Source: Cohnella algarum
Lineage (GTDB): Bacteria; Bacillota; Bacilli; Paenibacillales; Paenibacillaceae
Length of the DNA stretch: 64,000 bases
Direction of reading: 5' to 3'
NCBI RefSeq assembly: GCF_016937515.1
Contig: NZ_JAFHKM010000002.1
Span: 5,265,001 to 5,329,000 of the forward strand
Within the stretch, counting starts at the first letter, position 1; each line of letters starts with the position of its first letter. The notes under the pieces are model-generated. The model saw only the letters and a list, made by a program, of their open reading frames with translations. It was not told the origin of the DNA and made no database searches. Shown here piece by piece: positions 1-64,000 of the stretch. Position numbers and translations under genes: made by a program.

Positions 1-490
1 TCCGCTCCGCGACCTGCTCGATCGTACGCCCTTCGGTGTCCAGATGGCATCGAAACGCTTCGTGGGCGAGCCCTTCCGCGCACCGGTCGATTTGGCGCGC
101 CGCCCACGAACGGCCGCCTTCCCCCCGGCTTCGGAGCCGTTTGAGCAGCGTTTCCCGCGAAGCGCAAAGCGCGAAATGACGAACCGTCTCACCGTCCGTT
201 CGGAGGCGGCCGACGATTTCCTCGAAATAAGTCCGATTGACGATCGTCATCGGCACGATAACGGCGCCGGAATGACGGACGGCGATGGAGGACAGCATTT
301 TATAATTGAATTCCCGCCATAGCGGATCGTCCTGAAAATCGTCCGTTTGCAGCGATCGCGGCATGTTTTTGCGCAAAAAATACCCGACATTTTCCGGATC
401 GTACAGATAGCTGCCCGGCACTCTTCGCTGCAGCTCGTGCGCCGTCTGGGTTTTCCCCGAACCGAAAGCGCCGTTGATCCAGACAATCAT
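1..490 (-). CDS. tmrB: TmrB-like ATP-binding protein (3' end outside window)
   Basis: The protein starts MIVWINGAFGSGKTQTAHEL, with a Walker A P-loop (GAFGSGKT) at residues 8-15. It stays open to the window edge, giving 163 residues. I recall the same opening, and the later VPMTIV and SWAAKQIDRC-like stretches, from Bacillus subtilis TmrB, a membrane-associated ATP-binding protein that gives tunicamycin resistance when overexpressed. The start at 490 is preferred over an out-of-frame ATG at 494 because it begins the family consensus and has GGGGAGG about 10 nt upstream. The role in this organism is inferred; it could be a related zeta-toxin-like or kinase-like NTPase. Confidence 0.75.
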   Translation of the reverse strand, partial: MIVWINGAFGSGKTQTAHELQRRVPGSYLYDPENVGYFLRKNMPRSLQTDDFQDDPLWREFNYKMLSSIAVRHSGAVIVPMTIVNRTYFEEIVGRLRTDGETVRHFALCASRETLLKRLRSRGEGGRSWAARQIDRCAEGLAHEAFRCHLDTEGRTIEQVAER

Positions 491-608
491 CCATGATGCC
501 TCCCCGCGCCATGATTTCCGGCCTTTTCATATATGCCGTCTATTGTATCATACTTTCGGAACGCGGGTTGCCCGAATCCGGGCCGGACCTCATGAATGAC
601 GCCTGATC

Positions 609-1937
609 TCAACCATCCCGATTATTCCGTTCGCCTTTTTCGGCCGCAATCTCCTCGTCCAGCTGCTGTTGTCCCCTTTCTTGCACCGATTTCAGCGCTT
701 CCTCCAACGTTTGGGTACCCGCGCGCACCTTTGCGATCTCTTGGTTCACAATGCTGTCGAGCTGGCTCGCGAATCCCTTCGGGACGCGGCTCAAGTCCTT
801 GCCGAGCTCGTTCAAATTGGGACGTTGGCTGTACAAAGCCTCGACATGCTTGCCGTCAACGTTCCAAATGTATTGGGTCCGCGTCGGCAGCATATACGGC
901 ACCGTTCTGGATCTGAGCCTCGCCATTTCGTCGCTGTTGACGAACTTGACCAACTGCCACGCGGCCTGCGGATAGGGCGACTTCGCGTTTACGGTGTAAA
1001 TCTCCGAATAATACGTAAAGGAAGAAGATTCCCGGTCCCTCGCGTCCGACGGCGGAGTGACGATGTCCCAGTCCGGCTTGAAATCCGAACCCTGCTTCAT
1101 CTTCGCCGGCCGGATCACATTGTTGATATAATAGGAATAATCGATCGCCATCGCGCTTTTTCCTTGTATAAACGGATCTTCCTCATTCGCGGAAGCCGGC
1201 GGGGCCAGCGCCCCGGTTCGATAAGCGTCGACAAGCATGCCTGCCAGTTTGCTTACGGAAGGCGTAACGGCGGTTACGGTTAGCGTCGTCGGATTAAAAA
1301 GCTGAACGTCGTGACTTGACGCCATCAGGCTCGTCAAAAATCCGGCATCCAAGGAAGAGTACAGCCCGAAAATGTCTTCGCCAAGCCCTGCGAACCGGCT
1401 CGCCAGCTGGAACAGTTCCTCCCATGTCATATTGTCCGTCGGGTAGGGGATGCTGTAGCGGTCGAACACCTTTTTGTTATAGTAGATTGCCAAATTCAAA
1501 TAGAACGGAGGAAGTCCGTACAGTCGGCCGCCGCCTTGCTGCTTGAGCGCCTCGACGATCCCGGGATGCATCCGATCCAGATCGAAACGGTCATCCGTAA
1601 TCAGGTTGTGCAGGTCGTATAGCGCGCCTTTTTCATAGAGCAGATTGAAATCGGCGGGAAGAAGCGCCATCACGTCCGGCTCCTGTTCCGCTACGGTCCG
1701 GACGATATCGCGGCCCTCGTACGGCACGAATTCGATCGTCATATTGGGATGTTGAATAAGGAAAAGCTCGCCGTATTCGCGCATAAAAAAGTCCTCGGAA
1801 GACACCATGACCTTCAGCGTCGCCTCTTTTTTCCACTCGCCGTCAAACGTCGCCTCGTTCCCGGAACCGGTGCAGCCGGTTAGCGCCGGAAGGAGGCATA
1901 GGATGAGCAACATGCTTCTTTTGCGCTTTCTCGTCAT
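609..1937 (-). CDS. Extracellular solute-binding lipoprotein (family 1) at the end of the Cys-rich peptide operon
   Basis: This 442-residue protein has a basic N-terminus, a hydrophobic segment and the lipobox LTGC at residues 19-22, so it should be an exported lipoprotein. The body resembles sugar-type ABC substrate-binding proteins. It is the last gene of the operon headed by the Cys-rich peptide at 4919-5035. Its start lies about 95 bases inside the 3' end of the ABC exporter gene, with GGGGAGG about 12 nt upstream. No importer permeases are beside it, which is unusual for this family. It may serve the exported peptide (binding, immunity, recapture) or work with a transporter elsewhere; neither can be decided from sequence. 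Confidence 0.8.
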   Translation of the reverse strand: MTRKRKRSMLLILCLLPALTGCTGSGNEATFDGEWKKEATLKVMVSSEDFFMREYGELFLIQHPNMTIEFVPYEGRDIVRTVAEQEPDVMALLPADFNLLYEKGALYDLHNLITDDRFDLDRMHPGIVEALKQQGGGRLYGLPPFYLNLAIYYNKKVFDRYSIPYPTDNMTWEELFQLASRFAGLGEDIFGLYSSLDAGFLTSLMASSHDVQLFNPTTLTVTAVTPSVSKLAGMLVDAYRTGALAPPASANEEDPFIQGKSAMAIDYSYYINNVIRPAKMKQGSDFKPDWDIVTPPSDARDRESSSFTYYSEIYTVNAKSPYPQAAWQLVKFVNSDEMARLRSRTVPYMLPTRTQYIWNVDGKHVEALYSQRPNLNELGKDLSRVPKGFASQLDSIVNQEIAKVRAGTQTLEEALKSVQERGQQQLDEEIAAEKGERNNRDG

Positions 1938-3771
1938 GTTCCTGTTTCGCCTCCCCGCCGGAATGCCGATACCAGCGCGATTGAGCGCTGAACATTCGCG
2001 AATAATCCCCGTTTTGTTTCATTAGACTTTCATGCGTCCCTTGCTCCGCGATTTTCCCGTCCTTCATGACGACAATCAGATCGGCGCGAACGCAGCTTCC
2101 CAGCCGATGGGAGATCATCAGGCTGGTTTTTCCTTCGGCAAGCATCGAAAATCGCTCGAACAGGGCCGCTTCCGACAACGGATCCAGCGCCGAGGTCGGT
2201 TCGTCGTAAACGACGATTTCGGCATAAGTGTTAAAAAAGGATCGGCCCAACGCCACCTTCTGCCACTGCCCCTGCGACAGTTCCTGCCCTCCCTCGTATT
2301 CCGGCGCCAGGTCCGTATCGAATCGCGACGGCAGCTTTTCTACGACGGTCAGTGCTCCCGATTGCGCCGCCGCCGCTTCCAATTTCGAGCGATCGTTCAT
2401 TTCGTCGATGTACCCGAACCCGATATTCTCCCTGACCGTCAACGGAAAATGCACGAAATCCTGGAATACGGCGCTGATTTTGTCCTTGTAGCCCGGAATC
2501 TCCGAGATCGGCGTACCGTTCCAGTAAACGCATCCTTCCTGGGGTTCGTACAGGCCCAGCAAACATTTGATCAACGTGCTTTTCCCCGCGCCGTTGGGTC
2601 CCACGATCGCCACTCGCTGCCCCGGCTCGATGCGCAACGATACCTCTCTCAAGATCCAGTCTTCGCGGCCGGGATAGCGGAAGCTGACTCCGCTGACGGT
2701 AAGCCCTGCCCAATCCTGATGTTCCGGCAGCGGCTCCGTTTTTTGGCCTTTGGCGGTCCTTTCCTCTCGCAAAACGAGAAAATCGAACAGCTCGTTAGCA
2801 AATAATGCGCTTTCATAAATATTGGCCAGATGAACCGCAACAATGGAAACTTGGTTTTTTGCCGTGTTGACGGCCTGCGTCAGCGCAACGAACTGTCCCA
2901 GCAGCAGCTTTCCTTGACTCGCCAACACAACAAGATATCCCGCCGAAAAAACGATGGCCAGATGGGACAGAAGCTCGGCGTACATGACGAAAAACAAGCC
3001 TGATTTTTCGAGCTCCTTCTGTTCGTTTGCATTTTTCCAAAAGTATCGGCTCCACTTTTCCGTCATATAGGCATACAAGCCGAAAAGCTTCATTTCTTTG
3101 GCCGATTCTCTGCGCGTAATCAATCTCATCAAATCGTTCATTCTGCGGTTCGTTGCGGTCTGCCCGAGCAACTGGCGGTAACGGAGCTTGCCCAGGCGAA
3201 GCTGAACGAGAAAACCGGGTACGGTCAGCACGACGATACCGATGCCCAGAAGAGGGTGAAGGTCGACCAGCAGAAACACGAGCGAGAAAATCGTGACAAA
3301 GCCTTGGAACAATTGGAACAGATGATCCAATATGTTTAAACCTCGGCCGGCCATCCCCTGAGAGACCCGCTGAAGCCGATCGTAGTACGAGGGATCTTCG
3401 TAATAGATGAAGGGCAGTTTTTGGCATTTTTCGGCAATCAACAGATCGGCCTTGTACTGCACTTTCTGCTTCAGCTTCAGCAGCCAAACCTGGCTGACGG
3501 CTTTGATCCATTGTTGAACCGCGAACGCCAGCGTTTGAAGTCCCAACCACATCGCGGCAAGGCGCAGTTGGGACGCGTCGCCCCCGACCAGGCGGGCTAC
3601 GGCGTCAACAAGCTGCTGGGTCAACAGAATCTGACCGGCCGGAAGCAGAGATTCCAGAATGCGAACGGACAGGAGAAGCGAAAATGCGGTCCCGTCCGTC
3701 TTCCAAATAAAAGGAATCAAACGTGCGAGCAGATTCGTAAAAACCCGATTGCGGTTTTCGCCCTTATACAT
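1843..3771 (-). CDS. ABC exporter, fused permease and ATPase, in the Cys-rich peptide operon
   Basis: This 642-residue half-transporter has an N-terminal membrane domain (about residues 20-320) and a C-terminal nucleotide-binding domain. The Walker A GPNGAGKST is near residue 390, an LSQGQ signature near 496 and a Walker B with YDEPTSALD near 517. The signature has Gln where LSGGQ is usual. There is no N-terminal C39 peptidase domain, so it should not cleave double-glycine leaders. This fits the short upstream peptide, which has no obvious leader. It starts 15 nt after the thioredoxin-like gene with a weak AAGGA site. I infer that it exports the Cys-rich peptide. Confidence 0.85.
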   Translation of the reverse strand: MYKGENRNRVFTNLLARLIPFIWKTDGTAFSLLLSVRILESLLPAGQILLTQQLVDAVARLVGGDASQLRLAAMWLGLQTLAFAVQQWIKAVSQVWLLKLKQKVQYKADLLIAEKCQKLPFIYYEDPSYYDRLQRVSQGMAGRGLNILDHLFQLFQGFVTIFSLVFLLVDLHPLLGIGIVVLTVPGFLVQLRLGKLRYRQLLGQTATNRRMNDLMRLITRRESAKEMKLFGLYAYMTEKWSRYFWKNANEQKELEKSGLFFVMYAELLSHLAIVFSAGYLVVLASQGKLLLGQFVALTQAVNTAKNQVSIVAVHLANIYESALFANELFDFLVLREERTAKGQKTEPLPEHQDWAGLTVSGVSFRYPGREDWILREVSLRIEPGQRVAIVGPNGAGKSTLIKCLLGLYEPQEGCVYWNGTPISEIPGYKDKISAVFQDFVHFPLTVRENIGFGYIDEMNDRSKLEAAAAQSGALTVVEKLPSRFDTDLAPEYEGGQELSQGQWQKVALGRSFFNTYAEIVVYDEPTSALDPLSEAALFERFSMLAEGKTSLMISHRLGSCVRADLIVVMKDGKIAEQGTHESLMKQNGDYSRMFSAQSRWYRHSGGEAKQEHDEKAQKKHVAHPMPPSGANRLHRFRERGDV

Positions 3772-3786
3772 GTTCCTTGAAAGCCG

Positions 3787-4317
3787 CTAAGCCGCGAGCT
3801 TCCATGCTCCCTTTGCGATCAGCGTCTTTACGTGTTCTTCCGTATTCACGATTCCTTTGGCTCGCACGAGGCCATCCGCGGAGACAAAGAAACCGGAAGG
3901 CACGGCGGACATGCGGAAGCGGGAAAAATCGTCGACGGAAGCGACCGGGATGTGCAGACCGAGCTGCTCTTTCACCGCTTCCGCCGGAGCACCCGTCATA
4001 AAGATGACGAAGCGATACCGCGGAAATTGCCTCTGCATCGTATCCAAGACTTCGTACAAACGTTTGCATGCATCGCAGTAAAAATTGGTCATCAGCACGA
4101 CCGTTCCTTCCGACGGCAGAGGGGTATCCGAGGATTGACGGCTTTTTAACGCCGGATAGTCGTCCAGCGGAAACCTCTCTCCGATGGCGATTCCCATATG
4201 ATCCTGGTGAAGCCTGCCGGCTTGCGCGATATTATGTCTTAATATCGTCAGAAAGCTGTATGCAATGACCAGCACGACGCCCCATAAAGCCGTCATGCCG
4301 ATAAAATCCGCATTCAT
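3787..4317 (-). CDS. Membrane-anchored thioredoxin-like (MauD/TlpA-like) protein
   Basis: This 176-residue protein has one N-terminal membrane segment (about residues 8-27) and then a thioredoxin-like domain. The active site is FYCDACKR (CDAC), and a cis-proline loop is seen at AVPSGFF. It is probably anchored with the redox domain outside the cytoplasm. It lies between a MauE-like gene and an ABC exporter, downstream of an eight-cysteine peptide. In methylamine dehydrogenase clusters MauD and MauE are needed for the disulfide-rich small subunit. By analogy this protein may form or reshuffle disulfides in the peptide. Whether it acts as oxidant, reductant or isomerase cannot be read from the sequence. 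Confidence 0.8.
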   Translation of the reverse strand: MNADFIGMTALWGVVLVIAYSFLTILRHNIAQAGRLHQDHMGIAIGERFPLDDYPALKSRQSSDTPLPSEGTVVLMTNFYCDACKRLYEVLDTMQRQFPRYRFVIFMTGAPAEAVKEQLGLHIPVASVDDFSRFRMSAVPSGFFVSADGLVRAKGIVNTEEHVKTLIAKGAWKLAA

Positions 4318-4355
4318 CCGCTGCTTCGCCTCCTCTCTTTCAAAACGCGTTTTTT

Positions 4356-4868
4356 TCAGGCAAACGTCTTTTTATACCTGCGAACCGCCGCGAGCAGGCC
4401 ATAAAGAACGAGCAAGGACCAAGCGATCAACAGATGCGTGACGAACGTTTCCCGCGCCTGGTATATCGGAGTTGATGACATAGGCGCAAAGAGTAAAACC
4501 AGGCTGACGACGCTTAAAACTCCGATACGTATATTCGTGTTGCGCCCGAAGCGGTCGTCGATCAAGCCTCCGAAGCAGCGGCAATCCACCAATCGCCCGC
4601 GAGCCCGGATCCCCGCCCAGAGGAAAATAGCAAGCAAAACAAGCGAGCAGACCGCGCCGTGACGAATCGTTTCGTTAAAAAGCAGCAGTCCGGCCGTTGC
4701 GAATTCCGCTAGCGGAATAAGGACGGCGCCGGCCGCGGCCGCTCGTTTCGAGAACTTGAGCTGGAATATCGTTTCCCGAAATACCGCCCATTCCGCCGCT
4801 TTGGAAACCGAAGAGTAAACATACACGACCAGCAGAAAGGTTTGAAAAAAAGCATACATTCGCCTCAC
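4356..4868 (-). CDS. MauE/DoxX-like redox-associated membrane protein
   Basis: This 170-residue protein has four to five hydrophobic segments and a CRCFGG motif (about residues 95-100) beside a membrane segment. A CxCFG-type motif is characteristic of MauE-like proteins, which pass electrons across the membrane to a thioredoxin-like partner. It is second in the operon, 50 nt after the Cys-rich peptide and 38 nt before the thioredoxin-like gene, with GAGGTGAGG just upstream of the ATG. The inferred role is membrane redox partner of the CDAC protein during oxidative folding of the peptide. Confidence 0.8.
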   Translation of the reverse strand: MRRMYAFFQTFLLVVYVYSSVSKAAEWAVFRETIFQLKFSKRAAAAGAVLIPLAEFATAGLLLFNETIRHGAVCSLVLLAIFLWAGIRARGRLVDCRCFGGLIDDRFGRNTNIRIGVLSVVSLVLLFAPMSSTPIYQARETFVTHLLIAWSLLVLYGLLAAVRRYKKTFA

Positions 4869-4918
4869 CTCGCAATCTCAGGGAGACAGGGACGGTCGCC
4901 CCTGCCCCCCCTCTCAGG

Positions 4919-5035
4919 TTAGCATCCGCAATTGCAAACTTGGCAGCCGTCATGGTAATACTGGCAAAGCAACGTTTTGCCCGTACCGCAAACATACGAG
5001 CTGCAGTACGTATACAAGTAGGACCCGGAGCACAT
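4919..5035 (-). CDS. 38-residue cysteine-rich peptide, putative precursor of an exported disulfide-rich peptide
   Basis: This small gene encodes 38 residues, eight of them Cys (positions 2, 11, 16, 24, 31, 34, 36 and 38) and six Tyr, ending in GCQVCNCGC. A perfect AGGAGG lies 8 nt before the ATG, and a TTGACA/TAAATT promoter sits about 180 bp upstream. It heads an operon with MauE-like, thioredoxin-like, ABC exporter and lipoprotein genes. It has no signal peptide, no double-glycine leader and no nearby radical SAM, LanM or YcaO-type enzyme, so the eight cysteines most simply predict up to four disulfides. The operon context suggests a secreted bacteriocin, toxin or signal. I do not recognise the family. 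Confidence 0.8.
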   Translation of the reverse strand: MCSGSYLYTYCSSYVCGTGKTLLCQYYHDGCQVCNCGC

Positions 5036-5063
5036 GAGAAAAACCTCCTTTCCGTTTGATATT

Positions 5064-5090
5064 TATAGTTAAGGCTGAGCCTTAGCTATA
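5064..5090 (-). promoter_or_regulatory. 27-bp near-perfect palindrome in the leader of the Cys-rich peptide operon
   Basis: The palindrome is centred on G5077. Its 13-base arms match except for one pair. It lies between the putative promoter (5208-5236) and the ribosome binding site (5044-5050). It could be a repressor operator or an mRNA stem-loop that controls or protects the leader. It has no U-run, so it is not an intrinsic terminator. Confidence 0.55.
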
Positions 5091-5207
5091 CGAAGTCAAG
5101 GGTGACCTAAAATCCATAAATACGTGCAATCGTTTGCATTTTTGCGTTTAAACGCTTACAATTAACGTGAGACGATAGTTAACCGTATGAATTTACTTAT
5201 ATATTCC

Positions 5208-5236
5208 AATTTAGTTTATTTTTGTATTTTTGTCAA
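5208..5236 (-). promoter_or_regulatory. Sigma-A-type promoter of the Cys-rich peptide operon
   Basis: On the minus strand there is TTGACA (5231-5236), a 17-nt spacer and TAAATT (5208-5213), in AT-rich DNA that contrasts with the GC-rich surroundings. The predicted leader is about 165 nt long. The rest of the gap up to 5432 shows no further gene or signal that I can support. Confidence 0.6.
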
Positions 5237-5432
5237 CGGTGATTAAAGCGTTTTCAAAATAAAATTAAACTTTCGCCTCTCCAGTACACTTCTGCCTGCG
5301 AGCTCGCTTCCGGCTTTAACGTAATTCACAATTCGTTCGACCGAGGCCGAGAACCGCCCGGCGGCCGAATTAACGGCCCCGAGACGCCGTTATTTGCCGT
5401 TTTTCTCGCATGGAGAGCAATCAGACAAAGAA

Positions 5433-5470
5433 GGCTGTCCCCCAAGCCTTTTCGACCTTTCGGGACAGCC
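5433..5470 (-). terminator. Intrinsic terminator after the TetR-family gene
   Basis: GGCTGTCCC and GGGACAGCC form a 9-bp stem 40 nt after the TetR stop codon, followed on the minus strand by the modest T-rich tail TTCTTTG. Confidence 0.6.
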
Positions 5471-5509
5471 TAATGGATTAACCCCTATGAACGAAATAAC
5501 CAAAGGCGC

Positions 5510-6613
5510 CTATCTCTTCGCCAGCTTCGCGCACCGCCTCGCATACTCGCGCGGCGTCTGCCCCGGCACGCGGGAGACGGCGAACGCGCCCAGCCGGTTG
5601 AAGGCGTCCTCGAGCGCGCGCTGCAGCGATTCGGCGGCCGGCTTGTCTCGCACGGTCCACACCGCCACCGCCCGATCGGCCACCCATGAAGGCTGCGCTT
5701 CCAACGCCGCGAGCAGCCGCTGCGCGGATGCCGACATCTCGCCGAATCGCGTTGTCGCGACGATGACGATGAGCCGCGGGCACGCCTGCTCGCATACGTC
5801 AAGCAGCTCGTCTTCGCGCTCGACCGTTTTCAGCTCCAGGCCATGCCCTACGCCGAGCCCTTCCAGCAGCTCCTCGATTTCCGCCCTTCCCCGCTCCCAA
5901 GCGTCCGGCGGCATCAGCACGAACGCGCGTCCTTCGATTCGCTCCGTTTCGCTCAGCGCGACACCCCTGCGGTTCGTTTCCTCGCGCGGCAGCACGCCGT
6001 ACAGCGTCAGCTTGATCATCTGATCGACGAGCAGTCCTTGCAGTTCCTCATACGTGCCGTCAAGAGCGAGCTCCTCCCGCAAATCTTCCACGCCGCGGAA
6101 ATAAAACTGGTTCATCATGCCCCAGATCAAATGAAGCAGCACCCGCTCGTTAACGTATTCGTGAAGGACGCCGGCCCGTTTCCAGCCGGCCAGCATCCCG
6201 GATTTTCGCTCGGTATCCGTCGTCCAGTCGGCAGACGCGTATTTGGAAAACAAATCCCCGCCTTCGATCGCTTCCCGCTGATAGATTTTGTACAGGTTGG
6301 GGAGCTTGCACTTCAGTTCGAAATGCTCCTTGATATATTTCCGAAGCAGCTTCTCGGGGTCGTCGTCCGTCAGCTCGATGTCCCGGACGTACGATTCCCA
6401 TTGCCGGAACAGTCGGGTGACGACTTCCTCGTAAAGCTTTTCCTTCGAATCGAAATAATAGTGGATCGACGCCTGATTGACTCCCGCCTTGATCGCGATT
6501 TCGCTCATCCGGCTTCCCGCGAAGCCGTTCCGGACGAATATCTCCTCGGCCGCGTTCAAAATGCGCTCCTGCGCCGTCGCTTTCGCCTCTTCCGCGCTTA
6601 TCGTTTCCGCCAT
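5510..6613 (-). CDS. TetR-family regulator with a C-terminal extra domain
   Basis: This 367-residue protein has a TetR DNA-binding domain at about residues 14-60 (RILNAAEEIFVRNGF, then a helix-turn-helix with SIHYYFDSKEKLYEE). A ligand/dimerisation region runs to about 210. TetR proteins are usually about 190-220 residues long. Here roughly 150 more follow, with an alternating beta-alpha pattern (RAFVLMPPD, RLIVIVATTRFGE, DRAVAVWTVRD) suggestive of a flavodoxin-like or Rossmann-like fold. It lies just downstream of a RutA/RutB-like operon, and RutR of E. coli, which controls rut, is also a TetR protein. It probably senses a compound related to that operon. Confidence 0.8.
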   Translation of the reverse strand: MAETISAEEAKATAQERILNAAEEIFVRNGFAGSRMSEIAIKAGVNQASIHYYFDSKEKLYEEVVTRLFRQWESYVRDIELTDDDPEKLLRKYIKEHFELKCKLPNLYKIYQREAIEGGDLFSKYASADWTTDTERKSGMLAGWKRAGVLHEYVNERVLLHLIWGMMNQFYFRGVEDLREELALDGTYEELQGLLVDQMIKLTLYGVLPREETNRRGVALSETERIEGRAFVLMPPDAWERGRAEIEELLEGLGVGHGLELKTVEREDELLDVCEQACPRLIVIVATTRFGEMSASAQRLLAALEAQPSWVADRAVAVWTVRDKPAAESLQRALEDAFNRLGAFAVSRVPGQTPREYARRCAKLAKR

Positions 6614-6709
6614 CAGGCCGCCTCCTCCGTCCCGACTGCCGTTTCCCGACGTCTTGCCTCAAGGATTCGGCGCGTTTCGTTTCGTTCCCATTTTACGTTT
6701 TGCCGGTTG

Positions 6710-6739
6710 AAAAAGAAAGACGCCCGCAAGCACGCGGGC
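6710..6739 (-). terminator. Intrinsic terminator after the Rut-like operon
   Basis: GCCCGC and GCGGGC (6722-6739) form a hairpin directly after the M20 stop codon. The minus-strand tail is rich in T (6710-6719). It separates the catabolic operon from the TetR gene. Confidence 0.65.
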
Positions 6740-6740
6740 T

Positions 6741-8060
6741 CTACTCGACCAAGCGGTTGCAAACGAGCCAGGCGGTCGTTCCGTACACGACGGCGGCGTC
6801 AACCATATCGTCGACCGTCGGGCGGAACCGTTTCGGTCCGTACGTGACCGCAGGGATTCCGTACATATTGAAAACATTATGATCGCGCCACATGCTGGAA
6901 TAAATCGAATGGGCGATCGGCGTTTCCCCTCTGCCGGCCGAGACGCTCGCCCGGCTGAACGCTCGGTGCAGTCCGGCCGCTTCGGTCGCGTCGGCTTCGA
7001 AGCCTTTCCGGAACACGATCGGCTCGACGCGGCCTTCGAAGCCTTCCGACCGCAGCAGCCGCTCCAGCTCCCGCTGGGCGTCCGCGATCGTCTGGACGGG
7101 CGTCAGCGTCAATTCGACGTAAACGGAGCATACCTCGCTGCCGCCGCCCATCAGGTGAGGATCTCCGCCGCGGATGGCGCCGATCTGCACCTTGGGCACG
7201 GCCGTGCCGCCGGGAGAACGGTAGATGTTCCGCTTCTCGAAGTCGACGCACCAGCGCTGAAGCGCTTCGATGAAAGGAGCCACCTTCACGAGCGGGCTCG
7301 GATGCCGCCGCAGCTCCTCCGGATGCTCCAGCAGCGGCGTGAACACGTCTTCTCCGTAAAGATCGATGCGCATATTCGCGTGTCCGGACGACACCCAGGA
7401 GATGCCGAAGTCCGTTCCCTCGGCGGCGACCGCGAAATCCGGAGCGACCCCTCCGTGCGTCATCATGAACTGGGCGCCGATTTCCTTCCCGAGAAACTGC
7501 GGCCCCCGAAACTCCTCCACGTGCTCCGGGCCGATCTCCGCCGGGCAAGCGGTCAAATACAGCGTGCCCGCCATCGAAAGGCCCGCCCGCTTCAGCGCTT
7601 TGGCGCCGATCAAAAAGCACGACATCGGCCCCCGGTCGTTCTCGACCGGCCTGCCCGAGAAAACGCCGTTTTCCAGCTTCGCCTGCAGCCATTCCGGCTT
7701 GTCGGCCGAGCCGGGCCGATATTTCCAGCGATCCGATTCGTTATATTGAGGAGCCTCCGTATCCAGATGGCTCGTAAACAACAGATTGCGCCCGTTCAAC
7801 GGATCGTCCCCGCCGCAGCGGCCGATAACGTTGAACCGGTCCGGCACCATGCCGACCCGTTTCGGGGCGAACGACTCCTTTTGCATCCACTCGTACACGA
7901 AATCTCCGGCCGCTTTCTCGTAACCGGCGAGGCTCGGAATGTTGCCGAGCTCCAAAATGAGATCGATCAGCTCCTGCCGATCGATCGCCGACCGGATTCG
8001 CTCCGCAGCCTCGCGAATCTCGGCGTCGGAAACGCGGCTGCCCGACTTAGCGATGATCAT
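6741..8060 (-). CDS. M20-family metallohydrolase (ArgE/DapE/ureidopropionase-like)
   Basis: This 439-residue protein has M20 features: a metal-binding TSHLDTE near residue 112, a PAEIGPEHVEE segment, a dimerisation domain and a C-terminal GIPAVTYGP. M20 enzymes hydrolyse amide bonds of N-acyl or N-carbamoyl amino compounds with two metal ions. The start at 8060 is chosen over an upstream start because GGGGAGG lies 6 nt before it. It overlaps the isochorismatase gene by 14 nt, so the two are translationally coupled. Beside RutA-like and RutB-like genes, it plausibly hydrolyses a ureido or carbamoyl intermediate. The exact substrate is unknown. Confidence 0.8.
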   Translation of the reverse strand: MIIAKSGSRVSDAEIREAAERIRSAIDRQELIDLILELGNIPSLAGYEKAAGDFVYEWMQKESFAPKRVGMVPDRFNVIGRCGGDDPLNGRNLLFTSHLDTEAPQYNESDRWKYRPGSADKPEWLQAKLENGVFSGRPVENDRGPMSCFLIGAKALKRAGLSMAGTLYLTACPAEIGPEHVEEFRGPQFLGKEIGAQFMMTHGGVAPDFAVAAEGTDFGISWVSSGHANMRIDLYGEDVFTPLLEHPEELRRHPSPLVKVAPFIEALQRWCVDFEKRNIYRSPGGTAVPKVQIGAIRGGDPHLMGGGSEVCSVYVELTLTPVQTIADAQRELERLLRSEGFEGRVEPIVFRKGFEADATEAAGLHRAFSRASVSAGRGETPIAHSIYSSMWRDHNVFNMYGIPAVTYGPKRFRPTVDDMVDAAVVYGTTAWLVCNRLVE

Positions 8061-8724
8061 GTATACCTCCCCGTTGTTCGTTCTCCCAGCTACGGAGCGC
8101 TTGCTCCGTCGAAACGACGGTCGCGAAATTAAGCGCCATCGACTTGAGCGAGGCGTCGTGCAGGTCCCGCTCGTAAGCGGCACAGGCATCGGAGACGACG
8201 AACGTCTCGTAATCCCGCATGAACCCGTCCCGGACCGTCGATTCCACGCAGCACTCGGTCGTAAACCCGGCTGCGACGAGCTTTCGGATCCCCTTGCTTC
8301 GGAGCAAAAGCTCCAAATTCGTCCCGACAAAAGCGCTGTATCGCTGTTTGGTCACCTGCAAATCGCCCGCAGCCGGAAAAATGCGGTAATAAGCCGCCCC
8401 TTCCGTCCCGCTTCGGCATACCGCCGCGGCGGAGGCGTCGATGCCCTGCCGCCCGTACCATTCGAGCATCGCCGGAGAATCGGTGTCGGGCGAGGTGACG
8501 AGCGCGACGAACACGACCGGCATCCCGGCCCTGCGGGCGGCCTCCGCGAGCCGCTCGATCCGGTCCGCGGCGGCATCGATCGCGGACAGGTCCGCCCCCC
8601 AGGCGGCCATTTTGCCGTCCGGCGAGCAGAAGTCGCGCTGGACGTCGATCAGAACAAGCGCCGTCTCCCGCAGCGGCACGACCGTCTTCTCGCACACGCA
8701 AGATTCCTCCTCCGAATATGTCAC
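8047..8724 (-). CDS. Isochorismatase-family (RutB-like) cysteine hydrolase
   Basis: This 225-residue alpha/beta hydrolase of the isochorismatase family shows the catalytic Asp in LVLIDVQRDF, the Lys in VTKQRYSAF and the nucleophile Cys in TTECCVEST. RutB, ureidoacrylate amidohydrolase, is in the same family and has a comparable RCVEST motif. The start is a GTG at 8724 with AGGGAA upstream. It lies between the RutA-like and M20 genes. Predicted action: hydrolysis of the ureido or amide group produced by the monooxygenase. Related families such as N-carbamoylsarcosine amidase and biuret hydrolase cannot be excluded. Confidence 0.8.
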   Translation of the reverse strand: MTYSEEESCVCEKTVVPLRETALVLIDVQRDFCSPDGKMAAWGADLSAIDAAADRIERLAEAARRAGMPVVFVALVTSPDTDSPAMLEWYGRQGIDASAAAVCRSGTEGAAYYRIFPAAGDLQVTKQRYSAFVGTNLELLLRSKGIRKLVAAGFTTECCVESTVRDGFMRDYETFVVSDACAAYERDLHDASLKSMALNFATVVSTEQALRSWENEQRGGIHDHR

Positions 8725-8771
8725 AGACTTCCCTTTATTGCCTTATGTGCCGCAAGCCGCCCGGCGCGGCG

Positions 8772-9845
8772 TCAGCTTCCCCTGTTCGCCCGCAGCTCCG
8801 GCAGCACCCGTTCGCCGAAAAACCGCATATCCGCATCGTAATCGGGGAACGTCAGCATCATGCCGTCCAGCTCGGCCGTTTCGATAATCGTCCGGATTTT
8901 GGCGACGATCGTCGCCGCCGAACCGGAAATCGGCTCCGACATGAACGCCGTGCGGGCTCTCGCCGCAATCGACGTCTCCTTGCCGTCGACCGCCATGCCA
9001 TAGCTTTCGAGCAGCCCGACGATAGCCTCGCGGTCGACGCCTGCCTCGTACCGCTTCATCCGCGCTTCCGCTTCCGCGTCGGTTTCGCCGGGATAAATGC
9101 CGAACATCGCGTACGTTTTGATCGGCTTGTCCCGCTCCCGCGCCATTTCCTTCGCGCGCTTGCTTACCTGGGCCAGCTCTTCGACGTCCTTGCCGCCGAT
9201 GAAGCAGGCGTCCCCTTCCTCGATCGTAAAGCCCATCCCCTTTTCCGATTGGCCCGCGCAAATGATCGAAGGCCTCGGCTTCTGCACCGGCTTCGGATTC
9301 GACATGCAATCGGTCAGTTGATAGAACGTCCCTTGATGATCGACGCGCTCTTCGCTCCACAGCCGCTTGACGACCTGCATCCATTCGCGCGCGAGATCGT
9401 AACGCGCGTCGTGATCGAGGTGTTCCGGCCACATGCCCATCTGCGAAAATTCCTTGGAAAACGACCCCGACACCACGTTCATGCCGACCCGTCCGTTGCT
9501 GATCTGGTCGAGGGTGGCGAACATTTTGGCGGCGACGGCGGGATGGAACAGCAGCGTATGCACCGTCGCGTACACTTTGACCCGCTTCGTCGCCTCGGCC
9601 AGTCCCGCCATCATCGTCATCGATTCGAGCGAAGTTCCCCAATGGTTCGTCCGCCCGCCGTAGCCGCGCCATTTGGCCATCGACATAATGAAGTCGAGAC
9701 CGATTTCTTCCGCGAGCACGGCCGCATTGCGGTTTTGCTCATAGCTTCCTTCCACCTTGGGCGTCGTATCCGAGATGATCCAGCCGCCGTTCGAAATCGG
9801 AAGAAACACGCCAAAATCGATTTGATTGTAGTCGATGCCGCTCAT
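8772..9845 (-). CDS. RutA-like flavin-dependent monooxygenase (LLM family)
   Basis: This 357-residue luciferase-like monooxygenase is close to RutA, the FMN-dependent enzyme that opens the uracil ring. Shared stretches, recalled from E. coli RutA, are GVFLPISNGGWIIS at the N-terminus, FIMSMAKWRGYGG, SLESMTMMAGLAEAT, and ICAGQSEKGM, with a C-terminal MLTFPDYDADMRFFGERVLP. It sits downstream of an NMT1-like importer and upstream of RutB-like and M20 hydrolases. Likely substrates are a pyrimidine or a similar N-heterocycle, with a separate flavin reductase needed. The distance to true RutA leaves room for a different ring substrate. Confidence 0.82.
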   Translation of the reverse strand: MSGIDYNQIDFGVFLPISNGGWIISDTTPKVEGSYEQNRNAAVLAEEIGLDFIMSMAKWRGYGGRTNHWGTSLESMTMMAGLAEATKRVKVYATVHTLLFHPAVAAKMFATLDQISNGRVGMNVVSGSFSKEFSQMGMWPEHLDHDARYDLAREWMQVVKRLWSEERVDHQGTFYQLTDCMSNPKPVQKPRPSIICAGQSEKGMGFTIEEGDACFIGGKDVEELAQVSKRAKEMARERDKPIKTYAMFGIYPGETDAEAEARMKRYEAGVDREAIVGLLESYGMAVDGKETSIAARARTAFMSEPISGSAATIVAKIRTIIETAELDGMMLTFPDYDADMRFFGERVLPELRANRGS

Positions 9846-9885
9846 TGTTCATCACTCCATGAATAAAGTCTGTTTGCCGCGACGT

Positions 9886-11022
9886 TTAGGGCCAGATCAG
9901 CTCGCCGTCCGCGTAAATCGAATCGATGTACGCATTGTCCATCACTTGTTCCAGCGGCAATGCCTTCGGGATCACCTTCGCCTGGACGAGCATGTCGATT
10001 TCCCGCTGCCACTGCTCGTCGGTCTGCACGGCGACGCCCTGCCCGGCGGGTAGATGGTCCGCGATCAGGCTGCTTTCGACCGTCCACCGGTTCGTTTCCG
10101 CCGCAACGTCATAGCCGGTTTCGGAATGCGACGCCATCCTCTCGATCGCCTCGTCCGGATTTTCCAGCACCCATTCGTGCGCTTTGGACAGCGCTCTTAG
10201 GAAATCCTCGACGGCCGTCGGATGCGCTTCTGCGAATTCGGAGTTCACCGCCACGACGCCGAACGACGTCTCGCCGCCGAAGTCGCCCGGATCGATCAGC
10301 CGCGTTTTGTAGCCTTCCTTCTCCATAATATATGGCTCGTTCGTTTTAAATACGGTTAATGCGTCCAGATCGTTTCCAGCCAAAATCCTCGGGTCGTAGC
10401 CGACGGATACGGCTTTGATATCCGTTACGTCGAGTCCGTCCGCCGCCAGCATCGTGACGACCCAGGGAGGAATCGCCCCCTTGTACCCCAGCGTCTTGCC
10501 CGCCAGGTCCTTCGGGCTTTGAATGTCCGAATCCTCCATCACCATAATCGCATTGACGCCGACGGAGCCGAAGGTGGCGACGCCCTTGATTCCCGCTCCG
10601 CTCGCGACCGACTGGATGACAAGACTCGGATTGCCCGCGCTCGAGATTTGCGCCTGCCCCGCCGCGAGATATTTCATCCCTTCCGAATCGAGTCCCGGCT
10701 GAACGTCCACGTCAAGCCCAAGCTCCTCGAAATACCCTAGATCCCGGGCGACGACGGCTTGCACGTCCGGCGACGAAGCCGCATAAAAATAGCCGGTCGT
10801 ATACGTAATTTTGCCCGCCTTTTGATTTTCGGCCTTGCGGGCCTCCCAGTCGATGCCGGAACCGGCCGTTCCGGCGGGAGAAGCGCTGGCCGGAGGCGAC
10901 GCGGCGGCCGAAGCGGACGGCGACGCGGCCGTATTCCCGTTTCCGCAGGAAGCGAGCAGCAGAATGGCCGCCATCGTCAAGACGGACCTATACGCAAGTT
11001 TTTTCTTTGCTTTCATCAGCAT
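9886..11022 (-). CDS. NMT1/THI5-like (SsuA/TauA-type) substrate-binding lipoprotein
   Basis: This 378-residue protein has a signal sequence with the lipobox LLASC (about residues 21-25), a low-complexity Ala/Ser/Pro linker and an NMT1-like fold (VVARDLGYFEELGLDVDVQ, then VASGAGIKGVATFG). This family binds thiamine precursors, pyrimidines, sulfonates and nitrate-type ligands. The start at 11022 has GGGAG upstream. With the permease and ATPase above it forms a complete importer. The downstream RutA-like enzyme suggests that the ligand is the ring substrate of that enzyme. Confidence 0.85.
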   Translation of the reverse strand: MLMKAKKKLAYRSVLTMAAILLLASCGNGNTAASPSASAAASPPASASPAGTAGSGIDWEARKAENQKAGKITYTTGYFYAASSPDVQAVVARDLGYFEELGLDVDVQPGLDSEGMKYLAAGQAQISSAGNPSLVIQSVASGAGIKGVATFGSVGVNAIMVMEDSDIQSPKDLAGKTLGYKGAIPPWVVTMLAADGLDVTDIKAVSVGYDPRILAGNDLDALTVFKTNEPYIMEKEGYKTRLIDPGDFGGETSFGVVAVNSEFAEAHPTAVEDFLRALSKAHEWVLENPDEAIERMASHSETGYDVAAETNRWTVESSLIADHLPAGQGVAVQTDEQWQREIDMLVQAKVIPKALPLEQVMDNAYIDSIYADGELIWP

Positions 11023-11044
11023 ATTTATCGACTCCCGTCCTCTT

Positions 11045-11896
11045 TTACCGGCTCCACGCCAGCACTTTTTTCTCGATGGCGCCGACGATCGCCGTCAGCA
11101 GAATGCCCATCGCCGCAAGCATCATGATCGCCGCGAACACCTTGACCGTCTGCATGTAATTGCCGAACATCATGACGACGTTGCCCAAGCCTTCGCTGGA
11201 GCCGCTCCATTCCGCCACGACCGCTCCGATGACGCTGAGGCTGATGCAGGTTTTGGCCGCGGAGAACAAATAAGGAAGACTGCCCGGCAAACGAAGCTTG
11301 AAAAAGATTTCCCGCTTGCCGGCGCACAGGGAACGCATATAGTCGTAACGGTTCGGATCGACCGCCCTGAACCCGGTTATGGAATTGACCAGCATCGGGA
11401 AAAACGTGATAATCGCCGCGATCAGCACCTTCGGCAGCGCCCCGAAGCCGAACCAGATGATCAGCAGCGGCGCGATCGCCACGACCGGTGTCACGCTGGC
11501 CAGCACCGCCAGCGGCAGCAGCATTCGCTCAAGCGCCGGAGAATGGGCCAATACGACGCCGAACAGCAAGGCGACCCCCGCTCCGAGCGAAAAACCGGCG
11601 ACCGCTTCGTACAAGGTGACCATCGCATGATCAACGTAAAAGCCGAATTCGGAAAACAAGGCGCGGAACACAGCCGACGGGGTCGGAAGCGTAAGCGGGT
11701 CGACCCCGAATAAGCGGACGAAGCTTTCCCATAAGACGAAAAACCCGACAAAGGCGACAAGGGGCAGTCTGCTGCGGGCCCACCAATCCTTGATTAACGG
11801 ATTCAGCCGCGTTTTCGCTAACGTTCCCTCTCGGCTCGACGACGATTGAGCTCTGCCGAACACGCTCGTTCTGATCGCCATTTTGCTTATGCCCAC
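11045..11896 (-). CDS. ABC importer permease (SsuC/ThiX type)
   Basis: This 283-residue protein has about six membrane segments and the EAA-loop region typical of binding-protein-dependent importers (around DPNRYDYMRSLCAGKREIFF, then KLRLPGSLPYLFSAAK). It is of the nitrate/sulfonate/thiamine-precursor class. It overlaps the ATPase gene by 10 nt. The start could also be the second Met, five codons in. Confidence 0.85.
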   Translation of the reverse strand: MGISKMAIRTSVFGRAQSSSSREGTLAKTRLNPLIKDWWARSRLPLVAFVGFFVLWESFVRLFGVDPLTLPTPSAVFRALFSEFGFYVDHAMVTLYEAVAGFSLGAGVALLFGVVLAHSPALERMLLPLAVLASVTPVVAIAPLLIIWFGFGALPKVLIAAIITFFPMLVNSITGFRAVDPNRYDYMRSLCAGKREIFFKLRLPGSLPYLFSAAKTCISLSVIGAVVAEWSGSSEGLGNVVMMFGNYMQTVKVFAAIMMLAAMGILLTAIVGAIEKKVLAWSR

Positions 11897-12663
11897 CTCT
11901 CCTTGAGCAAATGTTTGATTTGCCGGACATAATCGAAAAACGCGTCCGATTCTTCCAGCTCCTGCGTGCGCGGCCTCGGCAGCCGAATATCGACGATTTC
12001 GGTAATCCGGCCCGGCCGGCTCGTCATGACGACGACTCGATCCGACAGGAAGACGGCTTCCGGAATGCTGTGGGTGACGAAGACGACCGTCTTCTTATGC
12101 TGCTCCCAAATGTCCATCAGTTGATGGCGGATCATTTCCCGCGTAATTTCATCTAGCGCCGAAAACGGTTCGTCCATGAGCAAAATCGGCGCGCCGGAAG
12201 CGAACGCCCTGACGATGCCGACTCGCTGCTGCATTCCCCCCGACAATTCCCGCGGATAAGCCGTCAGAAAATCGCCGAGGCCGACGGAGGCGAGCCACTC
12301 CGCCGCTTCCCGTTCGTCGTAGGACGCCCCGCCTCCTTTCTTCCGGTTCACTTCGAACGGCAAGCGCATGTTTTCGATGACCGTCCGCCACGGAAACAGC
12401 GCCGGCGACTGCGGAACGAATCCGAACCGCTTGTCGGATTGCGCTTGCTTCGGCGTCAGCCCTCCGACCGAAAGCCGTCCCTCGTCCGCCGTTTCCAGGC
12501 CGCCGATCATTCGCAGCAGCGTCGATTTGCCGCATCCGCTCGGCCCGATCAGACTGACGAACGTGCCTTCCTCCAGGCTCAGCGCGACATCGCGCAGCGC
12601 CTCCGTCGTTTGTCCGCGCCTAACATACCGTTTGGAAATTCGGTCCGCCGTTATGTACGACAA
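11887..12663 (-). CDS. ABC importer ATPase (SsuB/ThiZ type)
   Basis: This ATPase of about 258 residues has Walker A GPSGCGKST, signature LSGGMQQR and Walker B ILLMDEPFSALD, and closely resembles SsuB/TauB/ThiZ ATPases. No ATG is available in frame. A TTG at 12663 is preferred because a GGCGGTGG-like site precedes it and the conserved domain begins two residues later. A TTG at 12687 is the alternative. It is the first gene of the importer and Rut-like operon, downstream of the promoter at 12757-12785. Confidence 0.82.
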   Translation of the reverse strand: MSYITADRISKRYVRRGQTTEALRDVALSLEEGTFVSLIGPSGCGKSTLLRMIGGLETADEGRLSVGGLTPKQAQSDKRFGFVPQSPALFPWRTVIENMRLPFEVNRKKGGGASYDEREAAEWLASVGLGDFLTAYPRELSGGMQQRVGIVRAFASGAPILLMDEPFSALDEITREMIRHQLMDIWEQHKKTVVFVTHSIPEAVFLSDRVVVMTSRPGRITEIVDIRLPRPRTQELEESDAFFDYVRQIKHLLKERWA

Positions 12664-12756
12664 CGGAAACCACCGCCTTTCGAGCAATTTTCGACTTTAA
12701 TCATTTGATTTAAAATTTTAGTTATTTATTTTTATCATTCAGTTAAATCTGTATCC

Positions 12757-12785
12757 AATTTACCACCGCCGACATTGTGAGTCAA
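12757..12785 (-). promoter_or_regulatory. Promoter of the importer and Rut-like operon
   Basis: On the minus strand, TTGACT (12780-12785), a 17-nt spacer and TAAATT (12757-12762). The leader downstream (12690-12756) is very AT-rich and contains two similar AT-rich blocks (AATGAT flanked by AAA) that could be operator half-sites. The rest of 12786-13017 is AT-rich DNA before gerA without a clear sporulation-sigma promoter. Confidence 0.6.
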
Positions 12786-13017
12786 TAAATATTACATATA
12801 TTTTTCATAATATCGAAATTTTCAGACATAACAACAATCACCCAAGGATTATAAGGCCAAATATGTGCGTTTTCATAACATATAAATTACATTTCAATCG
12901 GTTTTGATCGTTGATTTTCTTTTGTTGCGGATCTCCGTTCGGTTCCCCGGGGATAAATTTTCATCCCCATGGAAAAATAACCAAACCGTATGTTCGGAGA
13001 AAGGAGCGAGAGTCGGA

Positions 13018-14457
13018 ATGACCGATCCAACCGCAGAACTTTCGGCAGCCCTTCGAAATATGCGCTCGCTTGTCGGAAACAGCGCGGATTTATCCGTAAG
13101 GGAGATCACGGTCGGGGAAAACCGCATCCCAGCCGCCTTGATGTGGATCGAGGGCCTGGTCGACAAAAAATCGCTGCACGAAACGGTGCTGGCCCCGCTC
13201 CTGTCCGCGAACATTCCTTCGGAGCTTGCCGATTCGCCTCCGAAACTAATGGATTACGTTGTCCGATCGACGATCACCGCTCCGGGGGTCGAGCGTTTTT
13301 TCGCAGCGGAAGCGGCGGTTTCGAAGCTGGTCGGCGGGTGGACTCTCCTGCTGGCGAATAACGGCGGCGAGATCGTCGCCGTCGATACGCAAGGCTACGC
13401 CAAGCGAAATATCGAAGAAGCCGCCACGTCGACCGTTATCCGCGGCCCGAGAGACGGCTTTGTGGAATCGCTTGACATCAACATTTCGCTCATTCGGCGC
13501 AGAGTAAGGAGCGGCGACGTCCGCGTCGAGAAAATCACGCTGGGCCAACTGTCCCGGACCGATGTCGCCATGCTCTACGTCAACGGCAAAGCGCCTCGGG
13601 CCGTCGTTGACGAAGTTCGCGGCCGTCTCGCCAAGCTGAATATCGAGGGCATTCTGGAATCCCAGTATATCGAGGAGCGGATCAAGGACGGTCCGCGTTC
13701 GTTTTTCCCGACCGTCTACAGTACGGAACGGCCCGACGATATTGCCGGGATCATTATGGAAGGTCGGGTTGGCATCCTGGTGGACGGAACCCCGTTCGCC
13801 CTCGGATTGCCGAGCACCTTGCCCCAGCACCTGCAAACGACGGAGGACTTGTATCTGGCGTACCCGATCGCCACCTTCGTTCGCTGGATCCGATACTTGG
13901 GCTTTTTCTTCACCTTGCTTCTTCCGTCCGTTTATGTCGGCATTTTGACTTATCACCCCGAGATCGTGCCGCCGCAGCTGCTCAGCAGCATTTTGTCGGC
14001 CCGCGACGGCGTTCCCTTCCCCGTGTTGATGGAAGCGCTGGTGATGGAGGTCATTTTCGAGGGGCTGCGCGAGGCGAGCATCCGCATGCCCCGTTCGATC
14101 GGCTCGGCGATCAGCATCGTCGGCGCGCTCGTTATCGGGGAATCGGCCGTTCAGGCGGGGATCATCTCTTCGCCGGCCGTCATCGTCGTCGCCGGAACCG
14201 CCATCGCCTCGTTTACGATTCCGTCCGTTTCGTTATCGGGCGCGATCCGGATTTTACGGTTCGGCATGCTGTTCCTCGCGTCCTTGCTGGGGTTGTACGG
14301 CATCATGATCGGATTGTTTCTGATGGCCATTCACCTGTCGGCGCTGTCGTCGATCGGCGTACCCTATTTGAAGCCGTTTGCCCCGGGGACCGGAAGAGCG
14401 CTGGAAAAAACGATTTTCCGCATCCCGTGGTCGCAGGCAAAAAAAGGGGGAAAATAA
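13018..14457 (+). CDS. gerA: GerA-family spore germinant receptor subunit A
   Basis: This 479-residue protein has an N-terminal cytoplasmic domain and several C-terminal membrane helices. Family hallmarks are visible: YSTERPDDIAG, GRVGILVDGTPFALGLP, LREASIRMPRSIGSAISIVG and ALVIGESAV. GerA-type proteins are inner-membrane components of nutrient germinant receptors in dormant spores. The ATG at 13018 is chosen over an upstream in-frame start at 12904 because AAAGGAG precedes it and the conserved N-terminus begins there. It is followed by gerC and gerB; expression in the forespore is expected from the family, not seen in the sequence. Confidence 0.9.
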   Translation: MTDPTAELSAALRNMRSLVGNSADLSVREITVGENRIPAALMWIEGLVDKKSLHETVLAPLLSANIPSELADSPPKLMDYVVRSTITAPGVERFFAAEAAVSKLVGGWTLLLANNGGEIVAVDTQGYAKRNIEEAATSTVIRGPRDGFVESLDINISLIRRRVRSGDVRVEKITLGQLSRTDVAMLYVNGKAPRAVVDEVRGRLAKLNIEGILESQYIEERIKDGPRSFFPTVYSTERPDDIAGIIMEGRVGILVDGTPFALGLPSTLPQHLQTTEDLYLAYPIATFVRWIRYLGFFFTLLLPSVYVGILTYHPEIVPPQLLSSILSARDGVPFPVLMEALVMEVIFEGLREASIRMPRSIGSAISIVGALVIGESAVQAGIISSPAVIVVAGTAIASFTIPSVSLSGAIRILRFGMLFLASLLGLYGIMIGLFLMAIHLSALSSIGVPYLKPFAPGTGRALEKTIFRIPWSQAKKGGK

Positions 14458-14489
14458 CGCGCAATCCTCCGCGAAAGGAGATGTCCGGC

Positions 14490-15614
14490 ATGTCTTTCTT
14501 CGCAAAAGCCGTGCTCTGCTTGCTCCTCCTTTTGCCGCTTGGCGGCTGCTGGAGCGAAATCGATCCCGACCAGATCACCGTCGTTTCGGCAATCGGACTC
14601 GACCCGGCGGAAAACGGCAACATTGCGGTAACCGTCCAATTGATGAATCCGACGCTGCCGATCGCGGCGGGCGGCGGCAATCAACAGCGCAGGCCGTTCG
14701 CCATTTACTCGGCGAATGGCAAGACGATCCAGGACGCGGTCGAGCTGATTCAGCTGGCTGCGAAAAAAAGTCTGTTTTTCCCGCAAACCCAAGTCGTGCT
14801 CATCGGGGAGACGCTCGCCCGCCGCGGGTTGGACGATTTTTTGGATTTTTTCTGGAGAGAGGAAAATCAGAACTTCAACAGCTGGACCCTCGTCTCCAGG
14901 CTTCCCGCCAAGCAGATGCTTGAAAACGCGTCGGAGTTGAAGGCCGTGCCGGCCGAAGAGTGGAAAGCGTTCCTGCGCGGAAAATGGGGGAGGCCGCAAA
15001 ATGTCGCCATGCAAATGTACCAGTTTTTGCCGCGTCTGAACCAGGTCGGCTTCCAGGCCGTCTCGGCCGGCATCGGGCCCGCCCCGAATCCGAGCAAGAA
15101 AGGGTTGATGGAAATCGGCGACGCCGCGGTATTTCGGAACGACCGGATGGTCGGCTGGCTCACCGAAGACGAAAGCCAGATCGTCAACTGGCTGGCGGGC
15201 ACCTCCTCCAAGGGCAGGTTCCTGATCGTCGCCGATGGAGAAGCGGCCAGCATGGCGATGAGCTCCATCCGGGTTCGCGTCTTCCCGGTCTTTCGGGAGG
15301 ATCGGATCCTTTTCAAAATTCGGCTGAAGGGGGCGGCGGAGCTCAAAACGTCGACGATGCCGATAAACCTGGCCAAAGACAGGGGAAAGCTAAAAAAGCT
15401 GCTCGACGAGCAGCTGACGGAAGCGATCGAAAAAACGGTCGACAAGACGTTCAAGACGTACAAAAGCGATATTTTCGGATTCGGCGAGGTGATCCATAGG
15501 CGCCACCCGGGCAAATGGAGAACGCTGAAGCCGCAATGGAACGAACAACTGGAGTCGGTCGAAACGGAAATCGAGGTTTCTTTTCGGATCGAAAGAGCCG
15601 GCTTGCTCAAATAG
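14490..15614 (+). CDS. gerC: GerC-family spore germination lipoprotein (Ger(x)C)
   Basis: This protein of about 374 residues has a signal sequence with lipobox LGGC followed by WSEIDPDQITVVSAIGLD, matching the CWDxxEIN-type start of Ger(x)C proteins. The start at 14490 has AAAGGAG 9 nt upstream; a second ATG at 14481 lies too close to it. It is a lipoprotein subunit of the germinant receptor, on the outer surface of the spore inner membrane. The order A-C-B is a known variant of the A-B-C layout. Confidence 0.88.
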   Translation: MSFFAKAVLCLLLLLPLGGCWSEIDPDQITVVSAIGLDPAENGNIAVTVQLMNPTLPIAAGGGNQQRRPFAIYSANGKTIQDAVELIQLAAKKSLFFPQTQVVLIGETLARRGLDDFLDFFWREENQNFNSWTLVSRLPAKQMLENASELKAVPAEEWKAFLRGKWGRPQNVAMQMYQFLPRLNQVGFQAVSAGIGPAPNPSKKGLMEIGDAAVFRNDRMVGWLTEDESQIVNWLAGTSSKGRFLIVADGEAASMAMSSIRVRVFPVFREDRILFKIRLKGAAELKTSTMPINLAKDRGKLKKLLDEQLTEAIEKTVDKTFKTYKSDIFGFGEVIHRRHPGKWRTLKPQWNEQLESVETEIEVSFRIERAGLLK

Positions 15615-15647
15615 CGGGCAATAGCAGGCGGAAGAGGACAAAAGCGG

Positions 15648-16748
15648 ATGAATCCAAAAAAAATTAACGGTTATCAGTTTTTCTTTATCATCTTCGTTTC
15701 CATCACCTCCCTGACTTTCTTTTCGGTCCCGAGCCAGCTCGCGGACAAGGTCGGCCAGGACCTGTGGCTTTCGATGGCCATCGGCACGCTGATCGACGTT
15801 TATGTCGCGTTCTTGCTTTACCGGCTGGGAATGAAATATCCCGGGGAATCGATGATCGAATATACGGTCTCCATCCTGGGACCGATCGGAAAAACGGTCG
15901 GCTTGCTGTTTATTCTTTTTTTCACCGGAGTCAGCATTACGGCCATTTGGATCTACAGCGAATTTTTGTCTAATACGCTGCTGCCGAACACTCCGCTCGT
16001 CGTCTTCTCGCTCACGTTGACGTTATGTTCGGGATGGGCCGCCTTCAAGGGCATCGAGACGATCGCCCGAATCAGCCAGTTGATCGGGTTCGTTATTCTG
16101 GCCTCTTCCCTCGTTCTGTTCGCAAGCTCGATTCCCTTGCTTCAGTTGAAAAACCTGTTGCCGCAGTTCGAATACGGTGCGGGACCCGCTCTCAGAGGAG
16201 CCGTATATCCGGGAAGCTGGTTCGGCATTTGCATTATGATGGGCATGCTGATGCCTCATCTGAACAAACCCGAAAAAACGTTCAAAATGAAGGTTCGCGC
16301 GGTCGTGCTCGGGGCGGTCGTCATGACGTTGTATTTGCTGTACAGCATTTCCGTTATGGGGCCTGATATGGCGACAAGGGTCGAAAATCCGATTTACATT
16401 TTTACTCGGCTTACCCACTTCATCATCTTCGAAAGGATCGAGGTGCTGACGCTGCTCATTTTCGTATCGGGTTCGTTCATCACGTTCTCGACTTTGTATT
16501 ATTCGATCGCCGAAGGCTGCGCCAAGCTGTTCGGAACCCGCAGGCATGCCGGATGGATTTACGCGTTTTCCCCTTTGTTCGTCGGGTGCGTGTTTTTCCC
16601 GTTCATGTTCAGCCACGGGTTTATGGAACCTTACCTCGAGTTCTGGTTTCCGCGGGTGGCCCTCGCCCTCGAAGGCGGGGTCACCACGCTGCTGTTTCTG
16701 CTGTCCTTTTTCCGCCCTTCGGACGGCAAACGTCATGCCGGGACATAG
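15648..16748 (+). CDS. gerB: GerB-family spore germinant receptor permease-like subunit
   Basis: This 366-residue protein has about ten hydrophobic segments and belongs to the GerAB/GerB subgroup of the amino-acid/polyamine/organocation transporter superfamily. Its start MNPKKINGYQFFFIIFV resembles the family, and GMLMPHLNKPEK lies mid-protein. This subunit is thought to bind the germinant. It follows gerC by 33 nt and ends 26 nt before a convergent small gene. Confidence 0.88.
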   Translation: MNPKKINGYQFFFIIFVSITSLTFFSVPSQLADKVGQDLWLSMAIGTLIDVYVAFLLYRLGMKYPGESMIEYTVSILGPIGKTVGLLFILFFTGVSITAIWIYSEFLSNTLLPNTPLVVFSLTLTLCSGWAAFKGIETIARISQLIGFVILASSLVLFASSIPLLQLKNLLPQFEYGAGPALRGAVYPGSWFGICIMMGMLMPHLNKPEKTFKMKVRAVVLGAVVMTLYLLYSISVMGPDMATRVENPIYIFTRLTHFIIFERIEVLTLLIFVSGSFITFSTLYYSIAEGCAKLFGTRRHAGWIYAFSPLFVGCVFFPFMFSHGFMEPYLEFWFPRVALALEGGVTTLLFLLSFFRPSDGKRHAGT

Positions 16749-16774
16749 GCGGCCGAATCGGGGAATAACGGCGG

Positions 16775-17035
16775 TCAAGCGTTCAGCTCCAACACGCTGC
16801 CGTCAACCGGGTTGACGACATATTCGCTTTTTTCCCCGTTTTCGTCGACGAGAAAATAATACCCTTTCGCCACGAACGGATTTCCGGAATTGGCCAGGCT
16901 GAACGTCCGTTTGTCCGATTCCAGCACCGCGATTCCGGAAGCGCCCGCCGATTGTACCTGATCCCGAACGAGCGCCTTCGCTTCGTCATGCGAATACGCG
17001 GGAAAATACGCCCACAGCAAAGCCGGAGCGAGCAA
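16775..17035 (-). CDS. Small PepSY-like exported or membrane-anchored protein
   Basis: The protein is about 86 residues long. It has a short hydrophobic N-terminus and then a PepSY-like region ending EYVVNPVDGSVLEL, a pattern common in peptidase-inhibitor-like and germination-associated domains. No ATG or GTG is in frame. The TTG at 17035 is the only listed start, yet a strong AAAGGAG lies 16 nt upstream, and the codons between would make a good signal sequence. The start is therefore uncertain, and a lost start codon is possible. It is convergent with gerB; function unknown. Confidence 0.5.
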   Translation of the reverse strand: MLAPALLWAYFPAYSHDEAKALVRDQVQSAGASGIAVLESDKRTFSLANSGNPFVAKGYYFLVDENGEKSEYVVNPVDGSVLELNA

Positions 17036-17082
17036 AACGAGAAAGCGGTTTCTCCTTTCTCCGTCCGATTAAGCGCAAGCTT

Positions 17083-17670
17083 TTATTCTCCGTATACGAG
17101 GCCCGCAAGCCGCAAAACGGTGTCATCCGTCAACGGCTCGGAATTGTCGAACTCAACGACCGAGCCTGCCGGCAGCCTCCATTTCACCTCCCGTTTTGCG
17201 AGCGACGTCTTGAACTTTTCCCAGTTTTCAAGCTTCCAACGATCCAAAACCGAGTCCCTTCCCTCGATTCGGCGGCGGTAATCGTTTTCGTACCGCAAGT
17301 AAACGAAAACGACTTTGACGTCCACGTCCCGCGTCGAAGCGCCGATCCGGGCAAGCTCCCGGTCCAGCCACGCCGGATCCTCGACCTCTTTCGTAAACGG
17401 GCCGATCACGATCGCGTCCGTTCCGATTTCCAGATTATCGAGCGCCGCATTCATCGTCAGACGATAGCCCAAATCCCGACATAGCGCCTTGTATTCGGGC
17501 GAATCCCGGTCGTTCGGATCGAGGCCCGCCAGCTTCATCAGCGCCTCCGAAGCGGGCCGCGACAACGAGTCCATATCCAGCACCGCGGCCGGATGCCGCT
17601 TGGCCAGCGCCTTGGCGAGCGTCGTCTTGCCGGCTCCCGCACCGCCCAGAAAAAAGATCAGTTTCCGCAT
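17083..17670 (-). CDS. P-loop NTPase, kinase-like
   Basis: This 195-residue protein starts MRKLIFFLGGAGAGKTTLAK, with Walker A GGAGAGKT at residues 9-16. An aspartate pair follows in VLDMDSLSRP. The start at 17670 is preferred over one 41 codons upstream because GGAGG lies 6 nt before it and the P-loop is then at the usual place. The size and layout resemble AAA/zeta-type small-molecule kinases. Substrate unknown. The 248 bases upstream (17671-17918) hold no feature I can support. Confidence 0.7.
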   Translation of the reverse strand: MRKLIFFLGGAGAGKTTLAKALAKRHPAAVLDMDSLSRPASEALMKLAGLDPNDRDSPEYKALCRDLGYRLTMNAALDNLEIGTDAIVIGPFTKEVEDPAWLDRELARIGASTRDVDVKVVFVYLRYENDYRRRIEGRDSVLDRWKLENWEKFKTSLAKREVKWRLPAGSVVEFDNSEPLTDDTVLRLAGLVYGE

Positions 17671-17918
17671 AGTCGCCTCCGAAAACGTTTCTTGAATCGT
17701 CTTTCGACTTGGCCGCCGTTCGCCCGATCCGTCCATGTCTCGGCCGAGTCTGCCGTCCGTCTTCTGCTCCGTCCGCGACCGCTTTCGTGCCAAGCTGCGG
17801 CCGAGTCTTCTGCCATTGTAGCATATTTTTCCCGCGGCAGCTTCGCGCCCTTTCGCCCGGACGACCGTTATGGCTCCGCCCCTGGAATCGCCGACGAATT
17901 AACGGAGATCGCGCCCTC

Positions 17919-18812
17919 TTAAAGCTGCCGCCCGACCGTCATTTTCCCGTTCTCTTCCCGCACTTCGATAAAAATCGGACGCTCGTCCGGCGTCTTGTTC
18001 GGCGTATGGAGCGTCAGGACGAGCTTGCCCTCGAACGTGCGGAACGCCATGCCGTGACCGCCGTCGTTCCGGTACAGCGGTTCGTCCTCGTGCGTCCAAG
18101 GCCCCGTCACCCGGCCCGACTCGGACCTTGCGAGGCCGAGAGCGTACGTGTTGTCGATAAAGCCGGCCCACAGCATGCACAACGCGCCGGAAGCGCCGCG
18201 GAACAAATAAGGGCCGTCCGTCACGTAATTGTCCCGGTTCGGGAACCGCGGCGACACGTACGGCGTCGTCCACGGCGCTTCCGAGGCGCGAAACAGGACG
18301 ACAGGCTCCGAAACCGCTCGCTTCAAGTCCTTGTCAAGCCGGACCGCGCACACTTCGCCGTCGGTTACCTGCTGCCATTCGTGGCAGAATACCATCCACG
18401 GCCGATGCTCCTCGTCGACGAACAGGCTGCCGTCCAGCGAGCTCCAGGGCTCCGGCGTAATCGGCCCGTCGCTGTTGAGCGCGAACGGCCCGAGCAGCCT
18501 GTCCGAAGACAGCGCCGCCGTCCCGAGCAGGCCGTTATCCTTTCTCCGGAACGTAGCGAACATATAGTAACGGCCGCCGTAGGCGTACACCTCGGGCGCC
18601 CAGAAATTCGTGTCCGAAAAGAAGTCCTCGTCCGGGCGAAACACCGGGAACGGTCCTTCCCAATGCTGCAAATCGTCGCTCCGGTACGCGTCGAAGCCCG
18701 TTCCTTTCCCCCAAATATTCGCATCGGTGCTGCCGAACAAATAATACTTTCCCTCTTCGGGCACGGGGACCACGAACGGGTCCCGGATTTGCACGTCCCG
18801 GCTTTTCTTCAT
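17919..18812 (-). CDS. Glycoside hydrolase family 43/DUF377-like beta-propeller enzyme
   Basis: This 297-residue protein has the five-bladed propeller pattern of GH43/GH32/GH68-type enzymes: IRDPFVVPVPEEGKYYLFGS near the N-terminus with the likely catalytic-base Asp, FWAPEVYAYGGRYYMFAT, SLDGSLFVDEE and VTDGPYLFRG. It has no signal peptide, so it probably acts in the cytoplasm on imported oligosaccharides. It is the last gene of the sugar operon, 24 nt after the helical-barrel glycosidase. In GH43 the position equivalent to the Asp of TDGPYLF is often Glu, so activity should not be assumed. Confidence 0.75.
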   Translation of the reverse strand: MKKSRDVQIRDPFVVPVPEEGKYYLFGSTDANIWGKGTGFDAYRSDDLQHWEGPFPVFRPDEDFFSDTNFWAPEVYAYGGRYYMFATFRRKDNGLLGTAALSSDRLLGPFALNSDGPITPEPWSSLDGSLFVDEEHRPWMVFCHEWQQVTDGEVCAVRLDKDLKRAVSEPVVLFRASEAPWTTPYVSPRFPNRDNYVTDGPYLFRGASGALCMLWAGFIDNTYALGLARSESGRVTGPWTHEDEPLYRNDGGHGMAFRTFEGKLVLTLHTPNKTPDERPIFIEVREENGKMTVGRQL

Positions 18813-18836
18813 TCCGGTTTCCTCCCCCGCATAGGG

Positions 18837-20489
18837 CTATTTGTAAGTCGGATATACGATGCCGATGTCGGAGGCGCGCTCGAACGCACCGGCCGCGAAG
18901 TCGAGGCGCTCGTTTCCGTTGACGGCAAACGGAAGCTCCCGTCCCCCTACCCGGATCGTCCCTTCCACCTTCCGCACGCTCATGCCGACGATGCCGGTCA
19001 ATTCCCCGCCGCGGTTCGCGATCACCCGGATGCCGCTCGGAAACCGCATGTACGGCTCGCCCGCCCGGTAAATTTCCGAACCTTCCCTCGTGTTGATCAG
19101 CTCGTAGGCGACGCCGTCGATATTCCGTCCGTACGCCGTTTCGCCGGCAATGTCCTCGCCATGATCCATCGCGTACGGCGTAAGCCCCGTAAACCATACT
19201 TCCCCGTCCGGCCGCGGGAGAATGCCGCACAGCCGCTCCACATAATCCAGAAGGCAAAGAATCGACGGCGAGTACGCCTCGGTAAAGCCTTCGTTGCCGG
19301 TCCACGGACTGACCGTTTGCGCAAACCGGGTCGCCTTCGCGAACGAGGACAAAATCGGCTGCATGACCCAGGTCAGCTCCACGTGGCGGCCGTGAAACTC
19401 GAACGCGTGAGGGGTCCGGATCAGGCTGAGAAAATTCGACGTTCCGGCCCAGGTGTTGTAGCCGGAATTCGGGTCGAAGCGAGGATCGTCCATCGCGATC
19501 GACGTAAACGGGTATTTGGCGAAAAATTTGCTCGTGTTGAGCAAATAGCGGCGCAGCATGTCGTCGAAAAACGCCCGCTCGCCGACTTCGCACGCGAGCA
19601 CCCGCAGCAGAACGTCGGATTGAACCCGGACGAATTCGTCGTTGCGATCCCGATCGTAAAAAAAACGGTCCTCTTCGTCGAAGCAGTAACGGAACAGGCT
19701 GGCGAGGCTCGATTCGGCCTTCTTCCTCCACCCGTCTCCGGACTGCCCCAGTTCTTCCGCCATTCGCGCCAAATAGAGCCGCTGGCAATAGACGTTAGCC
19801 GTCAAGTCCGGCGCCAGAAAGGGCAAAATCGGCGAATCGGGATCGCACTTCGTCGCGTCGTTCAAATGCGGCGTATCCGGCGCGTGCCAGAAGCGCGGCG
19901 ACAGATCGTGTCCGGTGTCGAACGCGCTGAACGCTTCGACGCAGCCCGTGCCGCGAGTATCCCGGCAAGCGGCAAGCCAGGCATCGTAGCGAACCATCGC
20001 TTCGTACATCGGCTTCAGAAACGATTTGTCCCGGCCGTGGAGGGCGTAATGGTTCCAGACGCTCCGCGCGAGCGGCGTCACCAGCTGGATTTGCCGGTAC
20101 GCCGGCCCGTGCTCGGTCACCTTGTAAGGCAGCATGCCGTCCTCCCGCTGATGAACGGCGAACGACCGGTAGGTCGATTCCGTTACGGAAGGAACGAACC
20201 GGGACAGCAGCTCCGCATTGATCGTTCCGGTGCTCTCCAGCCAGCAGCCGAGATAAATGCCGCCCTCGTGCAGGATCGGTTCTTCGCCGCCGGTCGGCAC
20301 GATGCAGTCGAGCAAGGCGCGAAGCGCCGAGGCGTACACGCCTTCCAGCTTGCCCGAGGAGGCGACGAATTTGACGCCGGATTCGCGCCATTGCCGGAGA
20401 ACCTTCTCATCCGAAGGTTTTTTCGGCGGACCCGCCTTTTCATCGACCGTCCATTTCCGCAGCTTCTCCAAAAGCACTTCGTTGTTCAT
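18837..20489 (-). CDS. Putative (alpha/alpha)6-barrel glycosidase (MGH1/trehalase-like)
   Basis: This 550-residue cytoplasmic protein has repeated helical segments with Trp/Tyr-rich loops (FVPSVTESTYRSFAVHQRED, DAWLAACRDTRG, GYNTWAGTSNFLSLIRT) that resemble MGH1-like, GH63/GH37-like helical-barrel glycosidases. The acidic residues in FDTGHDLSPRFWH may be in the active site. It follows a terminator after the sugar-binding protein gene and is co-directional with the GH43-like gene. Substrate unknown; a role on an oligosaccharide imported by the adjacent ABC system is inferred. Confidence 0.6.
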   Translation of the reverse strand: MNNEVLLEKLRKWTVDEKAGPPKKPSDEKVLRQWRESGVKFVASSGKLEGVYASALRALLDCIVPTGGEEPILHEGGIYLGCWLESTGTINAELLSRFVPSVTESTYRSFAVHQREDGMLPYKVTEHGPAYRQIQLVTPLARSVWNHYALHGRDKSFLKPMYEAMVRYDAWLAACRDTRGTGCVEAFSAFDTGHDLSPRFWHAPDTPHLNDATKCDPDSPILPFLAPDLTANVYCQRLYLARMAEELGQSGDGWRKKAESSLASLFRYCFDEEDRFFYDRDRNDEFVRVQSDVLLRVLACEVGERAFFDDMLRRYLLNTSKFFAKYPFTSIAMDDPRFDPNSGYNTWAGTSNFLSLIRTPHAFEFHGRHVELTWVMQPILSSFAKATRFAQTVSPWTGNEGFTEAYSPSILCLLDYVERLCGILPRPDGEVWFTGLTPYAMDHGEDIAGETAYGRNIDGVAYELINTREGSEIYRAGEPYMRFPSGIRVIANRGGELTGIVGMSVRKVEGTIRVGGRELPFAVNGNERLDFAAGAFERASDIGIVYPTYK

Positions 20490-20544
20490 CCTGTCGCCCC
20501 TCTTTCGATAAAAATTGCGTTTGGCGCCGCATGGCGCGAAGCGT

Positions 20545-20574
20545 AAAACAGACTGCCGCGGGGCAGCCTGTTTT
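20545..20574 (-). terminator. Internal intrinsic terminator between binding-protein and glycosidase genes
   Basis: AAAACAG, CTGCC and their complements form a long hairpin around GCGG, with TTTT on the 3' side. It lies between the solute-binding gene (ends 20600) and the glycosidase gene (starts 20489). It would lower expression of the two enzyme genes relative to the transporter. Confidence 0.6.
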
Positions 20575-20599
20575 CGCGAGCCGGGCTTCGCGTGCCGGC

Positions 20600-21946
20600 C
20601 TACTGATTGTTGTTGAAAATTTTGACCGTGCCGTTGTAAAAATCTTTCACCGCGTCTTCCACGCTTTTGCGTCCGAAGCCGATTTCATAGAGCGTCGATT
20701 CCGCCAGCTTCGAATATTCGGAGAAGCCCGGAGGGTTGTAGCTGACGGCGAACGGCTCCGTTTTCGCCGCTTCCGATACGCGGCTCGTGTAGTCGTATAC
20801 GATTTTGTCCACGTCGCTCGCTTTCCCCTCGAGCAGCTCGCGGTTTTTGGACGTAACCGGCACCCCGCGGTCGTTTCCGAGAATTGACGCGACTTCCGGA
20901 TCGTTGATGAAAAAGTCGATGAACGTCGCCACTTCCTTCGGATGCTTCGTGTTCACGTAGCCCGACAGCCCTTGGCTCGATTCGAACACGACCCCCGTTC
21001 CTTTCGGGCCGCGAGGCAATTGGACCATGACCAGTTCGTCCTGCGTCAAATTTTGGTGTGCGGCCAGCTGGTTGGAAGGAATGAGGCTCATCGCCGCCTT
21101 GCCCGTCACGATCAGAGACTTGCTCGTATCGCCCGGGGGTTCGACACCTGGGTTTCCGCCGGAACGATCCCGCCCGCTTTGGACGTTTCGTCCCAGTATT
21201 GAAACCATTTGAGCGCATCCGCCTCCTCGAATCCGAGCGTGCCTTTTTCCATGTCGTACAGCTGCTTCCCGTTTTGCTTCAGCCCGATGTCCAGGCCGTC
21301 GACCGCATAGTTATAAGACCCGTAATACCCTTTGCCCAGCTTGTCGGAAATTTCCTTGCTGATGCGCGCGAAATCGTCCCAGTTCCAGCCATCCTGCGGC
21401 AGCTCGACGCCGGCTTTTTCGAACATCGTCTTGTTGACGACGACCCCGCGGGCGTTCGCTCCGGCGGAAATATGGACAAGCTTGCCGCCGAGCGTTCCGT
21501 ACTCGATCATCGATTGATCCATGTCCGACAGGTCCAGTTCATTGCCGACATAAGAGGTCAAGCAGCACGTCCTTGATGGCATAATCGGAGACGTTGCCGC
21601 CTAGGAAAAAAACGTCGGGTGCCGTGCCGGATGCCAGCTGCGTGTTCAGCTTGTCGAAATAGCCGGTCGACGGCGCGAACTCTCCGGTCACTTTGATGGT
21701 CGGATATTTTTCCTGAAAGAGCTTGAGCGCCTCGTTCGTAATGTCCGCGCGCTTCTGATCCCCCCACCACATGACGCGAAGCTCGACCTGTTCGCCGCTG
21801 CCGGACGAGCCGGCAGGCGAGCTTTCCCCGCCCGCGTTATCCGAACCGGCAGCGCCGCCCGAACCGCCGCTTCCCGTGCCTCCCGAGCAGGCCGTGACGA
21901 CGGCCATCATGGCGGTCAGCAAAAAAATGAACCATTTGTTTTTCAT
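20600..21946 (-). pseudogene. Sugar-type ABC solute-binding lipoprotein gene broken by two frameshifts
   Basis: Three reading frames in order give one complete family-1 binding protein. An N-terminal part from 21946 has lipobox VVTAC and a Gly/Ser linker. A middle part runs from YVGNELDLSDM to GGIVPAETQVSNP. A C-terminal part runs from GDTSKSLIVTG to the stop at 20600. The first break (about 21556) fits loss of one copy of a GACCT tandem duplication. The second (about 21130) fits loss of one C from a run of six. Both may be real or assembly errors. Intact, it would serve the two permeases upstream. It is the only binding protein in this operon. Confidence 0.75.
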
Positions 21947-21994
21947 GTTGCATCTCCCCCCAGAAAAATATCATGAAGTGAAGCCGCTTACAAC

Positions 21995-22012
21995 CCTTAT
22001 CCTACGATAAGG
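21995..22012 (-). other. Stem-loop between the permease and binding-protein genes
   Basis: CCTTATC and GATAAGG form a 7-bp stem with loop CTAC in the 144-nt gap. There is no T-run, so it looks like an mRNA-stabilising or processing stem rather than a terminator. Confidence 0.35.
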
Positions 22013-22090
22013 CGTACGAAAGTGAAATTTCATTCCTTCGGGTGTTCGCTTATATTTTTTTCGGATTCCATCTTCTCCGGACGATGCCGG

Positions 22091-22930
22091 TTATTTCAAG
22101 CCCGTCGTCGCGATTCCGTCGAGGAAATAGCGCTGGAAAATCAGGAAGATCAGCGTAATCGGCACGAGCGACAGCGTGGACATCGCCAGCAGCGCGCCCC
22201 AGTCGGATTGGCCCGACGGATCGAACATCGACCGGATGCCAAGCTGCACCGTAAACAGATCGATCTTGCTGAGGTAGATCATCTGGCTGAAAAAGTCGTC
22301 CCACGACCAGATGAAGGTAAAAATCGCGGCCGAAATCAATGCCGGGACGAGCAGCGGCAGCACGATCCGGAAGTAGATTTGCCACATGCCGCAGCCGTCG
22401 ATCGTCGCGCTTTCGTCCAGTTCCCGCGGGATGCCGCGGATGAACTGCACCATCATCAGGATGAAAAACGAGTCGTTCGCCAGCCATTTCGGCAAAATCA
22501 GCGGATAATAGGTATTGATCCATTGCAACTGGTCGTAAATGATGTACTGCGGAATAAGAGTAACGTGGTACGGCAGCATGATCGTGACCAGCATAAGCGC
22601 GAACCATATTTTCCGGAACTTGAAATGAAGGCGGGCGAACGCGAACGCCGCGAGCGAGCAGGTGATGACGTTTCCGAGCACGCTCATGATCGAGATGATC
22701 CACGAATTCGTGAAAAACCGGCCGAACGAAATGCCCTGCAGGCCCTTCCATCCGTTCGCGTAATTGTCCAGCGTAAAAGCCGACGGCCAAAGTCCCGGCT
22801 CGGAAAAAATGAGCTGATTCGGCTTGAACGAGCTGCTGACAAGCCAAAGCACCGGATACAGCATGAGTATGCCGAGCAAAATAATGAACGTATGTTTGAC
22901 GGCCGCGGTCGTCGCTCGTTTTGTGTGCAT
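22091..22930 (-). CDS. Carbohydrate ABC permease, LplC/YtcP type
   Basis: This 279-residue protein has six membrane segments and the importer EAA-type loop (ELDESATIDGCGMWQIYFRIVLPLLVPAL). It pairs with the permease 6 nt upstream. It belongs to the class of Paenibacillus oligosaccharide importers that work with a separate MsmX-like shared ATPase, since no ATPase is in this operon. The last residues GIATTGLK are typical of the family. Confidence 0.87.
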   Translation of the reverse strand: MHTKRATTAAVKHTFIILLGILMLYPVLWLVSSSFKPNQLIFSEPGLWPSAFTLDNYANGWKGLQGISFGRFFTNSWIISIMSVLGNVITCSLAAFAFARLHFKFRKIWFALMLVTIMLPYHVTLIPQYIIYDQLQWINTYYPLILPKWLANDSFFILMMVQFIRGIPRELDESATIDGCGMWQIYFRIVLPLLVPALISAAIFTFIWSWDDFFSQMIYLSKIDLFTVQLGIRSMFDPSGQSDWGALLAMSTLSLVPITLIFLIFQRYFLDGIATTGLK

Positions 22931-22936
22931 GCCTGG

Positions 22937-23851
22937 TTACCTCCCATCCTTGCTGTCGCCGTAAAAGACCCAATACTTCGAGGTCGCGAACACGACGGCC
23001 GTGAAAAGGCCGACGATGATCAGCATGATCCATGCGAGCGCGGACGCATAGCCCATATCGAAGAACGAGAACCCTTTCAGGTAAAGATACAGCGTATAAA
23101 ACATCGTCGCATCGAGCGGTCCGCCCCGCCCGTCGCCGATGACGTAAGCCGGCGTGAACGCCTGGAACGAGTTGATGATGCTCATGACCAGGTTGAAAAA
23201 CAGGACCGGCGAAAGCATCGGAAGCGTGATTTTGAAAAACTGGCGGACTTTCCCCGCCCCGTCCACCTGCGAGGCTTCGTACAGATCGGCCGGAATTTGC
23301 TTCAGGCCGGCGAGAAAGATGACCATCGCCGAGCCGAATTGCCAGATCGACAGCGTAACGATTGTATAAACGATGTAATCGGGATGGGAAATCCACGACG
23401 GCCCCTCGATGCCGAAAAAGCCGAGGAATTTGTTGACGAGTCCGTTACCGTCGAAAATCTGTCTCCAGACGATCGCGATCGCGACGCTTCCCCCGAGCAG
23501 CGACGGAATATAATAAACCGTCCGGTAGATCCCGAGCGCGCGAATGCCCTTGTTCAGCAGCATCGCCACCGCGAGCGCGAACGCGAGGCGGAGCGGAACG
23601 GACAGAAACACGTACTTGAACGTCAGGAACAAGGAATTTTTAAACGTTTGGTCTTCGCTGAAGATTTCGACGTAGTTGGAAAATCCGATCCATTGCGGCG
23701 GGCTGAGCAGGTTGTACTTGGTCATCGAAAAGTAAAGCGATCCAAGCATCGGACCCAGCGTCAGGCAGAAAAAACCGATCAGCCACGGCAGCAAAAACGT
23801 GTAGGCCGTCAGATTGTGTTCGCTGGACAACGACCGGCGTTTTTTTCGCAT
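22937..23851 (-). CDS. Carbohydrate ABC permease, LplB/YtcP-partner type
   Basis: This protein of about 304 residues has six membrane segments and the EAA loop YEASQVDGAGKVRQFFKITLP. The start at 23851 is chosen because GGGGGAG lies 8 nt before it and the protein then starts MRKKRRS. A longer in-frame start at 23941 would run back into the response-regulator gene. It is the first transporter gene after the two-component pair. Its ribosome binding site lies in one arm of a 12-bp hairpin at 23855-23904. Confidence 0.87.
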   Translation of the reverse strand: MRKKRRSLSSEHNLTAYTFLLPWLIGFFCLTLGPMLGSLYFSMTKYNLLSPPQWIGFSNYVEIFSEDQTFKNSLFLTFKYVFLSVPLRLAFALAVAMLLNKGIRALGIYRTVYYIPSLLGGSVAIAIVWRQIFDGNGLVNKFLGFFGIEGPSWISHPDYIVYTIVTLSIWQFGSAMVIFLAGLKQIPADLYEASQVDGAGKVRQFFKITLPMLSPVLFFNLVMSIINSFQAFTPAYVIGDGRGGPLDATMFYTLYLYLKGFSFFDMGYASALAWIMLIIVGLFTAVVFATSKYWVFYGDSKDGR

Positions 23852-23854
23852 CGC

Positions 23855-23904
23855 AAAGCTCCCCCTCTTATGCTGTGTACATCCATCATAATAGGGGGAG
23901 CTTT
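23855..23904 (-). promoter_or_regulatory. Hairpin that sequesters the permease ribosome binding site
   Basis: AAAGCTCCCCCT (23855-23866) and its complement (23893-23904) form a 12-bp stem with a 26-nt loop. The 3' arm in the mRNA contains the GGGGGAG ribosome binding site of the permease gene. It has no T-run. It may control translation of the transporter independently of the regulators upstream. Confidence 0.6.
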
Positions 23905-23915
23905 CATTATGAATT

Positions 23916-25517
23916 CTATTTTTTCGGGTGTTCGCTATCAATTTTTACGGATGTCCGCTGCCGGTATTCGGACGGCGTCATCCCGTGCATCCGCTTGAAC
24001 TTCGAGCTGAAATAGCTGGCGTTGGAAAAACCGGTCAGCTCCGCGATGTCCCACAGGCTGAGCGTCGTTTCCTCGAGCAGGCGAGTCGCCTGCTCCATCC
24101 GCACCTCGTTCAAATACTGGATGAACGATTTTCCGACCTTCGCTTTGAACATTTCGGAAAAATAAGACGAATTGTAGTTGAATTTCTCGGCGATCATCGT
24201 CAGGTTGAGATCGTACATGTAATTGTCGTCAATGAATTTTCGCGCCGCGTCGATATACGGCGAATCGGCTTCGCCGTGTTCGCTTCGAAGCCGGTCGGCG
24301 ATTCGCCGGGCCAGCCGGACGAGGAAGCGCGTCCCCTTATCCGCCGTGTCGAAGCCGAGCGCCATTTCGGGCCGAAGCCACAGCTGTTCGCCGCTGTCGA
24401 GCGGAACGCGGGCTTCGCAGGCGATCGGCTCGATCAGCAAATACAGCTGAAAGATCGCCTTCACGAACCGGGCCCGGGAAGCGGACAACGCGTCCTGCAG
24501 CTCGCGGCGGACCGCCTGCTCGAACGCTTCCGTCTCGCCTCGCTGAAGAAAGCGTTCGATCACCTTGACCCGATCTTCCGGCAAAGCGGCCTGCGAGACG
24601 GACAGCCGGACATCTTCGGGAAGCTCGTTCCCGTGCAGGCTCCAGGCGAGAAGCGCAGCCATGTAACCTTCCTTCCACTGCTTGAAGCCGGTTGCGGGCT
24701 GCCCGACGCCGACCGTCAGCTCGAAACCGAGAAACAGCTTGACGTTGGCGCGCATCGCTTCCGCAAACCGCTCCCGCTTCTCGTCGTCGTCCGGCATGAC
24801 GAAATGCATCAGCCCCGGATAGTTGGCGTCGCGGAACGGGAGCGCGGAAGGATGGAAGTTGTCCGCGGTTTCCCGGCAAATCGCGTCCAAAGGCAGCCGG
24901 AACTTGTCCGGCGTCCGGTCCGCCGAACCCCCCGCCTCCGCCTCCCGCAGCCCGACCGTCAAGAACCTCACCGTCATTCCGTCCCACGAATCGAGCTCGA
25001 ACAGCCTCGCCCGCTCCCGGATAAGACGGATCGAATCGAGCTCGTCCCTGACCAGATGTACGATGAAGTGCTCCTTCATTTCCTTGTAATATTGCGACAG
25101 CCGCCAGCGGATCGTGGCCGCCTGGTCTTCCTGCCGGCGCTCGTCGTCAAGCTCTCCCTTCACCTTGACGAGCGCTTCCGTGAGCTCGTCCCGGGCGACG
25201 GGTTTAAGCAAGTAGTTGCGCGCCCGGCTCCGGATGGCGGCTCTCGCGTAATGGAAATCCTCGTAGCCGGTGACGACGATCAGGCGCAAAGCCGAATGCT
25301 GCTCATGGCAGGCATCCAGGAACGAAACTCCGTCCATCAGCGGCATATTCATATCCGTCAGAACGACGTCGACCGCTTCGCTTCCCAGCCGCTCAAGCGC
25401 TTCCCGGCCGTTGGAAGCCTCGCAATCGACCCGAAACCCCAACGCCTCCCAATTCACCTTCAATTTCAAGCCTTGACGAATTTCCGGCTCGTCATCGACG
25501 ATCATCACTCGATACAT
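23916..25517 (-). CDS. YesN-type response regulator with AraC DNA-binding domain
   Basis: This 533-residue protein has an N-terminal receiver domain with MIVDDEPEIRQG and the phospho-acceptor Asp55 in VVLTDMNMP. A long linker follows, then an AraC-type double helix-turn-helix at about 430-525 (LTMIAEKFNYNSSYFSEMFK, then FSNASYFSSKFKRMHGMTP). It overlaps the sensor kinase gene by 26 nt. Such pairs detect an extracellular saccharide and activate the adjacent importer operon. Confidence 0.9.
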   Translation of the reverse strand: MYRVMIVDDEPEIRQGLKLKVNWEALGFRVDCEASNGREALERLGSEAVDVVLTDMNMPLMDGVSFLDACHEQHSALRLIVVTGYEDFHYARAAIRSRARNYLLKPVARDELTEALVKVKGELDDERRQEDQAATIRWRLSQYYKEMKEHFIVHLVRDELDSIRLIRERARLFELDSWDGMTVRFLTVGLREAEAGGSADRTPDKFRLPLDAICRETADNFHPSALPFRDANYPGLMHFVMPDDDEKRERFAEAMRANVKLFLGFELTVGVGQPATGFKQWKEGYMAALLAWSLHGNELPEDVRLSVSQAALPEDRVKVIERFLQRGETEAFEQAVRRELQDALSASRARFVKAIFQLYLLIEPIACEARVPLDSGEQLWLRPEMALGFDTADKGTRFLVRLARRIADRLRSEHGEADSPYIDAARKFIDDNYMYDLNLTMIAEKFNYNSSYFSEMFKAKVGKSFIQYLNEVRMEQATRLLEETTLSLWDIAELTGFSNASYFSSKFKRMHGMTPSEYRQRTSVKIDSEHPKK

Positions 25518-27312
25518 CGCTTGATTCCTCCTGCGCGGGCAAAATAAGTTCGATCGACGTTCCCTCGCCTTCCGCCGAATCGATGCGGACCTCGAACAGC
25601 TCTCCGTAGTACAGCCGGCAGCGGGCCAAAACGTTGCCGAGGCCGATCTGTCCGCTGCGGCTCGCCAAAATCGTGTCCAGTTGCGCGGTAGCGGACTGCT
25701 CGAGCAGCTTCCGCCGCCGCTCCTCCGGCATTCCCGAGCCGTTGTCGGCGACCTTGAGCGTCAGCTTGCCTTCCGCGCGCCGGACGGAAATGGCCACGAC
25801 CGCGTCCGGTCGATGGAGGAAGCTGAATTTGACGGCATTTTCGATCAACGGCTGCAAAATGAATTTGACGATTTGAACCCGTTCCAAGCTCCCTTCCTCG
25901 TTCAGCCGAATGGCCAGCCGGTCGCCGAACCGGACCTGCAGGATCGTCATGTAGTATCGCGTGTATTTGATCTCTTCCTTCAGCGGAATAAGATCGTCGC
26001 TGATCTTCAGCGAAAACCGCATCATTTTGCCGAGCGATTCGATGACCTGCAAGGTGTCGTCCTCCCGCTTCTGCATCGTCAGACTGCTCATCAGCTCCAT
26101 CGTATTGAACAAAAAATGCGGATTGATCTGCATGAGCAGCGCTTTGTACTCGGCCTGCTGTCGCAGCAGTTTCAGCTCGAACTCCGTTTTGATGTGTTGC
26201 TGCAGCTGCACGACCGATTTGCGAAACGTCGTCGTCGCAAAGCCGACCTCGTTGCGAACGCCGTCCTCGGGCGGCAAGCGGCTCAGCGCGTTGTCGAAAT
26301 CGCCGCGCTGCACGTGGCGCATCGCCTGAACGAGGCGAGACAAAGGCTTCGTAATGCCGTGCGACAGCCAGGTCGCCAGAAGCAAGGAAAGGATGAGCAG
26401 CAAGGTCGCGATTAACAAAATCGTGCCGCGCAGCTTGAACAATTGGGCGTACAAATCCTGTTCCGACACGAAGCCGACCAGCATCCAGTTCGGATTGGTC
26501 AACTTCTTGTAAACGAGGATATCCGTATGGCCTCCGTCTTCCTCCAGGTAGACGACTCCTTGCGCGCCCCCTCCGCCGCGGATGCTTTCCATCTCCTCCA
26601 GCATGTCCGCCTCCGGCGCGTAGTCGTCCTGGGACAGCATCGGCTTTCCTTGCCGATCGAGCAAATAAATGGCTCCTCTTTCGCCGAGGTGAATGCGATC
26701 GAGCGGCTCCAGAAAATAATCCGCGTTCACGTTCACTTTCATAAAGCTGTTCGTGGTCGAAGGAAAAAACGAACCGATCGGCATGAGCATGCTGACGACC
26801 GGATTCGGGTTGTTGCTCCGCAGCTCGGCGGCATCCCGATGAGCCGGCACCCAATACTCGTCATTTTCGATAAAATTGAGAAACCAATTTTCCTTCAGGA
26901 ACGAAGCGTCGTTCACGATTTGATTCCCGCTGCCGATCCATGTGCCTTCCAGACGGTAGACCGTGACGGACGAAACGCTCGAATAACTGTTCGTCGTTCG
27001 CATCAAAAACTGGCTCATCTGATAGTTGGCCACGTTCTTTTCGGCCGGCGTCGAGGCCGGATCGGAAACGACGGCATCCCATTCTTTCGTGATGTCGCTG
27101 TTGAAGACGATGGATGCCAGATCGTAAATTTGCGTCTGCACCATATCGATATACGAACCATACTCGTCCATCTTCTCGAGCGCGGAAGATTCGATATAAG
27201 ACCGGATAATCGAGCGGGACTGATTAAAAAGCAAAACGGACAGCGTTCCGAAAGAGAGAACGAAAAGGAGGACGAAGATGGCGATCAGGCGGCTTCTGAG
27301 CGAGTAGAACAT
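25492..27312 (-). CDS. YesM-type sensor histidine kinase
   Basis: This 606-residue protein has a membrane segment near the N-terminus and a large extracellular sensing domain (about residues 35-290) with a Cache-like pattern. A second membrane segment (about 300-320) is followed by a HAMP region, the phospho-acceptor His in INPHFLFNT near residue 398, and a C-terminal ATPase domain with NAVKFSF and DNGSGMP. It starts the operon and partners the response regulator that overlaps its end. Confidence 0.9.
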   Translation of the reverse strand: MFYSLRSRLIAIFVLLFVLSFGTLSVLLFNQSRSIIRSYIESSALEKMDEYGSYIDMVQTQIYDLASIVFNSDITKEWDAVVSDPASTPAEKNVANYQMSQFLMRTTNSYSSVSSVTVYRLEGTWIGSGNQIVNDASFLKENWFLNFIENDEYWVPAHRDAAELRSNNPNPVVSMLMPIGSFFPSTTNSFMKVNVNADYFLEPLDRIHLGERGAIYLLDRQGKPMLSQDDYAPEADMLEEMESIRGGGGAQGVVYLEEDGGHTDILVYKKLTNPNWMLVGFVSEQDLYAQLFKLRGTILLIATLLLILSLLLATWLSHGITKPLSRLVQAMRHVQRGDFDNALSRLPPEDGVRNEVGFATTTFRKSVVQLQQHIKTEFELKLLRQQAEYKALLMQINPHFLFNTMELMSSLTMQKREDDTLQVIESLGKMMRFSLKISDDLIPLKEEIKYTRYYMTILQVRFGDRLAIRLNEEGSLERVQIVKFILQPLIENAVKFSFLHRPDAVVAISVRRAEGKLTLKVADNGSGMPEERRRKLLEQSATAQLDTILASRSGQIGLGNVLARCRLYYGELFEVRIDSAEGEGTSIELILPAQEESSDVSSDDRR

Positions 27313-27402
27313 GGCGTTTCCCTTCCCGGCGGCGCCGCCGGCTTGTTTGAATCCATTTTATGCCCTCGGTCGCGCCCGTTCAAGACTCGCGAAAAAAGAC
27401 CG

Positions 27403-27447
27403 TTGTATTCCGCCCGCGAACGGATATAATAATGATAATGATTATCG
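27403..27447 (+). promoter_or_regulatory. Promoter with a Fur box for the 39-residue protein
   Basis: TTGTAT (27403-27408), a 16-nt spacer and TATAAT (27425-27430) make a promoter. Immediately downstream TGATAATGATTATCG (27433-27447) matches the Bacillus Fur box TGATAATNATTATCA in 13 of 14 defined bases. It covers the expected transcription start, so the downstream gene should be repressed by Fur when iron is sufficient. Confidence 0.7.
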
Positions 27448-27478
27448 TTGTTTATTTCATGGACGAGGAGACGGTTTC

Positions 27479-27598
27479 ATGAGCTTGCTGTTGCCCCTTG
27501 CCACCGTTGCGCTGGTTGCCGTCGGCTCTTTCTGCCTGTTCATGGCGATCGAGCATGACCGGAAAACGGAACGATGGCTCGCCGACAAAAAAGCGTAG
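27479..27598 (+). CDS. 39-residue single-pass membrane protein under a Fur box
   Basis: The gene encodes 39 residues: MSLLLPLATVALVAVGSFCL forms a membrane segment, followed by a charged tail ending WLADKKA. GAGGAG lies 9 nt before the ATG, and a promoter with a Fur box is 32 nt further up. It stands alone and is convergent with pfeT. I do not recognise the family. The Fur box suggests a role in iron starvation, for example as a small regulator or stabiliser of an iron transporter or membrane enzyme. Confidence 0.6.
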   Translation: MSLLLPLATVALVAVGSFCLFMAIEHDRKTERWLADKKA

Positions 27599-27673
27599 GC
27601 CCGCCCCGATTCCGGGCGGACCTCCGAGCGTTCCCTGCTTTTGCCGTCTTGCCGCTTTCCGCGGCCTCTATCG

Positions 27674-29632
27674 TTAGTTCGCCTCTCCCTTGAACCGCAG
27701 CAAACGAAGCCCGTTCAGAATGACAAGAATCGTGCTCCCTTCATGTCCGACGACGCCGAGCGGAAGCGCTAGCTCCTGGAAGAAGTTGGCCGCAAGCAGC
27801 AGCGCGATGACCGCCAGCGCGAACGTCATATTTTGCTTGACGACGGTCAGCGTCCGCCTGCCCAACGCGATCGCGCCGGACAATTTCCGCAAATCGTTTT
27901 GCAGCAGCACGACGTTCGCCGTTTCGAGCGCCGCGTCGCTCCCGCCCGCTCCCATCGCGATGCCGACCGTCGCCGTCGCCAGCGCCGGCGCGTCGTTCAC
28001 GCCGTCGCCGACCATTGCCACATTGCCGTACGACTCTTTTAATTCCTTGATTTTGGCCGTTTTGTCTTCCGGCAGCAAATCGGCGAAAACCAGATCGATG
28101 CCGGCCTCCTTCGCGATCGCTTCGGCCGTCGCTTGCCGGTCGCCGGTCAGCATCGCGATTTTGACGCCCTGCCGTTTGAGCGCGGCAATCGCCGTTTTCG
28201 CCTCCGGCCGGATTTCATCCCTCAGCGCGATAATGCCTGCCGCCCCTAGCGAATGCTGAAGCACCGCGATCGTTTTGCCTTCCCGCTCCAGACGGCGAAT
28301 ATGCTCCAGCAGCGGCTCCGTGGCGAATCGTTCGTCCAGGTAGGCCGGCTTGCCGATTTTCCACGTTTCGCCAAGCAGCTCCGCCTTCAGTCCCCAGCCG
28401 GCCTCCGCTTGAAAGCCGGTCGGTCTCGTCAGCTCGAGGCCCCGCTCCTTGGCCGCCTCGACGATCGCCTTGGCCAGCGGATGCTCGGACAAGCTTTCCA
28501 ACGACGCCGCCGTTTGCAGCAGCTCGTTTTCATCGCCGTCCCGCAGCGCGATCAAATCCGTCACGACCGGCCGGCCCGCCGTCAGCGTGCCCGTTTTATC
28601 GAAAGCGACGACTTTCGTGCGCGCCAGATTTTCCAGATGGGCGCCGCCTTTGAACAGCAGGCCCTTTCTCGCGCTGCTGGAGATGGCCGACAAGACGGCC
28701 GGCATGATGGAGGCGACCAGGGCGCAGGGCGAAGCCACGACAAGGAACACCATCGCCTTGTACAACGACTGCTCCCAGGACCAGTTCAACAGCAACGGCG
28801 GCAGCGCGATCAAAAGCGCGCAAAGCAGAATGATCGCTCTTGCGTAGATGCGCTCGAAGCGTTCCATAAACAGCTGCGACACCGGCTTTTCGCTTTCCGC
28901 TTCCTGCACGAGACGCACGATCCGGGAAAACAGCGTCGCCTCCCCGGGCCGGGTCACTTCCACAACGAGCGCCCCCTGCCCGTTAAGCGTTCCGGCATAC
29001 ACCTCGTCGCCGGCTTCTTTGTCGGCGGGAATCGATTCTCCCGTAATCGATGCCTGATTGACGGCCGAGGCTCCCTCGCGGACGATGCCGTCGGCGGGAA
29101 TGCGTTCGCCCGGTCTGACGATGACGGCATCGCCGGCTTCGAGCTCTCCGACGCCGACCGTCGCCTCCGCCCCGCCGCGAATGACGACGGCCGTTTCCGG
29201 CTTTAATTTCATCAGCGACGAAATATCCCGGCGGCTCCGGTCCATCGTGTACGTCTCCAGCGCTCCGCTCAGCGAAAAAATGAAGATAAGCACCGCCCCT
29301 TCTGTCCAATAGCCGATGCCGGCCGCTCCGATCGCGGCGACGATCATGAGCAGGTTGACGTCCAGATCGCGCTCGTAGACAAGCGTTTGAAGCCCTTCCT
29401 TCGCTTTCGCGAATCCGCCTACGGCGAAGGCGAGGCAGTACAGCGCCACGGCCGCGCCATGCGACACCCCGTCGAGCGACCAGGCGACCGCGATCAGCAA
29501 GCCGCTGGCCAGCGCCGCGATCCCTTCCCCGTATCGTCCAAAAACGGCCGCGGCCGAATGGCGCACCGATTTCGTTTGCCGCAGCCCGCTTCGTTCCGCG
29601 TATTCTTTCGTTGCCTGTGTCGATGTAACCAT
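27674..29632 (-). CDS. pfeT: PfeT/ZosA-type P1B-4 metal efflux ATPase
   Basis: This 652-residue P-type ATPase has the phosphorylation motif DKTGTLTAGRP (Asp near residue 344), TGES, GDGVNDAPAL and the membrane motif SPCALVAS of the P1B-4 group. No N-terminal metal-binding domain is present. In Bacillus subtilis the PerR-controlled PfeT (formerly ZosA) exports ferrous iron. Here a PerR box overlaps the promoter at 29755-29769, which supports this identification over a Cd/Zn exporter such as CadA. The start at 29632 is chosen over 29713 because GGGAGGG precedes it. Confidence 0.85.
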   Translation of the reverse strand: MVTSTQATKEYAERSGLRQTKSVRHSAAAVFGRYGEGIAALASGLLIAVAWSLDGVSHGAAVALYCLAFAVGGFAKAKEGLQTLVYERDLDVNLLMIVAAIGAAGIGYWTEGAVLIFIFSLSGALETYTMDRSRRDISSLMKLKPETAVVIRGGAEATVGVGELEAGDAVIVRPGERIPADGIVREGASAVNQASITGESIPADKEAGDEVYAGTLNGQGALVVEVTRPGEATLFSRIVRLVQEAESEKPVSQLFMERFERIYARAIILLCALLIALPPLLLNWSWEQSLYKAMVFLVVASPCALVASIMPAVLSAISSSARKGLLFKGGAHLENLARTKVVAFDKTGTLTAGRPVVTDLIALRDGDENELLQTAASLESLSEHPLAKAIVEAAKERGLELTRPTGFQAEAGWGLKAELLGETWKIGKPAYLDERFATEPLLEHIRRLEREGKTIAVLQHSLGAAGIIALRDEIRPEAKTAIAALKRQGVKIAMLTGDRQATAEAIAKEAGIDLVFADLLPEDKTAKIKELKESYGNVAMVGDGVNDAPALATATVGIAMGAGGSDAALETANVVLLQNDLRKLSGAIALGRRTLTVVKQNMTFALAVIALLLAANFFQELALPLGVVGHEGSTILVILNGLRLLRFKGEAN

Positions 29633-29684
29633 GCCGTTTCCCTCCCGTTGAGAATGAGTTCCATTATTGAGGCCCTTAAAATGC

Positions 29685-29716
29685 CGAATGCTGCTCCGGC
29701 GAGGGAGCAGCATTCG
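29685..29716 (-). other. 13-bp hairpin in the pfeT leader
   Basis: CGAATGCTGCTCC (29685-29697) and its perfect complement (29704-29716) form a 13-bp stem with a 6-nt loop, about 50 nt before the pfeT start. No T-run follows. It may stabilise the mRNA or take part in post-transcriptional control. Confidence 0.5.
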
Positions 29717-29732
29717 AAAATAGAACCTATGG

Positions 29733-29750
29733 AGAAGCGTATCCGCTTCT
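29733..29750 (-). other. 7-bp hairpin at the predicted 5' end of the pfeT mRNA
   Basis: AGAAGCG and CGCTTCT flank a TATC loop right after the predicted transcription start. A 5'-end stem of this kind usually protects mRNA. Confidence 0.4.
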
Positions 29751-29754
29751 TTAT

Positions 29755-29791
29755 TTAGAATTATTATAATTTAGTATTTAATAAAAGTAAA
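29755..29791 (-). promoter_or_regulatory. PerR-box promoter of pfeT
   Basis: On the minus strand, TTTACT (29786-29791), a 17-nt spacer and a perfect TATAAT (29763-29768). TTATAATAATTCTAA (29755-29769, minus strand) matches the PerR box TTATAATNATTATAA in 13 of 14 defined bases and overlaps the -10 element. Repression by PerR, relieved by peroxide or excess iron, is expected. Confidence 0.7.
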
Positions 29792-29837
29792 TGGGTCCCC
29801 GAAAATCTAGGCGCCGGCTCGACGGTTCTTTTTTCGT

Positions 29838-30206
29838 TCAACCCTGAACGACAGCCGCGATCAGCAGGATCCAGCCCGCAATAAACGAAAGACCCCCGAT
29901 CGGCGTGATCGCGCCGAGCTTCTTGACGCCGGTGAGGCTCATCGCGTAAAGGCTGCCGCTGAACAGCACGATGCCGGCGAACAGAAGCCAACCCGACGTC
30001 AAAACAAGATCGCTCTCGATCATTCCGCCCGAGAGAACGCCGATGAGCAGCAGCCCGAGCCCATGGGCGATGTGGTACTGCACGCCGATCTGATAAATCG
30101 CCAGCATTTCCGGCGACAGCCTTTTTTTCAGCGCATGCCCGCCGAACGCTCCGAGAATAACCGCCAGCGCCATCATGATTCCGCCAAGCAGCAATAACGT
30201 TTGCAT
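29838..30206 (-). CDS. DUF423-family (YwdK-like) small membrane protein
   Basis: This protein of about 122 residues has four hydrophobic segments and the DUF423 signature GAFGGHALKKRLSP, followed by YQIGVQYHIAHGLGLL. The function of the family is unknown. The start at 30206 has GGGGGAGG 8 nt upstream; a longer start at 30263 would overlap aspA. It follows aspA by 20 nt and is likely cotranscribed with it. Confidence 0.82.
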   Translation of the reverse strand: MQTLLLLGGIMMALAVILGAFGGHALKKRLSPEMLAIYQIGVQYHIAHGLGLLLIGVLSGGMIESDLVLTSGWLLFAGIVLFSGSLYAMSLTGVKKLGAITPIGGLSFIAGWILLIAAVVQG

Positions 30207-30226
30207 CAATAAATCCTCCCCCGCTT

Positions 30227-31657
30227 TTACTCGCTTCGCCCGCCGCCCCCGTCCAGCAGCCATTCGCCGGCAATGCCCGGCGTCGTCATTTGGACGGGAT
30301 CCAGGATGATGTCGATCTCCTCTTTGGTCAACAGATGCCGCTCCAAAATAATGTCCTGCACCCTCATGCCGGTTTTGATCGCTTCCTTCACGATTCCCGC
30401 CGCCACTTCATAGCCCAGATGCGGATTTAACGCCGTGACGATGCCGAAGCTGTCATGCACGTATCGCTCGCAGCGCTCGCGGTTTGCTTCCATTCCCTCG
30501 AGCGCGAAGCGAATGAACACGTCGACCGCGTTTCGCAAAATTTTGAGCGATTGCAGCAAATTGAAGGCAAGCACCGGCCCCATCACGTTCAGTTCGAACT
30601 GGCCCGCTTCCGAGGCGAGGCAAATCGTATGATCGTTGCCGATAATTTGAAAAGCGGCCTGGTTCACGACCTCGGCCATGACCGGATTGACCTTGCCCGG
30701 CATGATCGAGGAGCCCGGCTGCCTAGCCGGAAGCTGGATTTCGCTTAAGCCCGTCCGCGGGCCCGAAGCCATCAGCCGCAGGTCGTTGCATATTTTCGAA
30801 AGATTGACGGCGCAAACCTTCAACGAAGCCGACAACTCCGTGTAAGCATCCGTATTTTGCGTCGCGTCCATCAAATCGTCGGCGGCCTTCACCGGGACGC
30901 CCAGCTCTTCGGCCAACAGCCGCACCACTTCGCTTATGTATTCCGGCTTCGCGTTGAGTCCGGTGCCGACCGCCGTCGCCCCCATATTAACGGCGAGCAG
31001 CGTATCCGCCGAACGTCCGATTCGCCCGATGTCCCGTCCGATTACGGCCGCGTAAGCTCCGAACTGCTGTCCCATGCGGATCGGCACGGCATCCTGCAGA
31101 TGCGTCCTCCCCATTTTAATGACGTCATTGAATGCAATCGCTTTATCGCCGAACGCGTTCCGCAACTGTCGGAGCGTATCCAGCAATTCCTGCGTCAGCC
31201 GGTAAGCCGAAAGCCGAATCGCGGTCGGAATGGCATCGTTCGTCGATTGGGACATATTGACGTGATTGTTCGGACTGCAGTAAAAATATTCGCCCTTCGA
31301 ACGGCCGAGCAGCTCCAGCGCCCGATTGGCCAGCACCTCGTTCATGTTCATATTGATGGACGTGCCCGCCCCGCCTTGAATCGAATCCACGATGAACTGA
31401 TCCGCCAAACCGCCTTGCGCCACTTCGTCCGCCGCTTTGACGATCGCCTCGGCAATCGGCTCGCGCAGCATATGCGTCGAAGCGTTCGCTTTCGCGGCCG
31501 CTTTTTTGACGAGCGCAAGCGTTCGGATCAGCTCGGGATGGACCGGAACGCCGGTAATCGGGAAATTTTCGACCGCCCGCAGCGTTTGAATGCCGTAATA
31601 TGCGGACTGGGGGACGCTTTTCTCCCCGAGGAAATCCTTTTCGATCCGAAATTCCAA
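30227..31657 (-). CDS. aspA: Aspartate ammonia-lyase
   Basis: This 476-residue protein has the aspartase/fumarase superfamily signature GSSIMPGKVNP around residues 315-325, the N-terminal SVPQSAYYGIQTLRA and the QGGAGTSINMNMNEV segment typical of aspartase. It converts L-aspartate to fumarate and ammonia in the cytoplasm. Fumarase C has SxxMPGKVNPTQ, whereas NPVMAEVVNQ here favours AspA. There is no asparaginase gene beside it. Confidence 0.9.
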   Translation of the reverse strand: MEFRIEKDFLGEKSVPQSAYYGIQTLRAVENFPITGVPVHPELIRTLALVKKAAAKANASTHMLREPIAEAIVKAADEVAQGGLADQFIVDSIQGGAGTSINMNMNEVLANRALELLGRSKGEYFYCSPNNHVNMSQSTNDAIPTAIRLSAYRLTQELLDTLRQLRNAFGDKAIAFNDVIKMGRTHLQDAVPIRMGQQFGAYAAVIGRDIGRIGRSADTLLAVNMGATAVGTGLNAKPEYISEVVRLLAEELGVPVKAADDLMDATQNTDAYTELSASLKVCAVNLSKICNDLRLMASGPRTGLSEIQLPARQPGSSIMPGKVNPVMAEVVNQAAFQIIGNDHTICLASEAGQFELNVMGPVLAFNLLQSLKILRNAVDVFIRFALEGMEANRERCERYVHDSFGIVTALNPHLGYEVAAGIVKEAIKTGMRVQDIILERHLLTKEEIDIILDPVQMTTPGIAGEWLLDGGGGRSE

Positions 31658-31803
31658 TGCCAGTTCCTCCTCAATCGGTCAGATCGGTCAACTCCATAAG
31701 TCCCGTCCCGTATATTATACCCGACGCGGATTCGAGTTGAACGGATTTCTTCCGTTTTCTTCCCTGTCGGGCGGAATAACATCGAAAAATGGAAAAAATC
31801 GCC

Positions 31804-31819
31804 GCTTCACGTGAAACAA
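31804..31819. other. parS-like ParB/Spo0J binding site
   Basis: CGCTTCACGTGAAACA matches the Firmicute parS consensus TGTTTCACGTGAAACA in 14 of 16 positions, including the 13 central and right-hand bases. It lies in the 250-bp gap between aspA and copZ. Confidence 0.55.
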
Positions 31820-31853
31820 TGCTCTCGGATTTTCATTTGCGCTTGCCGAAGCA

Positions 31854-31892
31854 AAAAGGCCGCCCCTGCCTTGTCGGCGAAAGGACAGCCTC
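31854..31892 (-). terminator. Intrinsic terminator after copZ
   Basis: AGGCTGTCC pairs with GGGGCGGCCT (two G-U pairs) and is followed by TTTTT on the minus strand. Confidence 0.65.
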
Positions 31893-31907
31893 TTGAAAGG
31901 ACTTCGC

Positions 31908-32108
31908 TTATACGACGTCGTAGCCCTGATCTTCGATCGCGTTCTTGATCGCATCAAGCGATACTTTCACTTCGTCGAAGTCGACGGCGACGGAATGGGC
32001 CGCCAAGTCGACTTTTGCACTGGCGCCAAGCTTTTTGACGGCGCCCTCGACCGCATTGACGCAGTGGGAGCAGGACATGCCTTCTACTTTCAACGTAACG
32101 CTGGACAT
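31908..32108 (-). CDS. copZ: Copper chaperone CopZ-like heavy-metal-associated protein
   Basis: This 66-residue heavy-metal-associated domain has the metal-binding motif GMSCSHC at residues 10-16 and the ferredoxin-like beta-alpha-beta pattern. CopZ carries Cu(I) to CopA and to the repressor CsoR. A GGAGG site precedes the start. The promoter upstream carries a CsoR-type operator. Neither copA nor csoR is in this window, so this is a detached copZ. Confidence 0.88.
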   Translation of the reverse strand: MSSVTLKVEGMSCSHCVNAVEGAVKKLGASAKVDLAAHSVAVDFDEVKVSLDAIKNAIEDQGYDVV

Positions 32109-32205
32109 CGGGAATGCCTCCTTTATTTTAGCGATTTCTGAACGGTAAATCCTACTTGCCGGGACCTATAATCCCGCGGATTCGCCCTAGCTCTTTTACT
32201 TTAAT

Positions 32206-32227
32206 ATACCCCCTGGGGGTATGTCAA
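32206..32227 (-). promoter_or_regulatory. CsoR-type operator in the copZ promoter
   Basis: ATACCCCCTGGGGGTAT (32206-32222), a palindrome with 8-base arms, matches CsoR operators. It abuts TTGACA on the minus strand (32222-32227) and lies in the spacer of the promoter, so copper-free CsoR would block transcription. Confidence 0.7.
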
Positions 32228-32233
32228 GCAAGT

Positions 32234-33550
32234 TTAATCCCTTTCGTAAATCGACCCCGAACGGCTCGCGTAAAACTCCGAATAAACCTTCTCGGCGTAG
32301 GCGTCCGTCATCCCGGCTATGTAGTCGGCGGCAAGACGTTCCCACGGCCAATGTTCCCGGTGCTGCTCGTAGCTTTCCAGCCAATCGGGGGGAATAATCA
32401 ATTTGCCCGTTTCAAAATCCTTGAAGCTGTCCCACAGCCTTCGGATCATAATATCGCTCCGCTTATGCAGCCTTTGAACGCGAAAATCTTTAATCAACGT
32501 CACCCAGGCGAGTTTTTTCAAAATTTCCATCGTCCGGAGCAGCTCGAGGTCCTCTTGCCCTTCGCGGACGAACGTGACCCGCTTCCATCCGGTGGCCGGA
32601 TCGTCGATGATGCCGACCTGGTTCGCGAACTTCCGCACCCAGCGGGCTTTCATTTCCCGGCGCGTGCGCGACGGCTCGCGTCCCAGCTCCACGAAGATTT
32701 GCTCCCATTGCAGCCAGTATTGGTTCAGCACCCGCTTCACCATATCGGTCAAATCGACTTGCTCCCAGAACATGCCGGAATTTCCCCGGTCTTCGACGAT
32801 TTCCTGCGTTACGGCCGCAACCAGCTTGTCATCCTCGAACAGATGGCGGTTCATCGGAATTTTGCCGGCCCGGATGCCGTCCTCCAGATCGTGCGTGGAA
32901 TAGGCGATGTCGTCGCACAAATCCATGAGCTGGGCTTCCAGCGTCGCGACTCCGACGGGCATCTCCCATAAGTCCCGCAAATACCCGATGCCTTCCCATT
33001 CCGACTTGTAAACCCCTTTAATGCGGCCGGGTTCGTCGATGCAGAACGGGTATTTGTTGATGCCGAGCAGCACCGACGCGGTCAAATCAAGCCCGCTGTC
33101 GCTGCCCGCCCGCTTCTCCAAAAACATGAGAATGCGGTAATTTTGCGCGTTCCCTTCGTATTTGAGGCCGTGCTCTTGCATCAGGACGTCGTTCAAAATT
33201 TCCTCGCCCTTGTGGCCGAACGGCGGATGTCCCAAATCGTGCGCGAGCGCGGCGCACTCCACCACCTCAGGGTCAAGCATGAGGCCTGGATGCTCCTTTT
33301 TCGCCAAAAAGGGATAGCTTTTGCCCAGTCTCCTTGCCACTTCGCGGGCGATTTGCGATACTTCGAGCGAATGGGTCAGCCTCGTGCGGTAGTAATCTCC
33401 CGAACCCGCTCCGAACACCTGCGACTTGCCCTGCAGCCGCCGGAACGCGGGAGATTGGACAAGCCTCGCGTAATCCTTTTCATATTCGTCCCGGTCATCG
33501 CCGGAATGGATGTTTTCCGTGTCGAACAACCTTAGCTTGCGAACGTTCAT
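32234..33550 (-). CDS. dgt: HD-domain dGTPase-like triphosphohydrolase
   Basis: This 438-residue protein contains the HD motif HDLGHPPFGHKGEE, the preceding RLTHSLEVSQIAREVARRLG and the QVFGAGSGDYYRTR segment seen in deoxyguanosinetriphosphate triphosphohydrolases, which cut dNTPs to deoxynucleoside and triphosphate. The start at 33550 has GAGGTGGG upstream; an ATG five codons earlier lacks a site. A cluster of acidic residues (LMDLCDDIAYSTHDLEDG) completes the metal site. Confidence 0.85.
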   Translation of the reverse strand: MNVRKLRLFDTENIHSGDDRDEYEKDYARLVQSPAFRRLQGKSQVFGAGSGDYYRTRLTHSLEVSQIAREVARRLGKSYPFLAKKEHPGLMLDPEVVECAALAHDLGHPPFGHKGEEILNDVLMQEHGLKYEGNAQNYRILMFLEKRAGSDSGLDLTASVLLGINKYPFCIDEPGRIKGVYKSEWEGIGYLRDLWEMPVGVATLEAQLMDLCDDIAYSTHDLEDGIRAGKIPMNRHLFEDDKLVAAVTQEIVEDRGNSGMFWEQVDLTDMVKRVLNQYWLQWEQIFVELGREPSRTRREMKARWVRKFANQVGIIDDPATGWKRVTFVREGQEDLELLRTMEILKKLAWVTLIKDFRVQRLHKRSDIMIRRLWDSFKDFETGKLIIPPDWLESYEQHREHWPWERLAADYIAGMTDAYAEKVYSEFYASRSGSIYERD

Positions 33551-33613
33551 GTTCGCCCACCTCATCTCTTGCTGTTTCTCATATTGTATCTATTTTAACG
33601 AGAAGTTGTCATC

Positions 33614-34084
33614 GTGTCAGGCTTCCTCACAAAAAAATGTGTTCTCTCCGGCAGCGGCTTCCCGCCTCATCTCGGTCCGATATCCCTTTCGCTCAGACGC
33701 ATACGCTTTGCTATTGAGCACATCGATGAAAACGCGAAGAAAATCCGCGACACGGAATTCAACCGCAAAGCGTTCAAGCGATTGCGGCCGGTTTTCGGAG
33801 CAGCTTCAAAATGGCTTGCTGCCGTATTCGGAGGGATCGGCAGCAAGCAACTGCAAGCGTATTTGGAGCATTTTTTCTCCAAGTGGAACCGGCGCGGGAA
33901 GCCGTTATTTTTCGAGTTGCTAGGCGACTGTGCCTCCAAATCCACGATTATGTATGACTTATACCGGACATATTGCAACTTTTTAGGGATATTCGGATTT
34001 TATGGCAGATCTCGCCTTTGTCATCGTGACTCTAAATCGGAATTCGAAGCATCCATCCATTTTTCCCCCCACTTGCGCATTTGA
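33614..34084 (+). pseudogene. Probable transposase C-terminal remnant (IS1595-like)
   Basis: A reading frame of 156 codons contains GIGSKQLQAYLEHFFSKWNR followed by Arg and FFELLGDC, a pattern seen in the C-terminal part of IS1595/IS1016-type transposases. The N-terminal catalytic part is missing, and no inverted repeats are visible. The lower GC content than neighbouring genes fits acquired DNA. Its last 64 bases overlap the HxlR gene, so the real remnant probably ends near 33950. Identification is tentative. Confidence 0.4.
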
Positions 34085-34368
34085 AGGAGTATTGACCTGT
34101 ACTCTTTTCCTTTTTCGGTCAAAGAGTATTCTACGCTTACAGGGATTGTCGGAATAACTTGACGATTTACGATCTTATGATGCTCCAAATGTCGCAGGAT
34201 ATCTGTTAAAGATTTGATGCTGATGTTGCCCAAATTTCTACGCAACTGATTGAAACGCTGCGAACCGTAATATAAGTGAGATATAACTCCAAACGCCCAT
34301 TTGCTGCCTATAACTCTCAACGCTTCGTTTACGGCAAGGAGACATTTTTGTTCATCGTTTCGATTCAA
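34021..34368 (-). CDS. HxlR-family winged-helix regulator
   Basis: This 115-residue protein has the HxlR pattern: LRVIGSKWAFGVISHLYYGS, FNQLRRNLGNISIKSLTDIL and VEYSLTEKGKE. HxlR proteins answer to electrophiles or aldehydes through an N-terminal Cys; here one Cys is seen at residue 9 (QKCLLA). It is divergent from the remnant of an NmrA-like oxidoreductase gene at 34402-34603, its likely former target. The usual conserved N-terminus is present. Confidence 0.8.
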   Translation of the reverse strand: MNRNDEQKCLLAVNEALRVIGSKWAFGVISHLYYGSQRFNQLRRNLGNISIKSLTDILRHLEHHKIVNRQVIPTIPVSVEYSLTEKGKEYRSILLQMRKWGEKWMDASNSDLESR

Positions 34369-34401
34369 TTTAACACACCTGCCAAAACGAACTCTAGGTT
34401 T

Positions 34402-34603
34402 GGAATTGGAAAGGGAACTTTGGCAGAAGCTACAAAACCGGATGTCCCCATAAAGCTAATAGCCGTAGATGACATCGGGGCAAGAAGGTTACGAAGTAGA
34501 TTTTCCGACATTGCGCAACCTTCACCCCGGACTTATGAATTTCGACACTTGGCTGGAGAAGAAGGGCAAAGCGATGTTCGAAGTCCTTTTCGTGGACGAC
34601 TGA
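34402..34603 (+). pseudogene. Internally deleted NmrA-like NAD(P)-binding oxidoreductase remnant
   Basis: One frame gives LAEATKPDVPIKLIAVDDIG, the late-middle motif of NmrA-like proteins. After a frame change it gives GYEVDFPTLRNLHPGLMNFD followed by TWLEKKGKAMF and a stop, which is the family C-terminus. About 70 residues between them and the whole Rossmann N-terminus are missing. HxlR and NmrA-like genes are often neighbours. The remaining sequence between 34604 and 34668 shows nothing. Confidence 0.6.
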
Positions 34604-34668
34604 GCGAACGGGATAGCCAAGACAAGCGATTCATTTCACGATCCGGCTCGAAAGAATATCGAAAGATG

Positions 34669-34702
34669 AAAAAAAGGACGGCGCGACTCGCTCGCGCCGC
34701 CC
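34669..34702 (-). terminator. Intrinsic terminator after lutR
   Basis: A GC-rich stem of about 11 bp (34676-34702) is followed by TTTTTTT on the minus strand, 26 bases after the lutR stop. Confidence 0.75.
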
Positions 34703-34728
34703 GACCGGACAAAAGTTGCGCTGCCCGG

Positions 34729-35448
34729 TCACACATATTTGGTCAAAATGCTCTCCACATGCTCCAGATGCAAGCGCATCGATTCCCCCGCCGCGGCGGC
34801 ATCGCGGCGTGCGACGGCATCGTAGATTGCCGAGTGCTCGCGGAACAGCCGTTCGGCGACGGAGCGGTTGGCGTAAAGCTCGACGCGCCGGATTTCCCGA
34901 ATCGCCTGCTCCAATTGGCCCGTGATCGACTCGAACAGACGCAGCAAGATGCTGTTGTGCGCCGCCCCCGCCAGCGCCAGGTGGAATTGCAAATCGGTTC
35001 GCTCGCCATCGAGGTCGTCGCCGATCGTCTGTTCCATCTCGCGCACGATGGCCGACAATTGCCGCAAATCGGCATCCGTACGCTTGTCCGCGGCGAGCCG
35101 GGCGTTGGAGACTTCCAGCGACTGGCGCGCCTCCAGCAGCTCGAGGAGCGTGGAGCGGTTCAGGCGAAGCGAATCGAGCTCGGGCAGCCGGATGTCCGAA
35201 GACGCGGCGGACAAGCGGCTGCTGATGACGCGACAGCCTCCTCCCTGCCGGATTTCGATCAGCCCCATCGCTTTAAGCGCGCTCAATGCTTCCCGGGTCG
35301 TCGAGCGGCCGACGCCGAAGCGCTCCGACATCTCCTTGGTGGAAGGCAGCTTGTCTCCGATCTTCAGCTTGCCTTCGAGAATCTGGTTTTTGAGCTGCTC
35401 CGTAATCTCTTCATAGTGGTTGCGCTTGGTGAGCGGAGTGACTTCCAC
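34729..35448 (-). CDS. lutR: GntR/FadR-family regulator of lactate utilisation (LutR-like)
   Basis: This 239-residue protein has an N-terminal GntR winged helix (KLPSTKEMSERFGVGRSTTR, EALSALKAMGLIEIRQGGG) and a C-terminal FCD domain. The start is a GTG at 35448 with GGGAGGG upstream. It is the last gene of a lutABC-lutR cluster. A TTGTCAGACAA operator typical of FadR/LldR-type regulators lies in the lutA promoter, so autoregulation with release by lactate is expected. Confidence 0.82.
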   Translation of the reverse strand: MEVTPLTKRNHYEEITEQLKNQILEGKLKIGDKLPSTKEMSERFGVGRSTTREALSALKAMGLIEIRQGGGCRVISSRLSAASSDIRLPELDSLRLNRSTLLELLEARQSLEVSNARLAADKRTDADLRQLSAIVREMEQTIGDDLDGERTDLQFHLALAGAAHNSILLRLFESITGQLEQAIREIRRVELYANRSVAERLFREHSAIYDAVARRDAAAAGESMRLHLEHVESILTKYV

Positions 35449-35497
35449 CGGCGGCGACCCTCCCTTTCCCGCGAGAATTCAATTTTCGTGCGATCGA

Positions 35498-36223
35498 TCA
35501 GCCTACGATCAACGCATAAACGATGCCCGGGCCGTGAACCCCGATCGTCAAGTCGTTTTCGATATCCGACGAACGGCTCGGCCCGGAAATGAAATGAATG
35601 CCGGCCGGCAGGTTTTCCCGTCCCGCCCGGTCGAACTCGACCAGAATTTCGCCCAGTCTCGTTTTCAACCGCTCCGCCGGGATGACGATCATCAAGACGG
35701 TCGGCAGCAGCGACACCGAGCGGCCCTTATCCTTCGACGACAGCACGGTGACCGAACCGGTATAGGCCGCCGCGTAGTCGGCCATGACGACCCCGAAGTC
35801 CGCTTCGGCCGAGCGCGCCTTCCAGTGCGTCTCCGAATCGGTATTCCAAACGGAGACGACGGCGTCCGGGAGCGCCTCTTCGAGATGAAGCGAGGCGAGC
35901 TCCGGCTCGTTCTGGCGCACGATATAGCGCGCCCCCATTTCGGATGCTTTCGCCGCGATGAAAGCGCGGGCGTCGTCCATTCCGGCGAGCCGGGCCACAT
36001 GCCCGCCCACGCTGCGCCAGTTCTCGGAAAATCGCTCGATCCGCTCATCCAGGCTCCATTCGAATTCGTTCCAGAAGTCCGGAGCTCCGCGGAACGGGTG
36101 CTTCGGAGCTTCCGTCACGCGCGGTCGCTTCAGCTTCTGCGCGATTCCGTTCATGAACGCTTCCTGCTTGGCGCGGGACTCCGCTTCGAGCCTGGCCAGC
36201 CATTCTTTATCGGTCTCAGCCAT
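35498..36223 (-). CDS. lutC: Lactate utilisation protein C (LutC, LUD domain)
   Basis: This 241-residue protein has an LUD domain in its C-terminal half (SETHWKARSAEADFGVVMAD, then YAAAYTGSV) and a C-terminal FISGPSRSSDIE and DLTIGVHGP. LutABC together oxidise L-lactate to pyruvate. The start overlaps lutB by 8 nt. Confidence 0.88.
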   Translation of the reverse strand: MAETDKEWLARLEAESRAKQEAFMNGIAQKLKRPRVTEAPKHPFRGAPDFWNEFEWSLDERIERFSENWRSVGGHVARLAGMDDARAFIAAKASEMGARYIVRQNEPELASLHLEEALPDAVVSVWNTDSETHWKARSAEADFGVVMADYAAAYTGSVTVLSSKDKGRSVSLLPTVLMIVIPAERLKTRLGEILVEFDRAGRENLPAGIHFISGPSRSSDIENDLTIGVHGPGIVYALIVG

Positions 36224-37739
36224 GTCCGTGCCCCCCTTTGCCGTGTTCGCGCTCCTTGACGATCCGTTCCATCCGGCTGCGCATTTCCGGATTCATTTCC
36301 TTCAAGCCGCTGCGAATTTCCTCGTCCAGCGTCGCGAAGCGCTGCCGGAACGATTGCTTGGGCAGGCTCGGCGTCACCCGGTACGAGTTCCATCCCTTCA
36401 GCGGACCGAGCTTCGTCCGGATGCTGCCGTCCCGCACGACCAGCTTCTGGCCGAGCTTGCCCATGCCGAGCACGGCGCGGAACCGCTTGGCGTTGCCCAT
36501 CACCTGCGCAAAGCCCTTCATGCCGGCGCTTTCCAGCTTGTTGCCGTGACCGCTCTCGACTTTGCGGCGACGCAGGTAGATAAGCATTTCGTGGAGCGGA
36601 ATTTTGACGGGACACGCTTCGTAGCAGGCGCCGCACAAGCTCGAGGCGTTCGCGATGTCGTCCCATTCGGCGACGTTTTTGTTCAATGCCGGCGTCAGCA
36701 CGGCGCCGATCGGCCCGCTGTACGTTCCGCCGTAAGCGTGGCCGCCGATGTGCCGGTATACCGGGCAGGCATTGAGGCACGCCCCGCAGCGGATGCAGTT
36801 GAGCAGCTCCTGGAATTCGGGATCGCCGAGCTGCAGCGAGCGGCCGTTGTCCACGATAATGATGTGCATTTCGTCCGGGCCGTCCGCATCCGCCTCGCGG
36901 CGCGGGCCGGTAATGCCGGACATGTACATCGTCAGCTTTTGGCCGGTTGCGGAACGGGGCAAAAGCGTCGCCATCACTTCGAGGTCCCGGAAGGAAGGGA
37001 TAATCCGTTCCATGCCCATGAGCGTGATTTGCGTCTTCGGCAGCGTCGTGACCATGCGCGCGTTGCCCTCGTTCTCGAACAGCACCATCGAACCGGTCTC
37101 GGCGATCGCGAAGTTGCAGCCGGTCATGCCGATATCCGCCTCGAGAAAGCTTTCGCGCAGCTTTTTGCGCACGAAGCCGGCGAGCACGGTCGTGTCCGCC
37201 TCCAGCTTCTCCCCCGCCACCTCGGAGAGCAGATCGGCGATCTGGTGACGGTTTTTGTGAATGGCGGGAATGACGATGTGGGACGGCGTTTCGCCGGCCA
37301 GTTGGATGATATACTCGCCGAGGTCCGTCTCGATCGCTTCGACGCCGATTTTCTCGAGCGCATGGTTCAGATGCAGTTCCTCGGATACCATCGATTTCGA
37401 TTTGACGACCGTTTTGGCCTTTTTGCGCTCGGCGATGTCCAGGGCGATGCGGACGGCGTCCGCGCCCGTTTCCGCGAAATGCACGTGCACCCCGTTGGCC
37501 CGGGCATTATTGACGAACATATTCAAATAGTAATCCAGGTGAGCGATCGTATGCAAACGGATCTGCCGTCCGCGTTCCCGCCACTCGTCCCAATTGCCGT
37601 GATCGGCGGAGGCGTTCTTCTTCCCGTTGCGAAGCCGTTCGGTCGTAAATTTGACCGCCTTGCGCAAAAATTCGTCGTTCAGCGCAAGCTCCGCCCTTGC
37701 CTTGACCGTTTTCGGTTGCGATGCCGTCGCATGGCTCAT
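36216..37739 (-). CDS. lutB: Lactate utilisation iron-sulfur protein B (LutB)
   Basis: This protein of about 507 residues has an N-terminal LUD region (FVNNARANGVHVHFAETGAD, KTVVKSKSMVSEE) and two 4Fe-4S motifs, CIRCGACLNACPVY and SLCGACYEACPV. The ATG at 37739 overlaps the lutA stop as ATGA, so an upstream start at 37835 is rejected. It probably carries electrons from lactate oxidation with LutA and LutC. Confidence 0.88.
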   Translation of the reverse strand: MSHATASQPKTVKARAELALNDEFLRKAVKFTTERLRNGKKNASADHGNWDEWRERGRQIRLHTIAHLDYYLNMFVNNARANGVHVHFAETGADAVRIALDIAERKKAKTVVKSKSMVSEELHLNHALEKIGVEAIETDLGEYIIQLAGETPSHIVIPAIHKNRHQIADLLSEVAGEKLEADTTVLAGFVRKKLRESFLEADIGMTGCNFAIAETGSMVLFENEGNARMVTTLPKTQITLMGMERIIPSFRDLEVMATLLPRSATGQKLTMYMSGITGPRREADADGPDEMHIIIVDNGRSLQLGDPEFQELLNCIRCGACLNACPVYRHIGGHAYGGTYSGPIGAVLTPALNKNVAEWDDIANASSLCGACYEACPVKIPLHEMLIYLRRRKVESGHGNKLESAGMKGFAQVMGNAKRFRAVLGMGKLGQKLVVRDGSIRTKLGPLKGWNSYRVTPSLPKQSFRQRFATLDEEIRSGLKEMNPEMRSRMERIVKEREHGKGGHGHG

Positions 37740-38463
37740 ATGAGGTTCGCTCCTTCCGCGAGAAGTTCCGCCAGATGCATGACCCGCACCGGTTCGTTGC
37801 GGTAACGCAAGTTGCCGGCGATATTCAGCAAGCAAGCCATATCGAGGCCGACCAGCACTTCGGCTTCCGTCTCTTTCACGTGGTCGACCTTCTCCGACAC
37901 CATCGCTCCGGATATGTCCGCCATTTTCACGGCGAACGTCCCCCGAAGCCGCAGCAGTCCTCGGCGAACGGCAGCGGGACGAATTCGAGCCCTTTGACGT
38001 TTTTCATCAATTCCATCGGTTCGTCCTTGATGCCGAGCAACCGGCTGCCGTGACAGGAGGGATGGTACGTAACCTTGCGCGGGAATTCGGCCCCGACGTC
38101 GGTCACGCCCAGCACCTGCACGAGAAATTGCGTGAATTCGTACGATTTGCTTTGCAGCTTTCGCGAGCGCTCCAGCATGACCGGATCGTTCTCGAACAAT
38201 TTCGGATAATGATGGATCATGCCGGTACAGGAGCCGGACGGAGCGATGACGAAATCGCTGTCCTCGAATGCGTCGAGAATCGTCCGCGCCGAAGCCCGCG
38301 CTTCGTCCCAATAGCCGCTGTTGAAAGCGGGTTGGCCGCAGCAGGTTTGAATCGTCGGGAATTCGAGCCTTACGCCGTGCTGCGCAAGCACCCGAACCAT
38401 CGCTTCCCCGACCCGCGGATAGATGGCGTCGCTCAGGCAAGTGATGAACATGGAAACTTTCAT
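37736..38463 (-). pseudogene. lutA: Lactate utilisation protein A gene (LutA) with one frameshift
   Basis: From 38463 the frame gives MKVSMFITCLSDAIYP and the CCG-type motifs QTCCGQPAFNSGY, SCTGMIHHYP, HPSCHGSRLLG and EDCCGFGG, then stops at 37927. The next frame continues TFAVKMADISGAMVSEKVDH to 37736. One G is missing from a G6 run (five are present) at about 37943. The corrected protein would have the usual LutA length of about 240 residues, and everything else in the operon is intact. A sequencing error is as likely as a real mutation. GGGGAG lies 9 nt before the ATG. Confidence 0.78.
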
Positions 38464-38497
38464 GTCAGTCGCGCTCCCCATTTGTTTTTATAGTCTT

Positions 38498-38526
38498 ATT
38501 ATCAGGTTGTCAGACAACTTTGGCAA
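38498..38526 (-). promoter_or_regulatory. lut promoter with FadR/LutR-type operator
   Basis: On the minus strand, TTGCCA (38521-38526), a 17-nt spacer and GATAAT (38498-38503). The spacer holds TTGTCAGACAA (38507-38517), which has the TnGTnnnACnA form of FadR-family sites. Confidence 0.65.
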
Positions 38527-38611
38527 GCAAAATTTTCGCGCGCAAAGTTTGACGCCCGTTAACAAACAACCTTTATAATAAGAAAATAGCGCTGAAGGAG
38601 GCGAGCAAGAC

Positions 38612-39193
38612 ATGAAAAAAATTGCGGTATTTTGCGGGTCGAGCATGGGCGCGTCCGAAGCATACGCGAGCGGCGCCCAGGAGCTTGGCAAGGAGCTGGC
38701 CCGGCGCGGGCTCTCGCTCGTATACGGCGGCGCGAACGTCGGCTTGATGGGCGCCGTCGCCAATTCCGTGCTTTCGGAAGGCGGAGAGGCGATCGGCATT
38801 TTGCCCGGATTTCTAAAAAATCGGGAAATCGCCCATCCCCTGCTGTCCGAGCTCGTCATCGTCGATTCCATGCACGAACGGAAGGCCAAAATGGCCGAAC
38901 TCGCGGACGGGTTTATCGTATTGCCCGGCGGCGCGGGTACGATGGACGAATTTTTCGAAATTTTCACGTGGCTCCAGCTCGGCCTGCACGCCAAGCCTTG
39001 CGGGCTGCTTAACGTCAACCGGTATTTCGATCCTCTGATCGCCCTGATCGCTCATATGGCGGACGAGAACTTTTTGCAGGAAAAATACCGCACCGCCGTT
39101 CTGGTCGACGAAGATCCGGGCGAGCTGCTGAACCGGTTCGCGACCTATGGGGCGCCGGACGTCAAAACGTACGATTTGGCCCGGCGCGCTTGA
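38612..39193 (+). CDS. LOG-family (TIGR00730) nucleoside monophosphate phosphoribohydrolase
   Basis: This 193-residue protein has the LOG signature PGGAGTMDEFFE (about residues 108-119) and an N-terminal CGSSMGASEAYASGAQELG Rossmann-like start. LOG proteins release cytokinin-type bases or hydrolyse AMP-like nucleotides; the bacterial role is mostly unknown. AAGGAGG precedes the ATG. It is divergent from lutA. Confidence 0.87.
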   Translation: MKKIAVFCGSSMGASEAYASGAQELGKELARRGLSLVYGGANVGLMGAVANSVLSEGGEAIGILPGFLKNREIAHPLLSELVIVDSMHERKAKMAELADGFIVLPGGAGTMDEFFEIFTWLQLGLHAKPCGLLNVNRYFDPLIALIAHMADENFLQEKYRTAVLVDEDPGELLNRFATYGAPDVKTYDLARRA

Positions 39194-39210
39194 CTTGACG
39201 ATTCAGGACG

Positions 39211-40035
39211 TCATCCTGCCGGCCGCGGGATGGCGAACACGTCCGGACTGAACCCCGCATGCTGCTTGAACTGCTTGACGAAGACGGCCAGGTCGGCATA
39301 GCCGACGCTTTGCGCGGCTTCGCTTATGCTGCATCCGGTCGTGGCGAGCAGCTCTTCGGCCCGTTTGATGCGTCTTTGCACCAGAAAATCCGTCGGCTTT
39401 ACGCCGGCATATTGCTGAAACAGCCTGGAAAACTCCTTCGTCCTCATGCCGTGAAGGCTTGCCAAATCGTTCAGGGTGAACGGCTCGCCGTAACGATCCC
39501 GGATAAATTGAATCGCCTGTTCCATCATGCTGCGGTTCTCCCGGTCTTCTTTCAGCCGGTTGCCGTTGATCAGCTCTTGCAGGATGCTGTAAAACAGCTC
39601 CTTCGACCGGAAGGCTGCCGCCGGCCCCGGGATTCCCGCCGTATGATGCAGCTTGCGAAGCAGATCGACGAGCCTCGCGTTCGTCCCCGTCTCGATCGGA
39701 AACGGCGTTTCCGCAAGCGATTTGTCCCGGGATTTATCGTCCCGGTTCGAATAGTAGACGGCGCAATATTCGAAATCCATCGACCGGGTGCACAGATCGA
39801 CGCTTGTCTTGTTGGACAGGTGGACGGTCTTGCCCGGATGGAGCTCGAAACAAGCCCCTTGCGCGTAAAGTTCCGCCTCTCCCCGCAGCGTGAAAAGGAA
39901 AAAAGACCCCGAACCGGGACGTCCCCGCAGCTCGCTGCAGTGTTTGTCCGCCGGAAGAACGTGCTTGTACACGCCGTCGATGTCGATCGAAGCCCGGGTA
40001 AACCGCGCGGCCAACTCATTCCAATCGTTTGCCAT
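39211..40035 (-). CDS. AraC-family regulator under a Fur box (Btr-like)
   Basis: This 274-residue protein has an N-terminal sensing region and a C-terminal AraC domain (FTLNDLASLHGMRTKEFSRL and ISEAAQSVGYADLAVFVKQF). The promoter contains a Fur box (40083-40097). This recalls Btr of B. subtilis, an iron-repressed AraC activator of siderophore uptake. The FecBCD-type importer 9 kb away is a possible target. Confidence 0.82.
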   Translation of the reverse strand: MANDWNELAARFTRASIDIDGVYKHVLPADKHCSELRGRPGSGSFFLFTLRGEAELYAQGACFELHPGKTVHLSNKTSVDLCTRSMDFEYCAVYYSNRDDKSRDKSLAETPFPIETGTNARLVDLLRKLHHTAGIPGPAAAFRSKELFYSILQELINGNRLKEDRENRSMMEQAIQFIRDRYGEPFTLNDLASLHGMRTKEFSRLFQQYAGVKPTDFLVQRRIKRAEELLATTGCSISEAAQSVGYADLAVFVKQFKQHAGFSPDVFAIPRPAG

Positions 40036-40074
40036 TATGTAAATTCACCTCTTATGCTCGTTTGTCGTATCCCT

Positions 40075-40104
40075 ATAATAAATGATAATGATTCTCATTG
40101 TCAA
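40075..40104 (-). promoter_or_regulatory. Fur-box promoter of the AraC regulator
   Basis: On the minus strand, TTGACA (40099-40104), an 18-nt spacer and TATTAT (40075-40080). The plus-strand TGATAATGATTCTCA (40083-40097) matches the Fur box in 13 of 14 defined bases and lies in the spacer. Confidence 0.7.
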
Positions 40105-40159
40105 ATAAAATCGCTCGGATTTTCCCTCGTTTTTTTCGCGCAGCGCATCCGCAAACGGC

Positions 40160-40194
40160 AAAAAGACGCTCCCGCACATCGATGTGCGAGAGCG
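40160..40194 (-). terminator. Intrinsic terminator of the rhamnose operon
   Basis: CGCTC, CGCACAT and their complements form a nearly perfect stem (40167-40194) followed by TTTTT on the minus strand, 28 nt after the DeoR gene. Confidence 0.8.
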
Positions 40195-40221
40195 CCGCCG
40201 CGCTTGCCGGATGAACCGCTG

Positions 40222-40986
40222 CTATACCGTTTTCACCGATATTCCTCGATCGGTTATCATCTGCTGCATGTCTTTCGGCATTCGGCGGTCGGTAACGATC
40301 GAAGCGATCGCATCCAAATCCGCGACGTGGGCGAACGCCTGGCTGCCGAACTTGCTGGAATCGGCCAGCAAAATCACTTCGTCTGCCATGCCGATCATTT
40401 TGCTCTTGATCCTCGCCTGCAGTTCGTTCGATTCGCTGACGCCGCGTTCCAGATGGACGCCCTTGCACGACAAAAACGCCTTGCCTACGTGATAGGCGTC
40501 GAGAGAACGCTCCGCAAGCGGACCGACATACGAAAGCGAGCCGTGCGCAAGCTGCCCGCCGGTCGAAATGACGACGATCTTTTCCTTCGCCGCAAGCTCG
40601 AGGGCAACCTTGATCGAATTGGTCAGCACGGTCAGCGGAATATCCGGCAGCTGCGCCGCCATATACCATGCCGTAGAGCTGGCGTCGAGCAAAATCCGGT
40701 CCTTCGGACGGATCAACTCGATCGCCGCCTCGGCGATTCGTTTCTTCTCTTCCGCGTTCAGGATTTCCCGTTCCGCGTAAGGCACCTCCGGCGGCTGCTG
40801 CTGATCCTTGACGCTAACCGCTCCGCCGTGCGTGCGGCGCAATCGGCCGGCCAGCTCCAAGCGGTCCAAGTCCCGGCGAATCGTCTCCTCCGTCACTTGG
40901 CACAGCTCGCTCAGCTCGGCAACCCGGATGCTTCCTCGCTCGTTTACCAGCTGAACAATGTACTCGTAGCGTTCCGCGACCAGCAT
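40222..40986 (-). CDS. rhaR: DeoR-family regulator of the rhamnose operon
   Basis: This 254-residue protein has a DeoR helix-turn-helix (RVAELSELCQVTEETIRRDL DRLE) and a C-terminal sugar-phosphate-sensing domain (DRILLDASSTAWYMA, TGGQLAHGSLSYVGP). It ends the rhamnose operon, and the layout matches Bacillus yulB, which regulates rhamnose genes. Probable effector: rhamnulose-1-phosphate. Confidence 0.85.
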   Translation of the reverse strand: MLVAERYEYIVQLVNERGSIRVAELSELCQVTEETIRRDLDRLELAGRLRRTHGGAVSVKDQQQPPEVPYAEREILNAEEKKRIAEAAIELIRPKDRILLDASSTAWYMAAQLPDIPLTVLTNSIKVALELAAKEKIVVISTGGQLAHGSLSYVGPLAERSLDAYHVGKAFLSCKGVHLERGVSESNELQARIKSKMIGMADEVILLADSSKFGSQAFAHVADLDAIASIVTDRRMPKDMQQMITDRGISVKTV

Positions 40987-41030
40987 AGCCTACCTCTTTT
41001 CGTCCTCATTTCGTCGTTTCGATTCGCACG

Positions 41031-42512
41031 TCAATTCGCGCGCGCAAGTCCGGTCGCGCGCAAAAAGCGGCCGTACGCGTCTTCCCAATGCTCCCGTTGC
41101 TGCGGCTCGTACGTCGTCACCGGGAACGATTCGCGAATAACCTTCCGCGCCTCCCAAATGTCGGAAAACTGTCCTTGCGCGATCCACTGAACGGCCAGGT
41201 TGCCGATGGCGCTGCCTTCGGCCGGTCCCGCCCAGACGGGCTTGCCGATCGCGTTCGCGGACCATTGGCAGAGCAGCGCATTCTGGATGCCGCCGCCGAC
41301 CATGTGCAAGCCGTTGAACCGCTGGCCGCTCAGCCGCTCGGTCATCTCGAGCACGTACCGGTATTTCAGCGCCAGGCTTTCCAGAATGCAGCGAACGACG
41401 GCTCCCGCGTCCTCGGGCGCTTGCTGTCCGGTTTTCGCGCAGTAGGCGCGAATGCGTCCCGGCATGTCTCCCGGCGGGAGAAACGCGTCGTCGTCCGGAT
41501 CGATGAACGCCGCGAACGCCGGAGCCGCTCCCGCGAGCTGCACGAGCTCCGGGAACGAATAGGAAATGCCCGACCGCTCCCATTCCCGGCGCGTTTCGTT
41601 CAAAATCCACAGGCCCATGATGTTTTTGAGCAGCCGGTACGTGCCGCCGACGCCGCCCTCGTTCGTAAAATTCAGCTCCCGGGCCAGATCGTTTATGACG
41701 GGCTTCTCCACTTCCGTCCCCATCAGCGACCACGTTCCGCAACTGAGATACGCGAACGATCGGTCGAGCGCCGGAACCGCCGCGACGGCCGAGCCGGTAT
41801 CGTGCTCGGCGACCGCGTAAACCGGCACCGGCTCGATGCCGAGCTCCTCGCACAGCGAAGGCAGCAGCGAGCCGACCCGCGTTCCCGGCTGCACGATTTC
41901 GCCGAACCATTGTTCCGGCAGGCCGAGCTTGCCGATCAGCTCCCGGTCCCAATCGCCTTTCAGCGGATTGTACAGCTGCGTCGTCGTCGCGTTGGAAAAC
42001 TCGTTGAACCGCTCGCCGGTCAGGAAGTAGCGCAGCAGGTCCGGAATCATCAGGAAGCGCTTCGCTTCGCGCAGGATCGGGTTCTCGTCCCGCTTGAGCG
42101 CGAACAGCTGGAAAATCGAATTGAACGTTAAAAACTGAATTCCGGTCCGGTTGAAAATTTCGGCCGAAGGGATTTGCTCGAACAGCTGCTCCATCGCCCC
42201 TTCGGTGTGCCGGTCGCGGTAGTTGTACGGGTTGCCCAGCAATTCGCCGTTCGCGCCGATAAACCCGAAGTCGACCGCCCAGGTGTCGATGCCGAGACTT
42301 TGCAGGGCGATGCCCTTGTTTTTCGCTTTGAGCAGTCCCGTCTTCATCTCATGGTACAACCTAAGCACGTCCCAGTGCAAACGTCCCCCGACTTGCACGG
42401 GGTCGTTCGGGAAACGGTGCAACTCTTCCGTCTCGATCGAACGGTCGGTCAGCCGGCCGAGCAGCGCCCTGCCGCTGCTCGCGCCGAGATCATAGGCGAG
42501 TGTGCTCGTCAA
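41031..42512 (-). CDS. rhaB: Rhamnulokinase
   Basis: This 493-residue FGGY-family kinase has the N-terminal YDLGASSGRALLG, GIDTWAVDFGFI and the ATP-site pattern YLSCGTWSLMGTE and HMVGGGIQNALLCQ. It phosphorylates L-rhamnulose to rhamnulose-1-phosphate. It lies between rhaA and the DeoR regulator gene. Confidence 0.92.
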   Translation of the reverse strand: MTSTLAYDLGASSGRALLGRLTDRSIETEELHRFPNDPVQVGGRLHWDVLRLYHEMKTGLLKAKNKGIALQSLGIDTWAVDFGFIGANGELLGNPYNYRDRHTEGAMEQLFEQIPSAEIFNRTGIQFLTFNSIFQLFALKRDENPILREAKRFLMIPDLLRYFLTGERFNEFSNATTTQLYNPLKGDWDRELIGKLGLPEQWFGEIVQPGTRVGSLLPSLCEELGIEPVPVYAVAEHDTGSAVAAVPALDRSFAYLSCGTWSLMGTEVEKPVINDLARELNFTNEGGVGGTYRLLKNIMGLWILNETRREWERSGISYSFPELVQLAGAAPAFAAFIDPDDDAFLPPGDMPGRIRAYCAKTGQQAPEDAGAVVRCILESLALKYRYVLEMTERLSGQRFNGLHMVGGGIQNALLCQWSANAIGKPVWAGPAEGSAIGNLAVQWIAQGQFSDIWEARKVIRESFPVTTYEPQQREHWEDAYGRFLRATGLARAN

Positions 42513-42545
42513 CTGGCATCATCCTTGATTGAAAAGTACGTCCGA

Positions 42546-43802
42546 TTAGCGCTTGAGCAGCACTTCCTGCTCGTAGGCTTTGATTTCCGCAAGCCACTCC
42601 TCGCGAACCGGAACGCCCGATTTTTCGCAGTAGTAATCCCATACGGCGCCGAACGGATACGTCTTGAACTCCTCGGTCAGCGCGAGGCGCGTCGTGTAGT
42701 CGCCTTCGAGCTCCGCTTTTTTCAGCGCTTCGACCGGCTCCAGCATCGCGCGCAGCAGCGCCTTGATCGTGTTGCGGGTGCCGATGACCCAGGCGGCGAC
42801 GCGGTTGATGCTGGCATCGAAGAAATCGAGCCCGATGTGCGTTTTGCCGAGCAGATCGCCGCGAATCAGCTCCTTGCCGATATCCAGCAGCTCGTCGTCC
42901 AGCGTGACGACGTGGTCGCTGTCCCAGCGCACCGGGCGGCTGACGTGCAGCAGAATGCCTTCCGCGAACAGCGACAGCGCCGACAGCTTGTTCGAAATCA
43001 CTTCGGTCGGATGGAAATGGCCGGCGTCCAGGCAGATCAGCTTGTTATTCGTCAAGCCGTAGCCCATGTAAAACTCGTGAGAGCCGACGGTGTACGCTTC
43101 CGCGCCAAGGCCGAACACTTTGCTTTCGACCGCGTCGAGGTTGTGGGCAGGGTTCAGCTCCTCGGCGAACACTTCGTCCAGCGCATCCTTCAGGCGCTGC
43201 CGCGGCGCCAGGCGGTCCGCCGGCGTGTCTTTGTAGCCGTCCGGCACCCAGACGTTCGTGACGCACGTTTGGCCCAATTGCTCGCCGAAATAGGCTCCGA
43301 TTTTGCGCGAGGCCTTGCAGTGGTCGATCCAGAACTTGCGGATTTTCGGATCGGCGTGGCTCAGCGTAAAGCCGTCCTTCGAATTTTCGTGAGAGAAGCA
43401 GGTCGGGTTGAAGTCGAGGCCGAGGCCTTGCTCCTTCGCCCAGGTCACCCATTTTTCGAAATGCTTCGGCTCGAGTCGGTCCAGTTCGACCTTTTCGTCC
43501 GTATCCGCGTAAATCGCGTGAAGATTGACCTTGTGCTTGCCGGGAATCAAAGAGAACGCTTTCTCCAAATCGGCGCGAAGCTCCTCGGGCGTGCGGGCGG
43601 CTCCCGGATAGTTGCCGGTTACCGCGATGCCGCCGGTCAGCTCCTGATCCTTGTTCAAAAAACCGCGAACGTCGTCGCCTTGCCAGCAGTGCATGGAAAT
43701 TTTGATTTCGGAAAGCTTGGCGAGCGCCGCGTCCACGTCGATCCCGTGCTTGGCGTAAAGCTGTTTCGCCTCTTCGTAGCTTTTTTGTACGTTGGAAGAC
43801 AT
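42546..43802 (-). CDS. rhaA: L-rhamnose isomerase
   Basis: This 418-residue protein is the Mn-dependent isomerase Rha[14 protein letters not shown] near the N-terminus, [24 protein letters not shown] with metal ligands, and [10 protein letters not shown]. The length is as expected. It converts L-rhamnose to L-rhamnulose. Confidence 0.93.
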
Positions 43803-43844
43803 CGAATTACTCCCTTCGGGCGAGCCCCTTAGTCTGACCTCGAA

Positions 43845-44216
43845 TTATTTGACCGGGTAGGCGACGACGGACATGAGAGCGTTCTCGGCCTGCGTCGCAT
43901 CCAATCGGCTGTATTGAACGATGACCGGTATGTCGCTGCGCACCTCGATCGCATACGGAACGCCGACCGGGATCGGCGTTCCGTTTTTGACCAGGGACGA
44001 GGTGCGGATATGCTTCGTGCGTCTTGGCGGAACGACGACGAGAATGTCTTCCATCGGGTCGCGGTCTTCGAAAAAAATCGTGAAGTTGATCAGCGCTTCT
44101 TCCGAGGACACGTTCAGCACGCAGACGGATTCGTGGCTTTCGAGCGATCCCGCGCTTGTCGGCGGAATGTAGCCGTCGGGAATGATCCAGTGCTTTTCGC
44201 CTTTCGCTTGCGGCAT
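43845..44216 (-). CDS. ASRT-family (PF07100-like) protein in the rhamnose operon
   Basis: This 123-residue protein has the family pattern WIIPDGYIPPTSAG, ESVCVLNVSSEEA, and PPRRTKHIRTSSL of the Anabaena sensory rhodopsin transducer family. That family includes many carbohydrate-locus members with no rhodopsin. In Bacillus the equivalent place is held by the rhamnose mutarotase RhaM. It may be a sugar-binding or structural protein of the rhamnose pathway, but no activity can be read. No rhodopsin gene is nearby. Confidence 0.7.
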   Translation of the reverse strand: MPQAKGEKHWIIPDGYIPPTSAGSLESHESVCVLNVSSEEALINFTIFFEDRDPMEDILVVVPPRRTKHIRTSSLVKNGTPIPVGVPYAIEVRSDIPVIVQYSRLDATQAENALMSVVAYPVK

Positions 44217-44250
44217 ACCGCAAGACCTCCCTTATGCATAATAATGGCGA

Positions 44251-46320
44251 TTATCTCGTGAACGCCGCCGGCACGCCGCCGTCGATCGTCAGCATGCAGC
44301 CCGTCGTTTTCGCCGATTTCGAGGAGGCGAAAAACGCGACGCCCTCCGCGATATCGCGCGGATAAATGTTGACGAGCAGCGTCGTGCGCTTGCGGTAGTA
44401 CTCTTCCAGCTGGTCCGGCTCGATGCCGTACGCCGCGGCGCGTTCGTTGCGCCAGTTGCTGTTCCAGATGGCGGAGCCTTGCAAAATCGCGTCCGGCAAA
44501 ATCGTGTTGACGCGAATGCCGAACTCGCCGCCCTCGGCCGCGATGCAGCGGGCCAGATGCGCTTCCAGCGCTTTCGCGGAGCTGTAGGCGGTGACGTTTT
44601 TGCCGGCGTAAACGGAGTTCTTCGAGCCGATGAACACCATGCTGCCGCCGATAGCCTGCTCCTTCATCAGCTTGAACGCCTCGCGGGCAACGAGGAAGTA
44701 GCCCGTGCCGAGCACGTTCATGTTCAGGCTCCATTCCTTGAGCGACGTTTCGTCGAACGGGCTGGACGTCGCGAGGCCGGCGTTGTTGACGATGATGTCG
44801 ACGCCGCCGTAAGCAAGAGCCGTTTGCGCGTAAGCGGCCTGGACCGCTTCCTCGCTCGTGACGTCCATTTTGACGGCGATCGCGCGGTTTTCGCCGTATT
44901 TCGCGTTGATTTCGGCCGCGACCTTCTCCCCGCCTTCAAGGTTCAGGTCGGCCAGCACGACGTGCGCGCCTTCCGACACGAGACGGCGGGCCGTTTCGCT
45001 GCCGATGCCGCCCGCGCCGCCCGTAATGAACGCGACCTGGCGGGAGAATTCGGCTTCCGGCGGAGCGAGGGACAGCTTGTAAAGCTCGAGCGGCCAGTAT
45101 TCGACGTTGTAGGATTCGTTTTCGCTGAGCGAGACGAAGTTGCCCAGCGCCGTCGCGCCGCGCATGACCGCAATCGCGCGGTGGTAGAGCGCGCCGCTTA
45201 CCTGGGACATCGCCCAGCTCTTGCCCGTGTTGATCATGCCGACGCCCGGAATCAGGATGACGCGAGGAGCGGCTTCGAACATGACGTCGCCTTCGTTTTT
45301 GTTGCGTTCAAAGTACGCCTTGTACTGCTCTTTGTATGCGGCGATGCTTTCTTTCAGAATTTGTTTCAGGCCTTCGACGTCGTCCGCGTCAGGCGTCCAG
45401 TCGACGAACAGCGGCACGACCTTCGTGTGCACGAGGTGGTCCGGGCAAGCGGCGCCGACCTGCGACAGCTTCGGGGAATCGTGGCCGCCGACGAAAGCGA
45501 GCACGTCGTCCGCGTCGTCGAACGACAGGATCATTTTTTTCGCGTCGCTGACCGCGCCGCGAATCGTCGGCATCACTTGCGCCGCGATCGAGCGGCGGAC
45601 GTCGGCCGGCAGCGGGGCATGCTTTGCGCCGCCGAACAGCTTCGCCTCATTGACGCGCGCTTCGATAAACGCTTCGGCTTCGCTGATGATTTTGATCGTT
45701 TGCGCATATGCTTCTTCGGACGTTTCGCCCCAGGTGACAAGGCCGTGTTTCTCCATCAGGACGAGCTCGGCTTTCGGGTTGGCCAGCACGCCTTCCGCGA
45801 TCATCTTGGACAGCGTGAAGCCCGGGCGCACGTAAGGAACCCAGACGAAGCGGTCGCCGAAAATTTCCTTGGCCAGCTCTTTGCCGTTATCCGCGCAGCA
45901 GAGGCTGATGATCGAATCCGGATGCGTATGGTCGACGTGCTTGAACGGCAGGAACGCGTGCAGCAGCGTTTCGATCGAAGCGCGAGGATGCTTGGCGTCG
46001 ATCATGCAGTTCGCCAGATAAGCCACCATTTCTTCGTCGCTCATCTCGTCGCGCTCGAACAACGGACGGATGTCGTCCATGCGCAGGCCGGTGAAATTGC
46101 CCGCTTTCATCGAGGCAAGGTCGGAGCCGCTGCCTTTGACGTACATGACTTCGACGTCGCGGCCGCGGAAATCCTTCACGATCGTCTTGGCCGACGTGTT
46201 GCCGCCGCCCCAGTTGCAAACGCGGCGATCCGCGCCGATGATGTTCGAGCGGTAAACGAGCTGGTCCAGTCCGCTTTGAAGCTCGGCTGCTTTAGAAGAG
46301 TCCCACAAGCTTTGTACCAT
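44251..46320 (-). CDS. rhaEW: Bifunctional rhamnulose-1-phosphate aldolase/dehydrogenase (RhaE/W type)
   Basis: This 689-residue fusion has an N-terminal class II aldolase domain (about residues 1-400; DHTHPDSIISLC, EKHGLVTWGE, PGVGMINTGKS) and a C-terminal short-chain dehydrogenase (about 430-685; TGGAGGIGSETARRL, NNAGLATSSP, AYSSAKALEAHLAR, IDGGVPAAF). The aldolase cuts rhamnulose-1-phosphate to DHAP and L-lactaldehyde, which the dehydrogenase domain can oxidise or reduce. It is the first gene of the rhamnose operon, similar to yuxG. Confidence 0.9.
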   Translation of the reverse strand: MVQSLWDSSKAAELQSGLDQLVYRSNIIGADRRVCNWGGGNTSAKTIVKDFRGRDVEVMYVKGSGSDLASMKAGNFTGLRMDDIRPLFERDEMSDEEMVAYLANCMIDAKHPRASIETLLHAFLPFKHVDHTHPDSIISLCCADNGKELAKEIFGDRFVWVPYVRPGFTLSKMIAEGVLANPKAELVLMEKHGLVTWGETSEEAYAQTIKIISEAEAFIEARVNEAKLFGGAKHAPLPADVRRSIAAQVMPTIRGAVSDAKKMILSFDDADDVLAFVGGHDSPKLSQVGAACPDHLVHTKVVPLFVDWTPDADDVEGLKQILKESIAAYKEQYKAYFERNKNEGDVMFEAAPRVILIPGVGMINTGKSWAMSQVSGALYHRAIAVMRGATALGNFVSLSENESYNVEYWPLELYKLSLAPPEAEFSRQVAFITGGAGGIGSETARRLVSEGAHVVLADLNLEGGEKVAAEINAKYGENRAIAVKMDVTSEEAVQAAYAQTALAYGGVDIIVNNAGLATSSPFDETSLKEWSLNMNVLGTGYFLVAREAFKLMKEQAIGGSMVFIGSKNSVYAGKNVTAYSSAKALEAHLARCIAAEGGEFGIRVNTILPDAILQGSAIWNSNWRNERAAAYGIEPDQLEEYYRKRTTLLVNIYPRDIAEGVAFFASSKSAKTTGCMLTIDGGVPAAFTR

Positions 46321-46364
46321 GTTGAGAAAACCTCCGAATGTTGGTTTTGTTTTTGCTTGTTTCG

Positions 46365-46392
46365 ATTATATCATCTTTGTTTATTTTTGAAT
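46365..46392 (-). promoter_or_regulatory. Rhamnose operon promoter region
   Basis: TATAAT (46365-46370, minus strand) is clear. The -35 match is weak (ATTCAA at 16 nt). Repeated CAAA and AACAAA tracts around it may be DeoR operators. Confidence 0.45.
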
Positions 46393-46399
46393 ATGAGAT

Positions 46400-46447
46400 T
46401 TCAAACAAAAACAAAAATAAAACCGCCGATTCGAATGCCGGCGGTTT
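46400..46447 (-). terminator. Intrinsic terminator after the MtaD-like gene
   Basis: AAACCGCCG and CGGCGGTTT (46420-46447) with a loop of about 10 nt, followed on the minus strand by a T-rich tail of about 18 nt. Confidence 0.8.
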
Positions 46448-46470
46448 CGGTTGTTGCACGTTTCGGTTTG

Positions 46471-47757
46471 TCAAATCCCGTCCACGATTCGCACGGCCCG
46501 GCGGGCGGCTTGCCGAAGCAGCTCGTCTTCGTCGATCGTCAGCAGCTTCCGGCCGCGCATCAGCAGCTTGCCGTTCACGATCGTCGTGTCCGCGTCCGCC
46601 CCGCAGGCGCCGTACGCCAGCAGCGATTCGAGCCGGTGGACCGGCTGAAGACGGGGCTTGCGCATGTCGATCAGGATCAGGTCCGCCTTTTTACCCTTCT
46701 CCAGCGTCCCGACGCTCCCGTCGATCCGAAGCAGCCTCGCTCCCTCGATCGTGCCCATGCGCAAAGCCTGCCGCGCCGGAAGCTTGGTCGGGTCGCCGTA
46801 ATCCAGCTTTTGCAGCCAGGAGGCGGCCTTGATCTGTTCGAACATGTCGACGCTCGTCGCGCTGCCCGCCCCGTCCGTGCCGAGCCCGACGACGACGCCC
46901 TGATGCCGGAGCTCCGTCACCGGGGCGATGCCGCAGCCCAGCTTCAGATTGCTGACCGGGTTGTGCGCAACCCCGCCGCGCATGCCCGCGAGCAGCCGCA
47001 CGTCCTTCCGGCTCAAATGGACGCCGTGCGCGAGCAGTACGTGAGCCCGGTCGAACATGCCCGCATGCGCCAAATATTCGGTCGGCGTCAAGCCGTAGCG
47101 GTCGCGGATTTTGACCGTCTCTTCCTTCGTTTCCGCCAAATGGATATGGATTGGCACGCCCGTTTCCTCGGCAAGCCTGATGACGCGGGACAGCGGTTCC
47201 GGCGGACACATGTACGGCGAGTGCGGGCCGAGCATCGTCGTGATTCTCCCCTCCGCCTTGCCCGACCAGCGTTCGATCAAATCCAGCGCTTCCGCCATCC
47301 TCCGGCCCCCGTCGTCCTCGGCGAATACGAGCCCTCTCGTCAGCGAAGCCCGGATTCCGGTCTCCTCCACGGCAAACGCGATTTCGTCCATATGAATGTA
47401 CATGTCGGCGAAAGCGGTCGTTCCCGATTTGATCATTTCGGCAATGCCGAGCTTCGCTCCCCAATAAATGTCCTCCGGCGTCATTCTCGCTTCGGCCGGA
47501 AGCATTTTTCGATCCAGCCATTTCATCAGCTTGAGATCGTCGGAAAAGCCTCTCAGCAGGCTCATCGGCGAATGCTGGTGAGCGTTGACCAGGCCCGGCA
47601 TCGCCGCCATCCCTTCCGCCGGGATGACCTCATCCGCGGCCGCGTCGATGGCGAATCCGATTTCCGCGATCGAATCCCCTTCGATCAGGATATCTCCGAC
47701 AAACGGTTCCTCCTCCTTCATCGTCACGATCGTCGCTTGCTTAATCAGCGTTCGCAT
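46471..47757 (-). CDS. mtaD: Amidohydrolase, MtaD-like (SAH/MTA deaminase family)
   Basis: This 428-residue TIM-barrel amidohydrolase has the metal site NAHQHSPMSLLRGF, HIHLAETKEE, and GLGTDGAGSAT. The Leu/Arg-rich C-terminus and length fit the 5-methylthioadenosine/S-adenosylhomocysteine deaminase group. A related deaminase such as guanine or chlorohydrolase-like is possible. GGAGGG precedes the ATG. It stands alone, upstream of a MerR fusion gene on the other strand. Confidence 0.78.
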   Translation of the reverse strand: MRTLIKQATIVTMKEEEPFVGDILIEGDSIAEIGFAIDAAADEVIPAEGMAAMPGLVNAHQHSPMSLLRGFSDDLKLMKWLDRKMLPAEARMTPEDIYWGAKLGIAEMIKSGTTAFADMYIHMDEIAFAVEETGIRASLTRGLVFAEDDGGRRMAEALDLIERWSGKAEGRITTMLGPHSPYMCPPEPLSRVIRLAEETGVPIHIHLAETKEETVKIRDRYGLTPTEYLAHAGMFDRAHVLLAHGVHLSRKDVRLLAGMRGGVAHNPVSNLKLGCGIAPVTELRHQGVVVGLGTDGAGSATSVDMFEQIKAASWLQKLDYGDPTKLPARQALRMGTIEGARLLRIDGSVGTLEKGKKADLILIDMRKPRLQPVHRLESLLAYGACGADADTTIVNGKLLMRGRKLLTIDEDELLRQAARRAVRIVDGI

Positions 47758-47938
47758 GCGCGTTCACCCTCCGTTTTTTTGATCGTCGAACCCTTTCCCA
47801 TCGTGCGCCCTTCCCTGACGCGAATGTCAAGAGGCCGCTGCGGCGCGGGCCGCATTCACGCAACGGAACGGCCGAAAGACGCCCGCCTGGCGCTTTGCGT
47901 TTACGCAGCGGAATAGGCAAGGAACGGCCGCACGGCCC

Positions 47939-47969
47939 TTTACTTTCACGTAAGGTGAAGGTTTACAAT
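47939..47969 (+). promoter_or_regulatory. MerR-type promoter with a 19-bp spacer
   Basis: TTTACT (47939-47944), 19 nt, TACAAT (47964-47969). The long spacer contains a dyad, CTTTCAC and GTGAAGG, around GTAAG. This is the hallmark of promoters that MerR proteins untwist. The 100 bp upstream carry two related TTCACG/TTTACG blocks. Confidence 0.65.
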
Positions 47970-47991
47970 AAGAAGAAGAAACGGAAGGTGA

Positions 47992-48999
47992 ATGCCGGTG
48001 AAAATAAAGGAAGCGGCGGAAAAGCTGCGCATAACGCCGAGAGCGATCCGCTTTTACGAGGAAAAGGGGCTTATCGCGCCGGCAAAGGATGAGGACACCC
48101 GATACCGCGAATTCGGCGAACAGGATATTTGGCGGCTGCAGACGATCGTCTCGCTCCGGGAATCCGGCATGTCCGTCGAGGACATGAAAGCCGTGCTGGA
48201 CAAAATGGAAGAACTCGGCAGCGAGGAGCTGCCCTATTATTTGGAGCTGCAGCGGTCCGCTTTGTTCGCCAAATGGCTGGAGATCAAGCAAATGATCGAG
48301 ACGACCGACGACATGATCCGCATCGTCCGGGAACGGAAAACGCTGCCGCTGGACGACATTTTCAGGCTGGCGGAAGGTTCCCGGCGTCTGCGGGAGCACC
48401 GCAGCCGTTGGACCGACAAGTGGAACTTCGACCGGCTCGCGGCCGGCCACGACGAGCGGGTGCGAATCGACGCCGATACGTACCGGGATTATGAAACGGC
48501 GCTTCAATCGGTCGTCGAATGGATGAATCCGGCCGCGGGCGAACGGGGGCTCGACGTCGGCACGGGAACGGGAAATCTGGCCGGCAAGCTGGCGGAACGG
48601 GGCGCCGATATGGCCGGAGTCGACCAGTCCAAAGAGATGCTGAAAATTTGCCGCCGGAAGTTTCCCGCCATGGAGACGAGGCTCGGCAATTTCCTCGCCC
48701 TCCCTTTTCTCGACGAAAAATTCGATTTTATCGCGTCCAGCTTTGCGTTTCACCATCTGGAAAGCGATCAGCAGCGGCTTGCGGTCAAAGAAATGCGCCG
48801 CGTGCTGAAGCCGCACGGGCGCATTTGCATCGCGGATTTAATGACGGCGGAGCCGGAAGTCCGGCGAAAATCCGGCAAAACCGAAAACGGGGCCGACCTC
48901 GTCTCGCTTCCCGGCCTTCTCCTCCTGTTCGCCGATTTCGGCTTCAAAGTCCGGTACCGGCGCTTGAACGAGCGGCTGTTTCTCGTCTGCGCGGAATAA
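47992..48999 (+). CDS. MerR-type regulator fused to a SAM-dependent methyltransferase
   Basis: This 335-residue protein has an N-terminal MerR helix-turn-helix (ITPRAIRFYEEKGLIAP, FGEQDIWRLQTIVSLRESG) in residues 1-110. A linker is followed by a class I methyltransferase (about 165-330; LDVGTGTGNLAGKLAERGAD, ASSFAFHHLE). The start could be GTG at 47998 with a GGAAGG site 8 nt upstream. The fusion suggests that methylation is coupled to gene control. A MerR-type promoter precedes it, so autoregulation is likely. Methyl acceptor unknown. Confidence 0.82.
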   Translation: MPVKIKEAAEKLRITPRAIRFYEEKGLIAPAKDEDTRYREFGEQDIWRLQTIVSLRESGMSVEDMKAVLDKMEELGSEELPYYLELQRSALFAKWLEIKQMIETTDDMIRIVRERKTLPLDDIFRLAEGSRRLREHRSRWTDKWNFDRLAAGHDERVRIDADTYRDYETALQSVVEWMNPAAGERGLDVGTGTGNLAGKLAERGADMAGVDQSKEMLKICRRKFPAMETRLGNFLALPFLDEKFDFIASSFAFHHLESDQQRLAVKEMRRVLKPHGRICIADLMTAEPEVRRKSGKTENGADLVSLPGLLLLFADFGFKVRYRRLNERLFLVCAE

Positions 49000-49044
49000 C
49001 GAATGGGCACGCGGGACGAACGCAACGCTTTCGGTTGTCGGCTC

Positions 49045-49779
49045 CTATTTCTCGACGCAAACATAAAAGCTTTGAATGATCGAGCAGGGTTGGCCGGCCT
49101 CGTTCGCAAACGACCGCCTTTCGATCTCGCTCGCGATTTTCCTCGCGGCGGAGCGGGCGAAGAAGGACAAGTCCCAGGCGGGACGCTCGACTTTGCTCAG
49201 CGGCAAATTTCGCGAAATGCGCTCGATCACGCCCGTATCGACGCCTTGGAGATGCTCCTTTTTGTGGGGATCCGCATAGGCCCCGGATTCGCGGAACTGC
49301 TTGTAAAGCGGGTCGTAATGGTGAAGGTAGTGATTGCCGTCGAAATTCAATATTCGGCCTCCGGGCTTCAGCACGCGCAGCCATTCCGCATAGGCGCGCT
49401 CGGGAAATTCAAGGTTCCACGTCAGATTCCTCGAGACGATGTAATCGAAGCTGTTATCCTCAAAAGCGAGCTGCTGGGCGTCCATTCGCCGAAGATCGAT
49501 GGCGACGCGCTCGGCTTCCGCGTTTTTTGCCGCGTGTTCGAGCATCTTTTCGGTATAATCGACGGCGGTGACGTCGTGCCCCTCCTTCGCCAGCAAAATC
49601 GCCAAAAAGCCCGGGCCGCACCCGACATCCAGGCATTTGAGCTTTTCCTTCCGCGGGGCGTGCTGCCGAAGCGCCGCAAGCCAGTGGTCTTTCGCGTCGG
49701 TTCGCAGCTGCTCCAGGTTGGCGAGGGAAAAACCTTCCGCCCGCTCGTTCCAATACGACTTGATCTTTTCCAGTTCCAT
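49045..49779 (-). CDS. Class I SAM-dependent methyltransferase, last gene of the FecBCD-type operon
   Basis: This 244-residue protein has SAM motif I LDVGCGPGFLAILLAKEG, DYTEKMLEHA and DYIVSRNLTWNL. It follows the ATPase gene by 36 nt and is probably part of that operon. In iron or cobalamin importer operons such enzymes may modify the ligand or its precursor. It is convergent with the MerR-methyltransferase gene. Confidence 0.8.
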   Translation of the reverse strand: MELEKIKSYWNERAEGFSLANLEQLRTDAKDHWLAALRQHAPRKEKLKCLDVGCGPGFLAILLAKEGHDVTAVDYTEKMLEHAAKNAEAERVAIDLRRMDAQQLAFEDNSFDYIVSRNLTWNLEFPERAYAEWLRVLKPGGRILNFDGNHYLHHYDPLYKQFRESGAYADPHKKEHLQGVDTGVIERISRNLPLSKVERPAWDLSFFARSAARKIASEIERRSFANEAGQPCSIIQSFYVCVEK

Positions 49780-49815
49780 CCCGCATCTCCTTTGTTTTAT
49801 GCCGAAACGATCGCC

Positions 49816-50577
49816 TTACAGCGGCGCGACCGGCACGACGTTCAAGTAGCCCAGCGACGTTTTCTCGACGCTGACCTTGACGTTATAAACGCTTTGCAAC
49901 ACTTCGGGAACCAGCACGTTTTCCGGCGTGTCGTGCGCTTTGACGCGGGCCTCGTCCAGCAGAAGCATCCGGTCGCTGTATCTTGACGCCAGCATCAAAT
50001 CGTGAACGACGAAAATCGTAATCGCCCCCGTTTTCCTCGTATACTCCTTTGCCAAATCCATGACGATCAGCTGATGCCGCAAATCGAGCGCGCTCGTCGG
50101 CTCGTCGAGCAGCAGCACCCTCGGCCTCGATACGAAGGACTGGGCCATCGACACGAGCTGTTTTTGCCCGCCGCTCAGATGGTTGAACGGACGTCGGCTC
50201 AATTCGGACAGGTTCAGCTCCTCCAGAACCCGGGCAACGCTGGCGATCTGCTCCTCGGCGACCCGCCAGCGCAAATTTTTCACCAAGCCCAGCAACACCA
50301 TCTCGAACACCGTCAATCTCGTGCTCGCCGATCCGATCTGCGGCAAATAGGCAATGTCCGTCGGCGGGTAGACCGTATCGGCTTCGTCATCCGCCAGACG
50401 AACGGTTCCGCCGCTTTTCACCTGCCCCGCGATCGCTTTGATGAAGGTCGTCTTGCCGACGCCGTTCCGGCCGATGACCGCCGTCATTTGACCGCCGTGA
50501 AACGTCGCGGAGATTCGGTTTAATATTCGCCGGTCCGCATATTGCGCGCTTAAGTTGTCTACGGTTAATTTCAGCAT
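49816..50577 (-). CDS. ABC importer ATPase, FepC/FhuC type
   Basis: This 253-residue ATPase has Walker A GRNGVGKTTF, signature LSGGQKQLVS, Walker B VLLLDEPTSALDL. It belongs to the iron-chelate and cobalamin importer class and follows the permease gene by 3 nt. The C-terminus resembles FecE/BtuD. Confidence 0.88.
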   Translation of the reverse strand: MLKLTVDNLSAQYADRRILNRISATFHGGQMTAVIGRNGVGKTTFIKAIAGQVKSGGTVRLADDEADTVYPPTDIAYLPQIGSASTRLTVFEMVLLGLVKNLRWRVAEEQIASVARVLEELNLSELSRRPFNHLSGGQKQLVSMAQSFVSRPRVLLLDEPTSALDLRHQLIVMDLAKEYTRKTGAITIFVVHDLMLASRYSDRMLLLDEARVKAHDTPENVLVPEVLQSVYNVKVSVEKTSLGYLNVVPVAPL

Positions 50578-50580
50578 CGC

Positions 50581-51624
50581 TCAGTCTCTCTTCCTCAAAA
50601 TGAGTATAAACAGGAACGGCACGCCGACGATCGAAGTAATGATTCCGACCGGCAGCATCGAGCCGGCCGACAGCAGCTTGGAGACGATCGATGACAGCAG
50701 CATCAGCATGCCCCCGAACAGCATGGAAAGAGGCAGCAGAAACCGTTGGTCGTCTCCGGACAGCAGGCGGGCGCAATGCGGAGCGACCAGCCCGACGAAG
50801 GCGACGGTCCCGATGAACGAGACGGCCCCCGAGATGAGCACGGCGCTGATGACAAACACCGAAAAACGCAGCCTCTCGACGTTGACGCCCAGGCTTTCCG
50901 CCTTCTCTTCCCCGGCCGAAAGCGCCGTAAGCCTCCAGGAACGCCGCATCAAGGCAATGGAGCAAACGAGCAGAAACGCCGCGCTGACCGCGACGCTTGT
51001 CCAGGTCGAACGCGCCAAATTCCCGAACGTCCAGCCGGAGATGATTTGCGCGATTTCGGGCGAGGCGCGATACTGCAAAAATTGCTGCAGCGCGGTAAAA
51101 AAGAAGTTCATCATAATGCCGGTTAAAATCAGCGTCATCGTCGACATGCCGCGGAACTTGCCCATGTAATAAATGCAGACGGAAACGAGCAGGGCAAACA
51201 AAAACGCCAGCAAGGAGGTCCCCAGCCACAATTGCCCCGCGATCGCAAAGCCCGTCGTGATCGAGATCGCCGCGCCGAAGCTCGCGCTCGCCGTAATCCC
51301 GAACGTATAGGGGCTGGCCAGCGGATTGTTCGTAATCGTCTGCAGCTGGAGCCCCGCCACTCCCAACGACGCCCCAACGAATACGCACGTCAGCGTCATC
51401 GGCAGCCGAATATCCCAGACGACGACTTTCGCAACGCCTTCGCCGTTCGGACCGGCCGCCAAAGCCTTCAACAGGTCGGCGAACGCCATGTTCGACGATC
51501 CCGCCGCGAGGTCAAACCCAAGCGCGAGCGCAAAGGCGAATGCCGAAATCAGGACGGCCATCATCCTTCTTCGGTTCAAGCCCGCGTATCCATTCGATTT
51601 TTCGGTCACATGCCAGCCCTTCAT
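50581..51624 (-). CDS. FecCD/BtuC-type ABC permease
   Basis: This protein of about 347 residues has eight to ten membrane segments, with GVAGLQLQTITNNPLASPYTFG and GTVAFVGLVAPHCAR typical of FecCD permeases. The start may be GTG at 51609, which has AAGGG at better spacing than the ATG at 51624. The ligand is an iron chelate, heme or cobalamin-like compound. Confidence 0.88.
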   Translation of the reverse strand: MKGWHVTEKSNGYAGLNRRRMMAVLISAFAFALALGFDLAAGSSNMAFADLLKALAAGPNGEGVAKVVVWDIRLPMTLTCVFVGASLGVAGLQLQTITNNPLASPYTFGITASASFGAAISITTGFAIAGQLWLGTSLLAFLFALLVSVCIYYMGKFRGMSTMTLILTGIMMNFFFTALQQFLQYRASPEIAQIISGWTFGNLARSTWTSVAVSAAFLLVCSIALMRRSWRLTALSAGEEKAESLGVNVERLRFSVFVISAVLISGAVSFIGTVAFVGLVAPHCARLLSGDDQRFLLPLSMLFGGMLMLLSSIVSKLLSAGSMLPVGIITSIVGVPFLFILILRKRD

Positions 51625-51659
51625 TCCTCATATTTGGTTATCCGCCCTATAGGGACCGA

Positions 51660-52868
51660 CTATCGCAAACGAATCATGAACGTTCCGTCATCGTTCAGCT
51701 CCGGAAGGTATTTCTCGTAATAGTCGTGCATCGACTTCGCCGGATCGATATCCGCAAACGCTTCGGGATATAGCGCCTTGGCGAGATACTGGGTAAACGC
51801 ATAATCGATCATATTGCGCAGGCTGCCGTGATCGACGCCGTAAACTTCTCCGTTTTTGACGGCTTTCAAGTCCTTCCATTCCGGTCTCGAAGCGAATCCG
51901 GCCAGCCGCTCTTGCGCCGTCGCTTCGTCGACCGCAAATCCCATTCGCATCTGGTCCCCGCCGCTGTCGTCCGACCAAATCGACCCGCCGATAAAGATAA
52001 CGTCGGGATTCGAAGCGATTACGAACTCTTTGTCCAGAACGCCGTAGCCCCCGTCGATCCCCGCTCCCATATTGTCGGCGCCGACGTTGTGAACGATCGC
52101 GCCCCAGAGCATCGAGTCGCTGTAGCTGTTGCCGTATTCGCCTACGCCCTTGTTTCCGAGCTCCACGTAAACCTTTTTCCCCTTTTGCTCTTCGGGGAGC
52201 GCGGCGATCCGCTCGTTTACCTGCTCGATCGCGCCAATATAAGCTTCGTTCTGCTCCTCGGCAACTTGTTCCCTGCCCAGCAGCAGCCCTAGAATTTCCG
52301 TGCTCTTCGTATGATTTTCCAGCTTTTGCGCATGGTAATCCAGGACGACGACGGCGATTCCCGCCTGTTCGAACGTCGCGATTTGCGGATTGTTTTCCGC
52401 GTATTGCGACAGGTTCATCAGCAGGACGTCGGGTTCGAGCGAAACGATTTTCTCCGCGTTCAGCACGTCGTCGTGATACCCGCCGATGCTGACGATATCG
52501 CCGCTTTTCATCCGCGGAAACGCGTCGGTAAATACCTTGTACTCGCCGTACCGCGTATCTTCCCAGCCGTCGAACGTCATTCCGACGACCTTGTCCAGGC
52601 TTTCCGCGCCGCCCACCATCATAAAATTGGCGATATAGTTGGCGACGATGAACGTTTCCGGCGGCTTGTCCAGCCGAACCTCCCTGCCCGCAACGTCCGT
52701 AAAGACGATCGCAGCCGAACCGTTAACCGCAGACGGATCGCTTGCTTGCGCGGAATCGCTCGCTTGCGAGGGACCGTTAACCGTTTGGCTCGAACACCCC
52801 GCCGCAAGCATGAGCGCAACAAACGCCATTGCGACAAGCCTCGTCATGCTATTGCGTATCTTTCCCAT
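51660..52868 (-). CDS. FecB/BtuF-type substrate-binding lipoprotein
   Basis: This protein of about 402 residues has a signal sequence and lipobox LAAGC, then an Ala/Ser/Gln linker and the periplasmic-binding TroA/BtuF pattern (FTDVAGREVRLDKPPETFIV, NLSQYAENNPQIATFEQAGI). The start at 52868 has AGGTGGGG upstream; a longer in-frame start at 52910 is less likely. Ligand not determined. No Fur box is obvious in its promoter, so a non-iron ligand is possible. Confidence 0.85.
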   Translation of the reverse strand: MGKIRNSMTRLVAMAFVALMLAAGCSSQTVNGPSQASDSAQASDPSAVNGSAAIVFTDVAGREVRLDKPPETFIVANYIANFMMVGGAESLDKVVGMTFDGWEDTRYGEYKVFTDAFPRMKSGDIVSIGGYHDDVLNAEKIVSLEPDVLLMNLSQYAENNPQIATFEQAGIAVVVLDYHAQKLENHTKSTEILGLLLGREQVAEEQNEAYIGAIEQVNERIAALPEEQKGKKVYVELGNKGVGEYGNSYSDSMLWGAIVHNVGADNMGAGIDGGYGVLDKEFVIASNPDVIFIGGSIWSDDSGGDQMRMGFAVDEATAQERLAGFASRPEWKDLKAVKNGEVYGVDHGSLRNMIDYAFTQYLAKALYPEAFADIDPAKSMHDYYEKYLPELNDDGTFMIRLR

Positions 52869-52901
52869 TTGCGTGATTCCCCACCTGTCCAACCGATTTT
52901 C

Positions 52902-52947
52902 GTAACACATTTTTTCTATATTGTAACACTAACGAAGCTTCCGGCAA
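52902..52947 (-). promoter_or_regulatory. FecB-type operon promoter with a GTGTTAC direct repeat
   Basis: On the minus strand, TTGCCG (52942-52947), a 16-nt spacer, TACAAT (52920-52925). GTGTTAC occurs at 52923-52929 and 52902-52908, exactly 21 bp apart, flanking the expected start. No Fur consensus is present. Confidence 0.5.
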
Positions 52948-53042
52948 CTTATTTTTGCGAAAACCTAGTAAAAACGTCTTCGCCGTTCTGGGAGACAGAG
53001 AATGTCGTTTTTATCGGAGAAACTTATCCATTCTGAATCGCG

Positions 53043-53077
53043 AAAAAAACGCGCCGTGCTCCTTCGGAGACGCGCGT
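53043..53077 (-). terminator. Intrinsic terminator after the alpha/beta hydrolase
   Basis: ACGCGC and GCGCGT with an inner CTCC/GGAG stem, followed by TTTTTTT on the minus strand. Confidence 0.75.
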
Positions 53078-53093
53078 CGGGATAAATCCTGCT

Positions 53094-54143
53094 TTATGAA
53101 GCGAGATGATTCCATGTTGCGTTCAGCCACTCGGCGAACCGTTCCTCTTCCTCGAATTGCGGATAATGGGCGGATTTTTCGAATAAAACGAATTGCTTCT
53201 CGGGGGCCTCCAAGCGGTCGAAGTAATGTTTGGCCGCACTTGCGGAAGTCATATAATCGTATTTCCCCATAACGAAATATAAGGGAATATCCAATTGGCG
53301 AACGATTCCGGTAATGTTTTTCCCCGCTTCCTCCTCAAGCAGCCTTTCTTGGGTGACGGCAACGCCGCGCAAATATCGAACGACATCGAGCAAATTATAC
53401 TCGGGATTGAACAGAAAGCCCGTATAGTAGTCCCTGTTGTCGTCGATAAGCCTTGCCGCGCCGCCGTATTTCCGAACCAGATCCCTTGGCGTGTGTTCTT
53501 CTCCGCTCTCGATCGCGCTCCTCAGCCGTTCCAGCCGTTCTGCGTCTTTCGCGTTGCCGGCGAGTTCGGCCTGCCCGATCGTATAATTCAGGCTGTCCAG
53601 CTCGCTCTCCACCGTGTCGGCCACCTGGCCGATCCCGATATAAGCGGCATATTTGTCGGGCGCTTCGGCAGCCGCCTGCAGCGAAATGTACGTTCCGAAG
53701 GAGTGGCCGACCAGCAGCACTTTTTCTTGTCCAAGCTTCTCCCGGACGTAATCGGTCAACGCCAGCAAATCTTCTACGAGCAGTTCCGCCGTCACGTTCG
53801 AATAATCCTCGAAAAAATGGTACGACTTCCCGCTTCCCCGCTGGTCGTAATGAACGATCGTAAAATCGTCTTCAAGCAAATCCTGGTACTTTCTTACATA
53901 AGGAATCTCGGAGCAGCCCGGGCCGCCGTGAACGAAGATGACGACCGGGTTGCTTCTGTCCGTTCCCCGGATCATCACCTCGTGCCCGGCTCCGTTAATC
54001 GGGACTTGGCCTAAGAAATAGATGCTGTCGGCGCCTTTGATCCATGGCGTCCACGTCGGGAACACGAATCCGGCGGCGATAACAAGAAATAGAAGCAGGG
54101 CGGCGATCTTCCATCGTTTCTTCTTTTTGCTGTTCACTCGCAT
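53094..54143 (-). CDS. Alpha/beta hydrolase, proline-iminopeptidase-like, membrane-anchored
   Basis: This 349-residue protein has a Lys-rich N-terminus and a membrane segment (about residues 11-30), then the fold with oxyanion HGGPGCSE, nucleophile elbow GHSFG, an Asp in MGKYD and a C-terminal His in SAHYPQFEEE. It is similar to S33 prolyl aminopeptidases. The anchor suggests activity outside the membrane. It follows the DUF6157 gene by 9 nt. Confidence 0.83.
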   Translation of the reverse strand: MRVNSKKKKRWKIAALLLFLVIAAGFVFPTWTPWIKGADSIYFLGQVPINGAGHEVMIRGTDRSNPVVIFVHGGPGCSEIPYVRKYQDLLEDDFTIVHYDQRGSGKSYHFFEDYSNVTAELLVEDLLALTDYVREKLGQEKVLLVGHSFGTYISLQAAAEAPDKYAAYIGIGQVADTVESELDSLNYTIGQAELAGNAKDAERLERLRSAIESGEEHTPRDLVRKYGGAARLIDDNRDYYTGFLFNPEYNLLDVVRYLRGVAVTQERLLEEEAGKNITGIVRQLDIPLYFVMGKYDYMTSASAAKHYFDRLEAPEKQFVLFEKSAHYPQFEEEERFAEWLNATWNHLAS

Positions 54144-54152
54144 CGTTTTCCC

Positions 54153-54578
54153 TTACTTCCGCTTGTTCCGCATGGCGCGCAGCAGCTTCGGGTTGCCCTC
54201 CTTGCCCTCGTTCTCGAGCCAGTTTTGGTACTCGGGAGATTCCGCCCCGTAAAGGGCGATCCGGCCTTCGGCGTCGTAATGGACGCCCCAGCCGAATTTT
54301 TTGGGCAGCATCGACGCCCGGAGGCACGGATGCGACTTGCCGAACAGCTCGTCCCATATTAGTCTGCGATCCGCCGCCGCTTTGTCTTCCGGAATTCCCT
54401 TGTGACGGACGTGAACCTCGAACAGCAGTTCCTCGTGGGTGAAGCGATAAGGATTTGCCGACAGCAGCTCGTATTGAATGACGTGCGCCGGCTTTGTTTC
54501 CTTCGCGCTTTGCGGGACGATACCGGCTTCAGCCGGGCAATCCTCCGAAATGAGAATCAGCGTGTCCTTGTAACTCAA
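54153..54578 (-). CDS. DUF6157-like conserved hypothetical protein
   Basis: This protein of about 141 residues starts at a TTG (54578) with AGGAGGG 7 nt upstream, giving LSYKDTLILISEDCPAEAG. The core HVIQYELLSANPYRFTHEEL and LFEVHVRHKG matches a Bacillus family of unknown function. An upstream in-frame start at 54656 lies in repeat DNA and is rejected. Confidence 0.72.
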   Translation of the reverse strand: MSYKDTLILISEDCPAEAGIVPQSAKETKPAHVIQYELLSANPYRFTHEELLFEVHVRHKGIPEDKAAADRRLIWDELFGKSHPCLRASMLPKKFGWGVHYDAEGRIALYGAESPEYQNWLENEGKEGNPKLLRAMRNKRK

Positions 54579-54636
54579 CCGATCTCCCTCCTTAGGCGCC
54601 AGTATACCGAATCGCGGCAAAAACACAAGCATCCGC

Positions 54637-55070
54637 GGGCTGAGATGAGTCGCCACGACTCAAATGGATCGTTAGCGCGCATGCGGAGGCCGTGAGAGGA
54701 GTAAATTTCACTCAAATGCGTGCGGCAGTTTGCGCATGGCGGGCTGAGATGAGTCACCACGACTCAAATGGATCGTTAGCGCGCATGCGGAGGCCGTGAG
54801 ATGAGTAAATGCGTGCGGCTGTTTGCGCATGGCGGTTGGAGATGAGTCATCACGACTCAAATGGATCGTTAGCGCGCATGCGGAGGCCGTGAGATGAGTA
54901 AATTTTACCCAACTGCGTGCGGCAGTTTGCGGCTTGGCGGGCTGAGATGAGTCACCACGACTCAAATAGATCGTTAGCGCGCATGCGGAGGCCGTGAGAT
55001 GAGTAAATTTTACTCAAATGCGTGCGGCTGTTTGCGCATGGCGGTTGGAGATGAGTCATCACGACTCAAA
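54637..55070. repeat. Tandem repeat array A, four ~104-bp units plus a partial fifth
   Basis: Units lie at 54637-54740 (104 bp), 54741-54833 (93), 54834-54938 (105), 54939-55042 (104) and 55043-55070 (partial). Each has TGAGTC and GACTCA around a 5-nt loop, the core GCGCGCATGCGGAGGCCGTG and, in most, a GAGTAAATTTTACTC-like dyad. Unit 2 lacks 11 bp of the second dyad. Units beginning GGGCTGAG and GGTTGGAG partly alternate. No convincing coding function. Confidence 0.85.
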
Positions 55071-55193
55071 CGAATTACGGGGGGGGCCGAGCCAATTTCT
55101 GGATGGATGGGGGAAATATCGCTGGGAACTATATTCCTGCTGTCCGAACAGTGCGATTGTACCCACATGCTTGCTCGTACATGTTCACAGATT

Positions 55194-55228
55194 TAAAAAA
55201 TAACGGCCGGTTGGATCCGACCGTTATT
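55194..55228 (-). terminator. Intrinsic terminator between the two repeat arrays
   Basis: A 12-bp stem with one mismatch (AATAACGGCCGG and its partner) is followed on the minus strand by a run of six T. The gap 55071-55193 has no other feature. Confidence 0.7.
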
Positions 55229-55271
55229 CGATAAGGCGCCGGTAGCGCGCAGACAAATGGTTCGTTGATTA

Positions 55272-55444
55272 GCCGACCACGCGTTGCGATTCGCCGCTGT
55301 TCGCCTTGGCTACATTGCCGACCCGCGCGTTGCGATTCGCCGCTGTTCGCCTTGGCTACATTGCCGACCACGCGTTGCGCTCCGACGCTGTTCGCCTCCG
55401 GCTACATTGCCGACCACGCGTTGCGATTCGCCGCTGTTCGCCTT
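55272..55444. repeat. Tandem repeat array B, about four ~45-bp units
   Basis: Units lie at 55272-55316, 55317-55362, 55363-55408 and 55409-55444 (partial). Each carries the core GCCGACCACGCGTTGCGATT, CGCCGCTGTTCGCC and GGCTACATT. It lies 90 bp after the stop of the isomerase gene. Confidence 0.85.
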
Positions 55445-55533
55445 AACTGCAAAGCCGGCTCGTTCGTTGCGGTCGGCTGCTTCCCCGCCGCATTTCCGCC
55501 ACGTCGCTTCCCCGGCCGCTCTCAGCCGTCCCG

Positions 55534-56406
55534 TTACGAACGGAACTTCCGCAAAAATTGAACCGCTTGGGCGATGTCCGCCTCCGGTTTCGCTCCGACT
55601 TCCCGCTCGATCGTCAAATAGCCGCCGTAGCCGATATCCTGAAGCGCCCGGATATAGTTCGGCCAATCCACGCCGCCCTCGCCCAGCGGCACTTCGCGGA
55701 ACGCCGAACCGGATTCGGCCTCCTCGGCGATTTTATCGTGGTCGAGCTTTTCGTAGCCGAGCGCGCCGTACACTTCGCGGGGATCGATCGGACGGAAGCG
55801 GACGCCGTCCTTGGCATGGGTATGCACGATGTAATCCTTCAACGTGTAAACGCCCTGCACCGGATCGTCCCCCGTCACCATCACCATGTTGGCCGGATCG
55901 AAATTGACCGACACGCCTTTGGAGCCGAGTTTATCCAGGAAGCTTTTCAGATGGGCCGACGTTTCCGGCCCCGTTTCGATCGCGAAATAGGCGTTCATGC
56001 TCGTCGCGTATTCACTCAACTCGCGGCAGGCGGTCAGCATCGAATGGTACACTTCGCCGTTTTCGTCTTCCGGCACGATGCCGATATGCGTCGTGACCAC
56101 GTTCGTTCCCAGCTCGACCGCCAGGTCCAAAATCCGTTTCGACTTCTCGACTTTCGCCGGATTTTCCCGCTTGTCCTGGAACCCGTGCCCGGCCAGATCG
56201 CCGACGAGCGCGGAAATGTCGAGCCCGAGCGATTCGATGTACGCCTTCCATTCCTTGCGCGCGGCCGGGCTTAAGTTATCGGGATCCATCTCGCCCGACA
56301 CGGCGTAAATTTGCACGCCTTCCGCCCCGACCTGCTTCGCTTTGACGAGCCCTTCGCGCACGCCGACGCGGAAGCTGTCGACGATGACGCCGATTTTGTT
56401 GTTCAT
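55534..56406 (-). CDS. Sugar phosphate isomerase/epimerase-like TIM-barrel protein (second copy)
   Basis: This protein of about 290 residues is in the xylose-isomerase-like TIM-barrel family: GVIVDSFRVGVREGLVKAKQ, TTHIGIVPEDE, VNFDPANMVM and VHTHAKDGVRF with metal-binding acids and His. GGAGGAGGC precedes the ATG at 56406. The stop of the preceding gene overlaps it. It is third in an operon with an oxidoreductase and a related isomerase, so the three probably modify one sugar or polyol. Confidence 0.82.
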   Translation of the reverse strand: MNNKIGVIVDSFRVGVREGLVKAKQVGAEGVQIYAVSGEMDPDNLSPAARKEWKAYIESLGLDISALVGDLAGHGFQDKRENPAKVEKSKRILDLAVELGTNVVTTHIGIVPEDENGEVYHSMLTACRELSEYATSMNAYFAIETGPETSAHLKSFLDKLGSKGVSVNFDPANMVMVTGDDPVQGVYTLKDYIVHTHAKDGVRFRPIDPREVYGALGYEKLDHDKIAEEAESGSAFREVPLGEGGVDWPNYIRALQDIGYGGYLTIEREVGAKPEADIAQAVQFLRKFRS

Positions 56407-57278
56407 TTGGACGCCTCCTCCGTTTCGCTCCACATTTTCTTCAAGTTGGCAAGCCCGATGCGGGAACCGAGCTTGCAGTCCTCCATCCCTTCGAACTCCA
56501 GCGACAAATAGCCGTCATAACCGGATTCGCGAATGATCGACAACACGTCCGGCAGGTCGATGTCGCCGTTGCCCGCGATCGCGCCGCGCAAATAATGCCC
56601 GTGGGCCGTCTTGAACCAGCCCTCGCCGGGATTGCCCCGCGTTTTCGGCCGCCAGTAAAAATCTTTGATGTGCACCATCGAGGCGTAGCCGATGTTTTTT
56701 CGGACGGCGACGGACGGCTGCTCGTCCGCGCACATGAAGTTTCCGACATCGAGCGTCGTTTTGAAATTCGGACGGTCGACCGCGTGGATGAGCGCCTGCA
56801 CCCGGTCGCTCGCTTGCGTGAAATAGCCGTGGTTTTCGACGCTCGTCGTGATGCCGAAGCCTGCGGCATATTCCGCGATCCGGCGGCAGGCTTCCGCAAC
56901 CCGCGGCAGCTCGCCCAAAAAATTGCGGATCGACAAATCGTCGGACGAAGCCGCGTCGTGCCGCATCAGCTTCACGCCGAGACGGCGCGCGATGTCGACT
57001 TCTTTTTTCACCCGGTCGATTTCCGCCTCGAACGCATCGTCCGACAAGCCGCAGAAGTTGGCGCCGATCGCGTAATTGGACAGCTCGATGCCGCTTGCTG
57101 CCGCCTGGCTCCGAATCGCCTCGATCAGCTCCGGGTTGTCCGTCAGCGAAAAGCCGACCGGCACGATTTCCGCATGCTCCCCGCCGATTTCCGCGATGTA
57201 GGCGATCGCTTCGGGAACGGTCAGCTCGCCCGCGCGAATCGCGCCGAACAGACTGTACGTGCTTACGCCGATTTTCAT
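56403..57278 (-). CDS. Sugar phosphate isomerase/epimerase-like TIM-barrel protein (first copy)
   Basis: This protein of about 291 residues is in the same family (MKIGVSTYSLFGAIRAGEL, SVENHGYFTQ, TTLDVGNFMCADE, MVHIKDFYW, LSLEFEGMED). GAGGAG precedes the ATG at 57278. The stop of the oxidoreductase gene overlaps this start as ATGA. Together with the next gene it suggests two successive isomerisation steps or a heteromer. Confidence 0.82.
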   Translation of the reverse strand: MKIGVSTYSLFGAIRAGELTVPEAIAYIAEIGGEHAEIVPVGFSLTDNPELIEAIRSQAAASGIELSNYAIGANFCGLSDDAFEAEIDRVKKEVDIARRLGVKLMRHDAASSDDLSIRNFLGELPRVAEACRRIAEYAAGFGITTSVENHGYFTQASDRVQALIHAVDRPNFKTTLDVGNFMCADEQPSVAVRKNIGYASMVHIKDFYWRPKTRGNPGEGWFKTAHGHYLRGAIAGNGDIDLPDVLSIIRESGYDGYLSLEFEGMEDCKLGSRIGLANLKKMWSETEEASK

Positions 57279-58333
57279 AGCCGGATCTCCTCTTTGCGCT
57301 CGGACGATTCGTACACCGCGTTCAATATTTTCATCATTTCGACGCCGTCCTCGATCGGGCTGATCGGCTGGCGTCCCTCTCTCACGCATTCGACGAAATG
57401 GTCGATCTCGCTTTGGAACGCGCCTGCGAAGTCGAAGCTTTTGTGGTCGGTTTGCGGTACAATGTTCAAAATCGTATCGTTCTTTTCCGTCACCATGACG
57501 ATTTCCGGATCGATTTCGAAGCCGCCTTTATCGCCGTAGAGCTTGACGGAGGCTTCGTTCGATTTGGCGTGAAGCGCGAAGCTGACGTCCACCTGGAGGC
57601 TTGCGCCGTTTTCGAACCGGATCAGCGCGCTGGCCAGATCCTCGACCGTGTTGAAGGCCGGATCCCAATCCGCGGCCTTGTAATGCGACAGGCTGGTGAC
57701 GTTCGCGCGGTTGCCGAGCTTGTGGTACGTGTTGCCGCTGACGGTAATCGGCTTCGGCTTGCCCATCATGTACCAGCACAGGTCGATCATGTGCACGCCG
57801 ATGTCGATGAGCGGCCCCCCGCCCGAACGCGAGCGGTCCGCGAACCAGCCGCCCGGGTTGCCGTGCCGGCGCAGCGCGGAAGCTTTGGCGTAATAAATTT
57901 CGCCGAACTCTCCCTGCTCGACGAATTTGCGCAGCATTTGCGCGTTCGGGTCGTAACGGCGAACGTAGCCGACCATCAGCAGCTTGCCCGTCTCCCGGAC
58001 CGCCTCCTGGATGCGCAGCGCTTCCTCTACCGTCGTCGACACGGGCTTTTCGACCAATACGTGCTTGCCCGCCCGCAGCGCCGCGATCGCGATCTCGGCG
58101 TGCGTATTGTTCCAGGTGCAAATGCTGACCGCGTCGATATCGGGATCGGCAAGCAGCTCCTTATAATCGCTGTAGCTTTTGGCGGCTCCGAATTGCTCCG
58201 CTTTTTTCTTGGCGCGTTCGGCGTTCAGGTCGCATACCGCGATAAGCTCCGCGCCCGGGTTGCGCGTGTAGGATTGCAGGTGCGAATCGGAAATCGAGCC
58301 CGTTCCGATGACCGCGACTTTGACCGTTTTCAT
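57275..58333 (-). CDS. Gfo/Idh/MocA-family NAD-dependent oxidoreductase
   Basis: This 352-residue protein has the N-terminal Rossmann VAVIGTGSISDSHLQSYTRN, the EKPVSTTVEEA motif with the conserved Lys and the HMIDLCWYMMG segment. It oxidises a sugar or polyol. It is the first gene of the operon and divergent from an AraC regulator. Confidence 0.88.
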   Translation of the reverse strand: MKTVKVAVIGTGSISDSHLQSYTRNPGAELIAVCDLNAERAKKKAEQFGAAKSYSDYKELLADPDIDAVSICTWNNTHAEIAIAALRAGKHVLVEKPVSTTVEEALRIQEAVRETGKLLMVGYVRRYDPNAQMLRKFVEQGEFGEIYYAKASALRRHGNPGGWFADRSRSGGGPLIDIGVHMIDLCWYMMGKPKPITVSGNTYHKLGNRANVTSLSHYKAADWDPAFNTVEDLASALIRFENGASLQVDVSFALHAKSNEASVKLYGDKGGFEIDPEIVMVTEKNDTILNIVPQTDHKSFDFAGAFQSEIDHFVECVREGRQPISPIEDGVEMMKILNAVYESSERKEEIRL

Positions 58334-58462
58334 AGCTTCCCATTCTCCTCTGCTGGGTATTGGCCAACTGATTTGATATTATGAGATGAGAGAGCCGGTC
58401 AGCCATGAACCGGATTGCGCTTTATTTGGACGATTGTGCGATTTGCGAGCGAGGTGACCGTC

Positions 58463-59374
58463 ATGAGAAGACCCGCGGCGCTGCTGGAGCCGATGGATAT
58501 GCCCGACCCCCATTTTCCGATCAAGGTCCACTTTTCGGCTTCGTTTCGGACCGGTCAGCTGTTGTTTCCGAACCATTGGCACAAGCATATCGAAATTTTG
58601 TACTGCGTTGCCGGCAAAGCGCACATCGAATGCAATTCCGTGCCGCTCGCGATGGAGGCCGGCGACGTGATCGTCATCAACAGCAACGATTTGCACAGCG
58701 GAACGTGCCTGTCCGACGATTTGGCCTATTACGCGCTGATCGCGGACCCGATTTTGCTGCAAAGCCCGACGCCGGACGCGGCCGAGTCCAAATATATCTC
58801 TTCCGTCGCCGACAATCGCCTGCTGTTTCGGCACAACAGCTCATGCAGCGAGGAAATCGGCGGCCTGATCGTCGCGATCGTGGGCGAACTGCGCGGGCGC
58901 GAGATGGGCTTCGAGCTTTCGGTCAAGTCGCATCTGTACCGGATTTTGACGCTGCTGATCCGCCGCGACGTGGCGCAGGTGCTGACGGAAAACGAAGACC
59001 GTCTCCGGACCAAAAATCTCGAACGCCTCGCCCCGGTGCTGGCCTATATGGAGACGCATTATGCCGACCCGCTCCACGTCCATATGCTGGCCGGCATGGC
59101 GGGACTTAGCCGGTACCACTTCGGGCGGCTGTTCAAGGCGGTTACCGGCCGGACGATTACCGAATACATTGCCTGGATTCGCCTCAGCAACGCGGAGCAG
59201 CTCCTTCGCAATACGACGCAGACGATTTCGGAAATCGCGGAAATGACCGGTTTTCACGACATCTATTACTTCAGCCGCATGTTCAAAAAAATGAACGGCC
59301 TGCCGCCGACCGAATGGCGCAAGATGGCCGCGGAAACGGATTTGGGACAGGTTACAGCACCGCCACCGCCCTGA
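58463..59374 (+). CDS. AraC-family regulator with cupin sensor domain
   Basis: This protein of about 303 residues has an N-terminal cupin (FPNHWHKHIEILYCVAGKAH) and a C-terminal AraC domain (LAGMAGLSRYHFGRLFKAV and ISEIAEMTGFHDIYYFSRMF). GAGGTGA precedes the ATG at 58463. It probably activates the divergent sugar operon. Confidence 0.85.
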   Translation: MRRPAALLEPMDMPDPHFPIKVHFSASFRTGQLLFPNHWHKHIEILYCVAGKAHIECNSVPLAMEAGDVIVINSNDLHSGTCLSDDLAYYALIADPILLQSPTPDAAESKYISSVADNRLLFRHNSSCSEEIGGLIVAIVGELRGREMGFELSVKSHLYRILTLLIRRDVAQVLTENEDRLRTKNLERLAPVLAYMETHYADPLHVHMLAGMAGLSRYHFGRLFKAVTGRTITEYIAWIRLSNAEQLLRNTTQTISEIAEMTGFHDIYYFSRMFKKMNGLPPTEWRKMAAETDLGQVTAPPPP

Positions 59375-59867
59375 CCGGAGAGCCGTCCCCGTTCTCGATC
59401 GCGAGCGGAAAGCCGTAAAACATGAAATCCGTCTCCTCCGGAAGCCGCTCCAAATTCGCAAGCGACGTGTACGTGACGATGCCGGCGCCGAGCAGTGCCC
59501 GCTCCAGCTCCTCGGTCAGCTCCCCGCCGACGAACGGCGGGCGAAGCCGCGCCAGCCCTTCGAAAAGCCCGACCCCGATCTCTTCCTTGAAAAAAAGCCC
59601 CCCATCCCGCGGCCAGGCTCCGTCCGGACGCACGACTTGCGCCTTGCCGAAAAACCGTTCGAGCGGCATGCGGTCGATCGGCGTGCCTCCCGCGTGCATA
59701 TGGGAAAATGCGTCGACATGCGTGCCCGTATGCGTGCCGAGCGTCATTTGCCTCAGTTCCCAGCCGTGGCTCTCCCTCGTTCGGACGATTCGCACCTCCA
59801 CCTCCGGATCGCCGGGATACACCGGCATGCCCGACCGGATCGGAATCGATAAATCGATAACGGCCAT
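59352..59867 (-). CDS. Cyclase-family (kynurenine-formamidase-like) metal hydrolase
   Basis: This protein of about 171 residues has the metal motif HTGTHVDAFSH and DLSIPIRSGMPVYPGDP. AAGGAG precedes the ATG at 59867. Its 3' end overlaps the convergent AraC gene by 23 bp. The family includes kynurenine formamidase KynB and other amide hydrolases; no tryptophan genes are near. Confidence 0.8.
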   Translation of the reverse strand: MAVIDLSIPIRSGMPVYPGDPEVEVRIVRTRESHGWELRQMTLGTHTGTHVDAFSHMHAGGTPIDRMPLERFFGKAQVVRPDGAWPRDGGLFFKEEIGVGLFEGLARLRPPFVGGELTEELERALLGAGIVTYTSLANLERLPEETDFMFYGFPLAIENGDGSPVRAVAVL

Positions 59868-59959
59868 CGTTCTCGTCTCCTTCTCAAGCTGCGTGAACTT
59901 CATTAAGCTTCATTTTACAATCGCCGCCCGGCCGTTGCAGCCGTTTTCCCGCAATTTCG

Positions 59960-59989
59960 TTGAGTTTTCGCCCTTTGCCGATCTATAAT
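59960..59989 (+). promoter_or_regulatory. Promoter of the ABC-F gene
   Basis: TTGAGT (59960-59965), an 18-nt spacer and TATAAT (59984-59989). The leader is short, about 45 nt, with no attenuator hairpin. Confidence 0.5.
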
Positions 59990-60041
59990 GTTAAAAGCTG
60001 CGCGTATGAATCTCATATTCTCGAAAAAGGTGTGCAAGTAG

Positions 60042-61598
60042 ATGAGCATTTTAACGGTCAAAAATTTGTCCCACGGCTTCGGCGACCGCGCGATCTTCAA
60101 CGACGTCTCGTTCCGCCTGCTGAAGGGCGAGCACGTCGGGCTGATCGGCGCCAACGGCGAAGGCAAATCGACGTTCATGAACACGGTCATGGGCAAGCTC
60201 GAACCCGACGCCGGCAAAATCGAATGGGCGAAAAACGTCCGGGTCGGCTACCTCGACCAGCATTCCGTGCTGCAAAAAGGGATGACGATCCGCGACGTTC
60301 TGAAAAGCGCCTTCCGGTATTTGACGGACCTGGAAGCGCAGATGAACGAAATGTACGAGAAAATGGGCGCCGCCTCCCCCGAGGAGCTGGAGGCGCTGCT
60401 GGAAGAGGTCGGGACGATCCAGGATCTGCTGACGAACAACGACTTCTACATGATCGACGCGAAGGTCGAGGAAGTGGCGAAGGGCCTGGGCCTGAACGAT
60501 ATCGGGCTCGACCGGGACGTGCACGACCTCAGCGGCGGCCAGCGGACGAAGGTGCTGCTCGCGAAGCTGTTGCTGGAAAAGCCCGACATCCTGCTGCTCG
60601 ACGAACCGACCAACTACCTGGACGAAGCGCACATCGAATGGCTGAAGCGGTATTTGCAGGCTTACGAAAACGCGTTTATCCTCATTTCGCACGACATTCC
60701 TTTTTTGAACAGCGTCGTCAACCTGATTTATCATATGGAAAATCAGGAGCTGAACCGGTACGTCGGCGACTACGACACGTTCCTGCAGCAGCACGAGGCC
60801 AAAAAGCAGCAGCTGGAATCGGCCTACAAGCGCCAGCAGCAGGAAATCGCCGATTTGAAGGATTTCGTCGCGCGCAACAAGGCTCGCGTCTCGACGCGCA
60901 ACATGGCGATGTCCCGGCAGAAGAAGCTGGACAGCATGGAGATCATCGAGCTCGCCAAGGAAAAGCCGAAGCCCCAGTTTCAGTTCAAGGAGGGCCGGAC
61001 GTCCGGGCGGTTTATTTTCGAGGCGAAAAGCCTTGTCATCGGCTATGACGAGCCGCTGTGCCGTCCGATCGACCTCGCCATGGAGCGCGGCCAGAAAATC
61101 GCCGTCGTCGGCGCGAACGGCATCGGCAAAACGACGCTGCTGCGCAGCCTGCTCGGAGAAATTCCGGCTTTGTCCGGCTCCGTCGAGCGCGGCGACAACT
61201 TGCTCGTCGGCTATTTCGAGCAGGAGATGAAGAGCGGAACCGACATGACGTGCATCGAGGCGGTGTGGGACGAATTCCCGGCGATGTCGCAATTCGAGGT
61301 GCGCGCCGCTCTCGCCAAGTGCGGGCTGACGACGAAGCATATCGAAAGCAAGATTTCCGTTCTCAGCGGCGGCGAAAAAGCGAAGGTCCGGCTGTGCAAG
61401 CTCATCAACCGGGAGACGAACGTGCTCGTCCTCGACGAACCGACCAACCATCTCGACGTCGACGCGAAGGAAGAGCTGAAGCGCGCCCTGCGCGCTTATA
61501 AAGGAAGCGTTCTGCTCATCAGCCACGAGCCGGAATTTTACCGGGATGTCGCGACCGACGTCTGGAACTGCGAGTCGTGGACGACGAAGGTGTTCTGA
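60042..61598 (+). CDS. ABC-F family ATPase (YkpA/YbiT type)
   Basis: This 518-residue protein has two ATPase domains: Walker A GANGEGKST and GANGIGKTT, signatures LSGGQRTKV and LSGGEKAKV, and Walker B LLDEPTNYLD and VLDEPTNHLD. It has no membrane domain. The interdomain arm (about residues 235-305) is Glu/Lys/Gln-rich. ABC-F proteins act on the ribosome; the type resembles housekeeping YkpA/YbiT rather than a resistance factor. An adjacent translation role is inferred only from the family. Confidence 0.88.
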   Translation: MSILTVKNLSHGFGDRAIFNDVSFRLLKGEHVGLIGANGEGKSTFMNTVMGKLEPDAGKIEWAKNVRVGYLDQHSVLQKGMTIRDVLKSAFRYLTDLEAQMNEMYEKMGAASPEELEALLEEVGTIQDLLTNNDFYMIDAKVEEVAKGLGLNDIGLDRDVHDLSGGQRTKVLLAKLLLEKPDILLLDEPTNYLDEAHIEWLKRYLQAYENAFILISHDIPFLNSVVNLIYHMENQELNRYVGDYDTFLQQHEAKKQQLESAYKRQQQEIADLKDFVARNKARVSTRNMAMSRQKKLDSMEIIELAKEKPKPQFQFKEGRTSGRFIFEAKSLVIGYDEPLCRPIDLAMERGQKIAVVGANGIGKTTLLRSLLGEIPALSGSVERGDNLLVGYFEQEMKSGTDMTCIEAVWDEFPAMSQFEVRAALAKCGLTTKHIESKISVLSGGEKAKVRLCKLINRETNVLVLDEPTNHLDVDAKEELKRALRAYKGSVLLISHEPEFYRDVATDVWNCESWTTKVF

Positions 61599-61607
61599 AG
61601 CGCGGAA

Positions 61608-61639
61608 AAAGCCCCGGCAGCATGAACCGCCGGGACTTT
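61608..61639. terminator. Bidirectional intrinsic terminator
   Basis: AAAG, CCCGGC and GCCGGG, CTTT form a stem with A and T tracts on both sides, between the ABC-F gene and convergent metQ. Confidence 0.7.
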
Positions 61640-61709
61640 GATTTAAATTGCGCGGCACGTAAATGTCGGCGCGGCAATCGAACGGATTTCGAGCCGATCG
61701 CGCGCCCGC

Positions 61710-62627
61710 TTAAAACGCCGGCACGACCGCGACGCCGTACTTCTCCTCGATGAACGCTTTGACCTCGGGCGACGTCAGAGCCGCGTCGAGTTTACGGATC
61801 GCTTCTTCGTTCTCGTCCCCGCTTCTGACGACGATGACGTTGGCGTACGGGGAATCTGCATCCTCGCGGAACAGCGCCGCGTTCGGATCGATGCCGGCTT
61901 CCAGGACGAGGTTCGTGTTGATGACCGCCCCGTCAAGGTCCGGCAGCACGCGCGGCAGCGCGGCGGAATCGACTTCGCGGAATTTCAGGTTTTTCGGATT
62001 GTCGACGATGTCTTTCGGGGTCGCCTCGTACGTCGTCAACCCTTCCTTTAGCTTGATCAGCCCTTGCTTCTCCAGCAGCACCAGTGCCCGGTATTCGTTG
62101 GACGGATTGTTCGGAATGCCGATTTCGGCCCCGTCCCGCAACTCGTCCTTCGATTGGGCCTTTTCCGAATAAAAACCGATCGGCTCGACGTGCACCTTCG
62201 TCGTGACGGCAAAATCGTAGCCTTGCTCATTCTTGACGGAATCCAAATACGGAACATGCTGAAAATAGTTCGCGTCGATCTGGCCGTCCTTCAGCGCGGG
62301 GTTCAATTGGCCTTCGTCGTCGAACACGACGATTTCCAGCTCGACGCCTTGTTCTTTCAGAACCGGCTTCACGAATTCCAGGATTTCCGCATGGGGAACC
62401 GGCGCCGCTCCTACCTTCAAAACCGCGGGTTCGGCCGGCGTTTCGGACGAAGCCGGGGTCTCGGATGCTCCGGACGAAGACGAGCCGCTCGGCGAAGGCG
62501 AGGCGGATTCGGTCGCGGGGGCCGAAGGCGAAGCGGACGAATCGCCATTGCCGGCACCGCAGGCCGAAATCAACACCGCCATTAACAAAACAAGCGCTGG
62601 GACGAAAAACCGTTTTTTCTTGGACAT
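61710..62627 (-). CDS. metQ: Methionine-binding lipoprotein MetQ
   Basis: This 305-residue protein has a signal sequence with lipobox LISAC, a long Ser/Pro/Ala/Glu linker and the MetQ core (KVGAAPVPHAEILEFVKPVL, ANYFQHVPYLD, GIPNNPSNEYRALVLL). It binds D/L-methionine outside the cell. It follows metI by 65 nt. Confidence 0.92.
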   Translation of the reverse strand: MSKKKRFFVPALVLLMAVLISACGAGNGDSSASPSAPATESASPSPSGSSSSGASETPASSETPAEPAVLKVGAAPVPHAEILEFVKPVLKEQGVELEIVVFDDEGQLNPALKDGQIDANYFQHVPYLDSVKNEQGYDFAVTTKVHVEPIGFYSEKAQSKDELRDGAEIGIPNNPSNEYRALVLLEKQGLIKLKEGLTTYEATPKDIVDNPKNLKFREVDSAALPRVLPDLDGAVINTNLVLEAGIDPNAALFREDADSPYANVIVVRSGDENEEAIRKLDAALTSPEVKAFIEEKYGVAVVPAF

Positions 62628-62692
62628 ACGTTCCTCTCCTGTCTTTTATCGTAATATGTAAAGCCAAGCGCGTTGCCGAAATCGATCATTCG

Positions 62693-63361
62693 CTACTCCT
62701 GTTTGAACCTTCGGCGCTGGATCGACTTTGCCGTCCAGTCCCCGGTCCATTGGACGATCTGAACGAGCAAAATAATGACGATGACCGTCGCAAACAAAAC
62801 ATCCTCGCGGAACCGCTGGTACCCGAACCGCACCGCCAGGCTGCCGAGGCCCCCGGCCCCGATCGCGCCCGCGACGGCCGTAAACTCGGTGATCGCGATC
62901 ACCGCGATCGTCATCCCCCGCACGAGCGCCGGCAGCGCTTCGGGAATGAGCACCCGGAATATAATCGCGAGCGGAGATGCGCCGACGGACTTCGCCGCTT
63001 CGATTTTGCCCGCTTCCACTTCCTTGAGCGAATTTTCGATAATGCGCGCGAGAAACGGCGCGGCGCCGATCGAAAGCGAGACGATCGCCGCCGTCGGGCC
63101 CAGCGTCGTGCCGATCAACAGCCTCGACAGCGGCAGCAGCAAAATGATCAAAATGATGAACGGCAGCGAACGCACCGTGTTGATGACCGTGCCCGCGACC
63201 TTGTGCAGGACGGGCAGCGGCATAATGCCTCCCTTTTCGGTCGCGACCAGGACGATCCCGAGCAGCAGCCCGAGAGCGGTCGCGAACAGCGAAGACCAGA
63301 ACACCATGTACAGCGTTTCGGTCAAACCTTCCCTCAGCAAGCCCGGCAAATCTTCCCTCAT
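62693..63361 (-). CDS. metI: Methionine ABC permease MetI
   Basis: This protein of about 222 residues has five membrane segments and the EAA loop [21 protein letters not shown], typical of MetI. The start at 63361 overlaps the metN stop by 4 nt; a longer in-frame start inside metN is rejected. Confidence 0.92.
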
Positions 63362-64000
63362 GTCGCCGCCCGCCGCTCTTCCGCCGGAAATCGGCTTCCG
63401 TAAACCATTTGCGCGATGCCGACAAAGCGCCGTGCCGTTTCGCTTTCGGGGCTCGCGAACAGCTTGTCGACGGTGCCGGTCTCGACGATTTTCCCCCGTT
63501 CGATTACCGCCATCCGGTTGCAAATGTGTTGAAGCACGTCGAGCTCGTGCGTGATCAGCACGATCGTGAGATGAAGCTGGCGGTTGATCCGCTTCAGCAG
63601 CTCCAGGATCGAAAACGTCGTTTCCGGATCGAGCGCCGACGTCGCCTCGTCGCAAAGCAGAACGTCGGGATCGTTTGCCAGCGCTCTGGCGATGCCCACC
63701 CGCTGCTTCTGCCCGCCGCTGAGCTGGGCCGGATACGCTTTTTCCTTGTCCGAAAGCTGGACGAGCTCCAGAAGCTCCCGCACGCGCCGCCTGATTTTTC
63801 CCTTGGAATGACCCGCCACGACGAGCGGAAACGCGATATTCTCGTATACCGTCCTGGCGTCGAGAAGGTTGAACTGCTGAAAAATCATGCCGATTTTTTG
63901 CCGGGCCAGCCGCAGCGCTTTCCCGTTCAGTCTCGTAATCTCCTGCCCGCCGATCGCGACGCTTCCGGAATCCGGCTCCTCCAGCCGGTTCAGGCAGCGG
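63358..64000 (-). CDS. metN: Methionine ABC ATPase MetN (5' end outside window)
   Basis: The visible 213 residues include [20 protein letters not shown], signature [15 protein letters not shown], Walker [14 protein letters not shown] and a C-terminal tail that is short compared with many MetN proteins, which carry a NIL regulatory domain of about 80 residues. The C-terminus here ends soon after the ATPase domain. Any SAM riboswitch would lie beyond the window. Confidence 0.9.

Follow-up and report, generated by a model that had tools for sequence, protein, structure and literature searches.

A five-gene cassette for a leaderless, eight-cysteine peptide in Cohnella algarum resembles the laterosporulin locus in gene content

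Introduction

What is made by a 38-codon gene with eight Cys codons that is followed by genes for a MauE-family protein, a thioredoxin (Trx)-like protein, an ABC exporter and a lipoprotein? The locus lies in a 64-kb stretch of Cohnella algarum DNA, analyzed here as a whole (the window). MauE and MauD are needed for the disulfide-rich small subunit of methylamine dehydrogenase, and a preliminary description of the locus had proposed an operon for a disulfide-rich peptide, either bacteriocin-like or signaling.

Gene content of the cassette

Sequence and ORF reading placed the five genes on the minus strand, from 5035 to 609:

5208..5236, minus strand: promoter-like TTGACA-17-TAAATT (motif scan, weak evidence)
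4919..5035, minus strand: peptide gene, 38 codons, eight Cys, leaderless
4356..4868, minus strand: MauE-family membrane protein (Pfam MauE, alignment A1)
3787..4317, minus strand: Trx-like protein with a predicted membrane anchor, CDAC and cis-Pro (alignment, AlphaFold, PDB fold search)
1843..3771, minus strand: ABC exporter, C39 peptidase domain not reported (Pfam, NCBIfam, tree)
609..1937, minus strand: SBP_bac_1 solute-binding lipoprotein (Pfam), a candidate immunity or peptide-binding lipoprotein

The genes follow one another as closely as first described, with spacers of 50, 38 and 15 bases in gene order and a 95-base overlap between the ABC and lipoprotein ORFs, and they are probably co-transcribed as one operon. 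A single promoter had also been proposed; a candidate is present upstream of the peptide gene, but the scan returned 4 such sites against 3.3 expected, and it speaks only weakly for that proposal. Rfam gave zero matches at gathering thresholds in positions 1-12000.

The Shine-Dalgarno sequence of the peptide gene, AGGAGG (5049-5044, 6/6), lies 8 bases ahead of the ATG, so that the small gene, its perfect ribosome-binding site and its eight Cys were all as originally noted. The first Cys is residue 2, and both a leader and a double-Gly site are absent. With an exporter lacking C39, these features are those of leaderless, class IId bacteriocins and not of double-glycine class II bacteriocins, which combine a GG leader with a C39 exporter. 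It was the only ORF of its type (ATG start, 6/6 Shine-Dalgarno hexamer, at most 90 amino acids, at least 4 Cys) in the 64-kb window, with 0 in the neighboring 13 kb. Homologs with eight Cys in register were found in four genomes of another genus (loci L074, L076, L080 and L081), each adjoining homologous MauE, Trx and ABC genes, and 8/8 Cys were kept in 5/5 aligned window-type loci. Conservation of the ORF and its Cys in relatives with the cassette, the test set beforehand, was thereby observed. The peptide had no family in the Pfam scan, 0 families in NCBIfam at E up to 1 (including laterosporulin, NF033806) and 0 PDB matches at E up to 10 using the profile of its own family (A2). Its structure model (pLDDT 56.7) was too poor for use. 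With four disulfides, its calculated monoisotopic mass is 4036.5 once Met is removed and 4167.6 if Met is retained.

The MauE-like protein matched Pfam MauE (PF07291) at 63.4 bits against a cut-off of 27; E55 and a CxCFG loop were invariant in alignment A1 (9/9 rows), and its true start is probably the ATG at 4859. In the MauE/MauD-like pair that had been suggested, the MauE half held, but the MauD half proved remote, the Trx-like protein reaching 42.8 bits with the MauD equivalog TIGR02661, far below its cut-off of 188.6. Pfam Thioredoxin_2 was likewise below cut-off (15.2 vs. 27). Nevertheless, the reading of this CDAC protein as thioredoxin-like was borne out: CxxC and Pro140 were invariant in 20/20 aligned sequences, and the AlphaFold model (pLDDT 88.5) had a Trx fold with an N-terminal helix (3-33), from which the anchor was deduced. 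Its closest PDB fold was ResA; ResA-like folds are often reductants. The CxxC, cis-Pro, modeled fold and anchor together would make it an extracytoplasmic thiol-disulfide protein.

The ABC protein scored 102.6 bits with Pfam ABC_tran (cut-off 25); the Pfam ABC transmembrane model fell below cut-off (11.6 vs. 28), and NCBIfam exporter models spanned residues 16-598. A C39 domain was not reported in the Pfam scan, in agreement with the exporter type first assigned. The last gene, noted earlier simply as a lipoprotein, could be refined to an orphan, sugar-type solute-binding protein (SBP_bac_1, 80.2 bits vs. 26). The adjoining MalF/MalG-type permeases of an SBP_bac_1 sugar importer were not found near it in a phmmer search with one MalF and one MalG (window positions 1-12000).

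Survey of MauE loci

The linkage was surveyed at 91 MauE loci in 79 genomes, drawn from two MauE searches (64/64 rows of one and 25/42 of the other). An ABC locus was defined by a homolog of the window ABC protein at E<1e-20, so other exporter types would be missed; the strict peptide rules were fixed with the first loci already in view, and related loci are not independent. A strict Cys-rich small ORF was present at 50/72 MauE loci with ABC and at 0/19 without (p 1.3e-8); in L080, which had seemed to carry a peptide without ABC, the ABC gene sits past the end of the fetched DNA. All 72 ABC loci had a Trx-like gene. Cassette zones (182 kb) held 55 strict ORFs and the 433 kb outside them held 2, a 65-fold difference in density. 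While 22/72 ABC loci had no strict peptide, relaxed criteria yielded one in 66/72, the remainder being L024, L089, L090, L145, L146 and L152; L089 has a frame matching the L093 peptide.

The peptides, mostly leaderless, fell into 37 clusters without detected mutual similarity, and tandem arrays held up to six variants. Three clusters (L019_11670, L071_5478 and L083_9282) are probably chance ORFs and are included in the totals of 58 and 82. The first Cys lay within 14 residues of the start in 54/58 peptides and the last within 2 residues of the C-terminus in 52/58. Cys number was even in 55/58, compared to 72% of 958 control ORFs (p 1.2e-5). Summed over 10 pairs of peptide genes from other cassettes, pS was 0.22 and pN 0.044, indicating purifying selection. 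Scanning contigs of close relatives with one MauE sequence returned one remote locus only.

An SBP homolog (E<1e-60) accompanied 16/72 ABC loci, and a MalF/MalG-type permease was found within 3 kb of the SBP in none of the 16. A cassette-only SBP family was considered and rejected: the tree mixes cassette and own-genome SBPs, and one own-genome paralog (169.8 bits) scores above many cassette SBPs.

In the ABC tree, 34 sampled cassette ABC proteins, including that of laterosporulin, were separated from six own-genome paralogs by a branch with SH-aLRT 100. The outgroup consisted of own-genome paralogs alone, namely the 6 of 11 extracted rows that matched the window ABC protein (the other five are probably wrong frames), and the L167 row was left out. 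The best own-genome paralog by place gave 155.7 bits against the window ABC protein.

Comparison with laterosporulin and other systems

One surveyed locus, L138, encodes a peptide identical over the aligned residues to laterosporulin (PDB 4ozk), a leaderless class IId product of Brevibacillus (PDB 4ozk, 6lwy; NF033806). Laterosporulin has been purified as an antibacterial bacteriocin that starts at residue 2, and its ABC protein is described as having no protease domain (PMC3293901). Three disulfides are reported (PMC6510442), and the structure is called defensin-like (PMC6989792, PMC6510442). A 4-kb laterosporulin fragment is described as holding only a regulator, the peptide, a hypothetical protein, an ABC protein and a "dehydrogenase" (PMC3293901), and it reportedly could not be expressed; 6.7-kb clones from relatives were likewise unsuccessful (PMC6510442). 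Both its locus and the window hold a leaderless Cys-rich peptide gene, a C39-less ABC gene, a CxxC Trx gene and a MauE gene in one row. The order after the peptide gene differs, being Trx, ABC, MauD-like Trx and MauE in L138 and MauE, Trx, ABC and SBP in the window. The two peptides are unrelated in sequence, with six Cys in laterosporulin and eight in the window peptide, and the ABC proteins are far apart (208-221 bits for window-type ABC against laterosporulin ABC), with different best NCBIfam models and separate subclades in the tree. Loci L139, L163 and L092 resemble L138, and the peptides of all four match NF033806, whereas the window peptide does not. L092 additionally has an SBP lipoprotein gene; an SBP was not found in 12 kb of L138. 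A plasmid collection searched with the L092 peptide gave no match. In passages of two articles that contain both "laterosporulin" and "thioredoxin", the terms were unrelated.

Likeness to methylamine dehydrogenase maturation is confined to the MauE Pfam family and the adjoining Trx-like partner: apart from the distance to MauD, the apparent substrate in the window is a small exported peptide, and methylamine dehydrogenase subunit families had no match in six window proteins (Pfam; NCBIfam among the families shown). Aureocin A53 and enterocin DD14 are not known to have disulfides or a MauE/Trx partner. Like the window peptide as predicted, both are leaderless and made directly as active peptide, and enterocin DD14 export is linked to PH-domain proteins (PMC7616364). 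Sublancin adjoins BdbA/BdbB and bactofencin A a Trx-domain protein; the source text seen for these systems does not mention MauE, and sublancin, unlike the window peptide, has a 19-residue leader and glucose (PMC5100339, PMC7616364). decRiPPter predicted Streptomyces families in which mauE, in one case together with mauD, adjoins genes for precursors of eight or more Cys; they are likened to the window by description and not by sequence, and the available passages do not state a leaderless form or exporter linkage (PMC7794033). Laterosporulin (2012) and these MauE-linked precursors (2020) are partial precedents for the idea; what is new is how widely the family extends, its sharing of machinery with laterosporulin, and the recurrence of an orphan SBP.

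Proposed function and alternatives

At the level of sequence, gene content, the linkage of peptide to ABC gene, the conserved Cys of the leaderless window peptide and the gene content in common with the laterosporulin locus are established. On this basis, the product of the operon is probably a leaderless peptide that is secreted and locked by disulfides; most likely it is a bacteriocin, resembling laterosporulin in function and not in sequence. What the peptide does is judged from the machinery alone, because the window peptide has no detectable similarity to laterosporulin or to solved structures. Laterosporulin, whose gene sits in a cassette of this kind, supplies an experimental anchor for the bacteriocin part of the preliminary description; signaling is retained as a lesser alternative.

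The peptide would be made without a leader and its Met probably removed, since Cys follows Met. The C39-less ABC protein would then export it in a reduced state, and the anchored CDAC protein, served by MauE, would make or shuffle four disulfides outside the membrane; ResA-like folds being often reductive, the Trx-like protein may isomerize or reduce instead of oxidizing. The SBP-like lipoprotein most likely binds the peptide and in this way shields the producer, or it may act as a peptide receptor.

A receptor role would also suit a pheromone-like kin signal made by the same machinery, a reading to which a small, predictedly secreted peptide beside an orphan SBP lipoprotein lends itself. We regard this as unlikely, as a sensor kinase or regulator is absent among the five genes, the 37 mutually dissimilar clusters and the arrays with as many as six variants in tandem resemble an arms race, and the sole characterized product of such cassettes that was found, laterosporulin, is a bacteriocin. 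Still less probable is an antifungal or animal-directed, defensin-like target in place of bacteria: the description of laterosporulin's structure as defensin-like favors it (PMC6989792, PMC6510442), and the documented action of laterosporulin is antibacterial (PMC3293901). Eight Cys, an SBP and possibly reductive ResA-like proteins would also fit a metallothionein- or metallophore-like metal binder, its Cys kept reduced by MauE and Trx and its loaded form recaptured by the SBP. We give this slightly less credence again, since the even Cys numbers fit disulfide pairing, the SBPs of the 16 ABC loci have no MalF/MalG-type permease within 3 kb, and laterosporulin, which comes from such a cassette, contains three disulfides (PMC6510442). 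It is highly improbable that the small ORF is a chance frame or a remnant and that the operon serves, e.g., cell-envelope redox maintenance: a 5.8-billion-protein search, which needs shared exact 5-residue words, did return the window's own peptide alone, but this reading is already contradicted by the retention of every Cys in homologs from a second genus, the synonymous bias in related cassettes, the linkage to the ABC gene and the 65-fold higher density in cassette zones.

Beyond the bacteriocin proposed for the window, we advance more tentatively, at somewhat less than even chances, a kind of ribosomal peptide spread, by extrapolation, across the class Bacilli. Its defining feature would be the common export and folding machinery (a C39-less ABC protein, MauE and an anchored CxxC Trx, in some cases joined by a further Trx or an orphan SBP) rather than the peptides. 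The latter would comprise some three dozen dissimilar leaderless disulfide scaffolds, laterosporulin included, mostly missed by gene callers, and the window branch would protect itself with a peptide-binding lipoprotein of SBP fold.

Significance

By a published account, it is poorly understood how leaderless bacteriocins are produced and exported (PMC7616364). The cassette offers a defined, testable gene set for the export and folding of such peptides, and a reading of laterosporulin's neighbor genes. It also provides a mining rule for peptides missed by annotation (MauE, Trx and C39-less ABC genes, then adjacent small Cys-rich ORFs), by which the 37 clusters become candidate antimicrobials on disulfide scaffolds. 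It also becomes testable whether the MauE-Trx pair, familiar from methylamine dehydrogenase, serves secreted peptides in general as a means of forming disulfides.

Neighboring genes

A TetR regulator gene upstream was considered as an operon member and set aside: three congeners have the TetR gene without the cassette (12 kb each). Genes for an isochorismatase and a luciferase-like monooxygenase lie on the far side of the TetR gene.

Genes of the window operon

The sequence and ORFs of the operon were re-read, and the gene set and coordinates first proposed were correct:

5035-4919 (-), eight-cysteine peptide ORF, 38 codons, AGGAGG eight bases 5' of the ATG
4868-4356 (-), MauE-family membrane protein, the ATG at 4859 being the likelier start
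4317-3787 (-), thioredoxin-like (Trx-like) protein, CDAC
3771-1843 (-), ABC exporter, its 3' end overlapping the lipoprotein start
1937-609 (-), SBP_bac_1 lipoprotein (SBP, solute-binding protein)

When the window proteins were scanned with Pfam and NCBIfam, MauE, the ABC ATPase, and the SBP each exceeded the Pfam cut-off; neither set reported a C39 domain in the ABC protein, as the preliminary description had held, and no model of either matched the peptide. The Trx-like protein, described there as MauD-like, gave a remote MauD match and nothing closer. Another minus-strand row (5510-12687) encoded a TetR protein (RutR model match, below cut-off), an isochorismatase, a luciferase-like monooxygenase, an NMT1-type binding protein, and an ABC importer; it resembles a cluster for the degradation of pyrimidines or related compounds, with an assumed likeness to RutA/RutB. 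Directly downstream of the operon lay an AAA_33 kinase-like gene (L194:2894-3490 (-), about 1-490 of the window), presumably TmrB-like.

Conservation of the window peptide

The first reading had been made to depend on conservation of the peptide, which was found in four further loci (L074, L076, L080, and L081, all belonging to a single other genus within the family) at 54-71% identity, with all eight cysteines kept in register. The window and L081 peptide genes differed by 0.94 at synonymous (saturated) and 0.23 at non-synonymous sites; ten pairs of related peptides from other cassettes gave a summed pS of 0.22 versus a pN of 0.044. A word-based search of 5.8 billion proteins with the window-peptide alignment matched only the window's own peptide, so its relatives appear, within the limits of such a search, to be absent from annotation.

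Linkage of cysteine-rich ORFs to the ABC gene

A MauE match was present in 9 of 100 related genomes, including the window's own; their loci carried cysteine-rich small ORFs that differed between loci, with near-perfect Shine-Dalgarno (SD) sites in most. A profile of the nine-row MauE alignment (A1; E<=1e-6) matched 53/392 genomes (15/49 genera) at the order level and 35/398 genomes (19/146 genera) at the class level, and part of these matches have no peptide cassette. All 64 rows of the order-level survey and 25 of the 42 class-level rows were examined; the scripted scan covered 91 MauE loci from 79 genomes.

A homologous ABC gene lay within about 4.5 kb in 72 of the 91 loci (62 genomes) and was missing in 19, while a Trx-like gene accompanied 72/72 and 15/19 of these, respectively. 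A strict cysteine-rich ORF (ATG, 6/6 SD hexamer, <=90 aa, >=4 Cys, outside cassette genes) occurred in 50/72 loci with the ABC gene versus 0/19 without (p 1.3e-8; criteria were fixed after the first loci were seen, and related loci are not independent). The initial counts were 48/71 versus 1/20, the lone exception being L080, whose ABC gene lay beyond the fetched end. Strict ORFs numbered 55 per 182 kb of cassette zone versus 2 per 433 kb outside. Under relaxed rules, 66 of the 72 loci had a peptide, and the 82 peptides formed 37 clusters, 24 of them singletons (phmmer, E<=1e-4, which may over-split short peptides); three clusters look like chance.

The median peptide length was 44. The first cysteine stood no more than 14 residues from the start in 54/58 peptides, leaving little room for a leader, and the last within two residues of the C-terminus in 52/58. 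Cysteine number was even in 55/58, as expected if all cysteines pair; among 958 control ORFs having four or more cysteines, the even share was 72% (p 1.2e-5, uncorrected for relatedness).

Laterosporulin loci and ABC relations

Laterosporulin, a purified leaderless bacteriocin, was found in such a setting. In locus L138, ORF 2605-2757 scored 116.6 against an NCBIfam laterosporulin cut-off of 40 and was identical to structure 4ozk over the residues compared. It was followed by:

2846-3331, Trx by the profile of this analysis, without a Pfam match
3334-5184, ABC protein, 3' of Trx
5189-5623, MauD-like Trx, TIGR02661 match below cut-off
5620-6153, MauE, last in the row

Loci L139, L163, and L092 resemble this row, and the L092 peptide matched structures 6lwy (E 5e-9) and 4ozk (E 5e-8). 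According to the laterosporulin paper (PMC3293901), the purified peptide begins at residue 2, its ABC protein has no N-terminal protease, and the neighbours are named hypothetical, ABC transporter, and 'dehydrogenase'. In our reading, the last label fits the MauD-like Trx; TIGR02661, which this protein matched below cut-off, is named 'methylamine dehydrogenase accessory protein MauD'.

Against the window ABC, the 69 other cassette ABCs compared scored 175-638 bits (L138, L139, and L163, 208-221), and own-genome paralogues at most 155.7. In a quick tree without bootstrap, whose outgroup consisted of six own-genome paralogues alone, one branch (SH-aLRT 100) set 34 cassette ABCs, laterosporulin's included, apart from these paralogues. 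The window ABC was closest to the ABCs of L074, L076, and L081, and the window peptide is likewise closest to the peptides of these three loci.

Redox pair and proposed mechanism

CxxC and the cis-proline were kept in 20/20 aligned Trx-like proteins, and a glutamate and a CxCFG loop in 9/9 MauE rows. The predicted window Trx-like structure (pLDDT 88.5) showed a membrane-type helix at its N-terminus and a Trx fold for which ResA was the nearest match; the predicted peptide structure was too poor to yield disulfide pairs. In the simplest working model, the ABC protein would export the reduced peptide, and MauE and Trx would oxidise or isomerise it outside the cell, the redox direction being putative. 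ResA-type proteins are often reductants, so isomerisation by Trx is possible. Extra Trx-profile genes lay near the window-type cassettes of L074 (two, weakly AhpC-TSA/Redoxin-like, below cut-off), L076, and L080 (three each); none was seen in the window.

The SBP lipoprotein

Homologues of the window SBP (E<1e-60) occurred in 16 of the 72 ABC loci, including laterosporulin-family L092, and a phmmer search with one MalF and one MalG found no such permease within 3 kb of them. The nearest were in L074 and L080, loci with the same peptide. Cassette and own-genome SBPs were intermingled in the SBP tree, and thus the window SBP belongs to a broader lipoprotein family recruited to the cassette; we infer a role in immunity or as a receptor. 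Elsewhere in the same genome (L196:4750-7850), two SBP_bac_1-type lipoproteins stood in tandem, with no permease labelled nearby.

Spread and relation to earlier work

The cassette was missing beside a conserved TetR gene in three congeners (within the 12 kb fetched), and in other genus members with MauE matches the peptides differed or no peptide was found. The window-type cassette thus seems to be accessory. In Streptomyces, a mauE gene adjacent to a precursor with eight or more cysteines has been proposed to mark a RiPP cluster (PMC7794033), and no link of laterosporulin to MauE or Trx was found in the part of the open literature searched. MauE-linked cysteine-rich precursors had thus been proposed before, and the family-wide view of MauE/Trx/ABC peptide cassettes is the new part.

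Peptide variants

Tandem peptide variants were present in L075 (six), L068 (three), and L014, L055, L064, L078, and L021 (two each). A minority (L125, L126, L143, L158) had longer N-termini and may carry leaders. The peptides of L142, L149, L150, L151, and L094 shared an N-terminal motif, P-x5-G-x-S-x2-[IL]-I-x-G-x-C, and may begin with a leader or with an N-terminal domain that is fixed; the first four loci had two MauE genes per cassette. The ABC gene was split between two frames in L018 and L085, and the MauE frame of L018 was also interrupted, with the peptide ORFs open; these are possibly decaying cassettes or assembly errors. Near a MauE and Trx pair without ABC, L061:11076-11222 encoded 48 residues with a leader-like N-terminus and cysteine-rich end, which could be a ribosomal peptide of another kind. 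The L022 pair, without ABC or strict cysteine-rich peptide, adjoined large multi-domain genes (NRPS-like by eye) and is another use of MauE and Trx.
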